DNA of 64,000 nucleotides from Bradyrhizobium arachidis (GTDB taxonomy: Bacteria; Pseudomonadota; Alphaproteobacteria; Rhizobiales; Xanthobacteraceae). Position 1 is the first letter of the stretch. Each line of letters starts with the position of its first letter. The notes beneath the pieces are model-generated. The model searched no databases. It was not told where the DNA came from and saw only the letters and a list, made by a program, of their open reading frames with translations. A program made the position numbers and the translations under genes. This document shows, one piece after another, positions 1-64,000 of this stretch. The stretch covers positions 186,001 to 250,000 of the forward strand of contig NZ_CP030050.1 of the NCBI RefSeq assembly GCF_015291705.1. The letters are read 5' to 3'.

Positions 1-1
1 G

Positions 2-250
2 CGCGACAACGTCGCCGCGATCTCCTGCGGCATCTACAACGGCACGCCCGTGCTCGACCTCGACTATGCCGAGGATTCCGAAGCCGAGACCGACGCCAAT
101 TTCGTCATGACCGGCGATGGCCGGATCATCGAGGTGCAGGGCACCGCGGAACGCGAACCGTTCACGCAGGACGAGTTCCTGAAGCTGATCGCCCTGGCGC
201 AGAAAGGCATCGCGCGCCTGGTGGACTTGCAGAAACTGGCCGTGGCGTAG
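2..250 (+). CDS. rph: Ribonuclease PH, C-terminal part (5' end outside window)
   Basis: Only the last 82 codons are present; the gene is cut by the window edge. The visible part contains [14 protein letters not shown] and the conserved tail with IIEVQGTAE, which I recognise as the second catalytic half of RNase PH, the phosphorolytic 3' exoribonuclease that trims tRNA 3' ends. The tail ends in a short helix rich in Leu, Ala and Lys, as is usual for the family. rdgB begins 10 bp downstream on the same strand. The rph-rdgB pairing is common in bacteria and supports both calls. The reading frame is intact up to the stop at 248-250. Confidence 0.93.
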
Positions 251-260
251 TCAATAAGCC

Positions 261-896
261 ATGCACCGCCGAATCACCGGAAAGCTCGTCATCGCGACCC
301 ATAATCCCGGCAAGCTCGCCGAGATGAAGGAATTGCTCGCGCCTTACGGCATCGAGGCGGTGTCGGCCGGTGAGCTCGGCTTGGGCGAGCCGGAGGAAAC
401 CGGCAACGACTTCCGCAGCAATGCCGCGATCAAGGCGATCGCGGCGGCAAAGGCGACCAACCTTCCCTCTTTCGCCGATGATTCCGGCATCGTGGTCGAC
501 GCGCTCGACGGCGCGCCCGGCATTTTCTCTGCGCGCTGGGCGGGCCCGAGCAAGGACTTCGCCGCGGCGATGGCCCAGATCGAGCGCCTGCTCCAGGAAC
601 GTGGCGCAACCACGCCAGCGAAGCGCACCGCGCATTTCGTTTCTGCGCTCTGCGTCGCGTGGCCTGACGATCATCTCGAAGAGGTCGAGGCGCGCGTCGC
701 CGGCACGCTGATCTGGCCGCCGCGCGGGAATGCCGGTTTTGGTTACGATCCGATGTTCCTGCCTGACGGATACGACCGCACCTTCGGCGAGATGACCAGC
801 ATCGAGAAGCACGGCCTGCCGCCGCTCGGCCTTGCCCTGTCACATCGCGCCCGCGCCTTCGTGAAACTGGCGGAGATCTGCCTTGAGCCGCGATAG
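261..896 (+). CDS. rdgB: RdgB/HAM1 family XTP/dITP pyrophosphatase
   Basis: A 211-residue house-cleaning nucleotidase that hydrolyses dITP, XTP and related non-canonical purine triphosphates to monophosphates, keeping deaminated bases out of DNA. The N-terminal substrate motif [11 protein letters not shown], the central [13 protein letters not shown] with its metal-binding acidic residues, and [12 protein letters not shown] near the C-terminus are all present. Length is normal for the family. It lies between rph and hemW and overlaps the hemW reading frame by 14 bp, so the three are probably one transcript. Its stop codon lies at the left edge of a dispersed repeat. Confidence 0.96.
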
Positions 897-2097
897 AGCG
901 TTTTCGAGCGAAGTGGTTACCGGTTCGCGCCAGGAAAACGCGTCAAAACAAGAATCTGAAGCCTTTGGCGTCTACGTGCACTGGCCGTTCTGCCTGTCGA
1001 AGTGCCCGTATTGCGACTTCAACAGCCATGTCCGCCATGCCGCGATCGACGAGGCACGCTTTGCCTCCGCCTTCGCGCGGGAGATCGCGACGACAGCGCA
1101 GCGCGCGCCCGGCCGCAAGGTCACCTCGATCTTCCTCGGCGGCGGCACGCCGTCATTGATGCAGCCCGCAACCGTCGGCGCCGTGCTCGACGCCATCGGC
1201 AAGCACTGGACCGTCGCGAGCGACGTCGAGGTCACGCTGGAAGCGAACCCGACCAGCGTCGAAGCCACGCGCTTTGCCGGCTATCGCGCCGCCGGCGTCA
1301 ACCGCGTCTCGCTCGGCGTGCAGGCGCTCGACGATGCCTCGCTGAAGGCGCTCGGCCGCCTGCACAGCGCACGCGAGGCGCTCGATGCCGTCGCCATCGC
1401 GCGCCGCTCGTTCGACCGCTATTCGTTCGACCTGATCTACGCCCGCCCCGACCAGACGCCGGCGATGTGGGCCGATGAGCTGCGGCACGCCATCGATGAA
1501 GCCGCCGAGCATCTGTCGCTCTATCAGCTCACCATCGAGGAAGGCACGCCGTTCTTCGGCCTGCACCAGGCCGGCAAGTTGAAGACGCCGGACGAGGCGG
1601 TCGCCCGCGCGCTCTACGACGTGACGCAGGAGACCTGCGACAAGCTGGGGCTGCCCGCCTACGAGATCTCCAATCACGCGCGCCGCGGCGCCGAGTGCCG
1701 GCACAATCTGGTGTACTGGCGCGGCGAGGAATATGCCGGCATCGGCCCGGGCGCACATGGCCGCCTCGATATCGACGGCGTGCGCCATGCCACCGCCACC
1801 GAGAAGCGTCCCGAAGCCTGGCTGCTCCGGGTCGAGACCAACGGCCATGGCGTCGTCACCGACGATCTCCTCAACAGCGAAGAACGCGCCGACGAATTTT
1901 TGCTGATGGGATTGCGCCTCGCCGAGGGCATCGACCCCGCGCGCTACAAGGCGCTCTCCGGCCGTCCGCTCGATGCCGGCCGCATCGCGCTGCTGCGCGA
2001 GGAAGGCGCGATCATGGTCGATGCAACGGGCCGCCTGCGCGTGACGAGCAGCGGATTCCCGGTGCTGGATGCGGTGGTCGCGGATCTCGCGGCGTAG
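883..2097 (+). CDS. hemW: HemW-like radical SAM protein
   Basis: A 404-residue radical SAM protein of the HemW group, relatives of oxygen-independent coproporphyrinogen oxidase now regarded as heme chaperones. The cluster motif is [10 protein letters not shown] (Cys37, Cys41, Cys44) followed by Phe46, as in HemW rather than HemN. GGGTPS and a HemN C-terminal domain follow. The only in-frame starts before the conserved GVYVHWPF are TTG at 883 and GTG at 913, so about 20 residues of the N-terminus are encoded by the repeat at 895-959. GTG976 would cut into the conserved core. The start is therefore uncertain, but the body of the gene is clear. Confidence 0.93.
895..959 (+). repeat. Dispersed repeat element within the start of hemW
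   Basis: The stretch has inverted ends GCGTTTTC (898-905) and GAAAACGC (934-941) and continues with CGTCAAAACAAGAATCTGA. I recognise it as a very common intergenic repeat of Bradyrhizobium and related rhizobia. Here it begins at the rdgB stop codon and is read in frame with hemW, encoding residues of the variable N-terminal extension. The assignment to a known family is from memory. The inverted ends are visible in the sequence. Confidence 0.7.
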
Positions 2098-2104
2098 CGA
2101 GATG

Positions 2105-2202
2105 CCGTAGGGTGGGCAAAGCGAAGCGTGCCCACGAATTCCATGCGATCTAGCTAAGAGATCGTGGGCACGGCGCGAAGTGCGCCTTTGCCCACCCTAC
2201 GG
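2105..2202. repeat. Palindromic repeat, family A (copy 1)
   Basis: The left arm CGTAGGGTGGGCAAAGCG and the right arm GCCTTTGCCCACCCTACGG form a long imperfect inverted repeat with inner arms GCGTGCCCAC and GTGGGCACGGCG. Three other copies occur in this window (about 18.9, 43.2 and 56.5 kb). It lies between the convergent hemW and penicillin-binding-protein activator genes. Confidence 0.9.
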
Positions 2203-2217
2203 GACCGTCGTCCTGAA

Positions 2218-3408
2218 CTACGCCCCAAAGCTCTTCGGCGAGCCCGCAACCGCCACGCCGCCGCCAGTCGTCACCTTCATCACCGCAAGTCCGCGCTCAT
2301 TGGTGCCATCCGCGCGGAAGCGGAACAGGCCGTCGATGCCGGCAAAGCCCGAGGGATTGGTGAGCACGTCCGCCGAGAAGCGCGTGGTGCCCTGCGTGCG
2401 CGCGAGCGCGGCGACGAGGGCGACGGCGTCATAGGCCAGCGTCGCGGTGCGGATCGGCTCGGCGCCATATTTGGTGCGATAGCGGCCGGAGAACGCGCGA
2501 AAACCGGCCGGATCCGGCGCAGCGTAGAGGCCACCTTGCAAGTTTTGGCTGGCATAGACGCGCGGATTGTCCCACAGGCCGGTGCCGAGCAGCTGGATGT
2601 TGCGCAAATTCGCCCCGGCCGCGGTCATCGCATCGGCCACCGCGACGACGGCATCGCCGTCATCGGCAATGAACAGCGCATCGGCGCTGCCGAGCTGCTG
2701 TGCGACCGTGCGCGCCGGCGTGGCGCGATCCGCACCATATCTTTCGAATGCGACGACGCGTCCGCCGCGCCGCGGCACCGCCGCCTTCACCGCGGCCTCG
2801 ACGACATTGCCATAGGCATTGTCGGGCACGAGTACGGCGACCGAGCGCTTCCCGATGCTGGCGGAGTATTCAATGATGCGGTTGACGTCGGACTCGGGGA
2901 GGAAGCTCAGCAGATACACACCGCGGCCGGCGATGCTGGAATCGGTCGAGAACGCGATCACCGAGATGTTGCGCGTGCGCGCGACCTGCGCCACCGCCGG
3001 CACCGACTGCGCGAACAGCGGCCCCAAAATGATCTCGGCACCTTCCTCGACCGCCTGCTGCGCGCCGGCCTGCGCGCCCTGCGGGGTGCCATTGTCGTCC
3101 TTGATCAGCAGCTGGATGTTCGGGTTCTGGAACTCCGCCAGCGCCATCTCGGCGGCATTGCGCATCGACTGAGCGGCAAGGCCGGCATTGCCGGCGGCCG
3201 AGAGCGGCAGGATCACGGCTACCTTGACCCCGCCGGTGCCAGCGGTGGTCGCCTGTTGCGGCGGTCCGGCCGGCTGGGCCGGCGGCGGAGAGGAGCTGCT
3301 GAAGGGATTTGAGAACTGGCTGAGGCTTTGCTGCACGCCGGCGCAGGCCGAGAGCAGGGGGGCGCCGAGCAACAGGCCGAGCGCACCCCGCCGGGTCGCC
3401 CCGGACAT
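2218..3408 (-). CDS. Penicillin-binding protein activator, LpoA-like lipoprotein
   Basis: A periplasmic-binding-protein fold of the LpoA C-terminal/Leu-binding type, annotated in rhizobia as penicillin-binding protein activator. The start at 3408 is chosen because it gives a clean lipoprotein signal (MSGATRRGALGLLL, lipobox LSAC) and has GAGGGG a few bases upstream. The frame is open to 3531, so a longer form is possible. A Pro/Ser-rich linker is followed by VKVAVILPLSAAGN, IQLLIKDDNGTP and EGAEIILGPLFAQSV, typical of type-I periplasmic binding folds. By family it should sit on the outer membrane and act on peptidoglycan synthases; no specific ligand can be inferred. It is divergent from rsmI, as is common in proteobacteria. 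Confidence 0.85.
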   Translation of the reverse strand: MSGATRRGALGLLLGAPLLSACAGVQQSLSQFSNPFSSSSPPPAQPAGPPQQATTAGTGGVKVAVILPLSAAGNAGLAAQSMRNAAEMALAEFQNPNIQLLIKDDNGTPQGAQAGAQQAVEEGAEIILGPLFAQSVPAVAQVARTRNISVIAFSTDSSIAGRGVYLLSFLPESDVNRIIEYSASIGKRSVAVLVPDNAYGNVVEAAVKAAVPRRGGRVVAFERYGADRATPARTVAQQLGSADALFIADDGDAVVAVADAMTAAGANLRNIQLLGTGLWDNPRVYASQNLQGGLYAAPDPAGFRAFSGRYRTKYGAEPIRTATLAYDAVALVAALARTQGTTRFSADVLTNPSGFAGIDGLFRFRADGTNERGLAVMKVTTGGGVAVAGSPKSFGA

Positions 3409-3805
3409 TCGGGGCCCCTCAACGGGAGATTTCGGATCACGCGGGCCCAGCATTGCAGCTTCTCTTCTGACCAGCGATCGCCAGCCGGTCACAACATTCA
3501 TTGCCGCGACAGAAGCCGCGGATTCAGGCATATTGTCGGCAAATAGTTAACCAAAACAAAAGGATAATGACCGCTTAACACGGCCGCACCCGTAGGTCCT
3601 GGCTGTCCGCCGACCCCTCGACAGCATCAAGGCGGCGTTTCCGCCGCGAATATGACGTTGACGCTTCATACCCTCTCGCATGTGACCCGGTGGATCACAT
3701 TCCCGTCCTTCCCTGCCCCCACCCCATCGTATCTTGGGTTTGGCCGCGATCTTTTTCGGAGGACCGGTTCCCAGCCCCGGGGATCATGCCTAAGTTCGAT
3801 TCATT
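3409..3805. promoter_or_regulatory. Divergent promoter region between the PBP activator and rsmI
   Basis: This 397-bp stretch contains no gene I can support. It must hold promoters for both divergent genes. A 21-bp near-palindrome, ATGTGA..TCACAT, lies at 3680-3700. An AT-rich tract with GTTAACC lies near 3546-3570. No convincing sigma-70 pair was found by eye. Confidence 0.5.
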
Positions 3806-4756
3806 ATGCGCGCAAAGCCGGCCCCGATAAATACGCCTGAAGGCCCAGACGCCGCTCCACGCGGTTTCTCCATCGACGCCCATCGGCTCCCGGCCCCGAA
3901 GGCGGCGCCGGGCCTGTATCTGGTCGCAACCCCCATCGGCAATCTTGGCGACATCACGCTGCGCGCGCTTCAGACCCTCGCCGGCGTCGACGTGATCGCC
4001 TGCGAGGACACCCGCATTACGCGCCGCCTGACCGAGCGCTACGATATCTCCGCCCAGCTCAAGCAATATCACGAGCACAACGCCGAGGCCGCGCGCCCAA
4101 AGATCCTGGAGGCGCTTGCCGCGGGCGGCTCGGTCGCGCTGGTGTCGGACGCCGGCACGCCGCTGATCTCCGACCCCGGCTTCAAGCTGGTGCGCGAGGT
4201 CTGCGCCGCCGGCCATGCGGTCTATGCGCTGCCCGGCCCGTCCTCGGTGCTGGCCGCGCTGTCGGTCGCCGCGCTGCCGACCGATCGTTTCTTCTTCGAG
4301 GGTTTCTTGCCGGCCAAATCAGCCGCGCGAAAATCGCGTCTGGTCGAGCTCGCCCGCATCGATGCGACCCTGGTGATGTTCGAGTCCGGCAATCGCGTGC
4401 AGGATACACTGGCCGAGCTCGCCGAGATCATGGGCAGCCGCGAGGCCGCGATCTGCCGCGAGCTGACCAAGCTGCACGAGGAGATTTCGCGCGCAACGCT
4501 AGCCGAGCTGGCGCGTGACGCCGCTGGGCTGGAGACGCGCGGCGAGTTCGTGCTGGTGATCGCTCCGCCGGCGGCCGACGCCGAGGTGCTGACATCGGAT
4601 GCGCTGGACGATCTCCTGCGCGAGCAGCTGGCCGCGCACAGCGTCAAGGATGCGGTCGCGCATGCGGTCGCGCTCTCGGGCCGGCCGCGCCGCGAGGTCT
4701 ATGCCCGCGCGCTCGAGCTCGCCAAGGACCTGCGGGGCGGCGATGGCGAGGACTAA
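3806..4756 (+). CDS. rsmI: 16S rRNA (cytidine1402-2'-O)-methyltransferase
   Basis: A 316-residue SAM-dependent methyltransferase of the tetrapyrrole methylase fold that modifies C1402 in the ribosomal decoding centre. [15 protein letters not shown] and CEDTR are the signature motifs, followed by [13 protein letters not shown] and the [12 protein letters not shown] segment. The first ~30 residues are a variable extension, so the true start could be slightly downstream. The gene overlaps yraN by 14 bp, matching the widespread rsmI-yraN arrangement, and gshB follows. Confidence 0.96.
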
Positions 4757-5144
4757 AGGCGATGCGGAACCGAAAGTCGCCTCGCCCGAGCGCGTCGCCG
4801 CGTTCCGCACCGGCATCTCGGCCGAGAGCCGCGCCGCCGCCTATCTCATGGCCAAGGGCTACCGCATCCTGGCAAAGCGCTATCGCACACCGCATGGCGA
4901 GATCGATCTCGTGGCGCGCCGCCGCAATTTGATCGCCTTCATCGAGGTCAAGGCCCGCGCCAGCCTCGATGACGCCGCTTATGCGGTGACCCCGCGCCAG
5001 CAGCAGCGCATCATCGACGCCGCGCAAGGCTGGCTCGTGGCGCATCCCGAGCATGCCGAATTCGAATTGCGATTCGACGCCATGCTGATTGCGCCGCGCT
5101 CACTTCCGCGCCATGTGTTGGCGGCATTCGACGCCTCGACCTGA
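4743..5144 (+). CDS. yraN: YraN family (UPF0102) nuclease-fold protein
   Basis: The protein has 133 residues from ATG 4743, inside the end of rsmI; this start gives the usual family length. [22 protein letters not shown] is the Holliday-junction-resolvase-like core (Glu/Asp and Glu-x-Lys residues) that defines UPF0102. The biological role of YraN is not settled. Coupling to rsmI by overlap suggests translational linkage. gshB starts 10 bp after its stop. Confidence 0.92.
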
Positions 5145-5154
5145 AAGGCAGACC

Positions 5155-6099
5155 ATGAAACTCAACGTCGCCGTCCAGATGGACCCCATCGCCCGCATCA
5201 ACATCAAGGGCGATTCGACCTTCGCGCTGCTGCTGGAGGCGCAGAAGCGCGGCCATGGCCTGTCCTATTACACCCCCGATAAGCTCTCGATGGTCGGCGA
5301 CGAGATCGTGGCTCCGGTCCAGCTCCTGACCGTGCGCGACGAGCCCGGCGACCATTTCACCCTCGGCGAGCCCAGGCGCGAGGCGCTGAACGGCTTTGAC
5401 GTGGTGCTGCTGCGCCAGGATCCGCCGTTCGACCTCGCTTACATCACCTCGACGCATTTCCTCGAGCGCATCCATCCGAAGACGCTGGTGGTCAACGACC
5501 CCGCCTCCGTGCGCAACGCGCCGGAAAAGCTGTTCGTGATGAACTTCCCGCAGCTGATGCCGCCGACTCTGATCTCGCGCGACTTGGACGAGATCAACGC
5601 GTTCCGCGACAAGCACGGGGCCGTCGTGATGAAGCCGCTGCACGGCCATGGCGGCGCGGCGGTGTTCCGCGTGATGCCGCAGGACATGAATTTCGGCTCG
5701 CTGTTCGACATGTTCTCGGTCACCTTCAAGGAGCCCTGGGTGATCCAGCAATTCATTCCCGAGGTGAAGCACGGCGACAAGCGCATCATCCTCGTCAATG
5801 GCGAGTTCGCCGGCGCGGTGAACCGCGTGCCGGCCACCGACGACCTCCGCTCCAACATGGTGCGCGGCGGCGCGGCCAAGGAGACCGAGCTCACGCCGCG
5901 CGAGCGCGAGATCTGCGCGACGATCGGTCCGGCGCTGCGCGAGCGCGGCTTGCTGTTCGTCGGCATCGACGTCATCAACGGCAATCTCACCGAGATCAAC
6001 GTGACCTCGCCCACGGGCATCCGCGCCATCGCGCGGCTCGGCGGCCCTGATGTCGCGGCGAAGATCTGGGACACGATCGAGCAGAAGCGAAAGAAATAG
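5155..6099 (+). CDS. gshB: Glutathione synthetase
   Basis: A 314-residue ATP-grasp enzyme that joins gamma-glutamylcysteine to glycine, the last step of glutathione synthesis in the cytoplasm. Visible features are [12 protein letters not shown] at the N-terminus, LLRQDPPFD, the nucleotide-binding [16 protein letters not shown], and [13 protein letters not shown] near the C-terminus. ATG 5155 has AAAGGCAG just upstream. It is the third gene of the rsmI-yraN-gshB run and converges with an AraC-type regulator 24 bp away. Confidence 0.97.
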
Positions 6100-6123
6100 C
6101 TTCGAAGCCTTGCGTCGGCTCCT

Positions 6124-7122
6124 TCAGCCGCAGAATCCCCGGGCGCGACGGACTGTCTCCGACGGATATAGGCCGAACGCTGCACGGTAGGACGCCGCAA
6201 ACCGGCCCATGTGGGTAAAGCCCCATTTCAACGCGACCTCGCTGACCGGGAGCAGATTCTCCGGTCGCGACAGCTCGTCGTGGATCGCTTCGAGTCGAAT
6301 TCTGCGCAGATAGGCGACCGGCGTCGTGCCGTGGATTCGGCGAAATCCCGATTGCAGCAACCGGCTGCTGATCCCGACATTCCCGGCAATATCGGCGATC
6401 GTCAGCGGCAGATGCAGGTTGGCCCGCATGTAATCGACGGCCCGCCTGACGTGGCGAGGCGGCGCATCCATGGGATGGCGGTTCAGGCGGTCGGTCAGCC
6501 GATGCGGAACATTTTCTAGGATCAGCTGCATCGCGGCTTCCGAGAGCAGAGCACTGGCTTTCGGCGAGCGTGCAAGAATCCCGTCACGCAGGCCGGCCGT
6601 ACTGGCACGAATGAGCTGAAACAGGATCTGCCCGGCACTGGTCGACAAATCGAGCTTCGGCGTCAGATCGAGATCGTCCAGAGCCGCGCTTCCGAACGTC
6701 GCAGACAGAGCCTTGGTCACCACATCCGTGTGCAATGTCAGCGTGACACTCGAATATCTTCCATCCACCGCTTCGACGCTCTGCTCCTGCAGGTTCGGAA
6801 GCGACACGATGGCCACGTCAGTGGACGTTCGCTGTACGCTCTTTCCTGCGATGAGCAATTCGGCTTTGCCGGCGTTCAGCAGGCTGATGGCGAGCTCACC
6901 CGACGATTTGCCGTATGAATAGCGCCAGTCCCAGCCTGCGGACAGCTCCGCCCGCACCACGTCCATGCCGGCGCCGACTGCAACATCCGCATGCCAACGA
7001 AATGATCCGTCGGGCTTCGGCGCGGAATGAGCGTTGATCCCATGAGGCCGAAGTATTTCGAGCAGCTCCTGAAACGACGATCCTGATCGGGCAAGGGGCG
7101 CAGCGATTATGTCTTCGAGCAT
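6124..7122 (-). CDS. AraC family transcriptional regulator
   Basis: A 332-residue regulator from ATG 7122, just before the conserved-looking MLEDIIAAP; the frame stays open upstream. The C-terminal third is a standard two-helix-turn-helix AraC domain (VDYMRANLHLPLTIADIA, then FRRIHGTTPVAYLRRIRLE and ALKWGFTHMGRFAASYRAAFG). The N-terminal 200 residues resemble the AraC-binding-like ligand domain seen in many soil alphaproteobacteria. The effector is not evident. Two small exported proteins are transcribed away from it, and regulation of those is only a guess from position. Confidence 0.88.
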   Translation of the reverse strand: MLEDIIAAPLARSGSSFQELLEILRPHGINAHSAPKPDGSFRWHADVAVGAGMDVVRAELSAGWDWRYSYGKSSGELAISLLNAGKAELLIAGKSVQRTSTDVAIVSLPNLQEQSVEAVDGRYSSVTLTLHTDVVTKALSATFGSAALDDLDLTPKLDLSTSAGQILFQLIRASTAGLRDGILARSPKASALLSEAAMQLILENVPHRLTDRLNRHPMDAPPRHVRRAVDYMRANLHLPLTIADIAGNVGISSRLLQSGFRRIHGTTPVAYLRRIRLEAIHDELSRPENLLPVSEVALKWGFTHMGRFAASYRAAFGLYPSETVRRARGFCG

Positions 7123-7366
7123 GCGACATCCATCGTTCAGGGCGTCCGCGAGAGACCGCAGCACCACGCTAGCACAATTCCGGTGAACGCGGGCCGAGCG
7201 GCCGCGCTCGATATCCAATTGCCGCACGAAACATCCAGATCGCGCAATTGTGCCGCGGCACGCAGGCCAGAATCCGAACGTCCCCATCCCGAATGCGACG
7301 GCGACCATGGACTTGCGGCGTGGCTGGCCTAAGTCCCCCCGACTGCCTCAAACAGGTTATGAAAAC

Positions 7367-7777
7367 ATGCTTACGAGAACAATTTGCGCGGTCGCGCTGA
7401 TGGCTGTTTCGTCAATGCCGGCGCGGGCCGACAGCTGCGCAGACCACTATCAGATGAGCGGTGTTCCGCTGGTCACGGGCACGACCCACAAGGTCTGGAT
7501 GATCTTCCCATCGGTCAATCCCGCCGTTGCCCTCGACAGGGTCTCCCGTGCCGTCATGGCGGAAGGCTTCGTCGACGTGAACGTCGACAAGGCGCTTGGC
7601 ACGCTGACCACTCAGCAGGAGACGACCGGATCCGGGCGGCCGCAGACGCTGCGCGTCGTCGTGCGCAAGGACGTCAAAGGCAGCCGCATCGATGCGGTCT
7701 TCATCATGCCGCCGGGACAGGTGGCTCCAGGCATCAGCACCAACCTCTGCCGTGTGGTGGATGCAGCCGGCCAGTGA
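7367..7777 (+). CDS. Hypothetical small exported protein
   Basis: A 136-residue protein with a clear Sec signal peptide (MLTRTICAVALMAVSSMPARA, cleavage after ARA). The mature part has about 115 residues with two cysteines (SCADHY near the N-terminus, NLCRVV at the C-terminus) that could form a disulfide. I do not recognise the family. The frame is open from 7250, but the signal peptide fixes the start at 7367. A second small exported protein follows 65 bp downstream, and an AraC regulator is divergent upstream. Confidence 0.7.
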   Translation: MLTRTICAVALMAVSSMPARADSCADHYQMSGVPLVTGTTHKVWMIFPSVNPAVALDRVSRAVMAEGFVDVNVDKALGTLTTQQETTGSGRPQTLRVVVRKDVKGSRIDAVFIMPPGQVAPGISTNLCRVVDAAGQ

Positions 7778-7842
7778 ACGCCGCGTTCAAGGGAAGCGGG
7801 TGGCAGGTGCCCTGCACCCACAGCAATGAAGCAGGAAATTCG

Positions 7843-8205
7843 ATGCGAAACGATCACATGTCAAAAATCGTCCTGATGGCCGCCGTCGGCGTCGCGCTGT
7901 TGTCGACCTCCGCGATGTCGGCGCCGTTACAGACCAATCCGGGCCTTGCTGCCACGGCGCCTGAAATGACCGAGCAGGTCTGGTGCCGTTACGGACAGTG
8001 CTATGACAACGGCGCCGGTGTGGGCGGACTGGTCGGTGGCCTCATCGGCGGCGCGATCGCAGCCGGTGCAGCCAGCGCCGCCGCGCAGCAGGAAGCGGCG
8101 GCCGCCCAGCAACACGCGACCTCCTGCGCGCAACGTTATCGCTCGTACGATCCGGCGACGAATACATTCGCGGCAAAGGATGGCCGGCGCTATCCCTGCC
8201 AGTGA
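7843..8205 (+). CDS. BA14K-like exported protein
   Basis: A 120-residue protein with a signal peptide ending around SAMSA and, at the C-terminus, the pattern CAQRYRSYDPATNTFAAKDGRRYPC, which matches the BA14K motif (Cys, RYRSYDP, DG.R..C). BA14K proteins are small rhizobial/Brucella surface or periplasmic proteins, first described as immunoreactive in Brucella. A Gly-rich hydrophobic stretch (GGLVGGLIGGAIAAGAA) in the middle resembles the glycine-zipper found in such proteins. ATG 7858 is an alternative start. Confidence 0.75.
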   Translation: MRNDHMSKIVLMAAVGVALLSTSAMSAPLQTNPGLAATAPEMTEQVWCRYGQCYDNGAGVGGLVGGLIGGAIAAGAASAAAQQEAAAAQQHATSCAQRYRSYDPATNTFAAKDGRRYPCQ

Positions 8206-8517
8206 ATCTTGAGAGCGGTGGCGTCGGCGGGCGAGATGGCGCCTGTCACGTCATGGCGCAGCATCAGCTCGCGCGCCACTAACCACCCGTTCACCATGAC
8301 GCCTCGCGCCTCGTGCGAACGCAGGAGCGGCCCCGCGTGAAACTACGGGGCCGCTGGCCGACCGGATAACGCGGCGTTCACCATCTGCCCAAAACCAGCA
8401 GCGTGACCGGCGATCACATTCGACCTCGCAACACCCCTTATACTTTTCCTCCCTACTCATCGACGCAGGGGAACCCGCTAGGTGCGGTTCGAGTGCCCCG
8501 CGTAAGAGTAGAAGCGT
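8206..8517. other. Intergenic region upstream of cpaB with a perfect hairpin
   Basis: This 312-bp stretch holds no supported gene. At 8326-8355 there is a perfect 10-bp stem, AGCGGCCCCG / CGGGGCCGCT, with a 10-nt loop and no T-run. It may end transcription of the upstream gene. The remainder should carry the cpaB promoter, which I could not pin down. Confidence 0.5.
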
Positions 8518-9336
8518 ATGAACACCGCACGCATTGTCGTTCTCGTCATCGCACTGGGCGCCGGCGGCGTCGCTGCGTATCTGGCGAGCGGCTATCAGAA
8601 TATTCCCGCACCCGTCCTTCCCGTCGTCGAGAAGCTGCCGACGATCGAGGTTCTGGTCGCCAAGAACGACATCCAGCTCGGTCAGGCCGTGAAGCCCGAG
8701 GACCTGGTATGGCAGGCCTGGCCGGCGGCGACCGCGAGCGGCGCTTTCATCCGTCGCGACAACAGGCCCGAGGCGCAGACCCAGCTCACCGGCTCGATCG
8801 CGCGCGTGCCGTTGATGCAGGGCGAGCCGATCCGCGAGCAGAAGCTGGTCAAGGCCGAGGGCTCCGGCTTCATGGCCGCGATCCTGCCGTCGGGCATGCG
8901 CGCCGTCTCCACCGAGATTTCCGCCGAGACCGGCGCCGGCGGATTCATCCTGCCGAACGACCGCGTCGACATCGTGCTGACCCGCCGCCTGAAGAATCCT
9001 GACGGCGGCAACAACAACGGCCCGACCGGCGGCAACGACCTCATCCTGTCCGAGGTCATCCTGACCAATATCCGCGTGCTCGCGATCGACCAGGCGCCGA
9101 AAGAAAAGGACGGCCAGAACGCCGTCGTCGGCAAGACCGTCACGCTCGAGCTCAGGCCCGACCAGGTCGCCACGCTCTCGGCCGCGCGCCAAGGCGGCAC
9201 GCTGACGCTCGCGCTGCGCAGCATCGTGGATGCCAACGCCATCGACGGCACGCCTGAGGAGGCGGTCAAGCGTCCGGGCGGTGTGAACGTGATCCGTTAC
9301 GGGGTGCAGGCGCGGCAGCTGACGTCACAGAAGTGA
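8518..9336 (+). CDS. cpaB: Flp pilus assembly protein CpaB (RcpC)
   Basis: A 272-residue inner-membrane-anchored periplasmic protein of Tad/Flp pilus assembly. It has an N-terminal signal anchor (IVVLVIALGAGGVAAYLA), then the SAF domain with VLVAKNDIQLGQAVKPEDL, and a C-terminal region with GMRAVSTEISAETGAGGFILPNDRVDI typical of CpaB. It is the first of four consecutive genes, cpaB-cpaC-cpaD-cpaE, spaced by 13 bp, 52 bp and a 4-bp overlap, which indicates an operon. Confidence 0.95.
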   Translation: MNTARIVVLVIALGAGGVAAYLASGYQNIPAPVLPVVEKLPTIEVLVAKNDIQLGQAVKPEDLVWQAWPAATASGAFIRRDNRPEAQTQLTGSIARVPLMQGEPIREQKLVKAEGSGFMAAILPSGMRAVSTEISAETGAGGFILPNDRVDIVLTRRLKNPDGGNNNGPTGGNDLILSEVILTNIRVLAIDQAPKEKDGQNAVVGKTVTLELRPDQVATLSAARQGGTLTLALRSIVDANAIDGTPEEAVKRPGGVNVIRYGVQARQLTSQK

Positions 9337-9349
9337 TGATGGGGATAGC

Positions 9350-10873
9350 ATGAACTACGGGGAAGATCGGATGGGCCTGCGCCTTCGGGGGAAGCGCGCG
9401 CGCTCGTCCTTAGCAGGGGCAATGCTGATGCTGGGGCTGGTCGCAGCCCCCGATTTCGTCACCGCCGCGGATGCGCCGGTCGGCGACCAGGCGCCGATGC
9501 AGGCGCCGCCGGATCTCAGCATATCGCCGGTTTCGACCATTGCATCGGCCCGCACGCGGTTCCTCTCGCTTGGCGTGGGCAAATCCGTCGTCATCGACCT
9601 GCCGCGCGAGGTCAAGGACGTGCTGGTGGCCGATCCCAAGATCGCCAACGCGGTGATCCGCTCGGCCCAGCGCGCCTACATCATCGGCGGCCAGGTCGGC
9701 CAGACCAATGTCGTGTTCTTCACCGCCGACGGCCAGCAGGTCGCCGCCTACGACATCGCGGTGAAGCGCGATCTCAACGGCATGCGCGCGGCGCTGCGCC
9801 AGTCGCTGCCGGGCGTGCAGATCGAAGGCGTCGGCGACAGCGTGATGCTGACCGGCTCGGTGTCGAGCCCGGTCGAGGCCCAGCAGGCCGGTGACGTCGC
9901 CGCAAAGCTCGTCGGCGGCTCGGACAAGGTCGTCAACAACATCGTCGTGCGCGGCCGCGACCAGGTGATGCTCAAGGTCGTCGTCGGCGAAGTCAGGCGC
10001 GACATCGTCAAGCAGCTCGGCGTCGATCTCAGCGCCAGCCTGAACGCCGGCACTGCGGTGGTGAATTTCAACAATACGAACCCGTTCACGGTCTCCGGCG
10101 GCCCGCTGGTCGGCACCAACGGGCTCGGCGTCGCCGGCATGGCCAAGGGCGTGGCCACCGTCAGTGCCACAATGCGCGCGATGGAAACCGCCGGCGTGAT
10201 GCGCACCTTGGCCGAACCGAGCCTGACGGCGATCTCGGGCGAATCCGCGACCTTCATCGCGGGCGGCGAATTCCCGATTCCCGCAGGCTATTCCTGCGAT
10301 CCCATCACCCACGTCTGTACCACCCAGATCTCCTACAAGAAGTTCGGCATCTCGCTGAACTTCACGCCGGTCGTGCTCAGCGAAGGCCGCATCAGCCTGC
10401 GGGTCATGACCGAGGTCTCGGAGCTGTCGAACCAGCAGGCGATCACCGTGACGCAGGCGGTGTCGTCGTCCGTGAACAACTCGATCACGATCCCCTCGAT
10501 CCAGACCCGCCGCGCCGAGACCACGCTGGAAATTCCCTCGGGCGGCTCGATGGCGATGGCCGGCCTGATCCAGCAGCAGACCAAGCAGGCGATCAACGGC
10601 CTGCCCGGAATCGACCAGGTGCCGATCCTCGGCGCGCTGTTCCGCAGCCAGGACTTCGTCAACAACGAGACCGAGCTGATGGTGATCGTGACGCCCTACG
10701 TGGTGCGCGCGGTCGCCCAGAAAGAATTGTCGCGGCCCGATGACGGCTTTGCACCGGCCTCGGATGCGCAGACCGCGCTGCTCGGCCGCATGAACCGCCT
10801 CTATGGCATCGCGGGCCGCCGCGTCGATCCGATCGACGGCTTCCGCGGCGATTTCGGCTTCATCATCGACTGA
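9350..10873 (+). CDS. cpaC: Tad pilus secretin CpaC (RcpA)
   Basis: A 507-residue type II/III secretin forming the outer-membrane pore of the Tad pilus machine. It has a signal peptide in residues ~20-42 and a pilus N-terminal domain (FLSLGVGKSVVIDLPREVKDVLVADP). A BON-like segment (VQIEGVGDSVMLTGSVSS) and the secretin domain follow, with VMRTLAEPSLTAISGE, GGEFPIP and PILGALFRSQDF. ATG 9371 is an alternative start. It lies in the cpaB-E operon. Confidence 0.95.
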   Translation: MNYGEDRMGLRLRGKRARSSLAGAMLMLGLVAAPDFVTAADAPVGDQAPMQAPPDLSISPVSTIASARTRFLSLGVGKSVVIDLPREVKDVLVADPKIANAVIRSAQRAYIIGGQVGQTNVVFFTADGQQVAAYDIAVKRDLNGMRAALRQSLPGVQIEGVGDSVMLTGSVSSPVEAQQAGDVAAKLVGGSDKVVNNIVVRGRDQVMLKVVVGEVRRDIVKQLGVDLSASLNAGTAVVNFNNTNPFTVSGGPLVGTNGLGVAGMAKGVATVSATMRAMETAGVMRTLAEPSLTAISGESATFIAGGEFPIPAGYSCDPITHVCTTQISYKKFGISLNFTPVVLSEGRISLRVMTEVSELSNQQAITVTQAVSSSVNNSITIPSIQTRRAETTLEIPSGGSMAMAGLIQQQTKQAINGLPGIDQVPILGALFRSQDFVNNETELMVIVTPYVVRAVAQKELSRPDDGFAPASDAQTALLGRMNRLYGIAGRRVDPIDGFRGDFGFIID

Positions 10874-10925
10874 GACCGACGGCTTGGGGGCCGGGGCGAG
10901 ACACGGGGCAGGAGGGGATAAGGCG

Positions 10926-11660
10926 ATGACGAAGATGACAGCCGATCGACGTCGCAGCTTACGGATTGCGCTGGCGCTGACGGGGCTCTCCGTCCTGCTC
11001 GGCGCCTGCAACACCACTGGCGAAATCGTCACCCAGACGGTGCCGACCGACTACCGCCAGCGCCACCCGATCGCGGTGCAGGAAGGCAAGAAGTCGATCG
11101 TGATCTTCGTCGGCAAGGCCAGAGGCGGCCTCTCGGCCGCGCAGCACGCCGACGTCGCCGGCATCGCCCGGGACTGGGTGCGCGAAGGCACCGGCGCCGT
11201 CGTGGTCGACGTGCCCGTGGACACCGCGAATTCACGCGCCGCGGCGGCGACCTATCAGGAGATCCGCTCCGTGCTCGCCTCCGGCGGCGTGCCGTCGCGC
11301 GCCATCGTCCAGCATCGCTACCGCCCCGAGGATCCCGGACTGCTGCCGACCATCCGCCTGAGCTATTCGAAGATCACGGCCGTCGCGGGCCCCTGCGGGC
11401 TGTGGCCGGAAGACGTCGGTCCGTCCATCCTCGATCCCGGCTACAACGAGAACCATCCCTACTTCAATCTCGGCTGCGCCAGCCAGCGTAACCTCGCGGC
11501 CATGATCGACAATCCCGCCGACCTCGAGCAGCCGCGCGCGGAGACGCCGGCCTATACCGCGCGGCGCGAGATCGCCTTCGACCGTTACCGCAAGGGCTCG
11601 ACGACCGCGACCACCTATCCAGAGTCCGACAGGGCCAAACTGAGCGACACAGGCAAATGA
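10926..11660 (+). CDS. cpaD: Tad pilus assembly lipoprotein CpaD
   Basis: A 244-residue lipoprotein with lipobox LLGAC (residues ~21-25), implicated in outer-membrane assembly or stability of the CpaC secretin. The CpaD family pattern is visible: TDYRQRHPIAV near the N-terminus and HPYFNLGCASQRNLAAMIDNPADL in the second half. The start at 10926 places the signal peptide correctly; the open frame to 10803 runs back into cpaC. Its last 4 bp overlap cpaE (ATGA), indicating translational coupling. Confidence 0.94.
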   Translation: MTKMTADRRRSLRIALALTGLSVLLGACNTTGEIVTQTVPTDYRQRHPIAVQEGKKSIVIFVGKARGGLSAAQHADVAGIARDWVREGTGAVVVDVPVDTANSRAAAATYQEIRSVLASGGVPSRAIVQHRYRPEDPGLLPTIRLSYSKITAVAGPCGLWPEDVGPSILDPGYNENHPYFNLGCASQRNLAAMIDNPADLEQPRAETPAYTARREIAFDRYRKGSTTATTYPESDRAKLSDTGK

Positions 11661-12946
11661 CCAGCGTCCACGACGAAGAGGCGGACGATCCGCAGCACCC
11701 CGAGGAACACATTGCGCCGGTTCCTCGCATCTCCGTGCAGGCCTTTTGCGAGACCGAGCAGACGCTCCAGGCGGTGATCGCCGCCGGGCAGGACCGCCGG
11801 CTCGCCAAGGCGCATCTGACCGCCAAGAGCGGCGGCCTCGCCGCGGCGATCGAAGTCTACGATTCGATGCCGACACCGAACGTCATCGTGATCGAGTCCG
11901 ACGGTACGCGCGACATCCTCGAGGGTCTCGACGATCTCGCCGGCGTCTGCGATCCCGGCACCCGCGTGGTGGTGATCGGCAATCCCAACGACACCGCGCC
12001 CTATCGCGAGCTGGTCCGCCGCGGCGTCAACGACTATGTGGTGGGACCGGTCGAGACCCTCGACGTCGTCCGCTCCATCTGCAGCCTGTTCTCGGCGTCC
12101 GAAGCCATCATCACCGGCCGCGTCATTGCCGTGGTCGGCGCCAAGGGTGGCGTCGGCGCGTCCACGGTCGCGCACAACGTCGCCTGGACCATCGCGCGCG
12201 ACCTCGCGCTCGATTCCGTCGTGATCGATCTCGACCTTGCCTTCGGCACCGCCGGCCTCGACTACAACCAGGACCCGGTGCAGGGCATCGCCAATGCGGT
12301 GCTGTCGCAGGACCGCCCCGACACGGCGCTGATGGAACGCCTGCTCGCCAAATGCACCGACCGCCTCAGCCTTCTTGCTGCACCCGCCACGCTTGACCGC
12401 GTCTACGATTTCGGCGCGGAAGCCTTTGATGCGGTGTTCGACACGCTGCGCATGACCACGCCCTGCATCGTGCTCGACGTGCCCCATCAATGGTCGGGCT
12501 GGACGCGGCGCGCGCTGGTCAATGCCGACGACATCGTGATCGTGGCCGAGCCTGATCTTGCCAACCTGCGCAACACCAAGAACATGCTCAGCGTGCTCAA
12601 GGCGGCGCGGCCGAACGACCGGCCGCCGCTGTACTGCATCAACCAGGTCGGCATGCACAAGCGCGCCGAGATCGAGGTCAAGGCATTTGCCAAGACCATG
12701 GAGAGCCAGCCGCTCGCGGTGATCCCGTTCGATTCGAAACTGTTCTCGACCGCAGCCAACAACGGCCAGATGATCGCGGAGGTGTCCAGGAGTCACCGCA
12801 CCACCGAGCTGTTCCAGAATATGGCGAACCGCCTCGCCGGCCGCGGCGAGGTGAAGAAGCCGAAGCGCTCGCTGCTCGGTCCGCTGCTGAAGAAGCTGAA
12901 GGGCCGGTCAAGCCGCAGCTCCGCGCCGCACCGCAAGGCGTCGTAA
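11657..12946 (+). CDS. cpaE: Tad pilus polar localisation ATPase CpaE (TadZ)
   Basis: A 429-residue MinD/ParA-like protein that places the Tad machine, often at a cell pole. The N-terminal ~150 residues form an atypical receiver-like domain (VIVIESDG, VVVIGNPNDT). The ATPase begins with the deviant Walker A VVGAKGGVGASTVAHN, followed by VIDLDLAFGTAGLD and IVLDVPHQW. The C-terminus is basic. No cpaF/tadA ATPase or tadB/tadC membrane genes follow; the next gene, tadD, is on the other strand after 56 bp. Confidence 0.95.
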   Translation: MTSVHDEEADDPQHPEEHIAPVPRISVQAFCETEQTLQAVIAAGQDRRLAKAHLTAKSGGLAAAIEVYDSMPTPNVIVIESDGTRDILEGLDDLAGVCDPGTRVVVIGNPNDTAPYRELVRRGVNDYVVGPVETLDVVRSICSLFSASEAIITGRVIAVVGAKGGVGASTVAHNVAWTIARDLALDSVVIDLDLAFGTAGLDYNQDPVQGIANAVLSQDRPDTALMERLLAKCTDRLSLLAAPATLDRVYDFGAEAFDAVFDTLRMTTPCIVLDVPHQWSGWTRRALVNADDIVIVAEPDLANLRNTKNMLSVLKAARPNDRPPLYCINQVGMHKRAEIEVKAFAKTMESQPLAVIPFDSKLFSTAANNGQMIAEVSRSHRTTELFQNMANRLAGRGEVKKPKRSLLGPLLKKLKGRSSRSSAPHRKAS

Positions 12947-13002
12947 GCTCTCCGTCGGAGCGCTAGGTGAGTCTCATCCCATAAGGCGTCTATAGAGGCC
13001 GG

Positions 13003-13776
13003 CTACCTGTCCGCCCGCTGCTGCTTCTTTGCCAGCAGCTGCCGCAGCGCCGTGACCTTGGCCGCGGCCTGGTCCGGCGGCAGATCGGCCTTCACGAGGA
13101 TTTCGGCCTCGGACTCGCGGCCCTGCAATCCCAGCACGAGTGCGAGATTGGCACGGACCCGCGCATCGTTCTGATTGCGCTGATAGGCGCGGCCGAGCAC
13201 CTGTTCGGCCTTCGGCAGATTGTTCTGCAGCACGTAGGACAGGCCGAGATTGGACAGCACGGTCGGCTCGTCGGGCGCGATCTTCAGCGCCGCGGCGTAA
13301 TATTGCTGCGCTTCCTCGTTGCGGCCGAGCTGATCGAGCGCCGCGCCCTGCGCCGACAGAATGCGCCAGTCGGGATCCTCGGGCGAATGCGCGCGGCCGA
13401 GCACGTCGAAGGCCTGCTGGAAATTGCCGTTGTCGGCGAGCGCACGGCCATAGCCGGCGAGCAGCGCCTTGTTGCTGGGATGACCGAGCACGGCCTGCTC
13501 CAGCACCGCGACCGCCTGCGCGCGCTGGCCGCTCTCGCGCAGCGCCTTGCCGTATTCCAGCGCGACGTTGGGATCACTGGGCTTGGCGCGATAGCGCTCG
13601 CGCAAGGTGTCCATGTCCGACTTCGGATCGGCCTTGCCGGCTGTCTCCGATTTGCCGCCAAGCGCGCCGGTGACGTCCTCGAGGCCGGTGGTCTGACAGC
13701 CGCCGAGGGCAAGTGCCAGGAACGCGGACAACAGATATCGCGCCGGGGGAGAGGCAACGGGCAAACGCTTGGACAT
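13003..13776 (-). CDS. tadD: TadD-like tetratricopeptide lipoprotein
   Basis: A 257-residue protein with a lipoprotein signal (FLALALGGC lipobox) followed by about four TPR units (e.g. VALEYGKALRESGQRAQAVAVLEQA, and TVLSNLGLSYVLQNNLPKAEQVLGRA). Length, lipobox and TPR content match TadD of Tad/Flp pilus clusters. It converges with cpaE, 56 bp away, so it belongs to the same locus but is transcribed separately. TPR lipoproteins of other systems look alike, so the assignment leans on context. Confidence 0.85.
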   Translation of the reverse strand: MSKRLPVASPPARYLLSAFLALALGGCQTTGLEDVTGALGGKSETAGKADPKSDMDTLRERYRAKPSDPNVALEYGKALRESGQRAQAVAVLEQAVLGHPSNKALLAGYGRALADNGNFQQAFDVLGRAHSPEDPDWRILSAQGAALDQLGRNEEAQQYYAAALKIAPDEPTVLSNLGLSYVLQNNLPKAEQVLGRAYQRNQNDARVRANLALVLGLQGRESEAEILVKADLPPDQAAAKVTALRQLLAKKQQRADR

Positions 13777-13856
13777 ACTCTGATCACTCGGCGACTGATC
13801 AGAGATGCTTTGCCTATTAACGCTAAAGTCCCGTTAAAGAGACAGTCGTTCAGACC

Positions 13857-14102
13857 TTAGTCGGTGAATTCGGCGCCGAATTCGCAGCCGATACGCCAGC
13901 GCAGGCGGCATTGGCGGGAATAGTCCGGCGCGAAGATGATGGTGAATTGCGGCGGCACTTCCAGAAATTCAGCCACGACCTTCACGCCGCCATCCGAGAT
14001 ATCCGTGATCGTGCAATCCCGCGGCAGCGAGCCCGCGCCAAAATGAATCTTGGCGAGCCGGCTGCACACCCGACGTTCGCTTCTCCGGCGATTTGCAAGC
14101 AT
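13857..14102 (-). CDS. Single-domain PilZ protein (c-di-GMP receptor type)
   Basis: An 81-residue protein consisting of little more than a PilZ domain. RRRSERR near the N-terminus and DISDGG about 25 residues later are the RxxxR and D/NxSxxG motifs that bind cyclic-di-GMP. FGAEF near the end closes the barrel. It starts with ATG at 14102 and is upstream of tadD on the same strand (80-bp gap). A role in pilus or surface behaviour is inference from its position. Two diguanylate cyclases occur elsewhere in the window. Confidence 0.88.
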   Translation of the reverse strand: MLANRRRSERRVCSRLAKIHFGAGSLPRDCTITDISDGGVKVVAEFLEVPPQFTIIFAPDYSRQCRLRWRIGCEFGAEFTD

Positions 14103-14326
14103 TTGAACTGTTCACCCGTTAGACCACGGCCCATCCCGCACCTTAGAAGTAGCGAACATTCGTTGGGATGTGCTGAGCGCAGCCGCTCGCATTCGAGGCT
14201 TAGTGTCTGGCCCCCGTTTACGGCTCGTTAAGACTTGCCTCGCCCGGAAATGTTCCCGTATTGTTCTTGCGGAGTGCGCCGGGCTCTGCTACCCTCGATT
14301 GTACGAGAGGGCAGGCTGGTTCGGGC

Positions 14327-15865
14327 ATGGTTCAGCGGGTTTCTACCGTCGCCTTTGAGGGGATCGAGGCTCGTGCGGTCGACGTGCAGGTGCAGGTCGC
14401 GCCGGGCCTGCCGGCCTTTGCCATCGTCGGCCTGCCGGACAAGGCGGTTTCGGAGGCGCGCGAACGCGTGCGCTCGGCGCTGATCGCCTCGGGGCTGGCG
14501 CTGCCGGCGCGGCGGATCATCGTCAATCTGGCGCCGGCCGACCTGCCGAAGGAAGGCAGCCATTACGACCTGCCGATCGCGCTCGGGCTGATGGCGGCGA
14601 TCGGCGCGATCCCGCCGGATGCGCTGACGGGGTTTACCGTGCTGGGCGAGCTCGGTCTCGACGGCTCGATCGCGCCGGTGGCCGGCGTCCTGCCGGCCGC
14701 GATCGGCGCCAATATGCGCGAGGAAGGCTTGATCTGCCCGGCGTCTTGCGGCTCCGAAGCGGCCTGGGCGAGCCCGGACATCCAGATCATCGCCGCAAGC
14801 TCGCTGATCCAGATCGCCAACCACTTCAAGGGCACGCAGGTGCTGTCGCGTCCCTCGCCGAAGGTGCACGAGGCCGCCGCCTCCACGCTCGACCTGCGCG
14901 ACATCAAGGGCCAGGAGAGCGCCAAGCGCGCGCTGGAGATCGCGGCCGCCGGCGGACACCATCTCCTGATGATCGGCGCGCCCGGCGCCGGCAAATCGAT
15001 GCTGGCGGCGCGCCTGCCCTCGATCCTGCCGCCGCTGTCGCCGGGCGAATTGCTCGAGGTCTCGATGATCGCCTCCGTTGCCGGCGAGATCGAAGGCGGC
15101 GCGCTGACCGCGCGGCGGCCGTTCCGCTCGCCGCATCATTCGGCCAGCATGGCGGCGCTGACAGGCGGCGGCATGCGCGCAAAGCCCGGCGAGATCTCGC
15201 TGGCGCATCAGGGCGTGCTGTTCCTCGACGAGCTGCCGGAGTTCGATCCGCGCGTCTTGGATTCGCTGCGCCAGCCGCTGGAGAACGGAGAGGTCGCGGT
15301 GTCGCGCGCAAACCACCGCGTCACTTATCCGGCGCGCTTCATGCTGGTCGCAGCGATGAATCCGTGCCGCTGCGGCAACGCGTTCGAGCCGGGCTATGCC
15401 TGCAAGCGCGGCCGCGTCGATCGCTGCACCGGCGACTACCAGGCGCGCATCTCCGGCCCGCTGATGGACCGCATCGATTTGCGCATCGAGGTGCCCGCGG
15501 TCACCGCAGCCGATCTGATCCTGCCGCCGCCGGCGGAAGGATCCGCCGAAGTCGCCGCGCGCGTCGCGGCGGCGCGCGACATCCAGCTTGCACGCTATGC
15601 CGATGCCGGCCTGCCCAATGTCCGCACCAACGCCGAAGCGCCCGCCTCCGTGCTGGAGGACGTCGCCAAGCCCGACGCACAGGGACAGAAACTCTTGCGC
15701 GACGCTGCCGAGACCATGCGGCTATCGGCGCGCGGCTATCACCGCGTGCTGCGGGTGGCACGCACGCTCGCCGACCTCGACAATGCCGACAAGATCGGCC
15801 GGCTGCATCTCGCCGAGGCCCTGTCCTACCGCGCACTCGCGGAGGATGTGCGGCAGCTCGCCTGA
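14327..15865 (+). CDS. YifB/ComM family Mg-chelatase-like AAA ATPase
   Basis: A 512-residue protein from ATG 14327 (MVQRVSTVAFEGIEA, the usual family start; the open frame extends upstream to 14261). The N-terminal Lon-protease-like fold has VGLPDKAVSEARERVRSAL and NLAPADLPKEGSHYDLPIAL. The AAA core has Walker A GAPGAGKS, Walker B LFLDELPEF and NPCRCG. ComM helicases promote branch migration during recombination of transforming DNA in some species, but this is not tested for most homologues. Confidence 0.95.
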   Translation: MVQRVSTVAFEGIEARAVDVQVQVAPGLPAFAIVGLPDKAVSEARERVRSALIASGLALPARRIIVNLAPADLPKEGSHYDLPIALGLMAAIGAIPPDALTGFTVLGELGLDGSIAPVAGVLPAAIGANMREEGLICPASCGSEAAWASPDIQIIAASSLIQIANHFKGTQVLSRPSPKVHEAAASTLDLRDIKGQESAKRALEIAAAGGHHLLMIGAPGAGKSMLAARLPSILPPLSPGELLEVSMIASVAGEIEGGALTARRPFRSPHHSASMAALTGGGMRAKPGEISLAHQGVLFLDELPEFDPRVLDSLRQPLENGEVAVSRANHRVTYPARFMLVAAMNPCRCGNAFEPGYACKRGRVDRCTGDYQARISGPLMDRIDLRIEVPAVTAADLILPPPAEGSAEVAARVAAARDIQLARYADAGLPNVRTNAEAPASVLEDVAKPDAQGQKLLRDAAETMRLSARGYHRVLRVARTLADLDNADKIGRLHLAEALSYRALAEDVRQLA

Positions 15866-15976
15866 TCATTCTGCGCATCAACCCGGCGGTAACGAGTTTC
15901 CTTTACGCTCTGCAAACCATAAGGCCATGCGTTCTTAAGGGGACAGTTCCCGAGCGGCCTTGGTGAGTAGAGTGTC

Positions 15977-16444
15977 ATGTTGCGTTTCAAGATCCTGGCC
16001 TCGGTTGTTCCCTTGTTGGCGGCTGCGGTGTTCGCCCGCGGCGAGATCGGATCGGTCTCGCATCCCTGCATCGCTCTCGGCGAAACCTCGGTCGAGCTGA
16101 CATCGCTGTTCTGGACCGCCGGTGTCCATGTCGCCTTCACCGACGATCCCGACAAGGCAACGGTGCGGGTTCAGATCACCGATGATGCGGACGCTGCGGA
16201 CTTCGCCGTCGTCGACGACGGCCTCGGGTCCGAGCCGGACTCCTGCGAGGCTACTGCGTCGAACCGCCTCGTCTCGATTGCCGCGCAGCCCGTCGATGGC
16301 GGTCCGGTGATCTATCTCTCCACCGAGGGACCGGCGGATTACCGCATCTATGTGCGCTCGCGGACGTTCTCCCAGCGCGAGGCGGCGGCGCTGATCGTCG
16401 GCGCCCGCGGCGGCCACCGCCACCTCCATGCTGCCTCGCTCTAG
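15977..16444 (+). CDS. Hypothetical exported protein
   Basis: A 155-residue protein starting MLRFKILASVVPLLAAAVFARG, a plausible signal peptide or N-terminal anchor. The rest is acidic in the middle (ITDDADAADFAVVDDG) with conserved-looking Tyr/Arg patches (DYRIYVRSRTFSQREAAALIV). I do not recognise the family. It lies between the YifB-type gene and a hybrid histidine kinase on the same strand, with a repeat element separating it from the kinase. Its codon usage looks like that of its neighbours. Confidence 0.65.
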   Translation: MLRFKILASVVPLLAAAVFARGEIGSVSHPCIALGETSVELTSLFWTAGVHVAFTDDPDKATVRVQITDDADAADFAVVDDGLGSEPDSCEATASNRLVSIAAQPVDGGPVIYLSTEGPADYRIYVRSRTFSQREAAALIVGARGGHRHLHAASL

Positions 16445-16448
16445 GTTT

Positions 16449-16518
16449 GAGCATGATCTTTCCGGAAAACCGCTGCACACTTTGCGCAAACGCGGCCCTT
16501 CGGGTCCGGATCATGCTC
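16449..16518. repeat. Palindromic repeat, family G (copy 1)
   Basis: GAGCATGATC at the left and GATCATGCTC at the right bound a 70-bp element with an internal hairpin. A second copy lies at 23760-23808. The GAGCATGATC..GATCATGCTC element is familiar from Bradyrhizobium intergenic regions (from memory). Confidence 0.8.
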
Positions 16519-16634
16519 TGAGGCATTAACACCTCGTCAACCCTGTTTGGAGGCTGCCCCAAAGCCTCAAACTGTTCGCAAGGTCGGCACGACATCGTCG
16601 CACGCGCTGGCAGCGGGGTTTCGGATAAGGGTCG

Positions 16635-18866
16635 GTGGAGATGGATCGGATGTTCCGGATCAAGGTGCGCATGCGCCGCTTCAGGCGGCGGCATCCCCGC
16701 ATCGCCTTCGCGATCCGCTCCTTCATGATCTTCTCGGCGACCTTCGGTGGCGCCTATGGTTTCGTCACCGGCAGCCGGGCCGAGAATTCCGGCTACGATC
16801 CCCACGCCTTTGCGATCGGCGCGAGCTTCCTGTTCGCGCTCGCCTGCCTCGGCCTTGCCACGCTGAGCATGCGCCTGCGCTTCGTCAACAAACGGATGCG
16901 CAAGCTCGCCGCGCATAACGAGGCGCTGATCGACCGCAATTGGGAGCTGAAGGAAGCCGAGGAGCGCGCGCGCAGCCTGTTCGAGCAGCAGGGCGATCTG
17001 ATCGTGCTGCGCGACACCCAGGGCCGCATCACCTTCGCCAATGACGCCTATTGCGCGCTCGCGGGGCAGCCGCGCGGCGCGCTGGTCGGCACGCGATTTG
17101 ACTTTGACGTGCTGGAGCAGGGCGACAGCGCGCGCGAGAGCAGCGGCACGCGCGTCCACGACCAGAAGATCGCAACCCCGCTCGGCGCGCGCTGGATCGC
17201 CTGGCGCGAAGGCTATGTCCGGCTCGACGCCGGCCAGCCCGCCGAATTGCAGAGCGTCGGGCGCGACGTCACCGACCGCACCGAGAGCGAACGCGCGCTG
17301 TCCGATGCGCGCGACCAGGCCGACGCCGCCAACCGCGCCAAATCGCGCTTCCTGGCGATGGCCTCGCACGAGATTCGCACGCCGCTGAACGGCATCATTG
17401 GCATGGGCGGGCTGTTGCTCGACACCACGCTGACGCCGGAGCAGACGACCTACGCCAGGGCAGTGAAGACATCGGGCGAAGCCTTGATGGCGCTGATCGA
17501 GGAGCTGCTCGACTATTCCAAGATCGAGGCCGGCAAGCTTGATCTCGAACTGCGCCCGTTCGCGCTCTCCACCCTGATCGAGGAGATCACAGAGCTGCTG
17601 GCGCCGCGCGCGCAGGCCAAGCAGCTCGAGATTGCCGCCTATGTCGACGAGCGCCTGCCGCTGGAAGTGGTCGGCGACGCCGCACGGCTGCGTCAGGTGC
17701 TGCTCAACCTCGCCGGCAACGCCATCAAGTTCACGGCAAACGGCGGGGTCGCGCTGATCGTCGAGCCCGGCATCTGGCAGAATGAGATCAGTTTTCTGGT
17801 GCGCGACACCGGCATCGGCATCGCACCCGACGCGCAGCAGCGCATCTTCCGCGAATTCGAGCAGGCCGACGCGCGCGTCGCCCGCACCTATGGCGGCACC
17901 GGGCTTGGCCTTGCCATCAGCGAGCGCATCGTCAAGCGCATGGGCGGCCGCATCACGCTGACGAGCGAGCCGGGCAAGGGGGCAACCTTCGAGGTCGCGC
18001 TGCCGCTGGCGGCATCGCCGGGCGGCGCAGGACAGACGGCGTTTCCGAACCCTGACCTTACCGGGAAGTCGATCCTGCTGGTTGCCGACGGCATCGAGGC
18101 CTCGCTGATCGCGCGGCGCCTGGAACGCTGGGGCGGCCAGACCTGCATGACGTCCGATGCCTCGGTCGCGGAAGCGCTGCTGCCGGAGCGATCCTGGCAC
18201 GCAATGCTGGTCGATCGCGCGATCGGCGCAGCCATCGCCGACCGGCTTGGCGGGCTGGCGCGCGCGCATGCGGCGCAGCGGCTGGTGCTGCTGACGTCGA
18301 GCTCGCGCCACGAGAAGTTTTCGGCTGATTTCACCGGCTTCCTGGTCAAGCCCTTACGCGCCGCCTCGCTCGCCGCACGGCTCGCGCTGACGCCCGAGGT
18401 CGCCTCGCCCGACCTCGCGCCGGAGCCGCCGGCCGACTCCACCGGCGCAGCCCCGGCAAGGGGCATGTCGATCCTCGTCGCCGAGGACAATGAGATCAAC
18501 GCGCTGCTGATGCGCTCGCTGCTGACAAAACTCGGTCACCGCGTCGTCATCGCCGTCCATGGCGAGGCCGCGCTGGAGTCCTGGCTCGCGGCGGCATCGG
18601 CGGGCACGCCCTATGATCTCGTGCTGATGGACATCCAGATGCCGCAGCTCGACGGCATCGAGGCGACCAAACGCATCCGCGCCCATGAGGCCGCTACCGG
18701 CGGCCAGCACACGCCGATCCTCGCGCTCACCGCCAATACGCTGGTGGAAGATCGCTACGCCTGTTTCGAGGCCGGGATGAACGGGTTTCTGATCAAGCCG
18801 CTCGATCGCGAGAAGCTGGAAGAGGCGCTGACCGGACTGGCGGCAGCGCGGCATCTGGCGGTGTAG
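16635..18866 (+). CDS. PAS-containing hybrid sensor histidine kinase with two receiver domains
   Basis: A 743-residue membrane hybrid kinase (GTG 16635; ATG 16641 also possible). Two membrane segments (~26-46, ~60-80) and a coiled stretch are followed by PAS (~112-220) and a DHp domain with His245 in [12 protein letters not shown]. The ATPase follows ([20 protein letters not shown]). The first receiver-like domain (~478-582) keeps Asp527 and Lys572 but has only one acid in its N-terminal pocket (VADG). The second (~611-735) is canonical, with EDNEIN, Asp666 in MDIQMP and Lys721. No partner regulator lies adjacent. The signal is unknown. Confidence 0.92.
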
Positions 18867-18877
18867 CCACATCGAAG

Positions 18878-18980
18878 GTGCCGTAGGGTGGCAAAGCGAA
18901 GCGATGCCCACGCATCGTTCGACAACAGGCACAGAGCGTGGGCACGGCGCTTCGCGCCTTTGCCCACCCTACTACGGCAC
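18878..18980. repeat. Palindromic repeat, family A (copy 2)
   Basis: The outer arms GTGCCGTAG and CTACGGCAC enclose GGGTGG..GCAAAGCGAAGCG and CTTTGCCCACCCTAC. The copy lies between the convergent hybrid kinase and coaA genes. It differs from copy 1 by small indels near the arms. Confidence 0.9.
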
Positions 18981-19003
18981 CGCGGCCTACGGCTACAGCA
19001 CCG

Positions 19004-19960
19004 TCACAGCCGCCGCAGCGCCACGCTCTCCACGGTATGATCGGCGCCCTTCTTCAGGATCAGCGTCGCGCGGGGGCGGGTAGGCAAGATGTTGTCCTCG
19101 AGGTTGGCGAGGTTGGTGCGTTCCCAGATCGCGATCGCGGTCGCGGTGGCTTCCTCGTCCGACAGCAGCGCATAGCGGTTGAAGTAGGACTTTGGATTGG
19201 TGAACGCGGTGTCGCGCAGCGCCAGGAAGCGCTTGATGTACCACTGCCGCAGCGCCGCCTCGTCGGCGTCGATATAGACCGAGAAATCGAAGAAGTCGGA
19301 GACGACGGGCACCGCCTTGCCGTCGCGCGGCAGCTTGCCGGTCTGCAGCACGTTGACACCTTCGACGATCAAAATGTCGGGCTGGTCGACCTCGGCCCAC
19401 TGGCCCGGCACGATGTCGTAGGTCAGATGCGAATAAACCGGCGCACGCACATGGCGGCGGCCGGACTTGATGTCGGAGAGGAAGCTCAAGAGCAGCGGCA
19501 GGTCGTAGCTCTCCGGAAAACCCTTCTTCTGCATGATGCCCTGCCGGTCGAGCACCGCGTTCGGATAGAGGAATCCGTCCGTGGTGATCAGCTCGACTTT
19601 CGGCCGCGGCGACCAGCGCGCCAGCAGCGCCTGGAGCACGCGGGCCGTGGTGGACTTTCCGACCGCGACCGAGCCGGCGACGCCGATGATATAGGGCACC
19701 TTGCGGTCGCGGATGTTGAGGAACTGGCGCTCGGCGTAATACAGCCGCTGCATCGCATCGACATAGATCGAGAGCAGGCGCGACAGCGGCAGGTAAATGT
19801 CCTCGACCTCCTGCAAGTCGAGGCGGTCGTGCAGGGAGCGCAGCCGGTCGAACTCGCCCGGCTCCAGCGTCATCGGCGTATCGTCACGCAGTCGCGCCCA
19901 CTCTTCGCGCGAATAGACGCGGTAGGGGTTATACTGCTGCTCCGGTGCGCGGATATCCAT
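19004..19960 (-). CDS. coaA: Type I pantothenate kinase
   Basis: A 318-residue prokaryotic type I pantothenate kinase, the first committed enzyme of coenzyme A synthesis. Walker A is [12 protein letters not shown], followed by [24 protein letters not shown] and IVEGVNVLQ. Length is normal. It lies downstream of hisE on the same strand, with a 21-bp gap, so it may be cotranscribed at the end of the his block. coaE, the last enzyme of the same pathway, lies about 13 kb away at 33 kb. Confidence 0.97.
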
Positions 19961-19981
19961 GACGCGACCTCTCCACCTCGG

Positions 19982-20308
19982 CTAGTTGCCGCTCTTGCGC
20001 GACGCTTTCTCTTCCAACCCTGACATATTCGTTCGCTTGTCGAGCGCCGCTTCCACCTCTTCCAGCTTTACGCCGCGGGACTTGAGCAGCACAAGGAAGT
20101 GATAGAGCAGGTCGGCACTTTCAGCGATCAGATGCGCGCGATCGTTTTCGACTGCTGCGATTACGGTTTCGACTGCTTCCTCACCGAACTTCTTGGCGCA
20201 ATGCTCGGCGCCCTTGTCGAGGAGCTTGCGGGTATAGGAGGCCTCGCCACCGGACGCCGCGCGGGCGTCGATGGTCTCGGCGAGGTGATGGATCGTGAAA
20301 CGCGCCAT
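19982..20308 (-). CDS. hisE: Phosphoribosyl-ATP pyrophosphatase
   Basis: A 108-residue MazG-like enzyme for the second step of histidine synthesis, hydrolysing PR-ATP to [34 protein letters not shown] contains the metal-binding EExxE region, and [14 protein letters not shown] is the second helix pair. ATG 20308 is chosen over an upstream in-frame GTG (MARFTIHHL is the usual start). It is separate from hisI, as in other rhizobia. It sits between hisF and coaA. Confidence 0.96.
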
Positions 20309-20384
20309 ACAGAACACTCAATACACGTCCGGCTGAACGAGCCGGTCTCGCCCGCCTATGTAGCATTTTTATGAAGCGGAGTCG

Positions 20385-21158
20385 TCAGGCATCAAGGCGC
20401 ATGGCTAGCCCGCGCCGGGCCATATGCTCCTTGGCTTCGCGGATGGTGAATTCCCCGAAGTGGAAGATCGAGGCGGCCAGCACCGCGGTGGCGTGGCCAT
20501 CGCGGATACCGTCGACGAGGTGGTCGAGATTGCCGACGCCGCCCGAGGCGATCACGGGAACGGGAACGCTGTCGGCGATCGCCCGGGTCAGCGGGATGTC
20601 GAAACCCTGCCTGGTGCCGTCGCGGTCCATCGAGGTGAGCAGGATTTCGCCGGCACCGAGCGAGACCACTTCCTGGGCATATTCGATGGCATCGATGCCC
20701 GTGGAGTTGCGCCCGCCATGGGTAAAAATCTCCCAGCGGTCGCCGCCCGGGCGCTTCACCCGCTTGGCGTCGATCGCGACCACCACGCACTGCTCGCCGA
20801 ATTTCTCGGCGGCTTCCTTGACGAACTCGCGTCGCGACACCGCCGCACTGTTGATCGAGACCTTGTCGGCGCCGGCGCGCAGCAGCGTCTTGATGTCGTT
20901 GACCTCGCGCACGCCGCCGCCGACGGTCACCGGCATGAAGCAGGCCTCGGCCGTACGCCGGACGACGTCGAGCATGATACCGCGGTTCTCATGGGTCGCG
21001 GTGATGTCGAGGAAGGTCAGCTCATCAGCGCCGGCGGCGTCATAGGCGATCGCCGCTTCGACGGGATCGCCGGCATCGCGCAGATCGACGAAATTGACGC
21101 CCTTGACGACGCGGCCGTCCTTGACGTCGAGGCAGGGGATGACGCGCACCTTGAACAT
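20385..21158 (-). CDS. hisF: Imidazole glycerol phosphate synthase, cyclase subunit
   Basis: A 257-residue TIM barrel that closes the imidazole ring using ammonia delivered by HisH. It begins [20 protein letters not shown]. The two phosphate-binding half-barrels show VTVGGGVR and VIASGGVG, and Asp residues at ends of strands (CLDVKDG, TSMDRDG) are the catalytic ones. It follows hisA by 3 bp and belongs to the same operon. hisF and hisA are visibly homologous, as expected. Confidence 0.98.
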
Positions 21159-21161
21159 GTG

Positions 21162-21908
21162 TCAGCTCCTGCGCGCGTCGCGGATCAGGGTGAGGGCGGC
21201 GGCGGGATCGAGCCGGCCGTCGTAAAGCGCGCGGCCGGCGATCGCACCGGCGAGCTTTTTCGCCCGCGGCGTCAGCATCGCCTTGACGTCCTCGATCGAG
21301 GCGAGGCCGCCGGAGGCGATCACGGGAATCGAGATCGCGTCGGCCAGCGCGATCGTCGCATCCAGGTTCAGGCCCTTGAGCAGGCCGTCCCGCGCGATGT
21401 CGGTGAAGATGATGGCGGCAACGCCCGCATCCTCGAAACGTTTTGCGATCTCCAGCACCGTGACTTGCGAGGTCTCGGCCCAGCCTTCGACCGCGACCTT
21501 GCCGTCGCGGGCGTCCAGCCCGACCGCGACGCGGCCGGAGAATTTCTTCGCGGCTTCCTTCACCAGCTGGGGATCGCGCACCGCGGCGGTGCCGATGATG
21601 ACGCGGGTGATGCCCTTGTCGAGCCAGGCTTCGACGGTCTTGAGATCGCGAATGCCGCCGCCGAGCTGCACCGGAATCTTGATCGTCTTCAGCATCGCCT
21701 CGACGGCCTCGGCATTCACCGGCTTGCCGGCAAACGCACCGTCGAGATCGACGACGTGGAGATACTCAAAACCCTGCTCGGCAAAGCTCTGCGCCTGCGC
21801 TGCTGGATTGAGGTTGAAAACGGTCGCGCGCGCCATGTCGCCTTGCTCGAGGCGCACGCATTGGCCGTTCTTGAGGTCGATCGCGGGAAAGAGAATCACG
21901 GTTTCCAT
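21162..21908 (-). CDS. hisA: Phosphoribosylformimino-5-aminoimidazole carboxamide ribotide isomerase
   Basis: A 248-residue TIM-barrel isomerase of the histidine pathway. [16 protein letters not shown] opens the protein, [10 protein letters not shown] and [12 protein letters not shown] are the two phosphate sites, and [12 protein letters not shown] carries the second catalytic Asp. The first 13 bp overlap the end of hisH, indicating coupled translation. Confidence 0.98.
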
Positions 21909-22546
21909 CGCAAAAAGTTCGAGATCAGGGCCAGACCAAAACGCTGGCTCTTCTCGGGGTGAAACTGCGTGCCGATGGCGGTGTCCTTGGCGACGATCGC
22001 GGTGACAGGCCCGCCATAATCGGCGCGCGCCAGCACGTCCGCCTCACTGGCGGGGTTGAGGTGGTAGGAGTGCACGAAATAAGCGTGCTGGCCCTTGGGG
22101 CCGAGCGGCAGCTTGTTCAGCACCGGATGCTCCCTGAGCACCTCGAGCGTATTCCAGCCCATGTGCGGGATCTTCAGGTTTTCATCGCGCGGCGTGATCT
22201 TCTCGACGTCGCCGCCGATCCAGTTCAGGCCTTCGGTGATGACATGCTCCTTGCCGCGGCTCGCCATCAGCTGCATGCCAACGCAGATGCCGAAGAACGG
22301 CCGCGCCTTGACGCGGACCGCCTCGGTGATCGCCTCAACCATGCCGTTGACGGCATCGAGCCCGCGCCGGCAATCGGCGAAGGCGCCGACGCCCGGCAGC
22401 ACCAGACGGTCAGCCTCATAGGCCTGATCGGGATCGCTGGTGACGAAAACCTTTTGCGGATTTTCCAGGCTGCGCGCGGCGCGCTCGAAGGCCTTCGCGG
22501 CGGAATGCAGATTCCCGGAACCGTAATCGATGATGGCGACGCTCAT
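21896..22546 (-). CDS. hisH: Imidazole glycerol phosphate synthase, glutaminase subunit
   Basis: A 216-residue class-I glutamine amidotransferase that supplies ammonia to HisF. It starts [19 protein letters not shown]; the catalytic nucleophile is Cys in [10 protein letters not shown], and the His/Glu pair is in [13 protein letters not shown]. The longer open frame to 22771 is rejected because this start matches the family and overlaps the upstream gene by 4 bp (ATGA). Confidence 0.97.
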
Positions 22547-23073
22547 CTTGACCCTCCCGGTTCTGGAAACAAACCAATGATGCCGCCGGCCGGAATCGGC
22601 GGCGGGTTCGAGAATTGCTGGCCCGGCACGCTGCGGGTCGGTGGCGGGCCGCCGCGATCGACGGCCCATTGATCGTTGACGATGCCGTGCTGCTTCTGGC
22701 TCCAGCGCTCGAAGAAGCGGCGCTCGGCGGTGTCCTCGTCGTCGGCAATCACGACGTCGAGCTGCCGCCATTTGCCGCGCGACAGCGTCCAGCGACGCAG
22801 GCTCGAAGCCTCAAAACCCATCAAGAGCGCGACGATGAGATCTGAGAAGAAGATCGACGAACGTCCGACACCGAGGCTGGACAGGCCGGCGTTGAATGCG
22901 GCCACGAAAATCAGATAGCCGATCAGCGCCAGCCAAAGCCGGTTCCACAGCAGCCAGAACGGGCCGAAGATCATCGCCCAGAAATGAAAGCCGTCGCGCA
23001 CGAACACGAACTTGTCGGTCGCACGCAGATCGGCTCCGGCAGGAGAGGGAGCATGAACTGTGTAGACAGGCAT
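22543..23073 (-). CDS. DUF2628 membrane protein in the his operon
   Basis: A 176-residue protein from ATG 23071-23073 (MPVYTVHAP). It has two or three hydrophobic segments ([47 protein letters not shown]) and a soluble Pro-rich tail. The pattern matches DUF2628, which I know from the same place between hisB and hisH in other Rhizobiales. Its function is unknown. The 4-bp overlap with hisH makes cotranslation likely. Confidence 0.85.
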
Positions 23074-23139
23074 GGCGATGCCCCGTGCTCGAGAATTGAG
23101 TAGAAAGCGCAAGCGGCGCATGCCGCCGGCCGGAAGACG

Positions 23140-23733
23140 TCAGCCGCCGAGCGAGCCCTTGGTGGACGGGATCTCGCCCGCAGCCTTCGGATCGATCGCG
23201 ACCGCGGTGCGCAGCGCCCGTGCCAGACCCTTGAAGCAGGACTCGGCGATATGGTGGCTGTTATCGCCATATAGGGTCTCGACGTGGAGAGTCACGCCGG
23301 CGTTGATGGCGAAGGCCTGGAACCACTCGCGCACCAGCTCGGTGTCGAACTCGCCGATCTTGTCGCGGGGGAAGTCGGCCTTGAACACCAGGAACGGGCG
23401 GCCCGAGATGTCGATGACCACGCGCGACAGCGTCTCGTCCATGGGCATGTGCACGCCGGCATAGCGGGTGATGCCCGCCATGTTGCCGAGCGCCTGCTTG
23501 ACCGCCTGGCCGAGCGCGATGCCGGTGTCTTCGGTGGTATGGTGATAATCAATGTGCAGGTCGCCGACCGCCTTGACCGTGAGGTCGATGCGGGAATGGC
23601 GGGCGAGGAGATCGAGCATATGGTCGAAAAAGCCGATGCCGGTCGCGATATTGGCCACGCCGGTGCCATCGAGGTTCACGGAGACCTCGATGTCGGTTTC
23701 CTTGGTCTTGCGCTTGATCGTCGCGGTGCGCAT
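23140..23733 (-). CDS. hisB: Imidazoleglycerol-phosphate dehydratase
   Basis: A 197-residue manganese enzyme of histidine synthesis, monofunctional (no N-terminal phosphatase). [15 protein letters not shown] and [16 protein letters not shown] are the paired metal-binding repeats, and DDSHHIAESxFK-type sequence (here [19 protein letters not shown]) ends the core. It is the first gene of the minus-strand his block. Confidence 0.98.
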
Positions 23734-23759
23734 GGAAAATCGGTTTCCACGTTGGTTTT

Positions 23760-23808
23760 GAGCATGATCTTGTCGGAAAACCGGTACCCACTTTTCCGGA
23801 TCATGCTC
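23760..23808. repeat. Palindromic repeat, family G (copy 2)
   Basis: GAGCATGATC at the left and GATCATGCTC at the right, with inner arms GGAAAACCGG / CTTTTCCGG. It is located between the divergent hisB and hslV genes. Confidence 0.85.
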
Positions 23809-23987
23809 TTTGAGCCGAAAACGCCAGTCTCTTAACAGCCAAATGACGCCTTCGCTACTGCGGGAACGGCTGGCGGGGCCTCTACTTCTGCCTATGGTGA
23901 GCGAAATTCGGCCCGGAACGGCCCGTTGTGCGCCTGTTGTCCCTTGGCTCCCGACCCCCTAAATCAGCCCGGACAACGAGGATTACG

Positions 23988-24548
23988 ATGCAGGATTCCC
24001 AGAACAGCTCGCCGGGCTGGCACGGCACCACGATTTTGACGGTCCGCAAGGGCGGCAAGGTGGTGGTCGGAGGCGACGGCCAGGTCTCGATCGGCCAGAC
24101 CGTGATCAAGTCCAACGCCAAGAAGGTCCGCAAGCTCGGCAAGGGCGACGTCATCGGCGGCTTTGCCGGCGCCACCGCCGACGCCTTCACCCTGTTTGAG
24201 CGGCTGGAGAGCAAGCTCGAGCAATATCCGGGGCAATTGACCCGGGCCGCGGTGGAGCTGGCCAAGGACTGGCGGACCGACCGTTACCTCAGGCGGCTGG
24301 AGGCCATGATGATCGTGGCCGACAAGGACGTCTCTCTGGTCCTGACCGGCACCGGCGACGTGCTCGAGCCCGAGGCCGGCGTGATGGCGATCGGCTCCGG
24401 CGGCAACTACGCGTTGGCGGCCGCGCGGGCCCTGATCGACACCGACAAGGACGCCGAGACCATCGTCCGCCGCTCCCTCGACATCGCCGCCGACATCTGC
24501 GTCTACACCAACCGCAATCTGACCATTGAGAGCCTGGCGACCGGGTAG
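23988..24548 (+). CDS. hslV: ATP-dependent protease peptidase subunit HslV (ClpQ)
   Basis: A 186-residue proteasome-like peptidase. The catalytic N-terminal threonine is Thr14 of the precursor in [12 protein letters not shown], so a 13-residue propeptide is removed. [28 protein letters not shown] and [16 protein letters not shown] are family motifs. ATG 23988 is chosen over the open frame from 23928. The partner ATPase hslU is 1.3 kb downstream, separated by two unrelated small genes, as is seen in other Bradyrhizobium-type genomes. Confidence 0.97.
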
Positions 24549-24591
24549 AGCTTGCCTGTGATTGGACGGCGGAGCTCGGGAGCCGATGTAA

Positions 24592-24711
24592 CCTCTCCCG
24601 CTTGCGGGAGAGGTCGGCGCGTAGCGCCGGGTGAGGGCTCTCTCCACCCAGGGAGTGTCCCGATGCTGAGATACCCTCTCCCCAACCCTCTCCCGCAAGC
24701 GGGAGAGGGGG
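24592..24711. repeat. Palindromic repeat, family B (copy 1)
   Basis: The element has CCTCTCCCGCTTGCGGGAGAGG at its left end and the reverse, CTCTCCCGCAAGCGGGAGAGG, at its right end, each a hairpin on its own. It is located between hslV and the acetyltransferase gene. A second, diverged copy lies at about 61.4 kb. Confidence 0.9.
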
Positions 24712-24734
24712 CGAAGCACCGTTGTGGCGGCTAG

Positions 24735-25220
24735 ATGAGCCTCTCCTACACTTTCCGCCCGATGACCACGGCCGATCTGCCGCTGATCCGGCGGTGGCTG
24801 AGGGAGGCGCATGTGCGGGAATGGTGGGGCGATCCGGACGAGCAGTTTACACTCGTCAGCGGCGACCTCGATGAGCCCGCCATGGACCAGTTCATCGTGT
24901 TGGCTGACGACAAGCCGTTCGGCTATCTTCAGTGCTACCGCCTGACCGCCTGGAATACGGGCTTCGGGCCGCAGCCGGAGGGCACGCGTGGGATCGACCA
25001 GTTCATCGGCGAAGGCGACATGGTCGGGCGCGGCCACGGCTCGGCGTTCATCCGCCAATTTGTCGATGATTGCTTCCGGCACGGCCTGCCGCGCATGGTC
25101 ACTGACCCCGATCCGCTCAACGCGCGCGCGCTGCGCGCTTACGAGAAGGCAGGTTTCGTCCGCGACCACATGGTCGACACGCCCGACGGGACGGCGCTGC
25201 TGATGGTACGCGAGCCATGA
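24735..25220 (+). CDS. GNAT family N-acetyltransferase, AAC(6')-like
   Basis: A 161-residue GNAT protein. The N-terminal [28 protein letters not shown] and the acetyl-CoA loop [16 protein letters not shown] resemble the AAC(6')/siderophore-acetyltransferase branch. [19 protein letters not shown] is the usual C-terminal motif. Substrate cannot be deduced, and resistance should not be assumed. It overlaps the next gene by 4 bp (ATGA). Confidence 0.88.
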
Positions 25221-25834
25221 CGCTAGTCCACGCGCGCGCGAGTAGGGCCGCAGTCTCGCCGCTCGCCTGGGTCGCCATCGCGCTGTCGCTGCTGGCGCTG
25301 CAGGCCGCGGTGCTGTTCGCGATGGGGCGTGTGCCGATCTGCACCTGCGGCTATGTCAAGCTCTGGCACGGCGTGGTGAACAGCTCGGAGAATTCGCAGC
25401 ACATTGCCGACTGGTACAGTTTCTCGCACGTCCTGCACGGCTTCCTGTTCTATGGCCTGACCTGGCTGCTGTTCGCGCGGCTGCCGCTGCTACGCCTCTC
25501 CTGGCCCGCCCGGTTGATCATCGCGATGCTGATCGAAGGCGCCTGGGAGATCGTCGAGAATTCGCCGTTCATCATCGAGCGTTACCGCGCCGGCACGATC
25601 TCGCTGGATTATTACGGCGACAGCATCGTGAATTCGATCTCTGACACGCTGTTCATGATGCTCGGGTTCCTCGCCGCGCGTGTGCTCCCTATATCTGTGA
25701 CCGTCCTCACCGGGCTCGCCTTCGAAATCATGCTGGCGCTCCACATTCGCGACAATCTGACGCTCAATATATTGATGCTGATCCATCCGCTCGAGGCCGT
25801 GAAGCAATGGCAATCCGGCCCGCCCATCATCTGA
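25217..25834 (+). CDS. DUF2585 (UPF0314) membrane protein
   Basis: A 205-residue protein with four or more membrane segments ([57 protein letters not shown]). [30 protein letters not shown] and [17 protein letters not shown] are the conserved polar patches of UPF0314. Function is unknown. It is coupled to the acetyltransferase gene and placed just before hslU. Confidence 0.88.
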
Positions 25835-25883
25835 CCTAAAATGCGGCTTGTCCTTGGCCGCCTCCAGCCCTAGCTAAGCAGAC

Positions 25884-27188
<1,305 letters not shown>

Positions 27189-27215
27189 TTCGCGAGAGAT
27201 CAGCTATCTATTCCG

Positions 27216-27350
27216 CCGTCGTCCCCGCGAACGCGGGGACCCATAACCACCAGCGGTCCTTATTGAAACAGATGGCGGCTCCGATTCCGGCACACACGAC
27301 CTCCTGTGGTTATGGGTCCCGGGTCGCGCTTCGCTTGCCCGGGACGACAG
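27216..27350. repeat. Palindromic repeat, family C (copy 1)
   Basis: CCGTCGTCCCCGCGAACGCG at the left and CCCGGGACGACAG at the right, with inner arms GGGACCCATAACCAC and GTGGTTATGGGTCCC. It lies between hslU and an unrecognised membrane protein. Another copy is at 52560-52700. Confidence 0.9.
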
Positions 27351-27381
27351 CGGAGATAGATCGCGCCAGCTCAGGTGCGGC

Positions 27382-28506
27382 GTGATCGCTGACATCCAGA
27401 AGAATCCCTGGCGCGTGCTGCTCGCGATCAACGCGGCGGTCATCGTCGGCGTGTTCATTCACAAGATCCTGCTGCCGCCTTACGTCCCCTACATCCACCT
27501 CCTCGTCGACTACCATTTCGGCTTCATCAAGCGCGCGCTGATCGGGGCGATCGTCGCGCTGTTCACGGACAAGGTGCCGGTGTGGCTCGTGTTCGCCATC
27601 TCAGGCGCGGCGTGGCTGGTGACGCTGGGGCTGTTCCTCAGGCTCTTCCAGAAGACGTTCGGCTTCTCCAATAAGACGCTGCCGCTGTTCGTCCTGATCG
27701 TGGGCTCGCCATACTTCTTGAAGAATTTCATGCACACGCTCGGCCATTTCGACATCTATGGCTGCGTGTTCGCGCTCATCCTGCTGCTGATGCCGGCGGG
27801 CTCGCTGCTGTTCGTCGCGACAGCCACGCTGTTCGCGATCATCCTGGTGCTGATCCACCACATCCATCTGCTGATGTATGTGCCGACCATCATCACCATC
27901 GTCGGAATCAGGCACTATCTCGTGCACGGCATCACCAGAACGAATATCGCATTCGGTTTTGTGGCGCTGCTGTGCGTGAGCACGCTGTTCTTGGCGGCGC
28001 AGTTCCTGGGAACGATGCCGATCCCCGAGGCGGATTTCCTGGCCTATCTGAAGAGCCGCATGGCCGATCCGTCCCGCACCAGCCTGCTCCAGTTCAGCTA
28101 CATCTGGTACCAGCCGCTGTCGAAGGAGGTGTCCGACACCTGGAAATGGCTGCCGCACAACATCCTCGGCCTGCCCGTGTTCGCGCTGCTGCTCTGGCTG
28201 CACACGCCACTGTGGCGCTATTTCGCCGACCTGATCGCCGCGCTCGCGAACGAGCTGCACCGGCGCTTGGTCATAGCGGCGCTGCTCGGCATCAGCCTCG
28301 CCTATCTCATCATGTTCGCGATGGTGTTCGATTATTCGCGCTGGATGTCGAACTGGGCGGTCTGCATGTTCCTGATCCTGCACGCGGTGAAGACGCTGCC
28401 CGCCGCGCGCGAAACCGCGTTGATCCCGTCGGACGACAAGAGGACCAACATCTTCGGCCTGGTCCTCACCCTGATCCCGCGCGTCGGAATCGTCCGGCCG
28501 TTCTAG
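27382..28506 (+). CDS. Unrecognised polytopic membrane protein
   Basis: A 374-residue, strongly hydrophobic protein with about nine predicted membrane segments (e.g. VLLAINAAVIVGVFIHKILL; LVFAISGAAWLVTLGLFLRL; VATATLFAIILVLIHHIHLL). The loop DYHFGFIKRALIGAI near residue 43 and a C-terminal FDYSRWMSNW are the polar features most likely to be conserved. The general layout recalls polysaccharide polymerase or glycosyltransferase-like proteins, but I cannot place it. The start is GTG 27382, only 31 bp from a repeat. Confidence 0.7.
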   Translation: MIADIQKNPWRVLLAINAAVIVGVFIHKILLPPYVPYIHLLVDYHFGFIKRALIGAIVALFTDKVPVWLVFAISGAAWLVTLGLFLRLFQKTFGFSNKTLPLFVLIVGSPYFLKNFMHTLGHFDIYGCVFALILLLMPAGSLLFVATATLFAIILVLIHHIHLLMYVPTIITIVGIRHYLVHGITRTNIAFGFVALLCVSTLFLAAQFLGTMPIPEADFLAYLKSRMADPSRTSLLQFSYIWYQPLSKEVSDTWKWLPHNILGLPVFALLLWLHTPLWRYFADLIAALANELHRRLVIAALLGISLAYLIMFAMVFDYSRWMSNWAVCMFLILHAVKTLPAARETALIPSDDKRTNIFGLVLTLIPRVGIVRPF

Positions 28507-28511
28507 CGGAT

Positions 28512-29102
28512 TTAAAATCTCGCCCGCCTGATCCGCACATACAGCGCACCCTCGCCGCCGTGGCCGATTGCGGCCTCCTCGAAGCCGACGACGAAGGCGC
28601 GGAATTCCGGCAGGCTCAGCCATTCCGGCACTTGCCGCCGCAGCACGCCGCTTTCGCCGCCGCTGCGGCCCTTGCCGGTGATGACGAGCACGAAGGTCAG
28701 GCCGTCATGATGGGCGCGGTGCAGGAATCCGGTGAGGGCACGATGGGCGCGCATCTGGGTCATGCCGTGCAGGTCGAGCCGCGCCTCGATCTCGCTGCGG
28801 CCACGCGACAGTTTTGTGCGCTCGCGCTTGCCGAGCGGCGCCAGCGGCGGCATCGCCGGTTTTGCCACGCGCGGCGCGGGCGCAGCCGCAACCGGCCGCG
28901 GTGACGACGCAGGTCGCATAGCCGGCGCGGCGGGCGAAGACTCCGCGCGCTGCCCGGCCGGCGGCTTTGGCGCGCGATGCTTGCGCAGCGGCTTGACGTG
29001 CTTGGCGACGAGGTCCCACAGCTCGCGCTCCTCCTCGCTCAGCGCGCGGCGGCGCGGCGAGGGACGAGGCTCCAGCACGGGCGGACGGGACGATCGCTTC
29101 AT
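28512..29102 (-). CDS. Smr domain protein
   Basis: A 196-residue protein whose C-terminal half is a small MutS-related (Smr) domain: LDLHGMTQMRAHRALTGFL and VLVITGKGRSGGESGVLRR. The N-terminal 90 residues are Pro/Ala/Arg-rich and probably disordered. Smr domains act as nucleases on DNA or RNA in several lineages; the target here is unknown. The start codon overlaps the mltA stop by 4 bp, so the two are coupled. Confidence 0.92.
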   Translation of the reverse strand: MKRSSRPPVLEPRPSPRRRALSEEERELWDLVAKHVKPLRKHRAPKPPAGQRAESSPAAPAMRPASSPRPVAAAPAPRVAKPAMPPLAPLGKRERTKLSRGRSEIEARLDLHGMTQMRAHRALTGFLHRAHHDGLTFVLVITGKGRSGGESGVLRRQVPEWLSLPEFRAFVVGFEEAAIGHGGEGALYVRIRRARF

Positions 29103-30637
29103 TGCTGCCGATGGGACCGATTCTTCACCGGCCGCCGCGGCTCGGCAGCGGGCTCGATCACGGGACGTGGCACCGGTAGCGGGACCGGGCCGGCGGTAGC
29201 GACCGTCTCGCTTTTATCCGGCGTTGCGACGGCGGCAGGCGTGCCCTTGGCCAGATCCTTCGTGGGCCCGGTTTGCGGAAACAGCCTTGCGATCTTCTCC
29301 GACGGCCTGGGATCCGGCACCGGCAGCCGCGCGGCCCGCGCCGCGGGATCGATGCCCTTCGGCACCAACATGACAAAGTGCATGGGATGGCGGAGCCGCC
29401 CGGAAACGCGACCGGCCTCCTGGCCGGCACCAAAGTAGAGATCGGCGCGCGCAGGGCCGATGATGGCCGAGCCGGTGTCCTGCGCGATCATCAACCGATG
29501 GAACGGTGTCTTGGACCGTTCGGAATCGATCGGCAGCTCGCCCTCGATAAAGAACGGCGTGCCGTAGACATGCAGCGACTTGTCGACCGCGATCGAGCGG
29601 CCGGCGGTGAGCGGAATGCCTTGCGCGCCGACCGCCTCGTCCTTGTCGGAGAGATTGACCTCGCGGAAGAAGATGTAGGAACGGTTCTGGCGCCGCAGCT
29701 CCTTGGCGCCGTCAGGGTTCTGCGCCATCCACTCCCTGATCTTCTGCATCGACATCTCTTCCTTCGGAATGATGCCGCGCTCGATCAGGATGCGACCGAC
29801 GGCGGTGTAGGGATAGCCGTTATAGGCGTCGTAGTTGAGCCGGACGGTGCCGCCGTCGTCGAACTTGATCCGCGCCGAGCCCTGGATCTGGGCGAACAAG
29901 AGATCGGTCGGATCCTTCAGCCAGGCGATCTCGAGCCCGCGGCCGGCGATCTTGCCGTCCTCGATCTCACCGCGATCGTAATAGGGCACGAGCTTGCGGC
30001 GGCCGATCTTGCGGTACACCGGCCCCTTGTTGGGCAAGCTCACCGAATCCTGCTTGTAGCCGCGCACGAACAGGTTTGACGGGCGGCGATAGACCGGCAC
30101 GTTGAAGACGTCAGTCTGCGTGCGCGATCCCTCCAGCACCGGCTCGTAATAGCCGGTGACGAAACCGTCGGGCTCGCCAAGGCGGGAGATGCGCAGCGGC
30201 GCGAAATTCTGCTCGAAGAAGGCTTTTGCTTTCGCGTCGTCGCTGAGGTCGAGCGATTTGGCGGCGCGGCAGGGCTCGTTCAGCGAGGCGCCGAGCGCTT
30301 TCGGCTCAGCCGCACCCGACTGTGCATTGATAGACTTGCAGCTCGCGCGAAAGGTCTTGTAGGCGGCGAGATGGTCGTCCTCGCTCCAGCCCTTCACGTC
30401 GGCCCAGGCCAGCGGCAGGTATTGCGCGCCTGATATCTCGAATGGCAAGGGAAGCTGCGGATAGGGCAAGGCCCGCGGAGGGTGGGCAGCCAATTCCGGG
30501 AGATGATGGTGATGACTGCGATAGTGGCGGCGGGCCGCCTCGGCGCCGAGCGAAAACGACGATAGCGCGACGACACCTGCGCAGAGCGCCGTCGCGCTAT
30601 TCTTCAGAAGGGTCTTAATTCGCGCTTCCGGTGCCAA
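29099..30637 (-). CDS. mltA: MltA-type lytic transglycosylase
   Basis: A 512-residue exported enzyme that cleaves peptidoglycan between MurNAc and GlcNAc to anhydro products. A signal peptide (to about AEA) is followed by a His-rich segment, then the MltA domain (FVTGYYEPVLEGSRT, LNYDAYNGYPYTAVGRIL) and the 3D domain (AQDTGSAIIGPARADLYFGAGQEAG) with the catalytic Asp. A ~90-residue Pro-rich C-terminal extension is unusual in length. No lipobox is seen, unlike E. coli MltA. It overlaps the Tim44-like gene by 23 bp. Confidence 0.93.
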   Translation of the reverse strand: MAPEARIKTLLKNSATALCAGVVALSSFSLGAEAARRHYRSHHHHLPELAAHPPRALPYPQLPLPFEISGAQYLPLAWADVKGWSEDDHLAAYKTFRASCKSINAQSGAAEPKALGASLNEPCRAAKSLDLSDDAKAKAFFEQNFAPLRISRLGEPDGFVTGYYEPVLEGSRTQTDVFNVPVYRRPSNLFVRGYKQDSVSLPNKGPVYRKIGRRKLVPYYDRGEIEDGKIAGRGLEIAWLKDPTDLLFAQIQGSARIKFDDGGTVRLNYDAYNGYPYTAVGRILIERGIIPKEEMSMQKIREWMAQNPDGAKELRRQNRSYIFFREVNLSDKDEAVGAQGIPLTAGRSIAVDKSLHVYGTPFFIEGELPIDSERSKTPFHRLMIAQDTGSAIIGPARADLYFGAGQEAGRVSGRLRHPMHFVMLVPKGIDPAARAARLPVPDPRPSEKIARLFPQTGPTKDLAKGTPAAVATPDKSETVATAGPVPLPVPRPVIEPAAEPRRPVKNRSHRQQ

Positions 30638-31313
30638 CCAGCTTCCAGTTCGGATCGCGAGAGGTGGTGTCGCGGGCGAAAGTCCAGATGTCGGTGATGT
30701 CGGCCACCGTGTCGGCGCTGCCGTCGACGATGGTGCCGGTCTTGTCGCGGGTCGCCGAGATCATCTGCGAGACGAAGCGCACGGTGAGCTGGGCGGTACG
30801 GTCGCGCAGCTCGGCGCCGACGAGCTCGGCCTTGTCGATCGAGACGAAGCGCGTCTCGGTCTTCTGCTCGTTCTTCTCGCGCTCCTTGATCGCGGCGTCG
30901 AAGCTCTCATAGACCTCCGACGACAACAGGTCGCGCAGCGCGCGGCGGTCGCCATTGGCAAAGGCCAGCACGATCATCTCGTAGGCGCCGCGCGCGCCCG
31001 AGATGAAATGGCGCGGGTCGAAGGTGGAATCCTTCTCGACGATGGCGTCGAGCCCCTGGGCGAGCGGGGTGCCCGGCTCGGCGAGGCCCTTCCAGCGATC
31101 GGAGGGCGGGGCCGGCTCGGTCGCCGGCGCCAGCGGGGCCTGGTCGATCACCTTGCCCGGCATGGTCACGACGTTCTTGTCCTGGGCGCCCTGGAGCGCG
31201 TTGCGGTCGAACGGCGGCGGCCGCTCGTTGCCCGTGCGCTGCCCCAGCACGCTGCGCAGCCTCAGGAAGATAAAGACCGCCAGCGCCAGGAAGATGATGG
31301 TGTAGATGTCCAC
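30615..31313 (-). CDS. Tim44/TimA family protein
   Basis: A 232-residue protein with one N-terminal membrane segment (IIFLALAVFIFLRL) and a C-terminal Tim44-like domain (FISGARGAYEMIVLAFANGDRRALRDLLSSEVYESFDAAI, DIWTFARDTTSRDPNWKLVGT). It is the alphaproteobacterial relative of mitochondrial Tim44. It is first in the Tim44-mltA-smr unit, and near secB, both commonly seen in this class. Confidence 0.93.
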   Translation of the reverse strand: MDIYTIIFLALAVFIFLRLRSVLGQRTGNERPPPFDRNALQGAQDKNVVTMPGKVIDQAPLAPATEPAPPSDRWKGLAEPGTPLAQGLDAIVEKDSTFDPRHFISGARGAYEMIVLAFANGDRRALRDLLSSEVYESFDAAIKEREKNEQKTETRFVSIDKAELVGAELRDRTAQLTVRFVSQMISATRDKTGTIVDGSADTVADITDIWTFARDTTSRDPNWKLVGTGSAN

Positions 31314-31723
31314 GTCGTATTCGCTTTCTGGTCTTATCGAGAAGGGTCTTCAGGATCGTTGCCGGGAAAATCAATCCGGCCAGTAGACCGTTCCGTACGG
31401 GAACGGCAAGTCCACATCACCATTTTAGGCCCGCGTCAGGTCCATGGGATGTAGGCACGGAATCTTGCCCGGCCAATGGCGCCTTTTGGCACAGCGGCGA
31501 GTGTAGCGCGTTTTATCCTTAAGGGGAAACCCGATCGTGCCCGGAAATCGCGCATCTTCAATCATTTAAGGCGTAATTTCGCCAAAAGGCCGGGCCGAGC
31601 GTCACAGTTGTGGGCGCGGCCCCGGATACCTCATCCGGCACCGTTCGTCCTTGTGGAACGAGGCGGCCCTATGTTAGCCAACCGCCGCGAAATTCAGCCC
31701 CAATCGGGTAAGGAGAGACTTTC
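31314..31723. promoter_or_regulatory. Divergent intergenic region between the Tim44-like gene and secB
   Basis: A 410-bp spacer without a gene I can support. It must carry promoters for both sides. A strong ribosome binding site, TAAGGAGAG, lies shortly before secB ATG 31724. The segment around 31512-31580 is comparatively AT-rich. The fxsA gene found here in some relatives is not visible. Confidence 0.5.
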
Positions 31724-32212
31724 ATGACCAACGGTAACGGCACCCCTCCCGAGGCGGCCCAGGCTCCCCAGCTCAACGTGCTGGCGCAGTATACCAAGGA
31801 CCTGTCGTTCGAAAATCCGAACGCGCCCAGCTCGCTCCAGCAGCAGAGCCAGCCGCCCCAGATCAACATCCAGATCAATGTCAGCGCCAACAATCTCAGC
31901 GAAACCGAATTCGAGGTGACGCTGTCGGTCGACGGCAAGGCCGAGACCGCGGGCAAGATCATGTTCTCGTTCGAGCTCGCCTATGCCGGCGTGTTCCGCG
32001 TCGCCAACGTGCCGAAGGAGAACCTGCATCCGCTGGTCATGATCGAGTGCCCGCGCCTGCTGTTCCCGTTCGCACGCGAGATCATCGCGACCGCCGTGCG
32101 CGACGGCGGCTTCCCGCCCCTGATGCTGGACCCGGTCGATTTCGTCGGCCTCTACCGCCAGAACATGGAGCGGCAAATGGCCGCCCAGGGCGGTCAGCCC
32201 GGCCAAGCCTGA
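31724..32212 (+). CDS. secB: Protein-export chaperone SecB
   Basis: A 162-residue tetrameric chaperone that keeps precursors unfolded for Sec[17 protein letters not shown] opens the core, and [32 protein letters not shown] and [33 protein letters not shown] are clear family motifs. The start is supported by the strong TAAGGAGAG site. It converges with dnaQ. Confidence 0.98.
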
Positions 32213-32234
32213 TCAGCAAGCCTGATCAGCGAGC

Positions 32235-32951
32235 TTAACCGGCCGCAACGGCGGCTGGAGCGGCGAGGTACTCGTTCCAGATCGCCTTCTCGCCGAGGGT
32301 TGCGATGAAGGCTTTGTGAGCCTCGCGCTCGGCGTCTGAAACCCGCGGCGCAAGCGGCACCAGCCGCTGCCGCCGCGGCGCATCGCCGGTTGTGCCGACG
32401 CGAATCTCCTCGGCGTCCGACGCCAGCAGCAGCTGCGACTGCCGCGCCCCGACCAGATCGACATAAACTTCGGCCAGAAGCTCGGCGTCGAGCAGCGCGC
32501 CGTGCTTGGTGCGGTGTGAATTGTCGATCGAATAGCGCGAGCAGAGATCGTCGAGCCGGTTCGACACGCCGGGATGCTTGCGTCGCGCCAGCAGCAGCGT
32601 ATCGACCAGCCGCTCGCGCGGAATCGCCACACGCTTGATGCGGTCGAGCTCGGCATTGATGAAGCTGATGTCGAACGAGGCGTTGTGGATCACCAGCGGC
32701 GCATCGCCGATGAACTCCAGAAACGCGTCGACCACCTCGTGGAACAGCGGCTTAGTCGACAGGAATTCGGCCGACAGCCCGTGTACCGCAAAGGCTTCCG
32801 CCGGCATGTCCCGCTCGGGATTGATATAGACGTGATACGTCTGTCCCGTCGGCATGCGGTTGAAAATCTCGACGCAGCCGATTTCGACCAGGCGATCGCC
32901 GCGGAGCGGATCAAGGCCGGTGGTTTCGGTGTCGAGAACGATTTCGCGCAT
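32235..32951 (-). CDS. dnaQ: DNA polymerase III epsilon subunit
   Basis: A 238-residue 3'-5' proofreading exonuclease. ExoI is IVLDTETTGLDP, ExoII is HNASFDISFINAEL, and ExoIII is THHGALLDAELLAEVY-like (here TKHGALLDAELLAEVYVDL), giving the DEDDh catalytic set. It lies downstream of coaE on the same strand, 30 bp away. The dnaQ-coaE-maf order is typical of alphaproteobacterial origin regions. Confidence 0.97.
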   Translation of the reverse strand: MREIVLDTETTGLDPLRGDRLVEIGCVEIFNRMPTGQTYHVYINPERDMPAEAFAVHGLSAEFLSTKPLFHEVVDAFLEFIGDAPLVIHNASFDISFINAELDRIKRVAIPRERLVDTLLLARRKHPGVSNRLDDLCSRYSIDNSHRTKHGALLDAELLAEVYVDLVGARQSQLLLASDAEEIRVGTTGDAPRRQRLVPLAPRVSDAEREAHKAFIATLGEKAIWNEYLAAPAAVAAG

Positions 32952-32981
32952 GATCTTGAGGAAGCCGGGTGGGTCGACGAA

Positions 32982-33581
32982 TCAGGTCCGCCGCTGCGGC
33001 ATCTTAACGACCTCGGCCAGGATGTGCGCGATTTGCGCCCGCACGGGTTCAAGTCCGTGTGACGTATCCACCACGAAATCGGCGCGCCTGCGCTTTTCGG
33101 CGTCGGGTGCCTGCTTGGCGATGATGGCGTCGAGCTTGGCCTCGTCCATCGTGCCGCGCGCCAGCACCCGCTCGCGCTGAAGTTCCGGCGAGGTCGAGAC
33201 CACGACCACGGCATCGACACGTTTTTCGCCGCCGGTCTCGAACAGCAGCGGGATATCGAGAACCACGACCGGCGCCTTGGCCGCTTCGGCATCGGCAAAG
33301 AATTTTTGCCGGGAGGCGCCGAGCATCGGATGAACGATCTGCTCGAGCTGCTTGATCGCGGCGGGATCGTGCACGACGCGCGCGGACAGTTTGGGCCGGT
33401 CGACCTTGCCGTTCACGGTGGTGCCGGGGAAGGCGGCCTCGATCGCGGGAGCAGCCTCACCTTCATAGAGCTGGTGGACGGCGGCATCGGCGTCGTAGAC
33501 GGGCACGCCGGCCTCCGCGAACAATTTTGCGGTGGTGGATTTGCCCATCCCGATCGAGCCGGTCAGTCCGAGGATACGCAT
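32982..33581 (-). CDS. coaE: Dephospho-CoA kinase
   Basis: A 199-residue P-loop kinase catalysing the last step of CoA synthesis. It begins [21 protein letters not shown] (Walker A), with [11 protein letters not shown] and [12 protein letters not shown] following. ATG 33581 is preferred to the open frame from 33605. Its 5' end is 24 bp from the maf stop. No aroE gene lies between maf and coaE, though it does in several related genomes. Confidence 0.97.
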
Positions 33582-33605
33582 CAGCGCCGAGCCATTCCTG
33601 TTCAC

Positions 33606-34214
33606 TCACACCGCAACTAGCCGTTCGCGCCGCAGGAACGCAAGCAGCGGCAACAGCGGCAGGCCGAGAATGGTGAAATGGTCACCCTCGATGCGCTCGA
33701 ACAGGTGCACGCCCAGGCCTTCGAGCTGATAGGCGCCGACGCTGGTTGTGACCACCTCGCCGGCGGCGTCGAGATAGGCGGACAGTTCAGCATCGGTCAT
33801 CGACCGCATGGTCATGCGGGCGACCGAGACATCCTCAAAGACGATCTTGCCGTCATGCGCTACGGCCACGGCGGAATTCAGCTCATGGCTGTTGCCGGCG
33901 AGATCGCGCAGTTGCGCCAGCGCCTGGGCGCGGCCGGCGGGCTTGTTGAAGAGGCGATCGCCAAGCGCCAGCGTCTGGTCGGCGCCGATCACGTAGCTTC
34001 CCGGATGATGAGCCGAGACCGCCTTCGCCTTCTCGCGCGCCAGCAGCAGGCCGATCTCGCGCGGGCTGGAAAGTTTTGACGCAGCCTGTATGCCGCGCTC
34101 GTCGATGTCAGCGGTGAGGGCCTTGAACTCGAGCCCGGCATTGGCCAGCAGCAACTTTCGCGCGCTGCTTTGCGAGGCCAGAATCAACGGAGTTTTGCCG
34201 CGCCAGAGAGCCAT
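33606..34214 (-). CDS. maf: Maf family nucleotide pyrophosphatase
   Basis: A 202-residue Maf protein; LILASQSSARKLLLANAGLEF, DQTLALGDRLFNKP and the C-terminal hydrophobic LGLPLLPLLAFLR are characteristic. Maf proteins hydrolyse modified or canonical nucleoside triphosphates and have been linked to division arrest. The start at 34214 shares one base with the stop of the upstream gene (TAATG), indicating translational coupling. It is the YhdE/YceF class; the substrate is not decidable by eye. Confidence 0.95.
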   Translation of the reverse strand: MALWRGKTPLILASQSSARKLLLANAGLEFKALTADIDERGIQAASKLSSPREIGLLLAREKAKAVSAHHPGSYVIGADQTLALGDRLFNKPAGRAQALAQLRDLAGNSHELNSAVAVAHDGKIVFEDVSVARMTMRSMTDAELSAYLDAAGEVVTTSVGAYQLEGLGVHLFERIEGDHFTILGLPLLPLLAFLRRERLVAV

Positions 34215-35053
34215 TATTCCGACGGCCGGTTGCGCTGACGATCGCTGTAGAGCTTCATGATCGCCGCCGCGGTTTCCTCGATCGAGCGGCGCGTGACGTC
34301 CAGCAGCGGCCAATCATGCTTGGCGCTGAGCTTGCGCGCAAACGCGACCTCCTCGGTGACCGACTGTCTGTCGGTGTAGGTGTCGCTGCCGGAGTCGGCG
34401 CCGAGTGAGAGCAGGCGGTTCTGACGGATCTGGATCAGGCGTTCCGGCGTTGCGTGCAGGCTGACGACCAGCGGCCGTGTCAGCTTCTCCAATTGCTCGG
34501 GCACCGGGATGCCGGGAACCAGCGGCACGTTGGCGGTGCGGATGCCGCGATTGGCGAGGTAAATCGACGTCGGCGTCTTCGAGGTGCGGGACACGCCGAC
34601 CAGCACCACGTCGGCATCGTCGAGGCCTTCGACATGCTGGCCGTCGTCATGAATCATCGTGTAGTTCAGCGCGTCGATGCGCTTGAAATATTCCGCATTC
34701 AGGACGTGCTGGGCGCCGACGCGGCCCGTCGTCGCAGCACCGAGATAAGCTTCGAACAGCTGCATCACCGGGCCGATGATCGACAGGCTAGGAACATTGA
34801 TCCCCTTGCACTTGTCCTCGAGCCTCGAGACGAGGTCCTTCTCAAGCAGCGTGAACAGCACGATCCCCGGCGCCTCCTCGATCTCGTCGAGCACGCGGTC
34901 GAGCTGCTTCTGGCTGCGCACCAGCGGATAGACATGCTCGACCGGGGTCACGTTGGCGTATTGGGCGGCGACGGCGCGCGCCACGGTGATCAGCGTCTCA
35001 CCGGTCGAGTCGGAAACGAGATGCAGATGGAAATAATTGTTCGAGGTCGGCAC
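34214..35053 (-). CDS. ppsR: DUF299 bifunctional kinase/pyrophosphorylase (PPDK/PEPS regulatory protein)
   Basis: A 279-residue protein of the DUF299 family, which phosphorylates and dephosphorylates either pyruvate phosphate dikinase or PEP synthase. It opens [14 protein letters not shown]; the P-loop is [18 protein letters not shown], and the remainder fits the family. Which partner is regulated cannot be told here. This gene (RP001 in Rickettsia) flanks the replication origin of Caulobacter, so its position next to an empty 460-bp spacer matters. Confidence 0.93.
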
Positions 35054-35513
35054 AAAAACCCTTTGAATTTCGTTGGGGCGGTTTGTGGATTTCTGTGGAG
35101 CTTAACCGCTCGGAAAGGGATGCGCGACACCAGGGGCGGGACAAGTGCCAATTTTCTTCACACCGCTGCCCATCAGAACAAGTCCGGCGCCCTCGCGGCA
35201 GGAAAACGGGATTGCGCGGACAACTCCCTTGATAAGCTGCCGACGGAAGCGTGCAAGCCTTTGAAGCTGGGCGACTTATCGGAAGTCGCCGGAGCTTGCC
35301 GGGATATGTTGATGGATGTGAACAAGCGCGCGCGAACCGGCGGACGGCGTTGCGTGAGTCCAATCCACGGTCACTCAGACTCAAACCTTTAAGAATCTAA
35401 GATTCTAGATTTGAGGAAGGCGCTACGGACGGATATGTGTGCAGGGGAAGACCTTAACGAGTTCTTACTATCCCCAGCCTTCCCTAGGCTGGGCGGGAAT
35501 CCGGGCGCAGAGC
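35054..35513. other. Candidate chromosomal replication origin (oriC) in the ppsR-hemJ spacer
   Basis: A 460-bp gene-free spacer from which ppsR-maf-coaE-dnaQ and hemJ-rho-mnmE run in opposite directions. It holds four GANTC sites in 50 bp (35356, 35378, 35393, 35401) plus one at 35497. The palindrome AGAATC-TAA-GATTCT lies at 35392-35406. Loose DnaA-box-like sequences are TGTGGATTT (35084) and TGTGAACAA (35317). TTAA-N7-TTAC, one base from the CtrA consensus, is at 35454-35468. The neighbourhood matches the Caulobacter origin (next to the RP001 homologue). The assignment is inference; the boxes alone are weak. Confidence 0.6.
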
Positions 35514-35948
35514 ATGTTCGAAGACGTCTATCTCTGGATCAAGGCGCTGCATGTGATCGCCGTCATCTCCTGGATGGCGGGCATGCTCTATCTGCCGCGG
35601 CTGTTCGTCTATCACTGCGAGGCCGAGATCGGCTCGAAGCAGTCCGAGACGTTCAAGATCATGGAACGCCGGCTGCTCAAGGCGATCATCAATCCCGCCA
35701 TGATGGTGACCTGGCTCGCCGGCCTCTATCTGGCCTGGTCCGGCCACTGGTTCACCTTCGGCTGGCTGCACGTAAAACTGGCACTGGTGCTGGCGATGTC
35801 CGCGGTCCACGGCTTTTTTTCCCGCTGGGTGAAGGACTTCGCTGCCGACCGGCGCCCGCGCAGCCAGAAATTCTATCGAATTATCAATGAGGTGCCGACC
35901 GTCCTGATGATTGTCATCGTCATCATGGTAATCGTGAAGCCGTTCTAG
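35514..35948 (+). CDS. hemJ: Protoporphyrinogen oxidase HemJ
   Basis: A 144-residue membrane protein with four transmembrane helices and the HemJ signature (VYLWIKALHVIAVISWMAGMLYLPRLFVYH), including the conserved His. KIMERRLLKAIINPAMMVTW and a C-terminal KFYRIINEVPTVLMI follow. By family it oxidises protoporphyrinogen IX to protoporphyrin IX in the inner membrane. ATG 35514 fits the normal length; an upstream in-frame start at 35439 is unlikely. rho follows, as in many alphaproteobacteria. Confidence 0.94.
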   Translation: MFEDVYLWIKALHVIAVISWMAGMLYLPRLFVYHCEAEIGSKQSETFKIMERRLLKAIINPAMMVTWLAGLYLAWSGHWFTFGWLHVKLALVLAMSAVHGFFSRWVKDFAADRRPRSQKFYRIINEVPTVLMIVIVIMVIVKPF

Positions 35949-35982
35949 GCAGCCCGCGCGACGTTTCGCTCAGCGCTTCGTC

Positions 35983-36011
35983 TTGCAGAGCCGAAAGCGA
36001 TTTTCTATATT
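35983..36011 (+). promoter_or_regulatory. Sigma-70-type promoter for rho
   Basis: TTGCAG (35983-35988), 17 bp, TATATT (36006-36011) is a good match to the housekeeping promoter consensus. It would give a leader of about 180 nt before the rho start at 36198. A long leader fits autoregulation by attenuation known for rho in other bacteria. The match is by eye, not confirmed. Confidence 0.5.
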
Positions 36012-36197
36012 ATCGCCATCCCACCCAACGCAGGCGGATGTGGTTGTGTCTGAGCTTTCCAGAGGCCGGACACCGCATCAGGTTTGAAGCCTCACCGGCA
36101 CTCTCCTTGCCAGACCTGCGGACCTTACCTTCTCACGTCCGCATTTCAGAGCCTCCTCGCACCCCCTCTCCCCAGGTTACCCCACAGGACCACCCCA

Positions 36198-37463
36198 ATG
36201 CGGGAAATTAAACTCCAGGACCTCAAGTCGAAGACGCCGGCCGAGCTCGTCTCGTTCGCGGAAGAGAATGGGGTCGAGAACGCCAGCACCATGCGCAAGC
36301 AGGAGCTGCTCTTCGCCATCCTCAAGCAGCTTTCGCTCGCCGAGACCGATATCGTCGGCGAAGGCGTCGTCGAGGTTCTTTCCGACGGCTTCGGCTTCCT
36401 CCGTTCGCCCGACGCGAATTATCTGCCGGGCCCTGACGACATCTACGTTTCGCCCTCGCAGATCCGCCGTTTCGGCCTGCGCACGGGTGACACCATCGAA
36501 GGCCACATCCGCAGCCCGAAAGAGGGCGAGCGTTACTTCGCGTTGCTGAAGGTCAACACGCTCAATTTCGAGGACCCGGAAAAGGCCAAGCACAAGGTCA
36601 ATTTCGATAATCTCACCCCGCTGTTTCCGAATCAGCGTTTCCGCATGGAGATCGACGATCCGACGCGGAAAGACCTGTCTGCACGTGTGATCGACATCGT
36701 GGCCCCAATCGGCAAGGGCCAGCGCGCACTGATCGTGGCGCCGCCGCGCACCGGTAAAACCGTGCTGATGCAGAACATCGCGCACTCGATCACGCACAAT
36801 CATCCCGAATGCTATCTGATCGTGCTCTTGATCGACGAGCGTCCGGAAGAAGTCACGGACATGCAGCGTTCGGTGAAGGGCGAGGTCGTGTCGTCGACCT
36901 TCGACGAGCCGGCGGTGCGTCACGTCCAGGTCGCCGAGATGGTGATCGAGAAAGCAAAGCGCCTGGTCGAGCATGGCCGCGACGTCGTGATCCTGCTCGA
37001 TTCGATCACGCGCCTCGGCCGTGCCTACAACACCGTGGTGCCGTCATCCGGCAAGGTGCTGACCGGCGGCGTCGACGCCAACGCGCTGCAGCGTCCGAAG
37101 CGCTTCTTCGGTGCCGCCCGCAACATCGAGGAGGGCGGCTCGCTGACCATCATTGCGACCGCGCTGGTCGATACCGGCAGCCGCATGGACGAAGTCATCT
37201 TCGAAGAGTTCAAGGGCACCGGTAACTCGGAACTGATCCTGGACCGCAAGGTCTCGGACAAGCGCACCTTCCCGGCGATCGACATCTCGCGCTCCGGCAC
37301 CCGCAAGGAGGAGCTCATCACCGATCCGCAGGTGCTCAAGAAGATGTACGTCCTCCGCCGCATCCTCAATCCGATGGGCACGATGGACGCGATCGACTTC
37401 CTGCTCGACAAGCTGCGCTCAACCAAGAGCAATTCGGAGTTCTTCGACTCCATGAATACCTGA
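36198..37463 (+). CDS. rho: Transcription termination factor Rho
   Basis: A 421-residue hexameric RNA helicase. The N-terminal cold-shock-like RNA domain has [30 protein letters not shown], Walker A is [14 protein letters not shown], and Walker B is [41 protein letters not shown] is the Q-loop region. ATG 36198 matches the usual [12 protein letters not shown] start. A strong intrinsic terminator follows. Confidence 0.98.
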
Positions 37464-37486
37464 GTGCGGTGCAGCAAAAGATCAGA

Positions 37487-37512
37487 GGGCGCCTTCGGGC
37501 GCCCTTTTTGTT
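37487..37512 (+). terminator. Rho-independent terminator after rho
   Basis: AGGGCGCC-TTCG-GGCGCCCT forms an 8-bp GC-rich stem with a UUCG tetraloop, followed immediately by TTTTTGTTTG. It lies 24 bp after the rho stop. Confidence 0.95.
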
Positions 37513-37779
37513 TGTGCGGTCTTGCTGCGCAAAAAGTGCAGCATGGCCGGTGAGTACGATCGAAACTATCGGGTTTAGTAACTTATTGATATACAAGCAG
37601 AATGCTTGACTTTTATCGCTGATGAGTTGTGCGCGGGAGCAAGGTATTGCAGTAAAGGCGGTGTGGTTTGCTGCATTGCAATACAGATTTTGCTGCGCGC
37701 GGAGCCGCAGCAAAATCGACGACTGAGGCTGCTTGGAAAGCTGCGTTTGCCTTTTCCCCGCCAGCCGGACAAATAGGCC
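37513..37779. other. AT-rich spacer upstream of mnmE with a 12-bp perfect hairpin
   Basis: No gene is supported in this stretch. Around 37560-37620 it is unusually AT-rich for the window (runs such as GTAACTTATTGATATACAAG). At 37686-37717, GATTTTGCTGCG and CGCAGCAAAATC form a perfect 12-bp stem with an 8-nt loop. A second inverted pair, TATTGCA / TGCAATA, lies just upstream (about 37644-37683). The mnmE promoter should be here. Confidence 0.6.
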
Positions 37780-39129
37780 ATGCATCTGCGAGACCAGACC
37801 ATCTTTGCGCTGTCGTCCGGCCGCGCACCGAGTGCGATCGCGGTGGTGCGCGTCTCGGGTCCGCAAGCCAGCGCAGTCCTGACGGCGCTCGCGGGCAGGC
37901 TGCCGGCGCCGAGGCAAGCCAGCCGGCGACTGCTGCGAGATGGCGCGGGCGAGCCGATCGACGACGCGGTGGTGCTCTGGTTCCCGGGGCCAGGCAGCGC
38001 GACCGGCGAGGACGTCGCCGAATTCCATGTCCATGGCGGCCGCGCAGTGCTCGTCGCACTCTTCGCCGCTATTTCGCTCATTCCGAATTCGCGTGCGGCC
38101 GAGCCGGGTGAGTTCACGCGGCGCGCGTTCGAGAACGGCAAGCTCGATCTCACCGAGGCCGAAGGCCTCGACGACCTCATTCATGCCGACACCGACCGTC
38201 AGCGGCGTCAGGCGCTGCGTCAGCTTGAAGGCCTGCTCGGCAATCGCGCGCGCGACTGGCGCGAGCGGATCATCGAGGCGTCGGCGCTGATCGAGGCCGG
38301 CATCGATTTTTCCGACGAGGGTGATGTGCCGGCCGAGCTGATGGCGCCGGCGGTGCACGCGATCGGGGCGCTGCATGATGAGATTGCAAAAGTCCTTGCG
38401 GCACAGGGACGTTCTGAACGCCTGCGCGAGGGCATCGTGGTTGCGATCGCCGGCGAGCCGAATGTCGGCAAGTCGACGCTGATGAACCAGCTCGCGCGCC
38501 GCGAGGTCGCGATCGTCTCGCCGCATGCCGGCACGACGCGTGACGTGATCGAGGTGCAGCTCGACCTCGACGGTTATCCGGTCACGGTCATCGACACCGC
38601 TGGTATTCGCGAGACCGATGATCCGGTCGAGCAGGAGGGCGTGCGCCGGGCGCGGGCGCGCGCGGAAGACGCCGACCTCGTGCTGTGGCTGGTGGAGGCT
38701 GAGCAAGTCGTCGATCCGGATGCGATGCGGTCGCTTCGGAAATCCGGAGACGATCATCAGTCAGGCGGCCCGGTCTGGATCGTGCGCAACAAGATTGATC
38801 TCGGGTTCGAAGCCCGGTCGCCGGGAGAGTTCGCCATTTCGGCAAGCCGGGGGGATGGCATCCCGGCCCTGGTCGACGCGCTCATAAAATTCGCCGCCGA
38901 GTTTTTCGGAACCAGCGAGGGCGCGTTGGTGACCCGGGCGCGCCAGCGCGAGCTGCTGGGCCAGGCGCGAGATAGCTTGCGCCGGAGTCTGGACCTTGTA
39001 GAAGAGGGCGAGGAGCTCGCCGCTGAAGAGCTTCGTTCCGCGGCTTACGCCCTGGGCCGGCTTTTGGGCCGGGTGGACGTCGAGGACGTCCTTGGGGCCA
39101 TTTTCCAGAAATTCTGCATCGGAAAGTAG
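37780..39129 (+). CDS. mnmE: tRNA modification GTPase MnmE (TrmE)
   Basis: A 449-residue GTPase that, with MnmG, modifies the wobble uridine of several tRNAs. The N-terminal tetrahydrofolate-binding domain has [21 protein letters not shown]. The G domain has [28 protein letters not shown] and NKID. The C-terminus ends with the conserved FCIGK, whose Cys is required for activity. mnmG lies downstream on the same strand after a 504-bp spacer containing parS sites. Confidence 0.98.
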
Positions 39130-39131
39130 CG

Positions 39132-39154
39132 CTAGTTCTTCATTCTAGAACTAG
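39132..39154 (+). terminator. Hairpin after mnmE, possible terminator
   Basis: CTAGTTCT (39132-39139) and AGAACTAG (39147-39154) form a perfect 8-bp stem with a 7-nt loop, starting 2 bp after the mnmE stop. The following TGCTTGTTCC is only moderately T-rich, so termination is plausible but not certain. Confidence 0.45.
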
Positions 39155-39172
39155 TGCTTGTTCCATTGTTTG

Positions 39173-39188
39173 TATTTCACGTGGAACA
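39173..39188. other. Degenerate parS-like site
   Basis: TATTTCACGTGGAACA differs at two positions from the 16-bp parS consensus TGTTTCACGTGAAACA. It lies in the mnmE-mnmG spacer with three other sites. Confidence 0.5.
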
Positions 39189-39209
39189 ACGAGCCGATTG
39201 GCTCGACCA

Positions 39210-39225
39210 GGTTTCACGAGAAACG
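39210..39225. other. Degenerate parS-like site
   Basis: The 14-bp core GTTTCACGAGAAAC at 39211-39224 differs from the palindromic parS core by a single T-to-A change, breaking the palindrome centre. ParB binding would need testing. Confidence 0.5.
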
Positions 39226-39318
39226 CGGCGGCAATCGCTACCGAGAGAGTAGTGGGTCCCAACGCGCCCGTCGACTTCGCCGCGGGAACGGTGCCGGCTG
39301 GTCAATGGCGAGGAGCTC

Positions 39319-39388
39319 TTGCGACGAAGCAATCCAGGCTGCTTCCGCGGAGGCATTATGGATTGCTTCGCTACGCTCGCAATGACGG
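39319..39388. repeat. Palindromic repeat, family E (copy 1)
   Basis: TTGCGACGAAGCAATCCAG at the left and TGGATTGCTTCG..CTCGCAATGACGG at the right, with the middle GCTTCCGCGGAGG. It lies in the mnmE-mnmG spacer between parS sites. Another copy is at 44423-44502. Confidence 0.88.
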
Positions 39389-39476
39389 GCTTAGTGTCAA
39401 CCTCGCTCTCCCACGCCTGCGCCCCGGTGTCGCGGTGTTAGCTCTGTCGCCACCCTGTCGCGTCGTCGGACCAGCT

Positions 39477-39492
39477 TGTTTCACGTGAAACA
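39477..39492. other. parS centromere site (perfect)
   Basis: TGTTTCACGTGAAACA, a perfect 16-bp match to the bacterial parS consensus bound by ParB. It lies 142 bp before mnmG. parA and parB follow within 4 kb. Confidence 0.92.
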
Positions 39493-39561
39493 GCAGTCCG
39501 CTCAGCGCCCGCCTACTGTGCATGGGGTTGTTTCCAAGAAATCGCTCTCGCCCCCGCCGTC

Positions 39562-39577
39562 CGTTTCACGTGAAACA
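39562..39577. other. parS centromere site
   Basis: CGTTTCACGTGAAACA contains the exact 14-bp palindrome GTTTCACGTGAAAC, with one flank mismatch. It is 85 bp from the site at 39477, close to mnmG. Confidence 0.9.
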
Positions 39578-39633
39578 CTCGCACACCCAGTTTCTACTTC
39601 CGGCTTTCACACCTCTGAGCTAGAAGTCGGCCC

Positions 39634-41514
39634 ATGCGAACAGAGCGAGAGAGCTTCGACGTCATCGTGATTGGCGGCGGCCACGCCGGCTGTGAGGCTG
39701 CGGCCGCGTCTGCGCGGATGGGCGCAACGACCGCTCTGGTGACGCACCGTTTCGCCACCGTCGGTGCGATGTCCTGCAATCCCGCCATTGGCGGTCTCGG
39801 CAAAGGCCATCTCGTCCGTGAAGTCGATGCCCTCGACGGCCTGATGGGCCGCGTCGGCGACGCCGGTGGTATCCAGTTTCGCGTCCTCAACCGCCGGAAG
39901 GGTCCCGCTGTGCGTGGTCCTCGGGCCCAGGCGGATCGGAAGCTCTACGCCGCCGCGATGCAGGCCGCGATCCGGGAGACCGTGAGTCTTTCGGTCATCG
40001 AAGGTGAGGCCGACGAGCTGATCGTGGTCGACGGCCGGGTGACCGGGCTGCGCCTGGCAGATGGCCGGGAGCTTCGGGCAGGGGCTGTTGTGGTCACGAC
40101 CGGCACCTTCCTGCGCGGTCTGATCCATCTCGGTGAGCAAAACTGGCCAGCCGGTCGAGTCGGTGAGGCCCCGGCGATGGGTCTTTCGACCTCCTTTGAA
40201 CGCGCCGGCTTCACCCTGGGACGGCTCAAGACCGGCACCCCGCCGCGCCTGGACGGCACCACGATCGACTGGTCTGCGGTCGAGATGCAGCCGGGAGACG
40301 AGCCGCCGGAGCCGTTTTCGGTGATGACGGAGCGGATCACGACCCCGCAGATCCAGTGCGGCATCACCCGGACCACGGCCACGACCCATGAGGTGATCCG
40401 GGCGAACGTCCATCGTTCCCCGATGTACTCCGGCCAGATCAAGAGCTCCGGTCCCCGCTATTGCCCCTCGATCGAGGACAAGATCGTCCGCTTCGGTGAC
40501 CGCGATGGCCACCAGATCTTCCTGGAGCCGGAAGGGCTCGATGACAGCACCGTTTATCCCAACGGCATCTCGACCTCGCTGCCGGAGGAGGTCCAGCTCG
40601 CGATCCTCGCCAGTATCCCCGGCCTCGAGCGGGTCAAGATGGTCCGGCCGGGCTATGCCATCGAATACGACCATATCGATCCCCGCGAGCTCGATCCGAC
40701 CCTCCAGACCAAGCGTCTGCGTGGCCTGTTCCTGGCCGGGCAGATCAACGGCACTACTGGATACGAGGAAGCCGCCGGGCAGGGCATCGTGGCCGGCCTG
40801 AACGCCGCGCTCGCCGCCAGTGGCGCGGCGCTGACTGTGTTCGACCGCGCCGACGGCTATCTCGGCGTGATGATCGACGACCTCGTCACCCGCGGGATCA
40901 CCGAGCCTTATCGGATGTTCACCTCGCGCGCCGAATACCGGCTGACGCTGCGGGCTGACAATGCCGACCAGCGCCTGACCGAAAAGGGGATCGCTCTCGG
41001 CTGCGTCGGGAGTGCCCGGACCCAGCATCACCGCGCCAAGATGGACGCTCTGAACGCCGCCCGGACCCTCTCGAAGTCGCTCACGATCACTCCGAACGAG
41101 GCGATCAAGCATGGACTGTCCCTAAACCGGGACGGCCAGCGCCGTTCGGCCTTCGAGCTGATGGCCTATCCGGAGATCGGCTGGAGCCAGGTCCGATCGA
41201 TCTGGCCCGAGCTGTCCGCGATCGATCCCGTCATCGCCACCCATCTCGAGATCGACGCCAAGTACGACGTCTACCTCGAGCGCCAGAGTGCCGACGTCGA
41301 GGCCTTCCGCCGCGACGAGGGCATGGTGCTCTCGGATGTCGACTACAAGCTGGTCCCGGGTCTCTCCAATGAGGTCCGCGCCAAGCTGGAGAAAGCCCGC
41401 CCGTTCACGGTCGGCCAGGCCGGCCGGATCGACGGCATGACGCCGGCGGCGCTCGGCATCCTCGCGGCCTATCTCCGCCGCGAAGCGCGGAAAACCTCCA
41501 AGGCAATCGCATAA
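39634..41514 (+). CDS. mnmG: tRNA uridine-5-carboxymethylaminomethyl modification enzyme MnmG (GidA)
   Basis: A 626-residue FAD enzyme, partner of MnmE. The dinucleotide-binding motif is [22 protein letters not shown]. Family motifs include [52 protein letters not shown] and [31 protein letters not shown] and the C-terminal [10 protein letters not shown] are also present. Complete. rsmG begins 22 bp downstream, over a parS site. Confidence 0.98.
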
Positions 41515-41528
41515 GCCAATCGTATAGG

Positions 41529-41544
41529 CGTTTCACGTGAAACA
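41529..41544. other. parS centromere site containing the rsmG start codon
   Basis: CGTTTCACGTGAAACA with the exact 14-bp core at 41530-41543. The GTG at 41537-41539 inside it is the only usual start codon available in the rsmG frame before the conserved core. The site therefore appears both to load ParB and to begin translation of rsmG. Confidence 0.88.
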
Positions 41545-42310
41545 GCGCGGACCGGGCGGGGACAGACCGCTATCCCGACGACCCGGAGCGGGTGAGGGCG
41601 CCGCTCGCCGATCCGACTCGGCGCAGGCCAAACCGAAGATCGACAAGGCCAGCGCGAACGATCAATCGCTCGACGCCGTCATCGCCGCCGACAAGATTGC
41701 CGCGCTGAAGGTCGCTTCCGTTTCACGTGAAACCGAGGACCGGCTCGATCGCTACATCGCGCTGCTGCGCGAATGGCAGGCCAAGACCAATCTGGTCGCG
41801 CCCTCGACCCTGCCGAACCTCTGGACGCGGCACATCGCCGATTCGCTTCAACTGGTCGATCTCGCGCCGACCGCAAGGCGCTGGGCCGATCTCGGCAGCG
41901 GCGGCGGCTTTCCAGGCGTGGTGCTCGCCTGCGCCATGGCGGGGACGCCGGGCACGAGCGTCCATCTCGTCGAGCGAATCGCCAAGAAGGCCGCGTTTTT
42001 GCGTGAAGCAATTCGCGTCACCGCATCTCCGGGGGTCGTACATCTCGCTGAGATCGGGGATAATGTGGATAGAATCACTGGCCCCGTCGATTGCGTCACC
42101 GCGCGTGCGCTGGCTCCGCTACATCAACTCATCGGCTTTGCGGAGCCGCTGATGCGCCAGGGCGCAAAGGCGCTATTTCTCAAGGGTCAAGATGTAGAGG
42201 CTGAATTGACCGAAGCCGCTAAATATTGGAATATTCAGCCGCGACTCTACCAAAGCCGGACTGGGGACGGCTGGATCGTCGAGCTGACTTCGGTTGAACG
42301 ACGCGGGTGA
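41537..42310 (+). CDS. rsmG: 16S rRNA (guanine527-N7)-methyltransferase
   Basis: A 257-residue methyltransferase (GidB). The family core begins around residue 60 with VSRETEDRLDRYIALLREWQAKTNLV; the SAM motif is RRWADLGSGGGFPGVVLAC, followed by HLVERIAKKAAFLREA and VTARALAPL. The first ~50 residues (Arg/Gly/Pro-rich) are longer than usual for the family. GTG 41537 is the only standard start visible and lies within a parS site. A second parS is inside codons 62-66 (V-S-R-E-T). Non-canonical initiation downstream (e.g. CTG) is possible. parA follows 30 bp after the stop. Confidence 0.92.
   Translation: MKQRGPGGDRPLSRRPGAGEGAARRSDSAQAKPKIDKASANDQSLDAVIAADKIAALKVASVSRETEDRLDRYIALLREWQAKTNLVAPSTLPNLWTRHIADSLQLVDLAPTARRWADLGSGGGFPGVVLACAMAGTPGTSVHLVERIAKKAAFLREAIRVTASPGVVHLAEIGDNVDRITGPVDCVTARALAPLHQLIGFAEPLMRQGAKALFLKGQDVEAELTEAAKYWNIQPRLYQSRTGDGWIVELTSVERRG
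41719..41734. other. parS site inside the rsmG coding sequence
   Basis: CGTTTCACGTGAAACC with the exact 14-bp palindrome at 41720-41733. It encodes Val-Ser-Arg-Glu-Thr (codons 62-66) of RsmG, a segment conserved as VSRET in many alphaproteobacterial RsmG proteins. Confidence 0.9.
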
Positions 42311-42340
42311 AACGTTCAGGGGTTGAGTGGGGAATTTGCG

Positions 42341-43195
42341 ATGACCGTGATTGACGAGCCGCAGCAAGAACAGACCACAGAAGTCCCGCAGGGCCACCCG
42401 CGCATCCTGGCGCTGGCGAATCAGAAGGGCGGGGTGGGAAAAACAACCACAGCGATCAATCTCGGCACGGCACTCGCTGCGATTGGCGAGCGTGTCCTGA
42501 TCGTCGATCTCGATCCGCAGGGCAACGCCTCGACCGGCCTCGGCATCGACCGCCGCAACCGAAGCTGCTCGACCTATGACGTGCTGATCGGCGAAGCGAG
42601 CTTGCGTGAAGCGGTGGTCTCGACCGCGGTGCCGCGGCTGCACATCGCGCCCTCGACCATGGATCTCTCCGGCCTCGAGCTCGAGCTCGGCACCACGCCC
42701 GGCCGCGCCTTCAAGCTGCGTGATGCGATCGGCGCGCTCAACAACAATGTCTCGCCGGACGCCGACTACACCTATGTGTTGATCGACTGTCCGCCCTCGC
42801 TCAACCTGCTCACGGTCAACGCGATGGCGGCATCCGACGCGATCCTGGTGCCGCTGCAGTGCGAGTTCTTTGCGCTCGAAGGTCTGTCGCAATTGCTGCA
42901 GACGGTGGAGCAGGTGCGCTCGACGCTCAACCCGAGCCTGTCGATCCACGGCATCGTGCTGACCATGTTCGACTCGCGCAACAATCTCTCGAACCAGGTC
43001 GTCGCCGACGTCCGCCAGTTCATGGGCGAGAAGGTCTACAAGACCATGATCCCGCGCAACGTGCGCATCTCCGAGGCGCCGTCCTACGGCAAGCCGGTGC
43101 TGGTCTACGATCTCAAATGCGTCGGCAGCGAAGCTTACTTGCGGCTCGCCACCGAGGTCATCCAGCGCGAGCGCGAGCTGCGCGTCACACATTGA
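42341..43195 (+). CDS. parA: Chromosome partitioning ATPase ParA
   Basis: A 284-residue ParA of the chromosomal (Soj-like) type. The deviant Walker A is ANQKGGVGKTTTAINLG, A' is VLIVDLDPQGNASTGLG, and Walker B is YVLIDCPPSLNLLT. VPLQCEFFALEGLSQLLQT and SNQVVADVRQFMGEKVY are typical. ATG 42341 is preferred to the upstream TTG 42323. With ParB and parS it segregates the replication origins. parB follows after 145 bp, with a repeat element between. Confidence 0.98.
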   Translation: MTVIDEPQQEQTTEVPQGHPRILALANQKGGVGKTTTAINLGTALAAIGERVLIVDLDPQGNASTGLGIDRRNRSCSTYDVLIGEASLREAVVSTAVPRLHIAPSTMDLSGLELELGTTPGRAFKLRDAIGALNNNVSPDADYTYVLIDCPPSLNLLTVNAMAASDAILVPLQCEFFALEGLSQLLQTVEQVRSTLNPSLSIHGIVLTMFDSRNNLSNQVVADVRQFMGEKVYKTMIPRNVRISEAPSYGKPVLVYDLKCVGSEAYLRLATEVIQRERELRVTH

Positions 43196-43197
43196 CG

Positions 43198-43290
43198 GTG
43201 CCGTAGGGTGGGCAAAGGCGTCTTCGCCGTGCCCACCATCTTCCGCACATGACCAACCGGTGGGCACGCTTCGCTTTGCCCACCCTACGA
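43198..43290. repeat. Palindromic repeat, family A (copy 3), between parA and parB
   Basis: GTGCCGTAGGGTGGGCAAAG at the left and CGCTTTGCCCACCCTACG at the right, with inner arms GTGCCCACC / GGTGGGCACG. It fills most of the 145-bp parA-parB spacer. Confidence 0.92.
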
Positions 43291-43340
43291 TTCGAAATTC
43301 AGTTCTGGAGTGCTGCACCGTGAATCCAAGGGAGTTGGCA

Positions 43341-44228
43341 ATGGCCGACGAAGCGCGTTCGCGATTGGGCCGGGGTCTTGCGAGTCTGATCGGTGATGTC
43401 GGCGGCGAGGCTCAGCACGTCGACCGTCCGCGCACGCAGCGCAAGGTACCGATCGAATTCCTCAAGGCCAATCCGCGCAACCCGCGCCGCACCTTTTCGG
43501 ACACCGAGCTGAAGGAGCTCTCCGAGTCCATCAAGCAGCACGGCGTGATCCAGCCGATCGTGGTGCGGCCGGTGAAGGGCGCGCAGGACCGCTACGAGAT
43601 CATCGCCGGCGAGCGGCGCTGGCGCGCTTCGCAGATGGCGGGCCTGCATGAAGTGCCGATCGTCCCGGTCGACATCAGCGACAGCGATGCGCTGGAATTC
43701 GCGATCGTCGAGAACGTGCAGCGCGAAGATCTCAACCCGATGGAAGAGGCGCTCGGCTATCACGCGCTCGCCAACGAGTTCAAGCGCAGCCAGGACGACA
43801 TCGCAAAGGTCGTCGGCAAGAGCCGCAGCCACATCGCCAACATGATGCGGCTGACAAAACTGCCGACCGAGGTGCAGGCCCTGATCACCAGCGGCGATCT
43901 GACCGCCGGCCATGCCCGCGCGCTGATCGGTGTGCCCGATCCGCTTGCGGCCGCCAAGCGCATCGTCGAGGAAGGTCTCAACGTCCGCCAGGCCGAGGCG
44001 CTCGCGCATGAAGAGGGCGTGCCCGAGCGCAAGCCGCAGAAGGCGCGCTCGACCGGTGGCAAGGAAAAGGACCCCGACACCATCGATCTGGAGAAGCGCG
44101 TCAGTGACGCGCTCGGTCTCAAGGTCACCGTCAACCATCGCGACCCCGGCGGCTCGGTCCAGATCAACTACCGCAACCTCGATCAGCTCGACGAGGTGAT
44201 GAAGCGGCTCGCCAAGGGCGTGCTGTAG
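43341..44228 (+). CDS. parB: Chromosome partitioning protein ParB
   Basis: A 295-residue ParB. The N-terminal ParA-stimulating segment is RSRLGRGLASLIGD. ParB motifs IKQHGVIQPIVVRPV and IAGERRWRASQMAGL (with the CTP-binding GERR) precede ENVQREDLNPMEEALGYHAL. The HTH contains SQDDIAKVVGKSRSHIANMMRL. A dimerisation domain ends the protein. ATG 43341 has AAGGGA 7 bp upstream, and an in-frame GTG at 43320 is possible. Cognate parS sites lie 1.6-3.9 kb upstream. Confidence 0.98.
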   Translation: MADEARSRLGRGLASLIGDVGGEAQHVDRPRTQRKVPIEFLKANPRNPRRTFSDTELKELSESIKQHGVIQPIVVRPVKGAQDRYEIIAGERRWRASQMAGLHEVPIVPVDISDSDALEFAIVENVQREDLNPMEEALGYHALANEFKRSQDDIAKVVGKSRSHIANMMRLTKLPTEVQALITSGDLTAGHARALIGVPDPLAAAKRIVEEGLNVRQAEALAHEEGVPERKPQKARSTGGKEKDPDTIDLEKRVSDALGLKVTVNHRDPGGSVQINYRNLDQLDEVMKRLAKGVL

Positions 44229-44253
44229 ACGTACCCACTCTCTATCACCGTCC

Positions 44254-44377
44254 CCCTGAGGTGGCCGCTTCTTCAGCGGCCCTCGAAGGGCGACGGCCCG
44301 GCTGCATCGGGGCCGTTCATCCTTCGAGGCTCTCCGCGCGCCGCGTTGCGCCACGCGGCTCGCACCTCAGGATGACG
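44254..44377. repeat. Palindromic repeat, family F
   Basis: The left arm CCTGAGGTGGCCGCTTCTTC and the right arm CTCGCACCTCAGGATGACGG, with CCTCGAAGGGC and CCTTCGAGGCTCTC inside. Only one copy is visible in this window. The pattern GAGGTGCGAGCC..CCTCGAAGG is known to me as dispersed in Bradyrhizobium. Confidence 0.8.
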
Positions 44378-44422
44378 GATCTGACGTTTCGCTGCGTTAT
44401 TGCGGCGCATCGGTTTCCACAT

Positions 44423-44502
44423 CGTCATTGCGAGCGCAACGAAGCAATCCAGAATCTCCCCGCGGAGGGACTCTGGATTGCTTCGCTGCGCTCGCAATGA
44501 CG
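44423..44502. repeat. Palindromic repeat, family E (copy 2)
   Basis: CGTCATTGCGAGCGCAACGA at the left and TGCGCTCGCAATGACGG at the right, with inner GAAGCAATCCAGA / CTGGATTGCTTC. It lies between the convergent parB and holA genes. Confidence 0.92.
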
Positions 44503-44520
44503 GCAGTAAGAGTGGAGACC

Positions 44521-45549
44521 TCAGCCCCGCCGCTTCGCGTTCGCGGCAATCGCCATCAGTGTGCGCTGGGCGATGGCGGCGGCGAGGGTCGATTGCTTGC
44601 GGGTGTCGAGCGCGGCGGTCGCGAGTTGCTCGATCACGGCGGTAAGCCGCGCCACGCTGAAATTGCGCAGTGCCGTTTCGACCATAGGCTTGCGCGAAAA
44701 ATGCAGCCGCGGATAGCCGCCGTCGAGCACCGCGGAGGCAGGCTGTCCGTCGGCGATCGCGAGCGCGGATTTGTGCAGCCACGCCGCCTGGCGCTGCGCG
44801 GCCGAGATGATTACGCCGGGATAGGTGCCGGCGATTATGGCTTTTGCGAATTCGGTCTCGACGATATCGGGCCGGCCGGCGAAGGCGCCGTCGACTATCG
44901 GATCGAGCTTCAGTTCGGACGCATCGGCGACCACGGACATCACATCATCCAGCGTGATCTCGCCCTTGCCATGAGCATAGAGCGTGAGCTTGCGCAGCTC
45001 GTTGCGCGAGGCCTGGCGGTCGCCGCCGAGGAAGGACATCAGCGCGGCGCGGGCATCCTGCGTGATGCGCAGATTGGCGATGCGGAGCTCGTCTTCCATC
45101 AGTTTTGCGAGGTCGCGCTCGGTGTCGGGATAGCAGCCGATCGCCACCGCGGTCTTGGCCTTCTCGCAGGCCTTGCGCAGCGGCGACTCGGGGCGCAGCT
45201 CGCCGGCCTCGATCACGATGCGGCAATCCTTGACGCTCATGTCCGCAAGCGTGTCGACGCCGCTGGCAAAGCTGCGCGAGCCGGCGCGGATGCGGATGGC
45301 GCGGCGGCCGCCGAACAGCGGCACGGTCATGGCTTCATCGACGAGGCGCGACGGCTCGGCCGAGAGCTCGTCGCCGTCGAGCTTGACCAGCGAGAAGGGA
45401 TCGTTGGGATCATCGACTGCGGAGGCGATCAGCGCATCGGCGCGCTCGCGCACGAGCCCGGCGTCAGGTCCATAGAGCAGGATGATCGGACGGCCCGCAT
45501 CGGGGCGGGCGAGGAAGGCATCGATCTCTTTTCCGCGCAGCGCGACCAT
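44521..45549 (-). CDS. holA: DNA polymerase III delta subunit
   Basis: A 342-residue clamp-loader delta subunit. IILLYGPDAGLVRERAD near the N-terminus, FGGRRAIRIRAGSRSF, EAGELRPESPLRKACE and the C-terminal HFSRKPMVETALRNFS helix are typical of alphaproteobacterial HolA. ATG 45549 is chosen; an upstream ATG at 45564 lies inside a repeat. It converges with parB. Confidence 0.93.
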   Translation of the reverse strand: MVALRGKEIDAFLARPDAGRPIILLYGPDAGLVRERADALIASAVDDPNDPFSLVKLDGDELSAEPSRLVDEAMTVPLFGGRRAIRIRAGSRSFASGVDTLADMSVKDCRIVIEAGELRPESPLRKACEKAKTAVAIGCYPDTERDLAKLMEDELRIANLRITQDARAALMSFLGGDRQASRNELRKLTLYAHGKGEITLDDVMSVVADASELKLDPIVDGAFAGRPDIVETEFAKAIIAGTYPGVIISAAQRQAAWLHKSALAIADGQPASAVLDGGYPRLHFSRKPMVETALRNFSVARLTAVIEQLATAALDTRKQSTLAAAIAQRTLMAIAANAKRRG

Positions 45550-45558
45550 GATCCAGAT

Positions 45559-45650
45559 CGTCATTCCGGGGCGCGCGAAGCGCGAACCCGGAATCCAGAG
45601 GTTGGGGATCGAGATTCCGGGTTCACGCTTCGCGTGCCCCGGAATGACGG
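45559..45650. repeat. Palindromic repeat, family D (copy 1)
   Basis: CGTCATTCCGGGGCGCGCG at the left and GTGCCCCGGAATGACGG at the right, with CGCGAACCCGGAATCC / GATTCCGGGTTCACGC inside. It lies between lptE and holA, which are on the same strand, so it would be in their transcript. Confidence 0.92.
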
Positions 45651-45657
45651 GAGTGAC

Positions 45658-46209
45658 TTACGTGCCCGCGGTGAAGAACGCGGCGAGCCGGGTCGTGATG
45701 TTTTCGGCGATCTCGTTGGCGGCGCGATCCTCGGCGTCGCGCACGGCGCGGTTGCGGGCGAAGCGCTGATAAGAGCCCGGCATGTCGTAGGACACGCGCG
45801 AGAACGTGGTGCCGGTCATCACCGACTTGCCGGTCGCGACCTCGATCAGATTGTACTGGGCGTCGATCCCGTAGTTTTCGCTGGTCGGCAGGGCCGTATT
45901 GGGATCGACCAGCAGCGACGACTTGCTGGAAGTGAAGCGGATGTCGAGGCGGTGGGTCGGCGGCATGCCAGTGGCGGTGCCGTAGAGCTTGAAGGCCAGG
46001 GCGTTGCGGACCTCGACGCCGACACGGGCCTCGCGGGAGGCGTTCGGCTTGGCGATCGGCGGAAGCTCGACCCCCATCAGCTTTTCGCGCAGGCCGGGGG
46101 TGCCGTCGGTACGCTCGGCATACATCGGCTGGAAGCAGCCGGCCGTCAGCGCCGCCAGAGCGGCAACCGCCACCAAGCGGGCTGCGATACGGATCCTAGC
46201 CGACAACAT
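45658..46209 (-). CDS. lptE: LPS assembly lipoprotein LptE
   Basis: A 183-residue lipoprotein with lipobox LTAGC (Cys25) and the alphaproteobacterial LptE pattern ([25 protein letters not shown] segment, [31 protein letters not shown]). LptE plugs the LptD barrel that places LPS in the outer membrane. It overlaps leuS by 14 bp, and the leuS-lptE-holA order is conserved in this class. Confidence 0.93.
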
Positions 46210-48820
46210 TCACGATCCTCTTGGGGACGATGATCACCTTGCGGACGGGCTTGCCGTCCAGGGCCAGCTTTACCGCATCGAGGGCCAAAACGGCAGCCTC
46301 GATTTCCGGATTCTGGGCCGCTGTTGCAACTGTGACCTCGCCCCGCTTCTTGCCGTTGACCTGGACCACCAGGGTCACGCTGTCTTCAACCAGCAAATCG
46401 CGTTCGATTTGCGGCCAATTGGCCTCTGAAACCAGCCCGGAGTGACCCAGAACCTGCCAGCACTCCTCGGCCAGGTGCGGCATCATCGGGGAGAACAGTT
46501 GGACCAGGATCTGGCTCGCCTCCCGGATCGCCCAGGCCAAATCAGGGGCCGGCTGGCCGGGACGCTGCAGCACCTCCGAAAACGCATTCGTGAACTCGCG
46601 GATATGGGCGAGGCACACGTTGAAGTGCAGCCGTTCGATGCCGGTGGTGATCTTGTCCAGCGCACCATGGGCCGCCTTGCGCAAGGCGGTCGCGTCAGGG
46701 CCGAAGGAGGCCGGCCGATCCGCCGGCGCGGCCTTGCCGAGATCCACGGAGTCGTTCACCAGCCGCCACAGCCGCTGCACGAAGCGCGAGGCGCCCTGGA
46801 CGCGCTCGTCGCTCCAGATCACGTCGCGGTCGGGCGGGGAGTCCGACAGCATGAACCAGCGGGCGACGTCGGCGCCGTAGGTTTCGATGATGTCGTCCGG
46901 ATCGACCGTGTTCTTCTTCGACTTCGACATCTTCTCGATCGGGCCGATTGTGATGTCTTCGCCTGATGTCAGCAGCGTCGCGCGCCTGCCATTAGCGCCG
47001 ATCTCGATCTTCACCTCGGCCGGCTGCACATAGGTGCCGTCGGCCGTCTGGTAGGTCTCGTGCACCACCATGCCCTGCGTGAACATCCCCGCGAACGGCT
47101 CGTCCAGCGCGATGTGTCCGGTCGCCTTCATCGCGCGGATGAAGAAGCGGCTGTAGAGCAGATGCAGGATCGCGTGCTCGACGCCGCCGATATACTGGTC
47201 GACCGGCAGCATCCGGTTGGCGACCGCAGGCGTCGTCGGCGCGTTCTCGTTCCAGGGATCGGTGAAGCGCGCAAAGTACCAGGACGAATCCACGAAGGTG
47301 TCCATGGTGTCGGTTTCGCGTTGCGCCTTGCCGCCGCATTTCGGGCAGGTGACGTGCTTCCAGGTCGGATGATGGTCGAGCGCGTTGCCTGGCTTGTCGA
47401 AGCTCACATCCTCCGGCAGCACCACCGGCAACTGGTCGTCCGGCACCGGCACCACATCGCATTTCGGGCAATGGATGACGGGAATCGGGCAGCCCCAATA
47501 GCGCTGGCGCGAAATGCCCCAGTCGCGCAGGCGGAAATTGACCTGGCGCTCGCCGACCGGCGCATTGCCGCGCAGCTCGCTCTCCAGACGCTTCGCCACC
47601 TCTTCCTTGGCCTGATCGATGGTCATGCCGTCGAGGAAGCGCGAATTGATCATGCGGCCGTCACCGTCATAGGCGGTGTCGGTGATGACGAATGATTTCG
47701 GGTCCTGGCCCTCGGGGCAAACGACCGGCGTGTTGCCGAGACTGTACTTGTTGACGAAGTCCAGGTCGCGCTGGTCGTGCGCCGGGCAGCCGAAGATCGC
47801 GCCGGTGCCGTACTCCATCAGCACGAAGTTCGCGACATAGACCGGCAGCTTCCAGGAGGGATCGAACGGGTGCACCGCGCGGATGCCGGTGTCAAAACCC
47901 TGCTTCTCCGCGGTGTCGATGATCGATTGCGCGGTGCCGATCTTCTTGATGTCGGAGATGAATTCCGCAAGCTTCGGGTTCTTCGCGGCAGCGGCCTGCG
48001 CCAGCGGATGATCCGACGAGATCGCCATGAATTTCGCGCCGAACAGCGTGTCGGGGCGCGTCGTGAAAATCTTCAGCTCGCTCTCGCCGGCAGGTGTCGT
48101 CGCCTGATCCAGCGCGAAGCGGATCAAGAGGCCCTCGGAGCGTCCGATCCAGTTGCGCTGCATCAGCCGCACCTTGTCGGGCCAGCGATCGAGCCCGTCC
48201 AGCGCCGACAGAAGCTCCTGCGAGTACTTCGTGATCTTGAAGACCCACTGGCTCATCTCGCGCTGCTCGACAATTGCGCCCGAGCGCCAGCCGCGGCCGT
48301 CGATCACCTGCTCGTTGGCGAGCACGGTCATATCGACCGGATCCCAGTTGAGCTTGCGCTTCTCACGCTCGGCGAGGCCCGCGGCGAGCATGTCCAAGAA
48401 CATCTTCTGCTGATGCTTGTAGTAGCTGGGGTCGCAGGTCGCGAATTCGCGTGACCAGTCCAGCGACAGCCCGATCGAGCGGAGCTGCTTCTTCATCGCG
48501 GCGATGTTGTCGTAGGTCCAGGACTTCGGCGCGACCTTGCGCTCGATGGCGGCGTTCTCGGCCGGCAGGCCGAACGCGTCCCAGCCCATCGGGTGCAGCA
48601 CGTTGTAGCCCCTGGCGCGCATGAAGCGGGCCAGCACGTCGCCGAGGGTGTAGTTGCGGACATGACCGATATGGATGCGTCCGGACGGGTAGGGGAACAT
48701 CTCGAGGACGTAGTATTTCGGCCGCGAATCGTCGTTCTTCGAGACGAAGATCGCTTGTTCGTCCCATTGGCGTTGCCAGCGCGGTTCGGCGTCGCGGGCG
48801 TTGTAGCGTTCGGAGGTCAT
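46196..48820 (-). CDS. leuS: Leucyl-tRNA synthetase
   Basis: An 874-residue class I aminoacyl-tRNA synthetase. [20 protein letters not shown] contains the HIGH motif; the editing domain (~220-420) has [17 protein letters not shown] and [24 protein letters not shown] is the second catalytic motif, and the C-terminal domain is complete. It is first in the leuS-lptE-holA unit. Its 5' end is divergent from a diguanylate cyclase gene. Confidence 0.98.
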
Positions 48821-49010
48821 GGAATCGTTGGTTTTCTTGGATTCGGCCGTCTAAAGACGGCGGACTAGGCCATAGAAGTCCTCGGGGGGTCAATGGGTTG
48901 CCGCGATTTGGAACTTTGGCCAGCGGCATCCGCATAAGTACTGAACCCTCGTTGGGGGGTGATTAAGGGCTCGGTGCGAGGTTGCGGCCTGCTAAGACCC
49001 AGATGCCGCG

Positions 49011-50057
49011 ATGGATTCCAGCTTCGACGATCCCGATTACGACTATGCCGCGTCCATCGCCGGACGGGCGATGCGGGCCATGGCCGAACAGCAGATTCCG
49101 CCGACGCCGATCAATTTTGCCGTCTGGTTCCAATATTTCGCGGGCAGCCATGACGATCTGCGCAACGCCATCGATCTCCTGATCGACCACAACCGGCCTT
49201 TCGACAGCAGGACCAATCTGGATCTGTTCGAGACCTATGTCGCGCCACAGGTGAGCGCCGTCGTCGCCGACACGTCCGAGAGGCTGCATACGCTGATGGG
49301 TACGGCGAAGGAGTTTCTGACGACCGCGATCGCCGACAATCATTCCCAGATGCAGGCGATCAGCGAAGTTGCGGACCAGGGCAAGGCCGGCGTCGATCCG
49401 AAGGTGCTGGTCGCCCAGCTCATGAACGAGCTGGCGCGGGCCGCGACCAGGGCGACGCGGCTCGAGGCCGGCTTTGCCGAAAAGACCCGCGAGCTCGGCG
49501 TGATCCGCGATTCGCTGTCGCGGTCCGAGGAGCGCGCCCGAACCGACACGCTGACGGGGCTCGCCAACCGCCGCGCGCTCGACGAATTCCTGCGCAAGGC
49601 GCAGGCGACCGCGGATTGGGGTGAGCCGCTCAGCGTGTTCCTGCTCGACATCGATCACTTCAAGACCTTCAACGACAATTTTGGTCACGGCGTCGGCGAC
49701 CAGGTGCTGCGGCTGATGGCAAAAGTGTTGCGCGAAAAGGTCCGCCCGCGGGATCTGCCGGCGCGCTATGGCGGCGAGGAGCTGATCGCGGTGCTGCCGG
49801 ACGCCGACCTCGCCACCTGTGCCGAGCTCGCCGAGCGCATCAGGCGCGCGATCGCCGAATGCACGATCACGCGCCGCTCGACCGGCGAGACCCTGCCCGG
49901 CATCAGCGTGTCGATTGGCGTTGCGCAGTACCGGGCCGGCGAAGCGATCACTGATCTGATCGAGCGCTGCGACCGCGCGCTCTATCTCGCCAAGGGCGGC
50001 GGCCGCAATCGCGTGGTGACGGAGATCGAGCTCGATCGCGCCGGCGCTGCCGGCTAG
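49011..50057 (+). CDS. Diguanylate cyclase (GGDEF), soluble
   Basis: A 348-residue cytoplasmic protein with no membrane segment. The N-terminal ~170 residues are helical and I do not recognise a sensor. The C-terminal GGDEF domain has DTLTGLANRRALDEFL, LLDIDHFKTFND and the active site YGGEELIAVLP, so it should make c-di-GMP. An RxxD inhibitory site is not evident at the usual place. It meets another GGDEF gene tail to tail; the two stop codons share bases at CTAG. Confidence 0.93.
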   Translation: MDSSFDDPDYDYAASIAGRAMRAMAEQQIPPTPINFAVWFQYFAGSHDDLRNAIDLLIDHNRPFDSRTNLDLFETYVAPQVSAVVADTSERLHTLMGTAKEFLTTAIADNHSQMQAISEVADQGKAGVDPKVLVAQLMNELARAATRATRLEAGFAEKTRELGVIRDSLSRSEERARTDTLTGLANRRALDEFLRKAQATADWGEPLSVFLLDIDHFKTFNDNFGHGVGDQVLRLMAKVLREKVRPRDLPARYGGEELIAVLPDADLATCAELAERIRRAIAECTITRRSTGETLPGISVSIGVAQYRAGEAITDLIERCDRALYLAKGGGRNRVVTEIELDRAGAAG

Positions 50058-51757
50058 GCGCTGGCGGCTATCATCATCTGTGCGCCGCCGGCGTCGATCA
50101 CCTGCACGCCGTGCTCGACGACGTTGTTGCGGCCGCGGTGTTTTGCGGCGTAGAGCGCGGCATCGGCGGCTTCGATGAGATCGCCGGGACGCAAGGCCTC
50201 GTTCGGCTTGGTCGCGGCAACGCCGATCGAGACGGTGACGATCATGTGGCTGGAGGTGATGTGCGGCAGGCACAGCTTCAGCACGGCCGCGCGCACCTGC
50301 TCGCCGATCTCGACGGCGCGGTTCACGTCGGTGTTCGGCAACAGCAGGCAGAACTCCTCGCCACCATAGCGGGCTGCAAATCCCATCGTATCAGCGGCGA
50401 TGCCGGACAGCGATTCGCCGAGCCTGGTCAGGCAGGAATCCCCTTCGAGATGGCCATAGGTGTCGTTGAAGAGCTTGAAGTGGTCGACGTCGATCATCAG
50501 CAGCGCGAGCTCGCTGCCATATTGCTGCGCGCGCATCCATTCGAAATCGAGCCGGCTCTGAAAGCCGCGGCGGTTGGCGAGGCCCGACAGCATGTCGATC
50601 GAGGCCATCACGGTCAGGCGGTCGTTGCTCGCGATCAGCTCGCGCTCGCGCTGGCTGAGCTGCGCCGCCATCGCGTTGAAGGCGCGGGCCAGCGGCACGA
50701 ACTCGGCGGGCAATCGGTTGCGCGCGGCGCGCGCCGAGAGGTCGCCTTCGCCGAGGCGCTTGGCCATGTCGGCCAGCATCTCGATCGGCTTGATCACCAG
50801 CTTCTCGGCCGCGATCAGCGCGCCGAGTAGGACGAACACCACGACGAAAGCGAGCTGAAGATAGGCGGTGCGGATGTCGCGGCTGACCGCCGCGGACACC
50901 TTGTCCTCGTCGATGCTGGCGATCAGGCGGGCATTGGTGCCGGCAATGCGGATGTAGCTGACCGCGCGGCGCGAGCCGTCGGCGGCGAGAAAGGACAGCG
51001 AGCCTTCGTCCTGGTCCGACCGCAATGCCTTGTCGGCGATCGCCGACATCAGCGGCATGTTGTCGAGGGGGCGGCCGACCGCGCTATGCTGGTCGGCGGG
51101 CGCGGCCAGCACCGTGCCGGCGCTATCGACCAGCACCGCGGTGATGCCGGCGCGGCCGCCGAGATTGCTCATGACCTTCGACATCCAGTCGAGGTTGACG
51201 GTGGCGAGCACGACGGCATCCGTGACGCCGCTGAAGGCGGACACCGGATAGACGGCCATCACGGTCGGCGATGGCACCGGCCGCGACAGGATGAAGTCGC
51301 TCAGCACGAAGCGGCCGGTTTCCTGCGCCTGCTGGAAGTAGGGCCGGTCACTGAGGTCGAGGCCGACATACATGTTGTTGGTGGCGCACTGGATGCGGCC
51401 GTCCTGGCCGGCGATCAAGAGCGTGCGGATCCAGGGAAGGTTCGACGGTAGGCTCGCGCGCAGCACGTCGCAGCTCTTGCTGATGCCGCCGGCGGAGGCG
51501 CGGATGAAGGCTTCCGATTTCAGGATGGTCTCGACCGACGAGATCACCTCGCGCTGCGCATCGGCGCTGTGCCTGGCAATGGTGGTGAATTCGGCCGCAG
51601 CCTGCGCGATCTGCTTGGCGCGCGTGTCTTCGAGCGAGCGGATGCGCTCGAACATCAAGGGCGTCACCAGAATCACCGCGAGCAAGGCGAGCCGCGCCCG
51701 GATCCCGAGAACCTGCTTGAGTTTCGCTCGTTTGCGGTTGAAACTGACGTTTGCCAT
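50054..51757 (-). CDS. Membrane diguanylate cyclase with Cache-type sensor and HAMP
   Basis: The protein has 567 residues from ATG 51757 (MANVSFNRKRAKL). A first membrane segment (~17-35), a ~240-residue periplasmic dCache-like region (DRPYFQQAQETGRFVLSDFI), a second membrane segment, HAMP (KPIEMLADMAKRLGEGDLSAR) and GGDEF follow. The active site is YGGEEFCLLLP, so it should be active. It is convergent with the other diguanylate cyclase and divergent from the YggS-type gene. The periplasmic ligand is unknown. Confidence 0.93.
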   Translation of the reverse strand: MANVSFNRKRAKLKQVLGIRARLALLAVILVTPLMFERIRSLEDTRAKQIAQAAAEFTTIARHSADAQREVISSVETILKSEAFIRASAGGISKSCDVLRASLPSNLPWIRTLLIAGQDGRIQCATNNMYVGLDLSDRPYFQQAQETGRFVLSDFILSRPVPSPTVMAVYPVSAFSGVTDAVVLATVNLDWMSKVMSNLGGRAGITAVLVDSAGTVLAAPADQHSAVGRPLDNMPLMSAIADKALRSDQDEGSLSFLAADGSRRAVSYIRIAGTNARLIASIDEDKVSAAVSRDIRTAYLQLAFVVVFVLLGALIAAEKLVIKPIEMLADMAKRLGEGDLSARAARNRLPAEFVPLARAFNAMAAQLSQRERELIASNDRLTVMASIDMLSGLANRRGFQSRLDFEWMRAQQYGSELALLMIDVDHFKLFNDTYGHLEGDSCLTRLGESLSGIAADTMGFAARYGGEEFCLLLPNTDVNRAVEIGEQVRAAVLKLCLPHITSSHMIVTVSIGVAATKPNEALRPGDLIEAADAALYAAKHRGRNNVVEHGVQVIDAGGAQMMIAASA

Positions 51758-51864
51758 CTTCGCTGCCCACCCCGCGGGCAAGGTAAAGCGAAGGGTTCAA
51801 AAACTCTTTCTTGAACTCGGTAAAATTGGACTTACCTCCCGTACGTTCACGGTCAATCGACGTC

Positions 51865-52554
51865 ATGACAGAACACAACGACGCGCCGGTAACCGGCGAT
51901 TCACCAAGCGCGCTCGCCGCGGTCGAAGCCGAGATTGCACGCGCCTGCAAGGATGCGCAGCGCGATCGCGCCTCGGTGACGCTGATCGCGGTGTCGAAGA
52001 CGTTCGCCGCGGATGCAATTACACCGGTCATCGACGCCGGACAGCGCGTATTTGGCGAGAATCGCGTGCAGGAGGCCAAGGGCAAGTGGCCGGCGTTAAC
52101 GTCTGTTTACCTCGATATCGCGCTGCACCTGATCGGGCCGCTGCAATCTAACAAGGCGAAAGAGGCCGTTGCGCTGTTCGACGCCATCCATTCGGTTGAC
52201 CGCCCGAGCATTTGCCAAGCGTTAGCCAAGGAAATCGAATCCCAGAAAAAGCACCCGCAGCTGTTCGTCCAGATCAACACCGGCGAGGAGCCGCAGAAGG
52301 CGGGCATCGCCCCCGGCGAGGCCGACGCCTTCCTCGCGAGCTGCCGCGACACCTATGGGCTGACGATCTCCGGCCTGATGTGCATCCCGCCGGTGGACGA
52401 GCCGCCGGCGGCGCATTTTGCGCTGACCGCGAAGATCGCCGCGCGAAATGGATTGAAGAACCTGTCGATGGGCATGAGCGCGGATTTTGCGACAGCCATC
52501 ATGCTGGGCGCCACCCATGTGCGGGTGGGGAGCGCGATCTTCGGGCACAGGTAG
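51865..52554 (+). CDS. YggS family PLP homeostasis protein
   Basis: A 229-residue single-domain PLP-binding TIM barrel. The Schiff-base Lys is Lys45 in IAVSKTF; FGENRVQEAKGKW, HLIGPLQSNKAK and the C-terminal LSMGMSADFATAIMLGATHVRVGSAIFG are the family marks. ATG 51865 is preferred to the open frame from 51811. YggS proteins buffer free PLP, and loss perturbs amino acid pools. Confidence 0.95.
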   Translation: MTEHNDAPVTGDSPSALAAVEAEIARACKDAQRDRASVTLIAVSKTFAADAITPVIDAGQRVFGENRVQEAKGKWPALTSVYLDIALHLIGPLQSNKAKEAVALFDAIHSVDRPSICQALAKEIESQKKHPQLFVQINTGEEPQKAGIAPGEADAFLASCRDTYGLTISGLMCIPPVDEPPAAHFALTAKIAARNGLKNLSMGMSADFATAIMLGATHVRVGSAIFGHR

Positions 52555-52559
52555 TCTTT

Positions 52560-52700
52560 GTCGTCCCGGACAAGCGCAGCGAAGCGGAGCGCAGATCCGG
52601 GACCCATAACCACAGGGAGCAGTTTGGCGAAGACTCGTGGTTGCCAACTCGCGCCACGCCCCTCCCTGGGGTTATGGGTCCCTGCTTTCGCAGGGACGAC
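52560..52700. repeat. Palindromic repeat, family C (copy 2)
   Basis: GTCGTCCCGGACAAGCGCAG at the left and TTTCGCAGGGACGAC at the right, with GACCCATAACCAC / GGTTATGGGTCC inside. It lies just after the YggS gene and before the convergent hydratase gene. Confidence 0.9.
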
Positions 52701-52714
52701 AGTGGGTGTGCTAC

Positions 52715-53500
52715 CTACGCAAACCCCACCGACACCTTCCCCAGCACACCAAAATCCACCGCAAAATAATCGCCGGCCTGGATCGGCAGCGGCGGATGGC
52801 AGGTGCCTGTGGTCACCACCTCCCCTGCCCGCAAGGTGATGCCGAGCCCGCGCAGCTCATTGGCGAGCCAGGCGAGCGCAACGCGGGGGTCGCCGAGCAC
52901 GTTCTTGCCGTGGCCGGTGTAGTGCTGGCCGCGCAGCGTGATCTGCGGCCGCTCGTCGACGAGATCGATCGCGCGCCAGTTCGCCGATGTCGCCGCGCCC
53001 AGCACGAACAGATGCGCGCAGGCATTGTCGGCGATGAGCTGCGCTTCGCCGGCGCTGGCGAAATCGGCAAAGCGCGAATCGGGAATCTCGATCGCAGGAT
53101 GCAAGCTCTCGACGGCCGCAAGCACCTCGTCGACGCTGTAGGACGCGGCACGTGGCGGCAGGTCGTGTCCCATGCGAAAGGCGAATTCAGGTTCGCCGAC
53201 GCGCATCTCGTTACCCTTCATCGACGCGGTGCCGCCGTCGGCGATCACCGTGTCGCTCATGATACGACCGGCCAGCGGCCCCGCGACGTTGATGTGCTTC
53301 TGGCCGGCCTCGCTGGTTGCTGCGATCTTCCAGCCGAAAAGTTTTCCGAGCGACTGCGTTTCGAGCGCGGCCTGGATGGCATAGCCGTCAGCGCGGCTCT
53401 GCGGCCGCAAACTCGTCTCCAGCGCGCCGAGCTTGGTGCCGTCGCGCCAATGCTTGACCAGGACGTTGGAAGCTGTGGCGATGTGATCCTTGCCGAGCAT
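52715..53500 (-). CDS. 2-keto-4-pentenoate hydratase-like (FAH family) protein
   Basis: A 261-residue protein of the fumarylacetoacetate-hydrolase/hydratase fold. GWKIAATSEAGQKHINVAGPLAGRI, VGEPEFAFRMG (metal-binding Glu residues), SLHPAIEIPDSRF and VTTGTCHPPLPIQAGD match the MhpD/decarboxylase group. No aromatic-degradation genes are nearby, so the substrate is open. It is followed closely by an L,D-transpeptidase-like gene upstream on the same strand (6-bp gap). Confidence 0.88.
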   Translation of the reverse strand: MLGKDHIATASNVLVKHWRDGTKLGALETSLRPQSRADGYAIQAALETQSLGKLFGWKIAATSEAGQKHINVAGPLAGRIMSDTVIADGGTASMKGNEMRVGEPEFAFRMGHDLPPRAASYSVDEVLAAVESLHPAIEIPDSRFADFASAGEAQLIADNACAHLFVLGAATSANWRAIDLVDERPQITLRGQHYTGHGKNVLGDPRVALAWLANELRGLGITLRAGEVVTTGTCHPPLPIQAGDYFAVDFGVLGKVSVGFA

Positions 53501-53506
53501 GTGCCC

Positions 53507-54100
53507 TCAGCCGATGATGATTTTTGTTTTGGGTCCGAGCCGTCGCAGCAATTGCAGCATCGCCGCCTTGGTCATGGAGACGCAGCCTGCTGTCGGCCCG
53601 AAATTGTCGCGCGCCAGGTGGAGGAAGACGGCGCTGCCGCGGCCGGCGATGCGCGGCCTTGTGTTGTGGTCGATCTCGATGATGAAGTCGTAGAGATGGT
53701 CGTCTCGCTTGAGACGGTCGCCGCCCTCGCCCTGCCCGCGCCGGATCCACTGGTTGTAATGGCGATCGGCGGGATCCTCGCACCAGGCGTCCGCGCCGGT
53801 GATGGTCCTGGCCGCAAGGAAGGTTTTGGGACGGCTGTGCCGGTCGGCCCGCCACCACAATTGCCTGGGACGGAAACTGCCCCTGGGGGTGCCGCCGTCG
53901 CCCTCGCGCTTGTTGGCGAGAATGCCGCCCCGCCCCAGCGCCACCGGAATTGTCAGCGCGCCGGCGGTCAACCAGCCCCGGCGTGGATTCCCGGCGGCAG
54001 GCCTAACGCGGATCGCAGGCAGCGGTCCGGCGCTCCGATTTCGGGTGTAACTAGCTGATATAGCTTTGTTTTTCATGTGACCGTGCAATGTCGAATTCAT
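53507..54100 (-). CDS. L,D-transpeptidase (YkuD-like) family protein
   Basis: A 197-residue protein with LTIPVALGRGGILANKREGDGGTPRGSF and the catalytic end FLHLARDNFGPTAGCVSM, where His and Cys occupy the positions of the YkuD active site. The usual SHGCIR is replaced by TAGCVSM, as in the shorter L,D-transpeptidase-like group. No clear signal peptide is present with starts at 54100 or 54076, so its location is uncertain. By family it would cross-link peptidoglycan; that is not proved here. Confidence 0.85.
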   Translation of the reverse strand: MNSTLHGHMKNKAISASYTRNRSAGPLPAIRVRPAAGNPRRGWLTAGALTIPVALGRGGILANKREGDGGTPRGSFRPRQLWWRADRHSRPKTFLAARTITGADAWCEDPADRHYNQWIRRGQGEGGDRLKRDDHLYDFIIEIDHNTRPRIAGRGSAVFLHLARDNFGPTAGCVSMTKAAMLQLLRRLGPKTKIIIG

Positions 54101-54278
54101 TACAGGACATTCATCAAATCGCCCTGCTATTCTGCGTTAGAGTGGTTCTGGCTTGAGAATCGGTAACAGCCCACTACTTCAACACGAACAACAATAATAA
54201 CGGCGACCCCTAACTTTCCCTCGCGGCTGGGTGCAGCATGTATGCGCGCTGAGCCGGACTCCAAAAGGATGACCCCCT

Positions 54279-54965
54279 ATGGCCAATGCCCGCAAGATCC
54301 TGATCGTGGATGACGATACCGATCTGCGCGATACGTTGGTGGAGCAATTATCGCTGCACGAAGAATTCGAAGCCTCCGCCGTCGATACCGGCGCCAAGGG
54401 TGCAAGCGCCGCAAAGGCCAATTCCCCCGATCTGGTCCTGATGGATGTCGGCCTGCCCGACACCGACGGCCGCGAGGTGGTCCGCTCCTTGCGCAAGGGC
54501 GGCTTCAAGGCCCCAATCATCATGCTGACCGGGCATGACACCGATTCCGATACGATTTTGGGGCTGGAATCCGGCGCCAACGACTACGTCGCAAAGCCCT
54601 TCCGTTTCGCCGTGCTGCTGGCCCGTATCCGTGCCCAGCTTCGGCAGCACGAGGCCAGCGAGGACGCGGTGTTCTCGGTCGGCCCCTACTCTTTCCGTCC
54701 CGGCTCGAAAATGCTGACCGCGGCCAATGCCCGCAAGGTGCGGCTGACGGAAAAGGAAACCGCCATCCTCCGCTTCCTCTACCGGGCGGGCCAGATGCCG
54801 GTCTCGCGCGAGACCCTGCTCCAGGAGGTCTGGGGCTACAACTCCGGCGTCACTACGCACACGCTGGAAACCCACATCTACCGTCTGCGCCAGAAGATCG
54901 AGAAGGACGCCGCGAACCCGGAGATCCTGGTCACGGAAGCCGGTGGCTACAAACTGGTGCCGTGA
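54279..54965 (+). CDS. OmpR/PhoB family response regulator (CenR-like)
   Basis: A 228-residue response regulator. The receiver has DDDTDL, phospho-acceptor Asp56 in LVLMDVGLP, and Lys106 in YVAKPFR. The winged-helix DNA-binding domain has RLTEKETAILRFLYRAG and TTHTLETHIYRLRQKIE. The N-terminal LVEQLSLHEEFE resembles CenR, an essential envelope regulator in several alphaproteobacteria; this identification is tentative. No adjacent sensor kinase. A cyclic-nucleotide-binding-fold protein follows 58 bp later. Confidence 0.9.
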   Translation: MANARKILIVDDDTDLRDTLVEQLSLHEEFEASAVDTGAKGASAAKANSPDLVLMDVGLPDTDGREVVRSLRKGGFKAPIIMLTGHDTDSDTILGLESGANDYVAKPFRFAVLLARIRAQLRQHEASEDAVFSVGPYSFRPGSKMLTAANARKVRLTEKETAILRFLYRAGQMPVSRETLLQEVWGYNSGVTTHTLETHIYRLRQKIEKDAANPEILVTEAGGYKLVP

Positions 54966-55023
54966 TACGCTTCGGGGGCGCGCGAATCGTTTTAGATATC
55001 GTGCCCTTGAGCCTCGGACCTGA

Positions 55024-55467
55024 ATGTCAATCGACGACGACGTAGCGCTTCTCGAGCGTGTCCCGACCTTGCGCCTGTTGGGAGACGCCTCGTTGCGCAT
55101 GCTGGCGATCGGCTCCGAGCAGCGCAACTTCGTCCGCGGCGACGTCCTGTTCAATCTCGGCGACGAGGCCGATGCCGGCTTCGTGGTCCAGCGCGGCGCC
55201 TTCCGGGTCGACGACGGCGCCGGCGCCGAGATGATCGCCGGCCCCGGCGCGCTGATCGGCGAGCTCGCGCTGGTGGTACCGATGAAGCGGCCGTCGAGCG
55301 CGATCGCTCTGGAGCACGCCTCCGTCATCCGTGTCGCGCGCAGCCTTTTCCAGCGCGTGCTCGAAAGCGATCCCGCTGCCGCGGTCCGCTTGCGGGATGA
55401 ATTCGCGGTGCGCTCGAGCCAGATTGCCAGCGATATCCTGATGGCGGGCGCGAAGCTGACGTCGTGA
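55024..55467 (+). CDS. Cyclic nucleotide-binding domain protein
   Basis: A 147-residue protein consisting of one Crp-like cyclic nucleotide-binding barrel (NFVRGDVLFNLGDEADAGFVVQRGAFRV, GALIGELALVV) with a short C-terminal helix and no DNA-binding domain. The phosphate-binding cassette has GELALVVPMKRPSSAIAL, keeping the Glu and a Ser in place of the usual Arg-Ser/Thr. Ligand binding cannot be assumed. It is located right after the CenR-like regulator on the same strand. Confidence 0.85.
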   Translation: MSIDDDVALLERVPTLRLLGDASLRMLAIGSEQRNFVRGDVLFNLGDEADAGFVVQRGAFRVDDGAGAEMIAGPGALIGELALVVPMKRPSSAIALEHASVIRVARSLFQRVLESDPAAAVRLRDEFAVRSSQIASDILMAGAKLTS

Positions 55468-55482
55468 GGTCGGTCTCTCCAC

Positions 55483-55610
55483 CCGTCATTCCGGGGCGCG
55501 CGTAGCGCGAGCCCGGAATCCATTGAGTGTCAGCGACGGTGGATGAGTGGATTCTCAGATGCGCAATTGCGCACCATCGCCTGCGACTTTGTCGCGCCCC
55601 GGAATGACGG
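55483..55610. repeat. Palindromic repeat, family D (copy 2)
   Basis: CCGTCATTCCGGGGCGCGCG at the left and CGCGCCCCGGAATGACGG at the right. The interior differs from copy 1 and contains the 14-bp palindrome TGCGCAATTGCGCA (55559-55572). It lies between the convergent cNMP-binding and xth genes. Confidence 0.9.
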
Positions 55611-55617
55611 CAGGGGT

Positions 55618-56433
55618 TTAAACCTCCAGCGTCATGGTCACCGGCACGTGGTCCGACGGCCGTTCCCAACTGCGCGCATCGCGCAGGATCTTGAAATCGC
55701 TGACCGCATCCTTCAGCGCGCGCGAGACCCAGATGTGATCGAGCCGGCGGCCGCGGTCGCCGACGGTCCAGTCGGCGGAGCGGTAGCTCCACCAGGTATA
55801 GACTTTTTCCGACATCGGGATGCGGTCGCGCGCGACGTCGATCCATTCGCCGGCGGCAAGCGCAGCCTTCAGCTTCTCGGTTTCGACAGGCGTGTGCGAG
55901 ACCACCTTCAACAGCTGCTTGTGCGACCACACGTCGTTCTCGTGCGGGGCGACGTTGAGATCGCCGACGAGGATGTGACGGTCCTCGCCGCGTGGATGCA
56001 GCGGCTCGCACGCCGTCATCTCGTCGAGGAAGCGGAGCTTGTGGTCGAACTTCTCGTTCAGCGCGGGATCGGGAACGTCGCCGCCGGCGGGCACGTAGAA
56101 ATTATGCAGCACCAGCGGCTTTGCGATGTTGGCCTTCTCACCGAACGACACCGAGATATGGCGCGAATCCACCTTGTCGCAGAAGGTGCGGATGTCTTTT
56201 GACTCGAACGGAATCTTCGAGACGATGGCAACGCCGTGATAGCCCTTCTGCCCGTTCAGCGCGACATGCTCATAGCCGAGCCGCTTGAAGCGCTTCAGCG
56301 GAAAGGCATCGTCGATGCACTTGGTTTCCTGGAGACACAGCACGTCCGGCCGCGCGCTCTTGAGGAATTTCGCGACCAGGTCGATGCGCAGCCGCACCGA
56401 ATTGATGTTCCAGGTTGTCAGGGAGAGACGCAT
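55618..56433 (-). CDS. xth: Exodeoxyribonuclease III
   Basis: A 271-residue exonuclease III/AP endonuclease. TTWNINSVRLR, DVLCLQETKC (catalytic Glu), GYHGVAIVSK, NFYVPAGGD, VGDLNVAPHENDVW and the C-terminal RLDHIWVS..SDHVPV are all present, so the enzyme should be active in base-excision repair. Complete. It lies downstream of lolA, separated by a repeat. Confidence 0.97.
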   Translation of the reverse strand: MRLSLTTWNINSVRLRIDLVAKFLKSARPDVLCLQETKCIDDAFPLKRFKRLGYEHVALNGQKGYHGVAIVSKIPFESKDIRTFCDKVDSRHISVSFGEKANIAKPLVLHNFYVPAGGDVPDPALNEKFDHKLRFLDEMTACEPLHPRGEDRHILVGDLNVAPHENDVWSHKQLLKVVSHTPVETEKLKAALAAGEWIDVARDRIPMSEKVYTWWSYRSADWTVGDRGRRLDHIWVSRALKDAVSDFKILRDARSWERPSDHVPVTMTLEV

Positions 56434-56491
56434 GAGGGTTGCGTCTTAGCATGGATTGGCGTGGGCAAAATGCTTGTCCACAGCAAGCCCT

Positions 56492-56582
56492 CGTAGGGTG
56501 GGCAAAGCGAAGCGTGCCCACATTGCCTCCACGAGGACGAGATGGTGGGCACGGCGCAAGCGCGCCTTTGCCCACCCTACGG
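56492..56582. repeat. Palindromic repeat, family A (copy 4)
   Basis: CGTAGGGTGGGCAAAGCG at the left and GCGCCTTTGCCCACCCTACG at the right. It lies between xth and lolA, both on the minus strand. Confidence 0.92.
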
Positions 56583-56593
56583 CAGCGGAGCGC

Positions 56594-57403
56594 TTATCCC
56601 GGCGCCGGGCCGTAATTGGTGAAATCGATCTTGAACATGCCGGGATCGAGCTTCTTGCTCGAATCCAGATTGTAGACCGCGATCGTGGTGTCGTAGCCCT
56701 GCGGGTCGGTGACGGTCCATTGCTTGAGCTGGCCGTCCTTGGCGCCGAACATCAGCAGCAAGCGGCTGGTGCCGACCAGCGCCTGCTTCTCCTCGATGGT
56801 CACGCTGACGAAGAGGTCGTCGGCCGTGACGTTGACGACATTGGTGTCTTTCATCAGGTCGATGCGGTCGGACAACAGGAAGCGCAGCGGCGTCTGCGAC
56901 AGCGGATAGACGTCCTGCGTCGCCAGCTTGCGGTCGCGCACCACCAGCGAGGAGCCGTCGGCGACGATGTCGATCGGGCTCGGCGCGTCATATTCGAACC
57001 GCACCTTGCCTGGCTTCTGGATGTAGAAGTCGCCCTGCGTCTTGCTGCCGTCGGGACCGACCTGGACGAAATTTCCGACCAGCGTCTGGAGCGAGGACAG
57101 ATAGGCGCTGACCTTGGCCGCCTGCGCCTTCTGCTTGTCGTCGAAGGTCTGGAAGATGCTGCTCGGCACATTGCGGCGCGGATCCGGGATCACCGGATTC
57201 GGCGGCTGCTGGGTCGCACCGGTGACCGCGGGGCCGCCAGCGGATGCCCCGCCATCGCGGCCCTTCGGCGCGGGTTTTGGCACGGGGACGTTCTGCGCGA
57301 GCGCAGTGGTCACCATCGCGGCGGTGACGAGAAGCACGCCGGCCATGCGCGCGCTTCGCGCGGCAATGCTGGCAGCGAATCGAGTGTCCGGATGTCTGAT
57401 CAA
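56594..57403 (-). CDS. lolA: Outer-membrane lipoprotein carrier protein LolA
   Basis: A 269-residue protein with a signal peptide, a Pro-rich ~40-residue linker, and the LolA fold (SSLQTLVGNFVQVGPDGSKTQGDFYIQKPGKVRFEYDAP, DIVADGSSLVVRD). The C-terminal half contains YDTTIAVYNLDSSKKLDP. The linker after the signal peptide is longer than in E. coli LolA but usual in Rhizobiales. It follows ftsK by 93 bp on the same strand, as in many proteobacteria. Confidence 0.93.
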   Translation of the reverse strand: MIRHPDTRFAASIAARSARMAGVLLVTAAMVTTALAQNVPVPKPAPKGRDGGASAGGPAVTGATQQPPNPVIPDPRRNVPSSIFQTFDDKQKAQAAKVSAYLSSLQTLVGNFVQVGPDGSKTQGDFYIQKPGKVRFEYDAPSPIDIVADGSSLVVRDRKLATQDVYPLSQTPLRFLLSDRIDLMKDTNVVNVTADDLFVSVTIEEKQALVGTSRLLLMFGAKDGQLKQWTVTDPQGYDTTIAVYNLDSSKKLDPGMFKIDFTNYGPAPG

Positions 57404-57496
57404 CGCGTCGTCCTGTGTGGCTGGGCGTCTTTTAGCGTGATTTCGGGCAAAAGCAGATATCGATTCTACGTGAAATTTCGTTCAGAGGCGGCTGCC

Positions 57497-59983
57497 TCAC
57501 ATATGGCTGTCTTCTTCCTCGACCAGAATCTCGCGCTTTCCGGCGTGGTTGGCGGGTCCGACGATGCCTTCCAGTTCCATGCGCTCCATCAACGAGGCGG
57601 CGCGATTATAGCCGATCTGCAGGCGGCGCTGAATGTAGCTGGTCGAGGCCTTGCGGTCGCGTTTGACGATCGCAACGGCCTGCGCGAACAGGTCGCCGCC
57701 GCCGTCCGCGCCCATGCCGGTGGCGTCGAACACCGCCCCGTCCTCGTCCTCGGTCGGCTCTTCGGCGGTAACCGCTTCGAGGTATTCCGGCTGGCCCTGC
57801 GTCTTGAGGTGACGCACCACCTTCTCGACTTCCTCGTCGGACGCGAACGGTCCGTGCACACGGCTGATGCGGCCGCCGCCCGCCATGTACAGCATGTCGC
57901 CCTGGCCGAGCAGCTGCTCGGCGCCCATCTCGCCGAGGATGGTGCGGCTGTCGATCTTCGACGTCACCTGGAAGGCGATGCGGGTCGGGAAGTTGGCCTT
58001 GATGGTGCCGGTGATGACGTCGACCGACGGTCGCTGCGTCGCCAGGATCACATGCAGGCCGGCGGCGCGCGCCATCTGCGCGAGGCGCTGCACGGCGCCT
58101 TCGATGTCCTTGCCGGCGACCATCATCAGGTCGGCCATTTCGTCGACGATGATGACGATGTAGGGCAGCGGGTCGAGCGAGAGCTTCTCTTCCTCGTAGA
58201 TCGCCTTGCCGGTCTCCTTGTCGAAGCCGGTGTGCACCGTGCGCGTCGGCTCCTCGCCCTTGGCCTTCAACTCGCCGAGGCGCGTGTTGTAGCCGTCGAT
58301 GTTGCGCACACCGAGCTTGGCCATGTTCTTGTAGCGCTCTTCCATCTCGCGCACCGCCCATTTCAGCGCGACCACCGCCTTCTTCGGATCGGTCACGACG
58401 GGCGTGAGCAGATGGGGAATGCCGTCATAGACGGAGAGTTCGAGCATCTTCGGATCGACCATGATCAGCCGGCACTGATCGGGGCGCAGCCGGTAGACCA
58501 GGCTGAGGATCATGGTGTTGATGGCGACCGACTTGCCCGAGCCGGTGGTACCGGCGATCAGCATGTGCGGCGTGCGCGCGAGGTCGATGATGACGGGGTC
58601 ACCGCCGATGGTCTTGCCGAGGCAGAGCGGCAGCTTCGCGACCGTCTCGGTCGCTTCCTTCGCGACCAGCAGTTCACGCAGGTAAACCTTTTCGCGATGC
58701 GCGTTCGGCAGCTCGATGCCGATCGCATTGCGGCCCGGCACGACGGCGACGCGCGCCGACAGCGCGCTCATCGAGCGGGCGATGTCGTCGGAGAGGCCGA
58801 TCACGCGTGAAGACTTGATGCCGGGCGCCGGCTCCAGCTCGTACAGCGTGACGACCGGACCCGGATTGGCCTTCACGATTTCGCCGCGCACGCCGAAATC
58901 TTGCAGCACGCCTTCGAGCGAGCGCGAATTGGCTTCCAGCTCGGCCTTGCTGAGTGGTTGGCGATCGCCGGCCTTGGGCGCGGCCAGCACGGAGACGGAC
59001 GGAAGCTCGAACTTGTCGGAGGATCTCTTGGAAGCGGCCTTCGGCGCAGCCTTCTTGCGCGGGGCGCGCGCGGCGGGCTCTTCCACTTCTTCCTCTTCCT
59101 CCTCGCCTTCCTCTTCGTCCTCCTCGTGCTCGTCCTCGTCCTCGTCTTCGGACTGCGGCGAGATCGAGGGCGCGGTGCGGCCGCCGCCGAGATTCGGCTC
59201 CTGGCGGCTGAACGCAACGGCCTTGGTCTTCGGTCCGCTCGAGACCAGGGCGCGGTAAGCGGCACCACACAGCCAGATCAGGCGTGCCTTGGTACTCATC
59301 AGCGCGTGGAACAGCCAGCCCAGCGACACCGAGCCGCGATCGCTCCCCTCGTCCTCATCGAGCGGCTTGTCGTCATCCTCGATCTCGGCGAGCTCGTCGT
59401 CATGCTCGCGTGCGCCGAGACCGCAGGCGATCAGGAACGTCGCGGTCATCGCGGCGAACAGGATCGTGCCGAGTACCATGCGGTAGATCGTGCCGGCGGG
59501 TCCGAAAATCACCGCGGGCGCGCGCACCAGGGCGTCGCCGACCACGCCGCCGAGGCCGGTCGGCAGCGGCCAGGCGCCGCCATGCGGCCAGCAGCTGACG
59601 AAGCCCGCCGCGATCACCGTGCAGAGAATCCAGGAACCGAGCCGCAGCGCTTCGCGGTCGAACGGGCGATGCGTCATCATGCGCCAACCCCAGACCGCGA
59701 CGGTCAGGACCAGCATGATGGCGCCGAGCCCGAGGATCTGCATCGCAAGGTCGGCGCCGATCGCACCGGCATAGCCGAGAATGTTGCGGATCGGCCGCGA
59801 GGTCGCGTGGCTGAGGCTGGGATCCTGCACCGACCAGGTCATCAGCGCGGCCGAGGCCACGCCCGCCAGCCCGACCATGCCGAGGCCGGTGAGCTCGCGC
59901 ATCCGCCGCGCCAGACCCTCGCGGATCGACGGCGGCAGATGGCCGACCAGTGGAATGACACGTTCGATTGCCGACATGCTCAT
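57497..59983 (-). CDS. ftsK: DNA translocase FtsK
   Basis: An 828-residue septal DNA pump. Four membrane helices occupy the first 190 residues. A linker with an acidic run at residues 279-302 (21 of 24 are Asp or Glu) precedes the motor domain. Walker A is GTTGSGKS (477-484), followed by [10 protein letters not shown] and the C-terminal gamma winged helix ([23 protein letters not shown]) that reads KOPS. It lies 9 bp after the aminotransferase gene in a probable operon with lolA. Confidence 0.97.
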
Positions 59984-59992
59984 GGGCCCCGC

Positions 59993-61207
59993 CTAACCCA
60001 GAGTTTCGACCAGCCGGTGCAACGCCTGCGCCGTGGTCTCACTATCCTGCACCAGCGCCAGTCGAATGTAGCCGGCACCGGGATTGAAGCCGTCAGGTTG
60101 AAGCCGCGCCAGATAGGAGCCGGGCACCACGCGCACGCCGGCTTCCCTAAACAGCTTCAGCGTCACCGAGACGTCGTCACCGATCTCGGGCGTGTTGAGC
60201 CAGACGCAAAAGCCGCCGTCGGGCCGGCGATAGCCGTAGCGATTGCCGATGATCTGGTCGGCGAGATCGAACTTGATCCGGTAGAGCCTGCGGTTCTCCT
60301 CGACATGCGCCTCGTCGCCATAGGCAACGGTCGCGACATGCTGCAGCGGCACCGGCACCTGCGGCGCCGCAATGTTGCGCAGCTCGAGGAACATGCCGAT
60401 GAACTTCTTGTCGCCCGCGGCGAAGCCGACGCGCAGGCCCGGCAAATTGGAGCGTTTTGACAGCGACTGGAACGCAGCCACGCGGGTGAAGTCGGCACCC
60501 GCGGATTCGAGCGCGCTGCCTGGCGCCTCGCGGGTGTAGATCTCCGAATAGCACTCATCGCTGAGGATCATGAAGTTGTAGCGGTCGGCGAGCTGCTTCA
60601 GCCGCCTGAAATAATCGGGCTTGGCGACCGAACCCTGCGGATTGGCGGGCGAGGCCAGATAGAACGCCACGGTGCGCGCCAGCGTCGCCTCGTCGATGGC
60701 GTCGAGATCGGGCAGAAAACCGTTTTCGACGGTGGTCGGCAGATAGACCTGTTCGCAGGCTGCGGCACCGGCGCCCGCGCCATAGACCGGATAGAACGGG
60801 TTCGGCATCAGGATGGCAGGCTTGCCTGGCTTCGGCCCGACATAGCGCGCCGCTGCAATCGCGGCGAGGAACAGCCCCTCGCGGCTGCCATTGAGGACGA
60901 GAATTTCGGTCTTGGGGTCGAGCGGTCGCGGCAGCTTGAAGCGCGACGACAGCCAGGCACCTGCTGCCTGGCGGAACGGCTCGGTGCCCTGGTTCATCGG
61001 GTAACGGCCGAAATCGGCGATGTGCTTGGCCAGCACCGGGCCGACGAACTCGGGCACGGGATGCTGGGGCTCGCCAACTGCAAGCGAAATCAAGGGCTTG
61101 CCCGGCTGATGCGGGGCCAGCAGCTCGTTCAGCCGGACGAAGGGCGAGCGTTGGGAATCGGAGCTACCACCGCCCTGCGGCGCACGGGATGAAGCGGTCA
61201 GAGCCAT
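59993..61207 (-). CDS. Class I/II PLP-dependent aminotransferase
   Basis: A 404-residue fold-type I aminotransferase. The PLP Lys is in SLSKRSNLPGLRVGF; VLNGSREGLFLAAIA, YLASPANPQGSVA and ILSDECYSEIY are the usual motifs. Homologues next to ftsK in alphaproteobacteria are often annotated succinyldiaminopimelate aminotransferase (DapC) type, which would tie it to lysine and peptidoglycan synthesis, but the substrate is not shown by the sequence. A CtrA-type box lies 86 bp upstream of its start. Confidence 0.92.
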   Translation of the reverse strand: MALTASSRAPQGGGSSDSQRSPFVRLNELLAPHQPGKPLISLAVGEPQHPVPEFVGPVLAKHIADFGRYPMNQGTEPFRQAAGAWLSSRFKLPRPLDPKTEILVLNGSREGLFLAAIAAARYVGPKPGKPAILMPNPFYPVYGAGAGAAACEQVYLPTTVENGFLPDLDAIDEATLARTVAFYLASPANPQGSVAKPDYFRRLKQLADRYNFMILSDECYSEIYTREAPGSALESAGADFTRVAAFQSLSKRSNLPGLRVGFAAGDKKFIGMFLELRNIAAPQVPVPLQHVATVAYGDEAHVEENRRLYRIKFDLADQIIGNRYGYRRPDGGFCVWLNTPEIGDDVSVTLKLFREAGVRVVPGSYLARLQPDGFNPGAGYIRLALVQDSETTAQALHRLVETLG

Positions 61208-61292
61208 TCGTTGGGCGCCAGTACTCTTGGAACAGCCGGTCGCATCAAGGCGCCGGCGGGAAGCGGTTCAGTTCACCATAGATAGGGCGAGG

Positions 61293-61308
61293 TTAAGACG
61301 CGATTAAC
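61293..61308. promoter_or_regulatory. CtrA-type binding site upstream of aminotransferase-ftsK
   Basis: TTAA-GACGCGA-TTAA followed by CCAT exactly matches the alphaproteobacterial CtrA consensus TTAA-N7-TTAAC(C)AT. It lies 86 bp before the start codon of the minus-strand aminotransferase-ftsK-lolA unit. Confidence 0.65.
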
Positions 61309-61378
61309 CATCGGCCGCCGCCTCCGTCCAGAGCGGGGATAATGAGACCGGATAACAATGGGATGGAAGGCGATTCCT

Positions 61379-61515
61379 GCCTCTCCCGCTTGCGGGAGAG
61401 GTCGGCGCGCCCCGGGCGATGCGTAGCATCGTCCCGCGCGCCGGGTGAGGGCTCTCTCCTCTTGGCGAATCCCACCGCGGAGGCGCCCTCCCCCGCATTC
61501 GCGGGAGGGAGCGCA
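61379..61515. repeat. Palindromic repeat, family B (copy 2)
   Basis: GCCTCTCCCGCTTGCGGGAG at the left and a diverged CCCTCCCCCGCATTCGCGGG at the right, with CGCCGGGTGAGGGCTCTCTC inside as in copy 1. Confidence 0.88.
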
Positions 61516-61529
61516 CCGTCATGGCGACC

Positions 61530-61934
61530 TCAATGCCCCGGCAGCTTCTCGAATGTCTTCATGCCTGCGGGGATCGCGTGGAACTCCTGCATGTCGCAGG
61601 TGTAGATCGCCATCTGCGGGTGGAACTGTTTCGGCTCATCCAGCGTGCCGACCTTCAGGATCGCGGCGGGCAGGCCGGGGACCTTGGTCACCAGATGCGT
61701 GCCGCATTCGGCGCAGAATTCGCGCGTCACGGCGCGCTCGAGGTCCTTGCGCGTGAACTGTTTCGGCTGCCCGGTAATGTAGCTGAAGCCGGCCGCCGGC
61801 ATCGCGATGAAGGTGTTGGGCGCGCCGCCCGAGATGTACTGGCACTCGCGGCAATGACACTGGGCCTGCATCATCGGGTCGCCCTCGGCCACGTAGCGCA
61901 CTTCGCCGCAATAGCATCCGCCTTCCAAACGCAT
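61530..61934 (-). CDS. GFA (glutathione-dependent formaldehyde-activating) family protein
   Basis: A 134-residue zinc-binding protein of the GFA/CENP-V fold from ATG 61934. GGCYCGEVRYVAEG, CHCRECQYISGGAP and EFCAECGTHLV supply the three Cys-rich zinc sites. Most family members are uncharacterised, and the formaldehyde link holds for only a few. An upstream in-frame start at 61985 lacks family support. Confidence 0.93.
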   Translation of the reverse strand: MRLEGGCYCGEVRYVAEGDPMMQAQCHCRECQYISGGAPNTFIAMPAAGFSYITGQPKQFTRKDLERAVTREFCAECGTHLVTKVPGLPAAILKVGTLDEPKQFHPQMAIYTCDMQEFHAIPAGMKTFEKLPGH

Positions 61935-62016
61935 GACGACCTCCCGGTTTGTTGTTCGTTGTGGCCGGTATTTCTGCGCCGGCAATCTGGAATGGCAATC
62001 CTTTTCTTTTGCGCGC

Positions 62017-62056
62017 GGTCAAAAAGAAAGGGGCTCCAACTTGCGCTGGAGCCCCT
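62017..62056 (-). terminator. Rho-independent terminator of glnK-amtB
   Basis: On the minus strand GGGGCTCCA, an 8-nt loop and TGGAGCCCC form a 9-bp stem (62030-62055), followed by TTTCTTTTTG. It lies 84 bp after the amtB stop. Confidence 0.9.
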
Positions 62057-62139
62057 CAACGGTCGGGGCATTGCCGGGTATGTGCCCAAACCGTAGTTGT
62101 GGACGCGGTCCCCTAGGAGACCGCGCCCGGGAGGAGAGG

Positions 62140-63588
62140 TTACATGTTGTAGGCGCGCTCGGTGTGCTCGGTGATGTCGAGGCCTTCACGCTCGCTCTCG
62201 ACATTGGCGCGGAGGCCAACGATCACGTCGACGACCTTGTAGAGGATCGCCGAACCGACGCCCGACCACACCAGCGTGGTGCCGACAGCCTTGAGCTGGG
62301 ACAGCATCTGCACGGCGAAGTCGTAATCGGCAACCTTGGGCGGGATCGCGGTGTAGTCGATGATGCCCGCACCACCGAGAGCCGGATTGACCAGGATGCC
62401 GGTGCCGAGCGCGCCGACGATGCCGCCGATGCAGTGCACGCCGAACACGTCGAGGCTGTCATCGTAGCCGAGCGCGTTCTTCACGACGGTGCAGAAGAAC
62501 AGGCAGACCACGCCGACCACGAGACCGAGGACGATCGCGCCCATGACACCGGAGAAGCCGGCGGCAGGCGTGACGGCCACGAGGCCCGCGACAGCGCCGG
62601 AGATGACGCCGAGCACCGACGGGTGACCCTTCACGATCCACTCCGCGAACATCCACGACAGCGCGGCGGCCGCGGTGGCGACGAAGGAGTTGGTCATGGC
62701 GAGGGCGGCGCCGCCGTTGGCTTCGAGGTTGGAGCCGGCGTTGAAGCCGAACCAGCCGACCCAGAGCAGCGAGGCGCCGATCATCGACATGGTCAGCGAG
62801 TGCGGAGCCATCAGCTCCTTGCCGTAACCGACGCGCTTGCCGATCAGGAGAGCGCCGACGAGGCCTGCGATGCCGGCGTTGATGTGCACCACGGTGCCGC
62901 CGGCGAAGTCGATCGCGCCTGCCTTGAAGATCCAGCCAGCATCGGCGTTGATCTCGTCGAGCTTGGCCTGCGCCGCGGTCTTCGCCGCCGCGTCAGTGGC
63001 AGCAGCAAGAGCCTTGGCCGCATCCTGGATCGCGTCCGGGCCGGGCCAGTACCAGACCATGTGCGCGATCGGGAAGTAGATCAGCGTGACCCAGAGCGGG
63101 ATGAAGAGCGCGATCGCCGAGAACTTCATGCGCTCGGCGAAGGCGCCGACGATGAGGGCGGGCGTGATCGCCGCGAAGGTCATCTGGAAGCACATGTAGA
63201 TGAGCTCCGAGATGTTGGCGTCGACCGAGAAGGTCGCGGCCTTCGAGTCGGTGGTGACACCCATCATGAAGGCCTTGGAGAAGCCGCCGATGAAGTCGGA
63301 GCCGCCCGTGAAGGCGAGGCTGTAGCCGTACACGGCCCAGATCACGGTGACGACGCAGACGGTGTAGAACACCTGCATCAGCACCGAGAGCATGTTCTTG
63401 GAACGGACGAGACCGCCGTAGAACAGCGCGAGGCCGGGGATCGTCATCAACAGCACGAGCACTGTCGATGTCAGCATCCAGGCGTTGTCTCCCTTGTTGA
63501 CCGTTGGCTCGGCGTAGGCTGCGGTCGCAGCGAACAGGCCGACTGCGAGAGCCGCCAATCCCGCGCCATAGGGACGCTTAAACGTCAT
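62140..63588 (-). CDS. amtB: Ammonium transporter AmtB
   Basis: A 482-residue inner-membrane channel. A cleavable signal peptide (to AAYAEP) precedes eleven transmembrane helices. DNAWMLTSTVLVLLMTIPGLALFYGGLVRSKN, MVWYWPG, GGTVVHINAGIAGLVGALL (first pore His) and GVHCIGGIVGALGTGI (second) are the family marks. A Lys/Ala-rich loop of ~30 residues after WYWPGPDA is longer than in E. coli AmtB. ATG 63588 is preferred to the open frame from 63672. glnK precedes it by 37 bp, so the two form the standard glnK-amtB operon. Confidence 0.97.
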   Translation of the reverse strand: MTFKRPYGAGLAALAVGLFAATAAYAEPTVNKGDNAWMLTSTVLVLLMTIPGLALFYGGLVRSKNMLSVLMQVFYTVCVVTVIWAVYGYSLAFTGGSDFIGGFSKAFMMGVTTDSKAATFSVDANISELIYMCFQMTFAAITPALIVGAFAERMKFSAIALFIPLWVTLIYFPIAHMVWYWPGPDAIQDAAKALAAATDAAAKTAAQAKLDEINADAGWIFKAGAIDFAGGTVVHINAGIAGLVGALLIGKRVGYGKELMAPHSLTMSMIGASLLWVGWFGFNAGSNLEANGGAALAMTNSFVATAAAALSWMFAEWIVKGHPSVLGVISGAVAGLVAVTPAAGFSGVMGAIVLGLVVGVVCLFFCTVVKNALGYDDSLDVFGVHCIGGIVGALGTGILVNPALGGAGIIDYTAIPPKVADYDFAVQMLSQLKAVGTTLVWSGVGSAILYKVVDVIVGLRANVESEREGLDITEHTERAYNM

Positions 63589-63625
63589 TTTATTCACTCC
63601 TGATTGGATAAGGTTGAGCGCGAAA

Positions 63626-64000
<375 letters not shown>

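Follow-up and report, generated by a model that had tools for sequence, protein, structure and literature searches.

The ppsR-hemJ spacer and its flanking genes

The window analysed here is a 64-kb stretch of Bradyrhizobium arachidis DNA comprising bases 186001-250000 of a single contig (C1) of 9,865,973 bases. Positions are those of the window unless preceded by C1 or given in Mb or kb. Within it, a spacer at 35054-35513 (C1:221054-221513) separates two divergent genes. The spacer, its flanking genes and the open reading frames that overlap it are as follows.

34214-35053, minus strand: ppsR, left flank; kinase-PPPase, RP001/DUF299 homologue (PF03618, 8.2e-91; NCBIfam PRK05339, 4.3e-104)
35054-35513, no strand: proposed oriC; 460-bp non-coding spacer with divergent ppsR and hemJ on its sides
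35514-35948, plus strand: hemJ, right flank (TIGR00701, 2.7e-50)
34454-35392, plus strand: antisense open reading frame reaching into the spacer (mechanical listing)
34998-35384, minus strand: open reading frame out of frame with ppsR, reaching into the spacer (mechanical listing)
35411-35890, plus strand: open reading frame out of frame with hemJ, reaching into the spacer (mechanical listing)

The original prediction held that this spacer is empty and that its left-hand neighbour is the homologue of RP001, the gene that flanks the origin in Caulobacter. The PF03618 match bears out the identity of ppsR. The spacer is indeed non-coding and is bounded by the GTG start of ppsR (35053, minus strand) and the ATG start of hemJ (35514, plus strand), and an Rfam search of 34900-35700 returned no family at the gathering score. 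A longer reading of hemJ is possible from GTG 35439. The ATG start is favoured because conservation is low before it (0.56-0.62 at 35474-35513) and high from 35514 on (at least 0.84). The mechanical listing of reading frames of at least 120 amino acids contained four that reach into the spacer, the longer reading of hemJ included.

The genes were also predicted to diverge at this point. Leftward ppsR, maf, coaE and dnaQ and rightward hemJ, rho, mnmE, mnmG, rsmG, parA and parB do so, but this is true only over approximately 12 kb: secB (31724, plus strand), to the left, is directed towards the spacer, and holA, lptE and leuS (44521-48820, minus strand), to the right, are directed back towards it. 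The maf and coaE genes abut at 33605-33606 with no aroE between them; in other alphaproteobacteria, aroE sits between these two genes.

DnaA-like boxes

The DnaA-like boxes and related sites of the spacer are listed below.

35084-35092, minus strand: DnaA-like box A (AAATCCACA); two mismatches to TTATCCACA; mean conservation 0.968
35094-35101, minus strand: second TGTGGA core, 10 bp from box A; conservation 0.95; picked after inspection of the alignment
35154-35162, plus strand: DnaA-like box B (TTCTTCACA); two mismatches; conservation 0.983
35228-35238, minus strand: CTTGATAAGCT site; picked after inspection of the alignment
35317-35325, minus strand: DnaA-like box D (TTGTTCACA); two mismatches; conservation 0.993
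35355-35372, plus strand: core TGAGTCCAATCCACGGTC; GANTC site (GAGTC) adjoining the DnaA-like core AATCCAC
35468-35476, plus strand: DnaA-like CTATCCCCA; holds the Caulobacter weak-box hexamer TCCCCA; conservation 0.913

The weak boxes anticipated in the original prediction are present above chance and are conserved. Specifically, the spacer contains four DnaA-like boxes at up to two mismatches from TTATCCACA, all four with two mismatches, as compared to a mean of 0.44 per overlapping 460-bp window of the sampled genome. Four or more boxes occurred in 0.17% of 24,162 such windows and in 0.8% of the 2,362 that were matched for GC content. No perfect TTATCCACA lies within the spacer, and the whole genome contains only two, at 8.69 and 8.78 Mb. 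The four boxes, which were picked by motif alone, had a mean conservation of 0.964 versus 0.786 for the rest of the spacer, and none of 459 circular shifts equalled their conservation.

The patterns recur among relatives. In 81 sequences (the window and the best 80 of 135 loci), TGTGGA-N3-6-TGTGG[AG] was found in 72, TT-N-TTCACA of box B in 78, and TTGATAA of the 35228-35238 site in 60. Near the place matching this last site, a number of family spacers carry a DnaA-like box (TTATCAAGA, TTATCCAGA and others). Over 29 family spacers, some of which are near relatives, 136 DnaA-like boxes were observed versus 26.5 expected from dinucleotide shuffles, many of them at recurring distances and orientations relative to ppsR. 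One locus (L230), which ends before the neighbour gene, was left out of the family counts of boxes, GANTC sites and duplex stability; L227, L228 and L232 were left out of the family-spacer k-mer count, and L232 also of the family-spacer alignment.

The core box AATCCAC (35362-35368) is three mismatches from the nine-base consensus. The core pattern TGAGTCNAATCNACNGNC gave 12 matches in 12 of 61 family genomes, all of them 287-319 bp upstream of the ppsR match; the other 49 had no match, and the reversed control gave none.

Unwinding element, GANTC sites and CtrA-like site

The region to the right of the core contains the following features.

35378-35382, no strand: GANTC site GACTC; conservation 0.997
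35383-35412, no strand: probable DNA unwinding element; the 30-mer with the lowest duplex stability in the 64-kb window
35392-35406, no strand: palindrome AGAATCT-A-AGATTCT; two GANTC sites (35393, 35401)
35454-35468, no strand: CtrA-like site TTAA-N7-TTAC; one mismatch

The duplex stability of the 30-mer at 35383-35412 was 31.8 kcal/mol, the lowest of eight spacers of the window that were compared. This instability is by itself no proof of an origin, as it is reached at 31 places in the 2.82 Mb of genome sampled. In 28 of 29 family spacers, the exception being L252, the least stable 30-mer occurs at the matching place and starts 304-371 bases from ppsR. Taken as a whole, the 30-mer does not stand out in conservation, with 98 of 459 shifts doing as well. 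A segment of the rho-mnmE spacer (37574-37603) is nearly as unstable (32.0) and is without DnaA-like boxes.

Four GANTC sites (GAGTC, GACTC, GAATC and GATTC) fall within 50 bp, two of them inside the unwinding segment. Clusters of at least four GANTC sites in 50 bp numbered four in the 2.82 Mb sampled, the spacer's own included. Two of the other three lie side by side, at C1 670375 and 670532. Among the eight window spacers compared, that between ppsR and hemJ has the most GANTC sites (five) and the most DnaA-like boxes (four). In the 29 family spacers, 135 GANTC sites were observed versus 45.4 in base shuffles. Considered jointly, the five sites of the spacer are not conserved above background (52 of 459 shifts do as well) because the site at 35497 is unconserved (0.547). 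The palindrome noted in the original prediction is AGAATCT-A-AGATTCT, and AGANTCTNAGANTCT occurs once in the 9.87-Mb genome. All 81 sequences (the window and the best 80 of 135 loci) contained AGANTCT, 64 of them in the double palindrome form.

The near-CtrA box of the same prediction was also recovered: TTAACGAGTTCTTAC, at 35454, has one mismatch, and such sites average 0.017 per 460 bp. The form TTAA-N7-TTA[AC] was found in 65 of the 81 sequences (the window and the best 80 of 135 loci). The site is not better conserved than its surroundings, with 139 of 459 shifts doing as well. The spacer contains no perfect TTAA-N7-TTAA, the one imperfect site being the only match at one mismatch. In a paper on the Wolbachia group, origins are described as carrying 0-7 CtrA sites (PMC1914354). 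Multiple sites are thus not a strict requirement.

Conservation and gene order in relatives

Judged by ppsR, the nearest named relatives are Bradyrhizobium: among the best 80 of 135 confirmed loci, identity was 94-99% in 73 and 87-89% in 7. The spacer was matched in all of these 80, with a median coverage of 98% and a median identity of 85%, and hemJ adjoins it in all 80 (spacer 402-512 bp, median 459).

In the wider family, ppsR is present in all 61 genomes. At 29 of 30 family loci fetched, its neighbour across the spacer is hemJ in 17 and hemE in 12. In two of the loci of the hemE type, hemJ directly follows hemE. The strong hemE (URO-D) match of the present genome is at C1:2528895-2529908, or 2.53 Mb. 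hemE commonly serves as a marker for origins in alphaproteobacteria. As 12 of the 29 loci keep hemE and 17 have hemJ, its absence looks as if a single gene had dropped out of a common site. To judge from gene order rather than from a tree, hemE seems to have been lost from this site, perhaps more than once. With hemE lacking at 17 of these 29 loci, ppsR is the safer landmark here.

The comparison with eight other families covered 8 of 38 class-level places outside this genome. In these, hemE was next to ppsR in six of eight loci. The eight spacers contained 3-10 DnaA-like boxes each, as raw counts without a shuffle control over 520 bases that include 30 of ppsR and, in some, the hemE start.

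Strand asymmetry and the dif-like site

Skew was evaluated using 100 stretches of 20 kb followed by contiguous tiling of 0-1.0 Mb. The contiguous minimum, sought within 0-1.0 Mb only, was at C1:214,675 (window 28,675), 6.4 kb from the spacer. Over the tiled region, cumulative GC skew went down by approximately 1,500 from 0 to 200 kb; it had climbed to +325 at 700 kb and was down again to -518 at 800 kb. The series of 100 samples, in which cumulative GC skew was lowest at 0.7-0.9 Mb, is too noisy near the origin to rely on.

Skewed-octamer walks had minima at 201.6 and 204.4 kb for the stricter sets and at 346 kb for the loosest. By step fitting, the estimate was 215 kb for the strict set (95% range 90-440) and 360 kb for the loose one (215-545). 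For the latter, 221 kb was the poorest of eight positions compared, worse than 0. Skew is weak near the proposed origin and the octamer estimates spread over 0.2-0.36 Mb; the origin is thus placed by skew in the neighbourhood, not in the spacer itself. A skew minimum elsewhere had been named as the finding that would count against the prediction; on the sampled genome, the GC minimum 6.4 kb away and the octamer estimates of 0.2-0.36 Mb do not refute it.

The word GGGNAGGG occurred in a forward:reverse ratio of 111:10 in 46 samples starting at 0.8-5.3 Mb, 12:89 in 46 samples from 5.4 Mb on, and 7:7 in the 8 samples at 0-0.7 Mb. Its strand bias fades towards the origin, which we take to be the behaviour expected of an FtsK-orienting word. 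A strong strand bias was also seen for GGGCAGGG (110 versus 5 in the training arms).

At the opposite pole of the chromosome lies the genome's only perfect match to the dif-like pattern CGCATAA-N6-TTATG, at 5,325,624. Its distance to the spacer is 5.10 Mb in one direction and 4.76 Mb in the other. When one mismatch was allowed, the pattern gave 5 matches versus 12 for the reversed control, so only the perfect match and its place carry weight.

parS sites and parAB

Centromere sites and partition genes lie to the right of the spacer.

39173-39188, no strand: parS, one mismatch
39477-39492, no strand: parS, perfect TGTTTCACGTGAAACA
39562-39577, no strand: parS, one mismatch
41529-41544, no strand: parS, one mismatch
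42323-43195, plus strand: parA (PF13614, 4.2e-60)
43260-44228, plus strand: parB (PF02195, PF17762)

The genome contains six parS sites, and the four at 39173-41544, 3.7-6 kb right of the spacer, are the only cluster. The other two, at 6.37 and 8.25 Mb, are isolated with one mismatch each; the reversed control gave none. The predicted proximity of parS and parAB, within 10 kb, thus holds. Three of the sites are inside the 504-bp mnmE-mnmG spacer (39130-39633), which contains neither a DnaA-like box at up to two mismatches nor a GANTC site.

These sites bear on the literature. In B. diazoefficiens, the origin is described as having been located by 'DnaA binding boxes (TGTTTCACG)' (PMC4840208). 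Since the parS palindrome TGTTTCACGTGAAACA contains TGTTTCACG, the chromosome as published was probably rotated by reference to ParB sites instead of DnaA boxes.

The spacer as probable chromosomal origin

Based on the abovementioned results, the ppsR-hemJ spacer is very probably the chromosomal origin of replication, as originally predicted. Its position in the skew valley, the excess and conservation of its boxes, its low duplex stability, the sharing of the site with the ppsR-hemE spacers of relatives, and the placement of parS and the dif-like site were all computed here and support this assignment. The steps of initiation are proposed from the arrangement of sites. DnaA would assemble on the array of weak boxes over approximately 300 bp, comprising box A, box B, the 35230 site, box D and the core box. 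The AT-rich segment at 35383-35412, beside the core box (35362-35368), would then melt, and helicase would be loaded there. The forks would depart both ways and converge in the vicinity of the dif-like site (5.33 Mb), while ParB bound to the parS cluster 3.7-6 kb away would segregate the new origins. Any control by CcrM or CtrA at the spacer is likewise putative.

We considered whether the spacer serves only to express and regulate the divergent ppsR and hemJ, in which case promoters and transcription-factor sites would account for its conservation and the origin would lie elsewhere. Two genes do diverge from it, promoter elements could explain the CtrA-like site and the double AGANTCT, and the hemJ-rho spacer is likewise well conserved (median identity 91.8% in the best 80 of 135 loci). 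However, loci with hemJ and loci with hemE on the right have DnaA-like boxes at roughly comparable distances from ppsR, and the core pattern, although absent from 49 of the 61 genomes, is confined in the others to the place upstream of ppsR. Moreover, the lowest-stability segment and the GC-skew valley coincide at the spacer. We accordingly regard a purely regulatory role as very unlikely.

In some bacteria, the origin adjoins gidA. The mnmE-mnmG spacer is a gap in the same skew valley with three parS sites inside it, and could on these grounds be the true origin. Its lack of boxes and GANTC sites, its higher stability (35.1 versus 31.8) and its poorer matching in relatives (74 of the best 80 of 135 loci, median coverage 0.53) make this even more improbable, and parS already accounts for the spacer as a centromere. 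An origin at dnaA (C1:382, 221 kb from the ppsR-hemJ spacer), an arrangement common in other bacteria, is scarcely credible: the sequence record begins there and the loose octamer set fits position 0 better than 221 kb, but cumulative GC skew is still falling over the first 200 kb and only then rises, and position 0 fits worst among the eight compared when the strict octamer set is used.

With the ppsR-hemJ spacer as the preferred origin, what was a prediction from skew and synteny becomes a base-level map in which the boxes, the unwinding segment, the methylation sites and the centromere sites nearby are each accessible to mutagenesis.

Possible methylation control

The genome's only PF01555 methyltransferase, a 377-residue open reading frame with a DPPY motif, is a candidate CcrM. 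This assignment draws on the single PF01555 match and on the report for B. diazoefficiens, according to which 99.8% of GANTC sites are methylated in free-living cells, an activity attributed to CcrM (PMC4840208). The new detail at the present locus is the conserved cluster of CcrM sites within the predicted unwinding segment.

One tentative and rather unlikely reading makes the unwinding element a switch operated by its own methylation. Once a fork had passed, the element would be hemimethylated and would stay closed until CcrM acts late in the cycle. This would provide a once-per-cycle lock in Bradyrhizobium and its relatives that needs few CtrA sites. The repeated AGANTCT may in addition be read by DnaA, giving it a dual role: it resembles AGATCT, described as a single-strand DnaA site in the E. 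coli unwinding region that is so far exclusive to E. coli (PMC4285127). A modelling paper on Caulobacter treats methylation of Cori as required for initiation (PMC2217572). Counted against the switch are reports that ccrM is dispensable for viability in Caulobacter (PMC3885167) and that CcrM depletion in Agrobacterium causes no obvious difference in ori1 duplication (PMC11514494). The conserved GANTC cluster makes CcrM gating of initiation directly testable in a slow-growing symbiont.

Relation to published origins

The place of the origin is already in print for the genus. In USDA110, the putative origin is between bll0636 and blr0637, and USDA6 has 82% identity there over 391 bp (PMC3927601). 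The DOA9 orthologues are 510 and 846 bp, and their coordinates leave 385 bp between them (PMC4339197). In the present genome, the GTG reading of hemJ is 510 bp, ppsR is 840 bp and the gap (35054-35438) is 385 bp, the spacer being shorter if hemJ starts at the upstream GTG. From these gene sizes and spacing, we infer that the ppsR-hemJ spacer corresponds to the published bll0636-blr0637 origin. The published passages on these strains differ from the present description in giving no anatomy of boxes, unwinding element or GANTC sites. In the literature, as judged by titles and abstract openings, we recognised no experimental mapping of a Bradyrhizobium origin, which does not prove its absence.

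As a probable origin, the spacer is of a known type, except that hemE is absent from the site. Cori of Caulobacter crescentus lies in the hemE/COG1806 spacer (PMC1914354, PMC4285127). Similarly, the present spacer has RP001/ppsR (COG1806) on one side, a cluster of DnaA boxes (four, all weak) that includes a TCCCCA-type hexamer, an AT-rich region and a CtrA-like site. The predicted unwinding region is beside a DnaA box, namely that with three mismatches. parS and parAB are within a few kb, and strand asymmetry switches in the vicinity, its placing being coarse. In contrast to Cori, the second boundary gene is hemJ instead of hemE, the G-box TGATCCACA is not among the four boxes, and there is one imperfect CtrA site as compared to five. 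A further parallel is the oriC of Methylocystis SC2, an Ori-Finder prediction based on indicator genes and box density (PMC3794950): it also has a low-GC stretch and few DnaA boxes, and a dif site lies roughly halfway around the chromosome.
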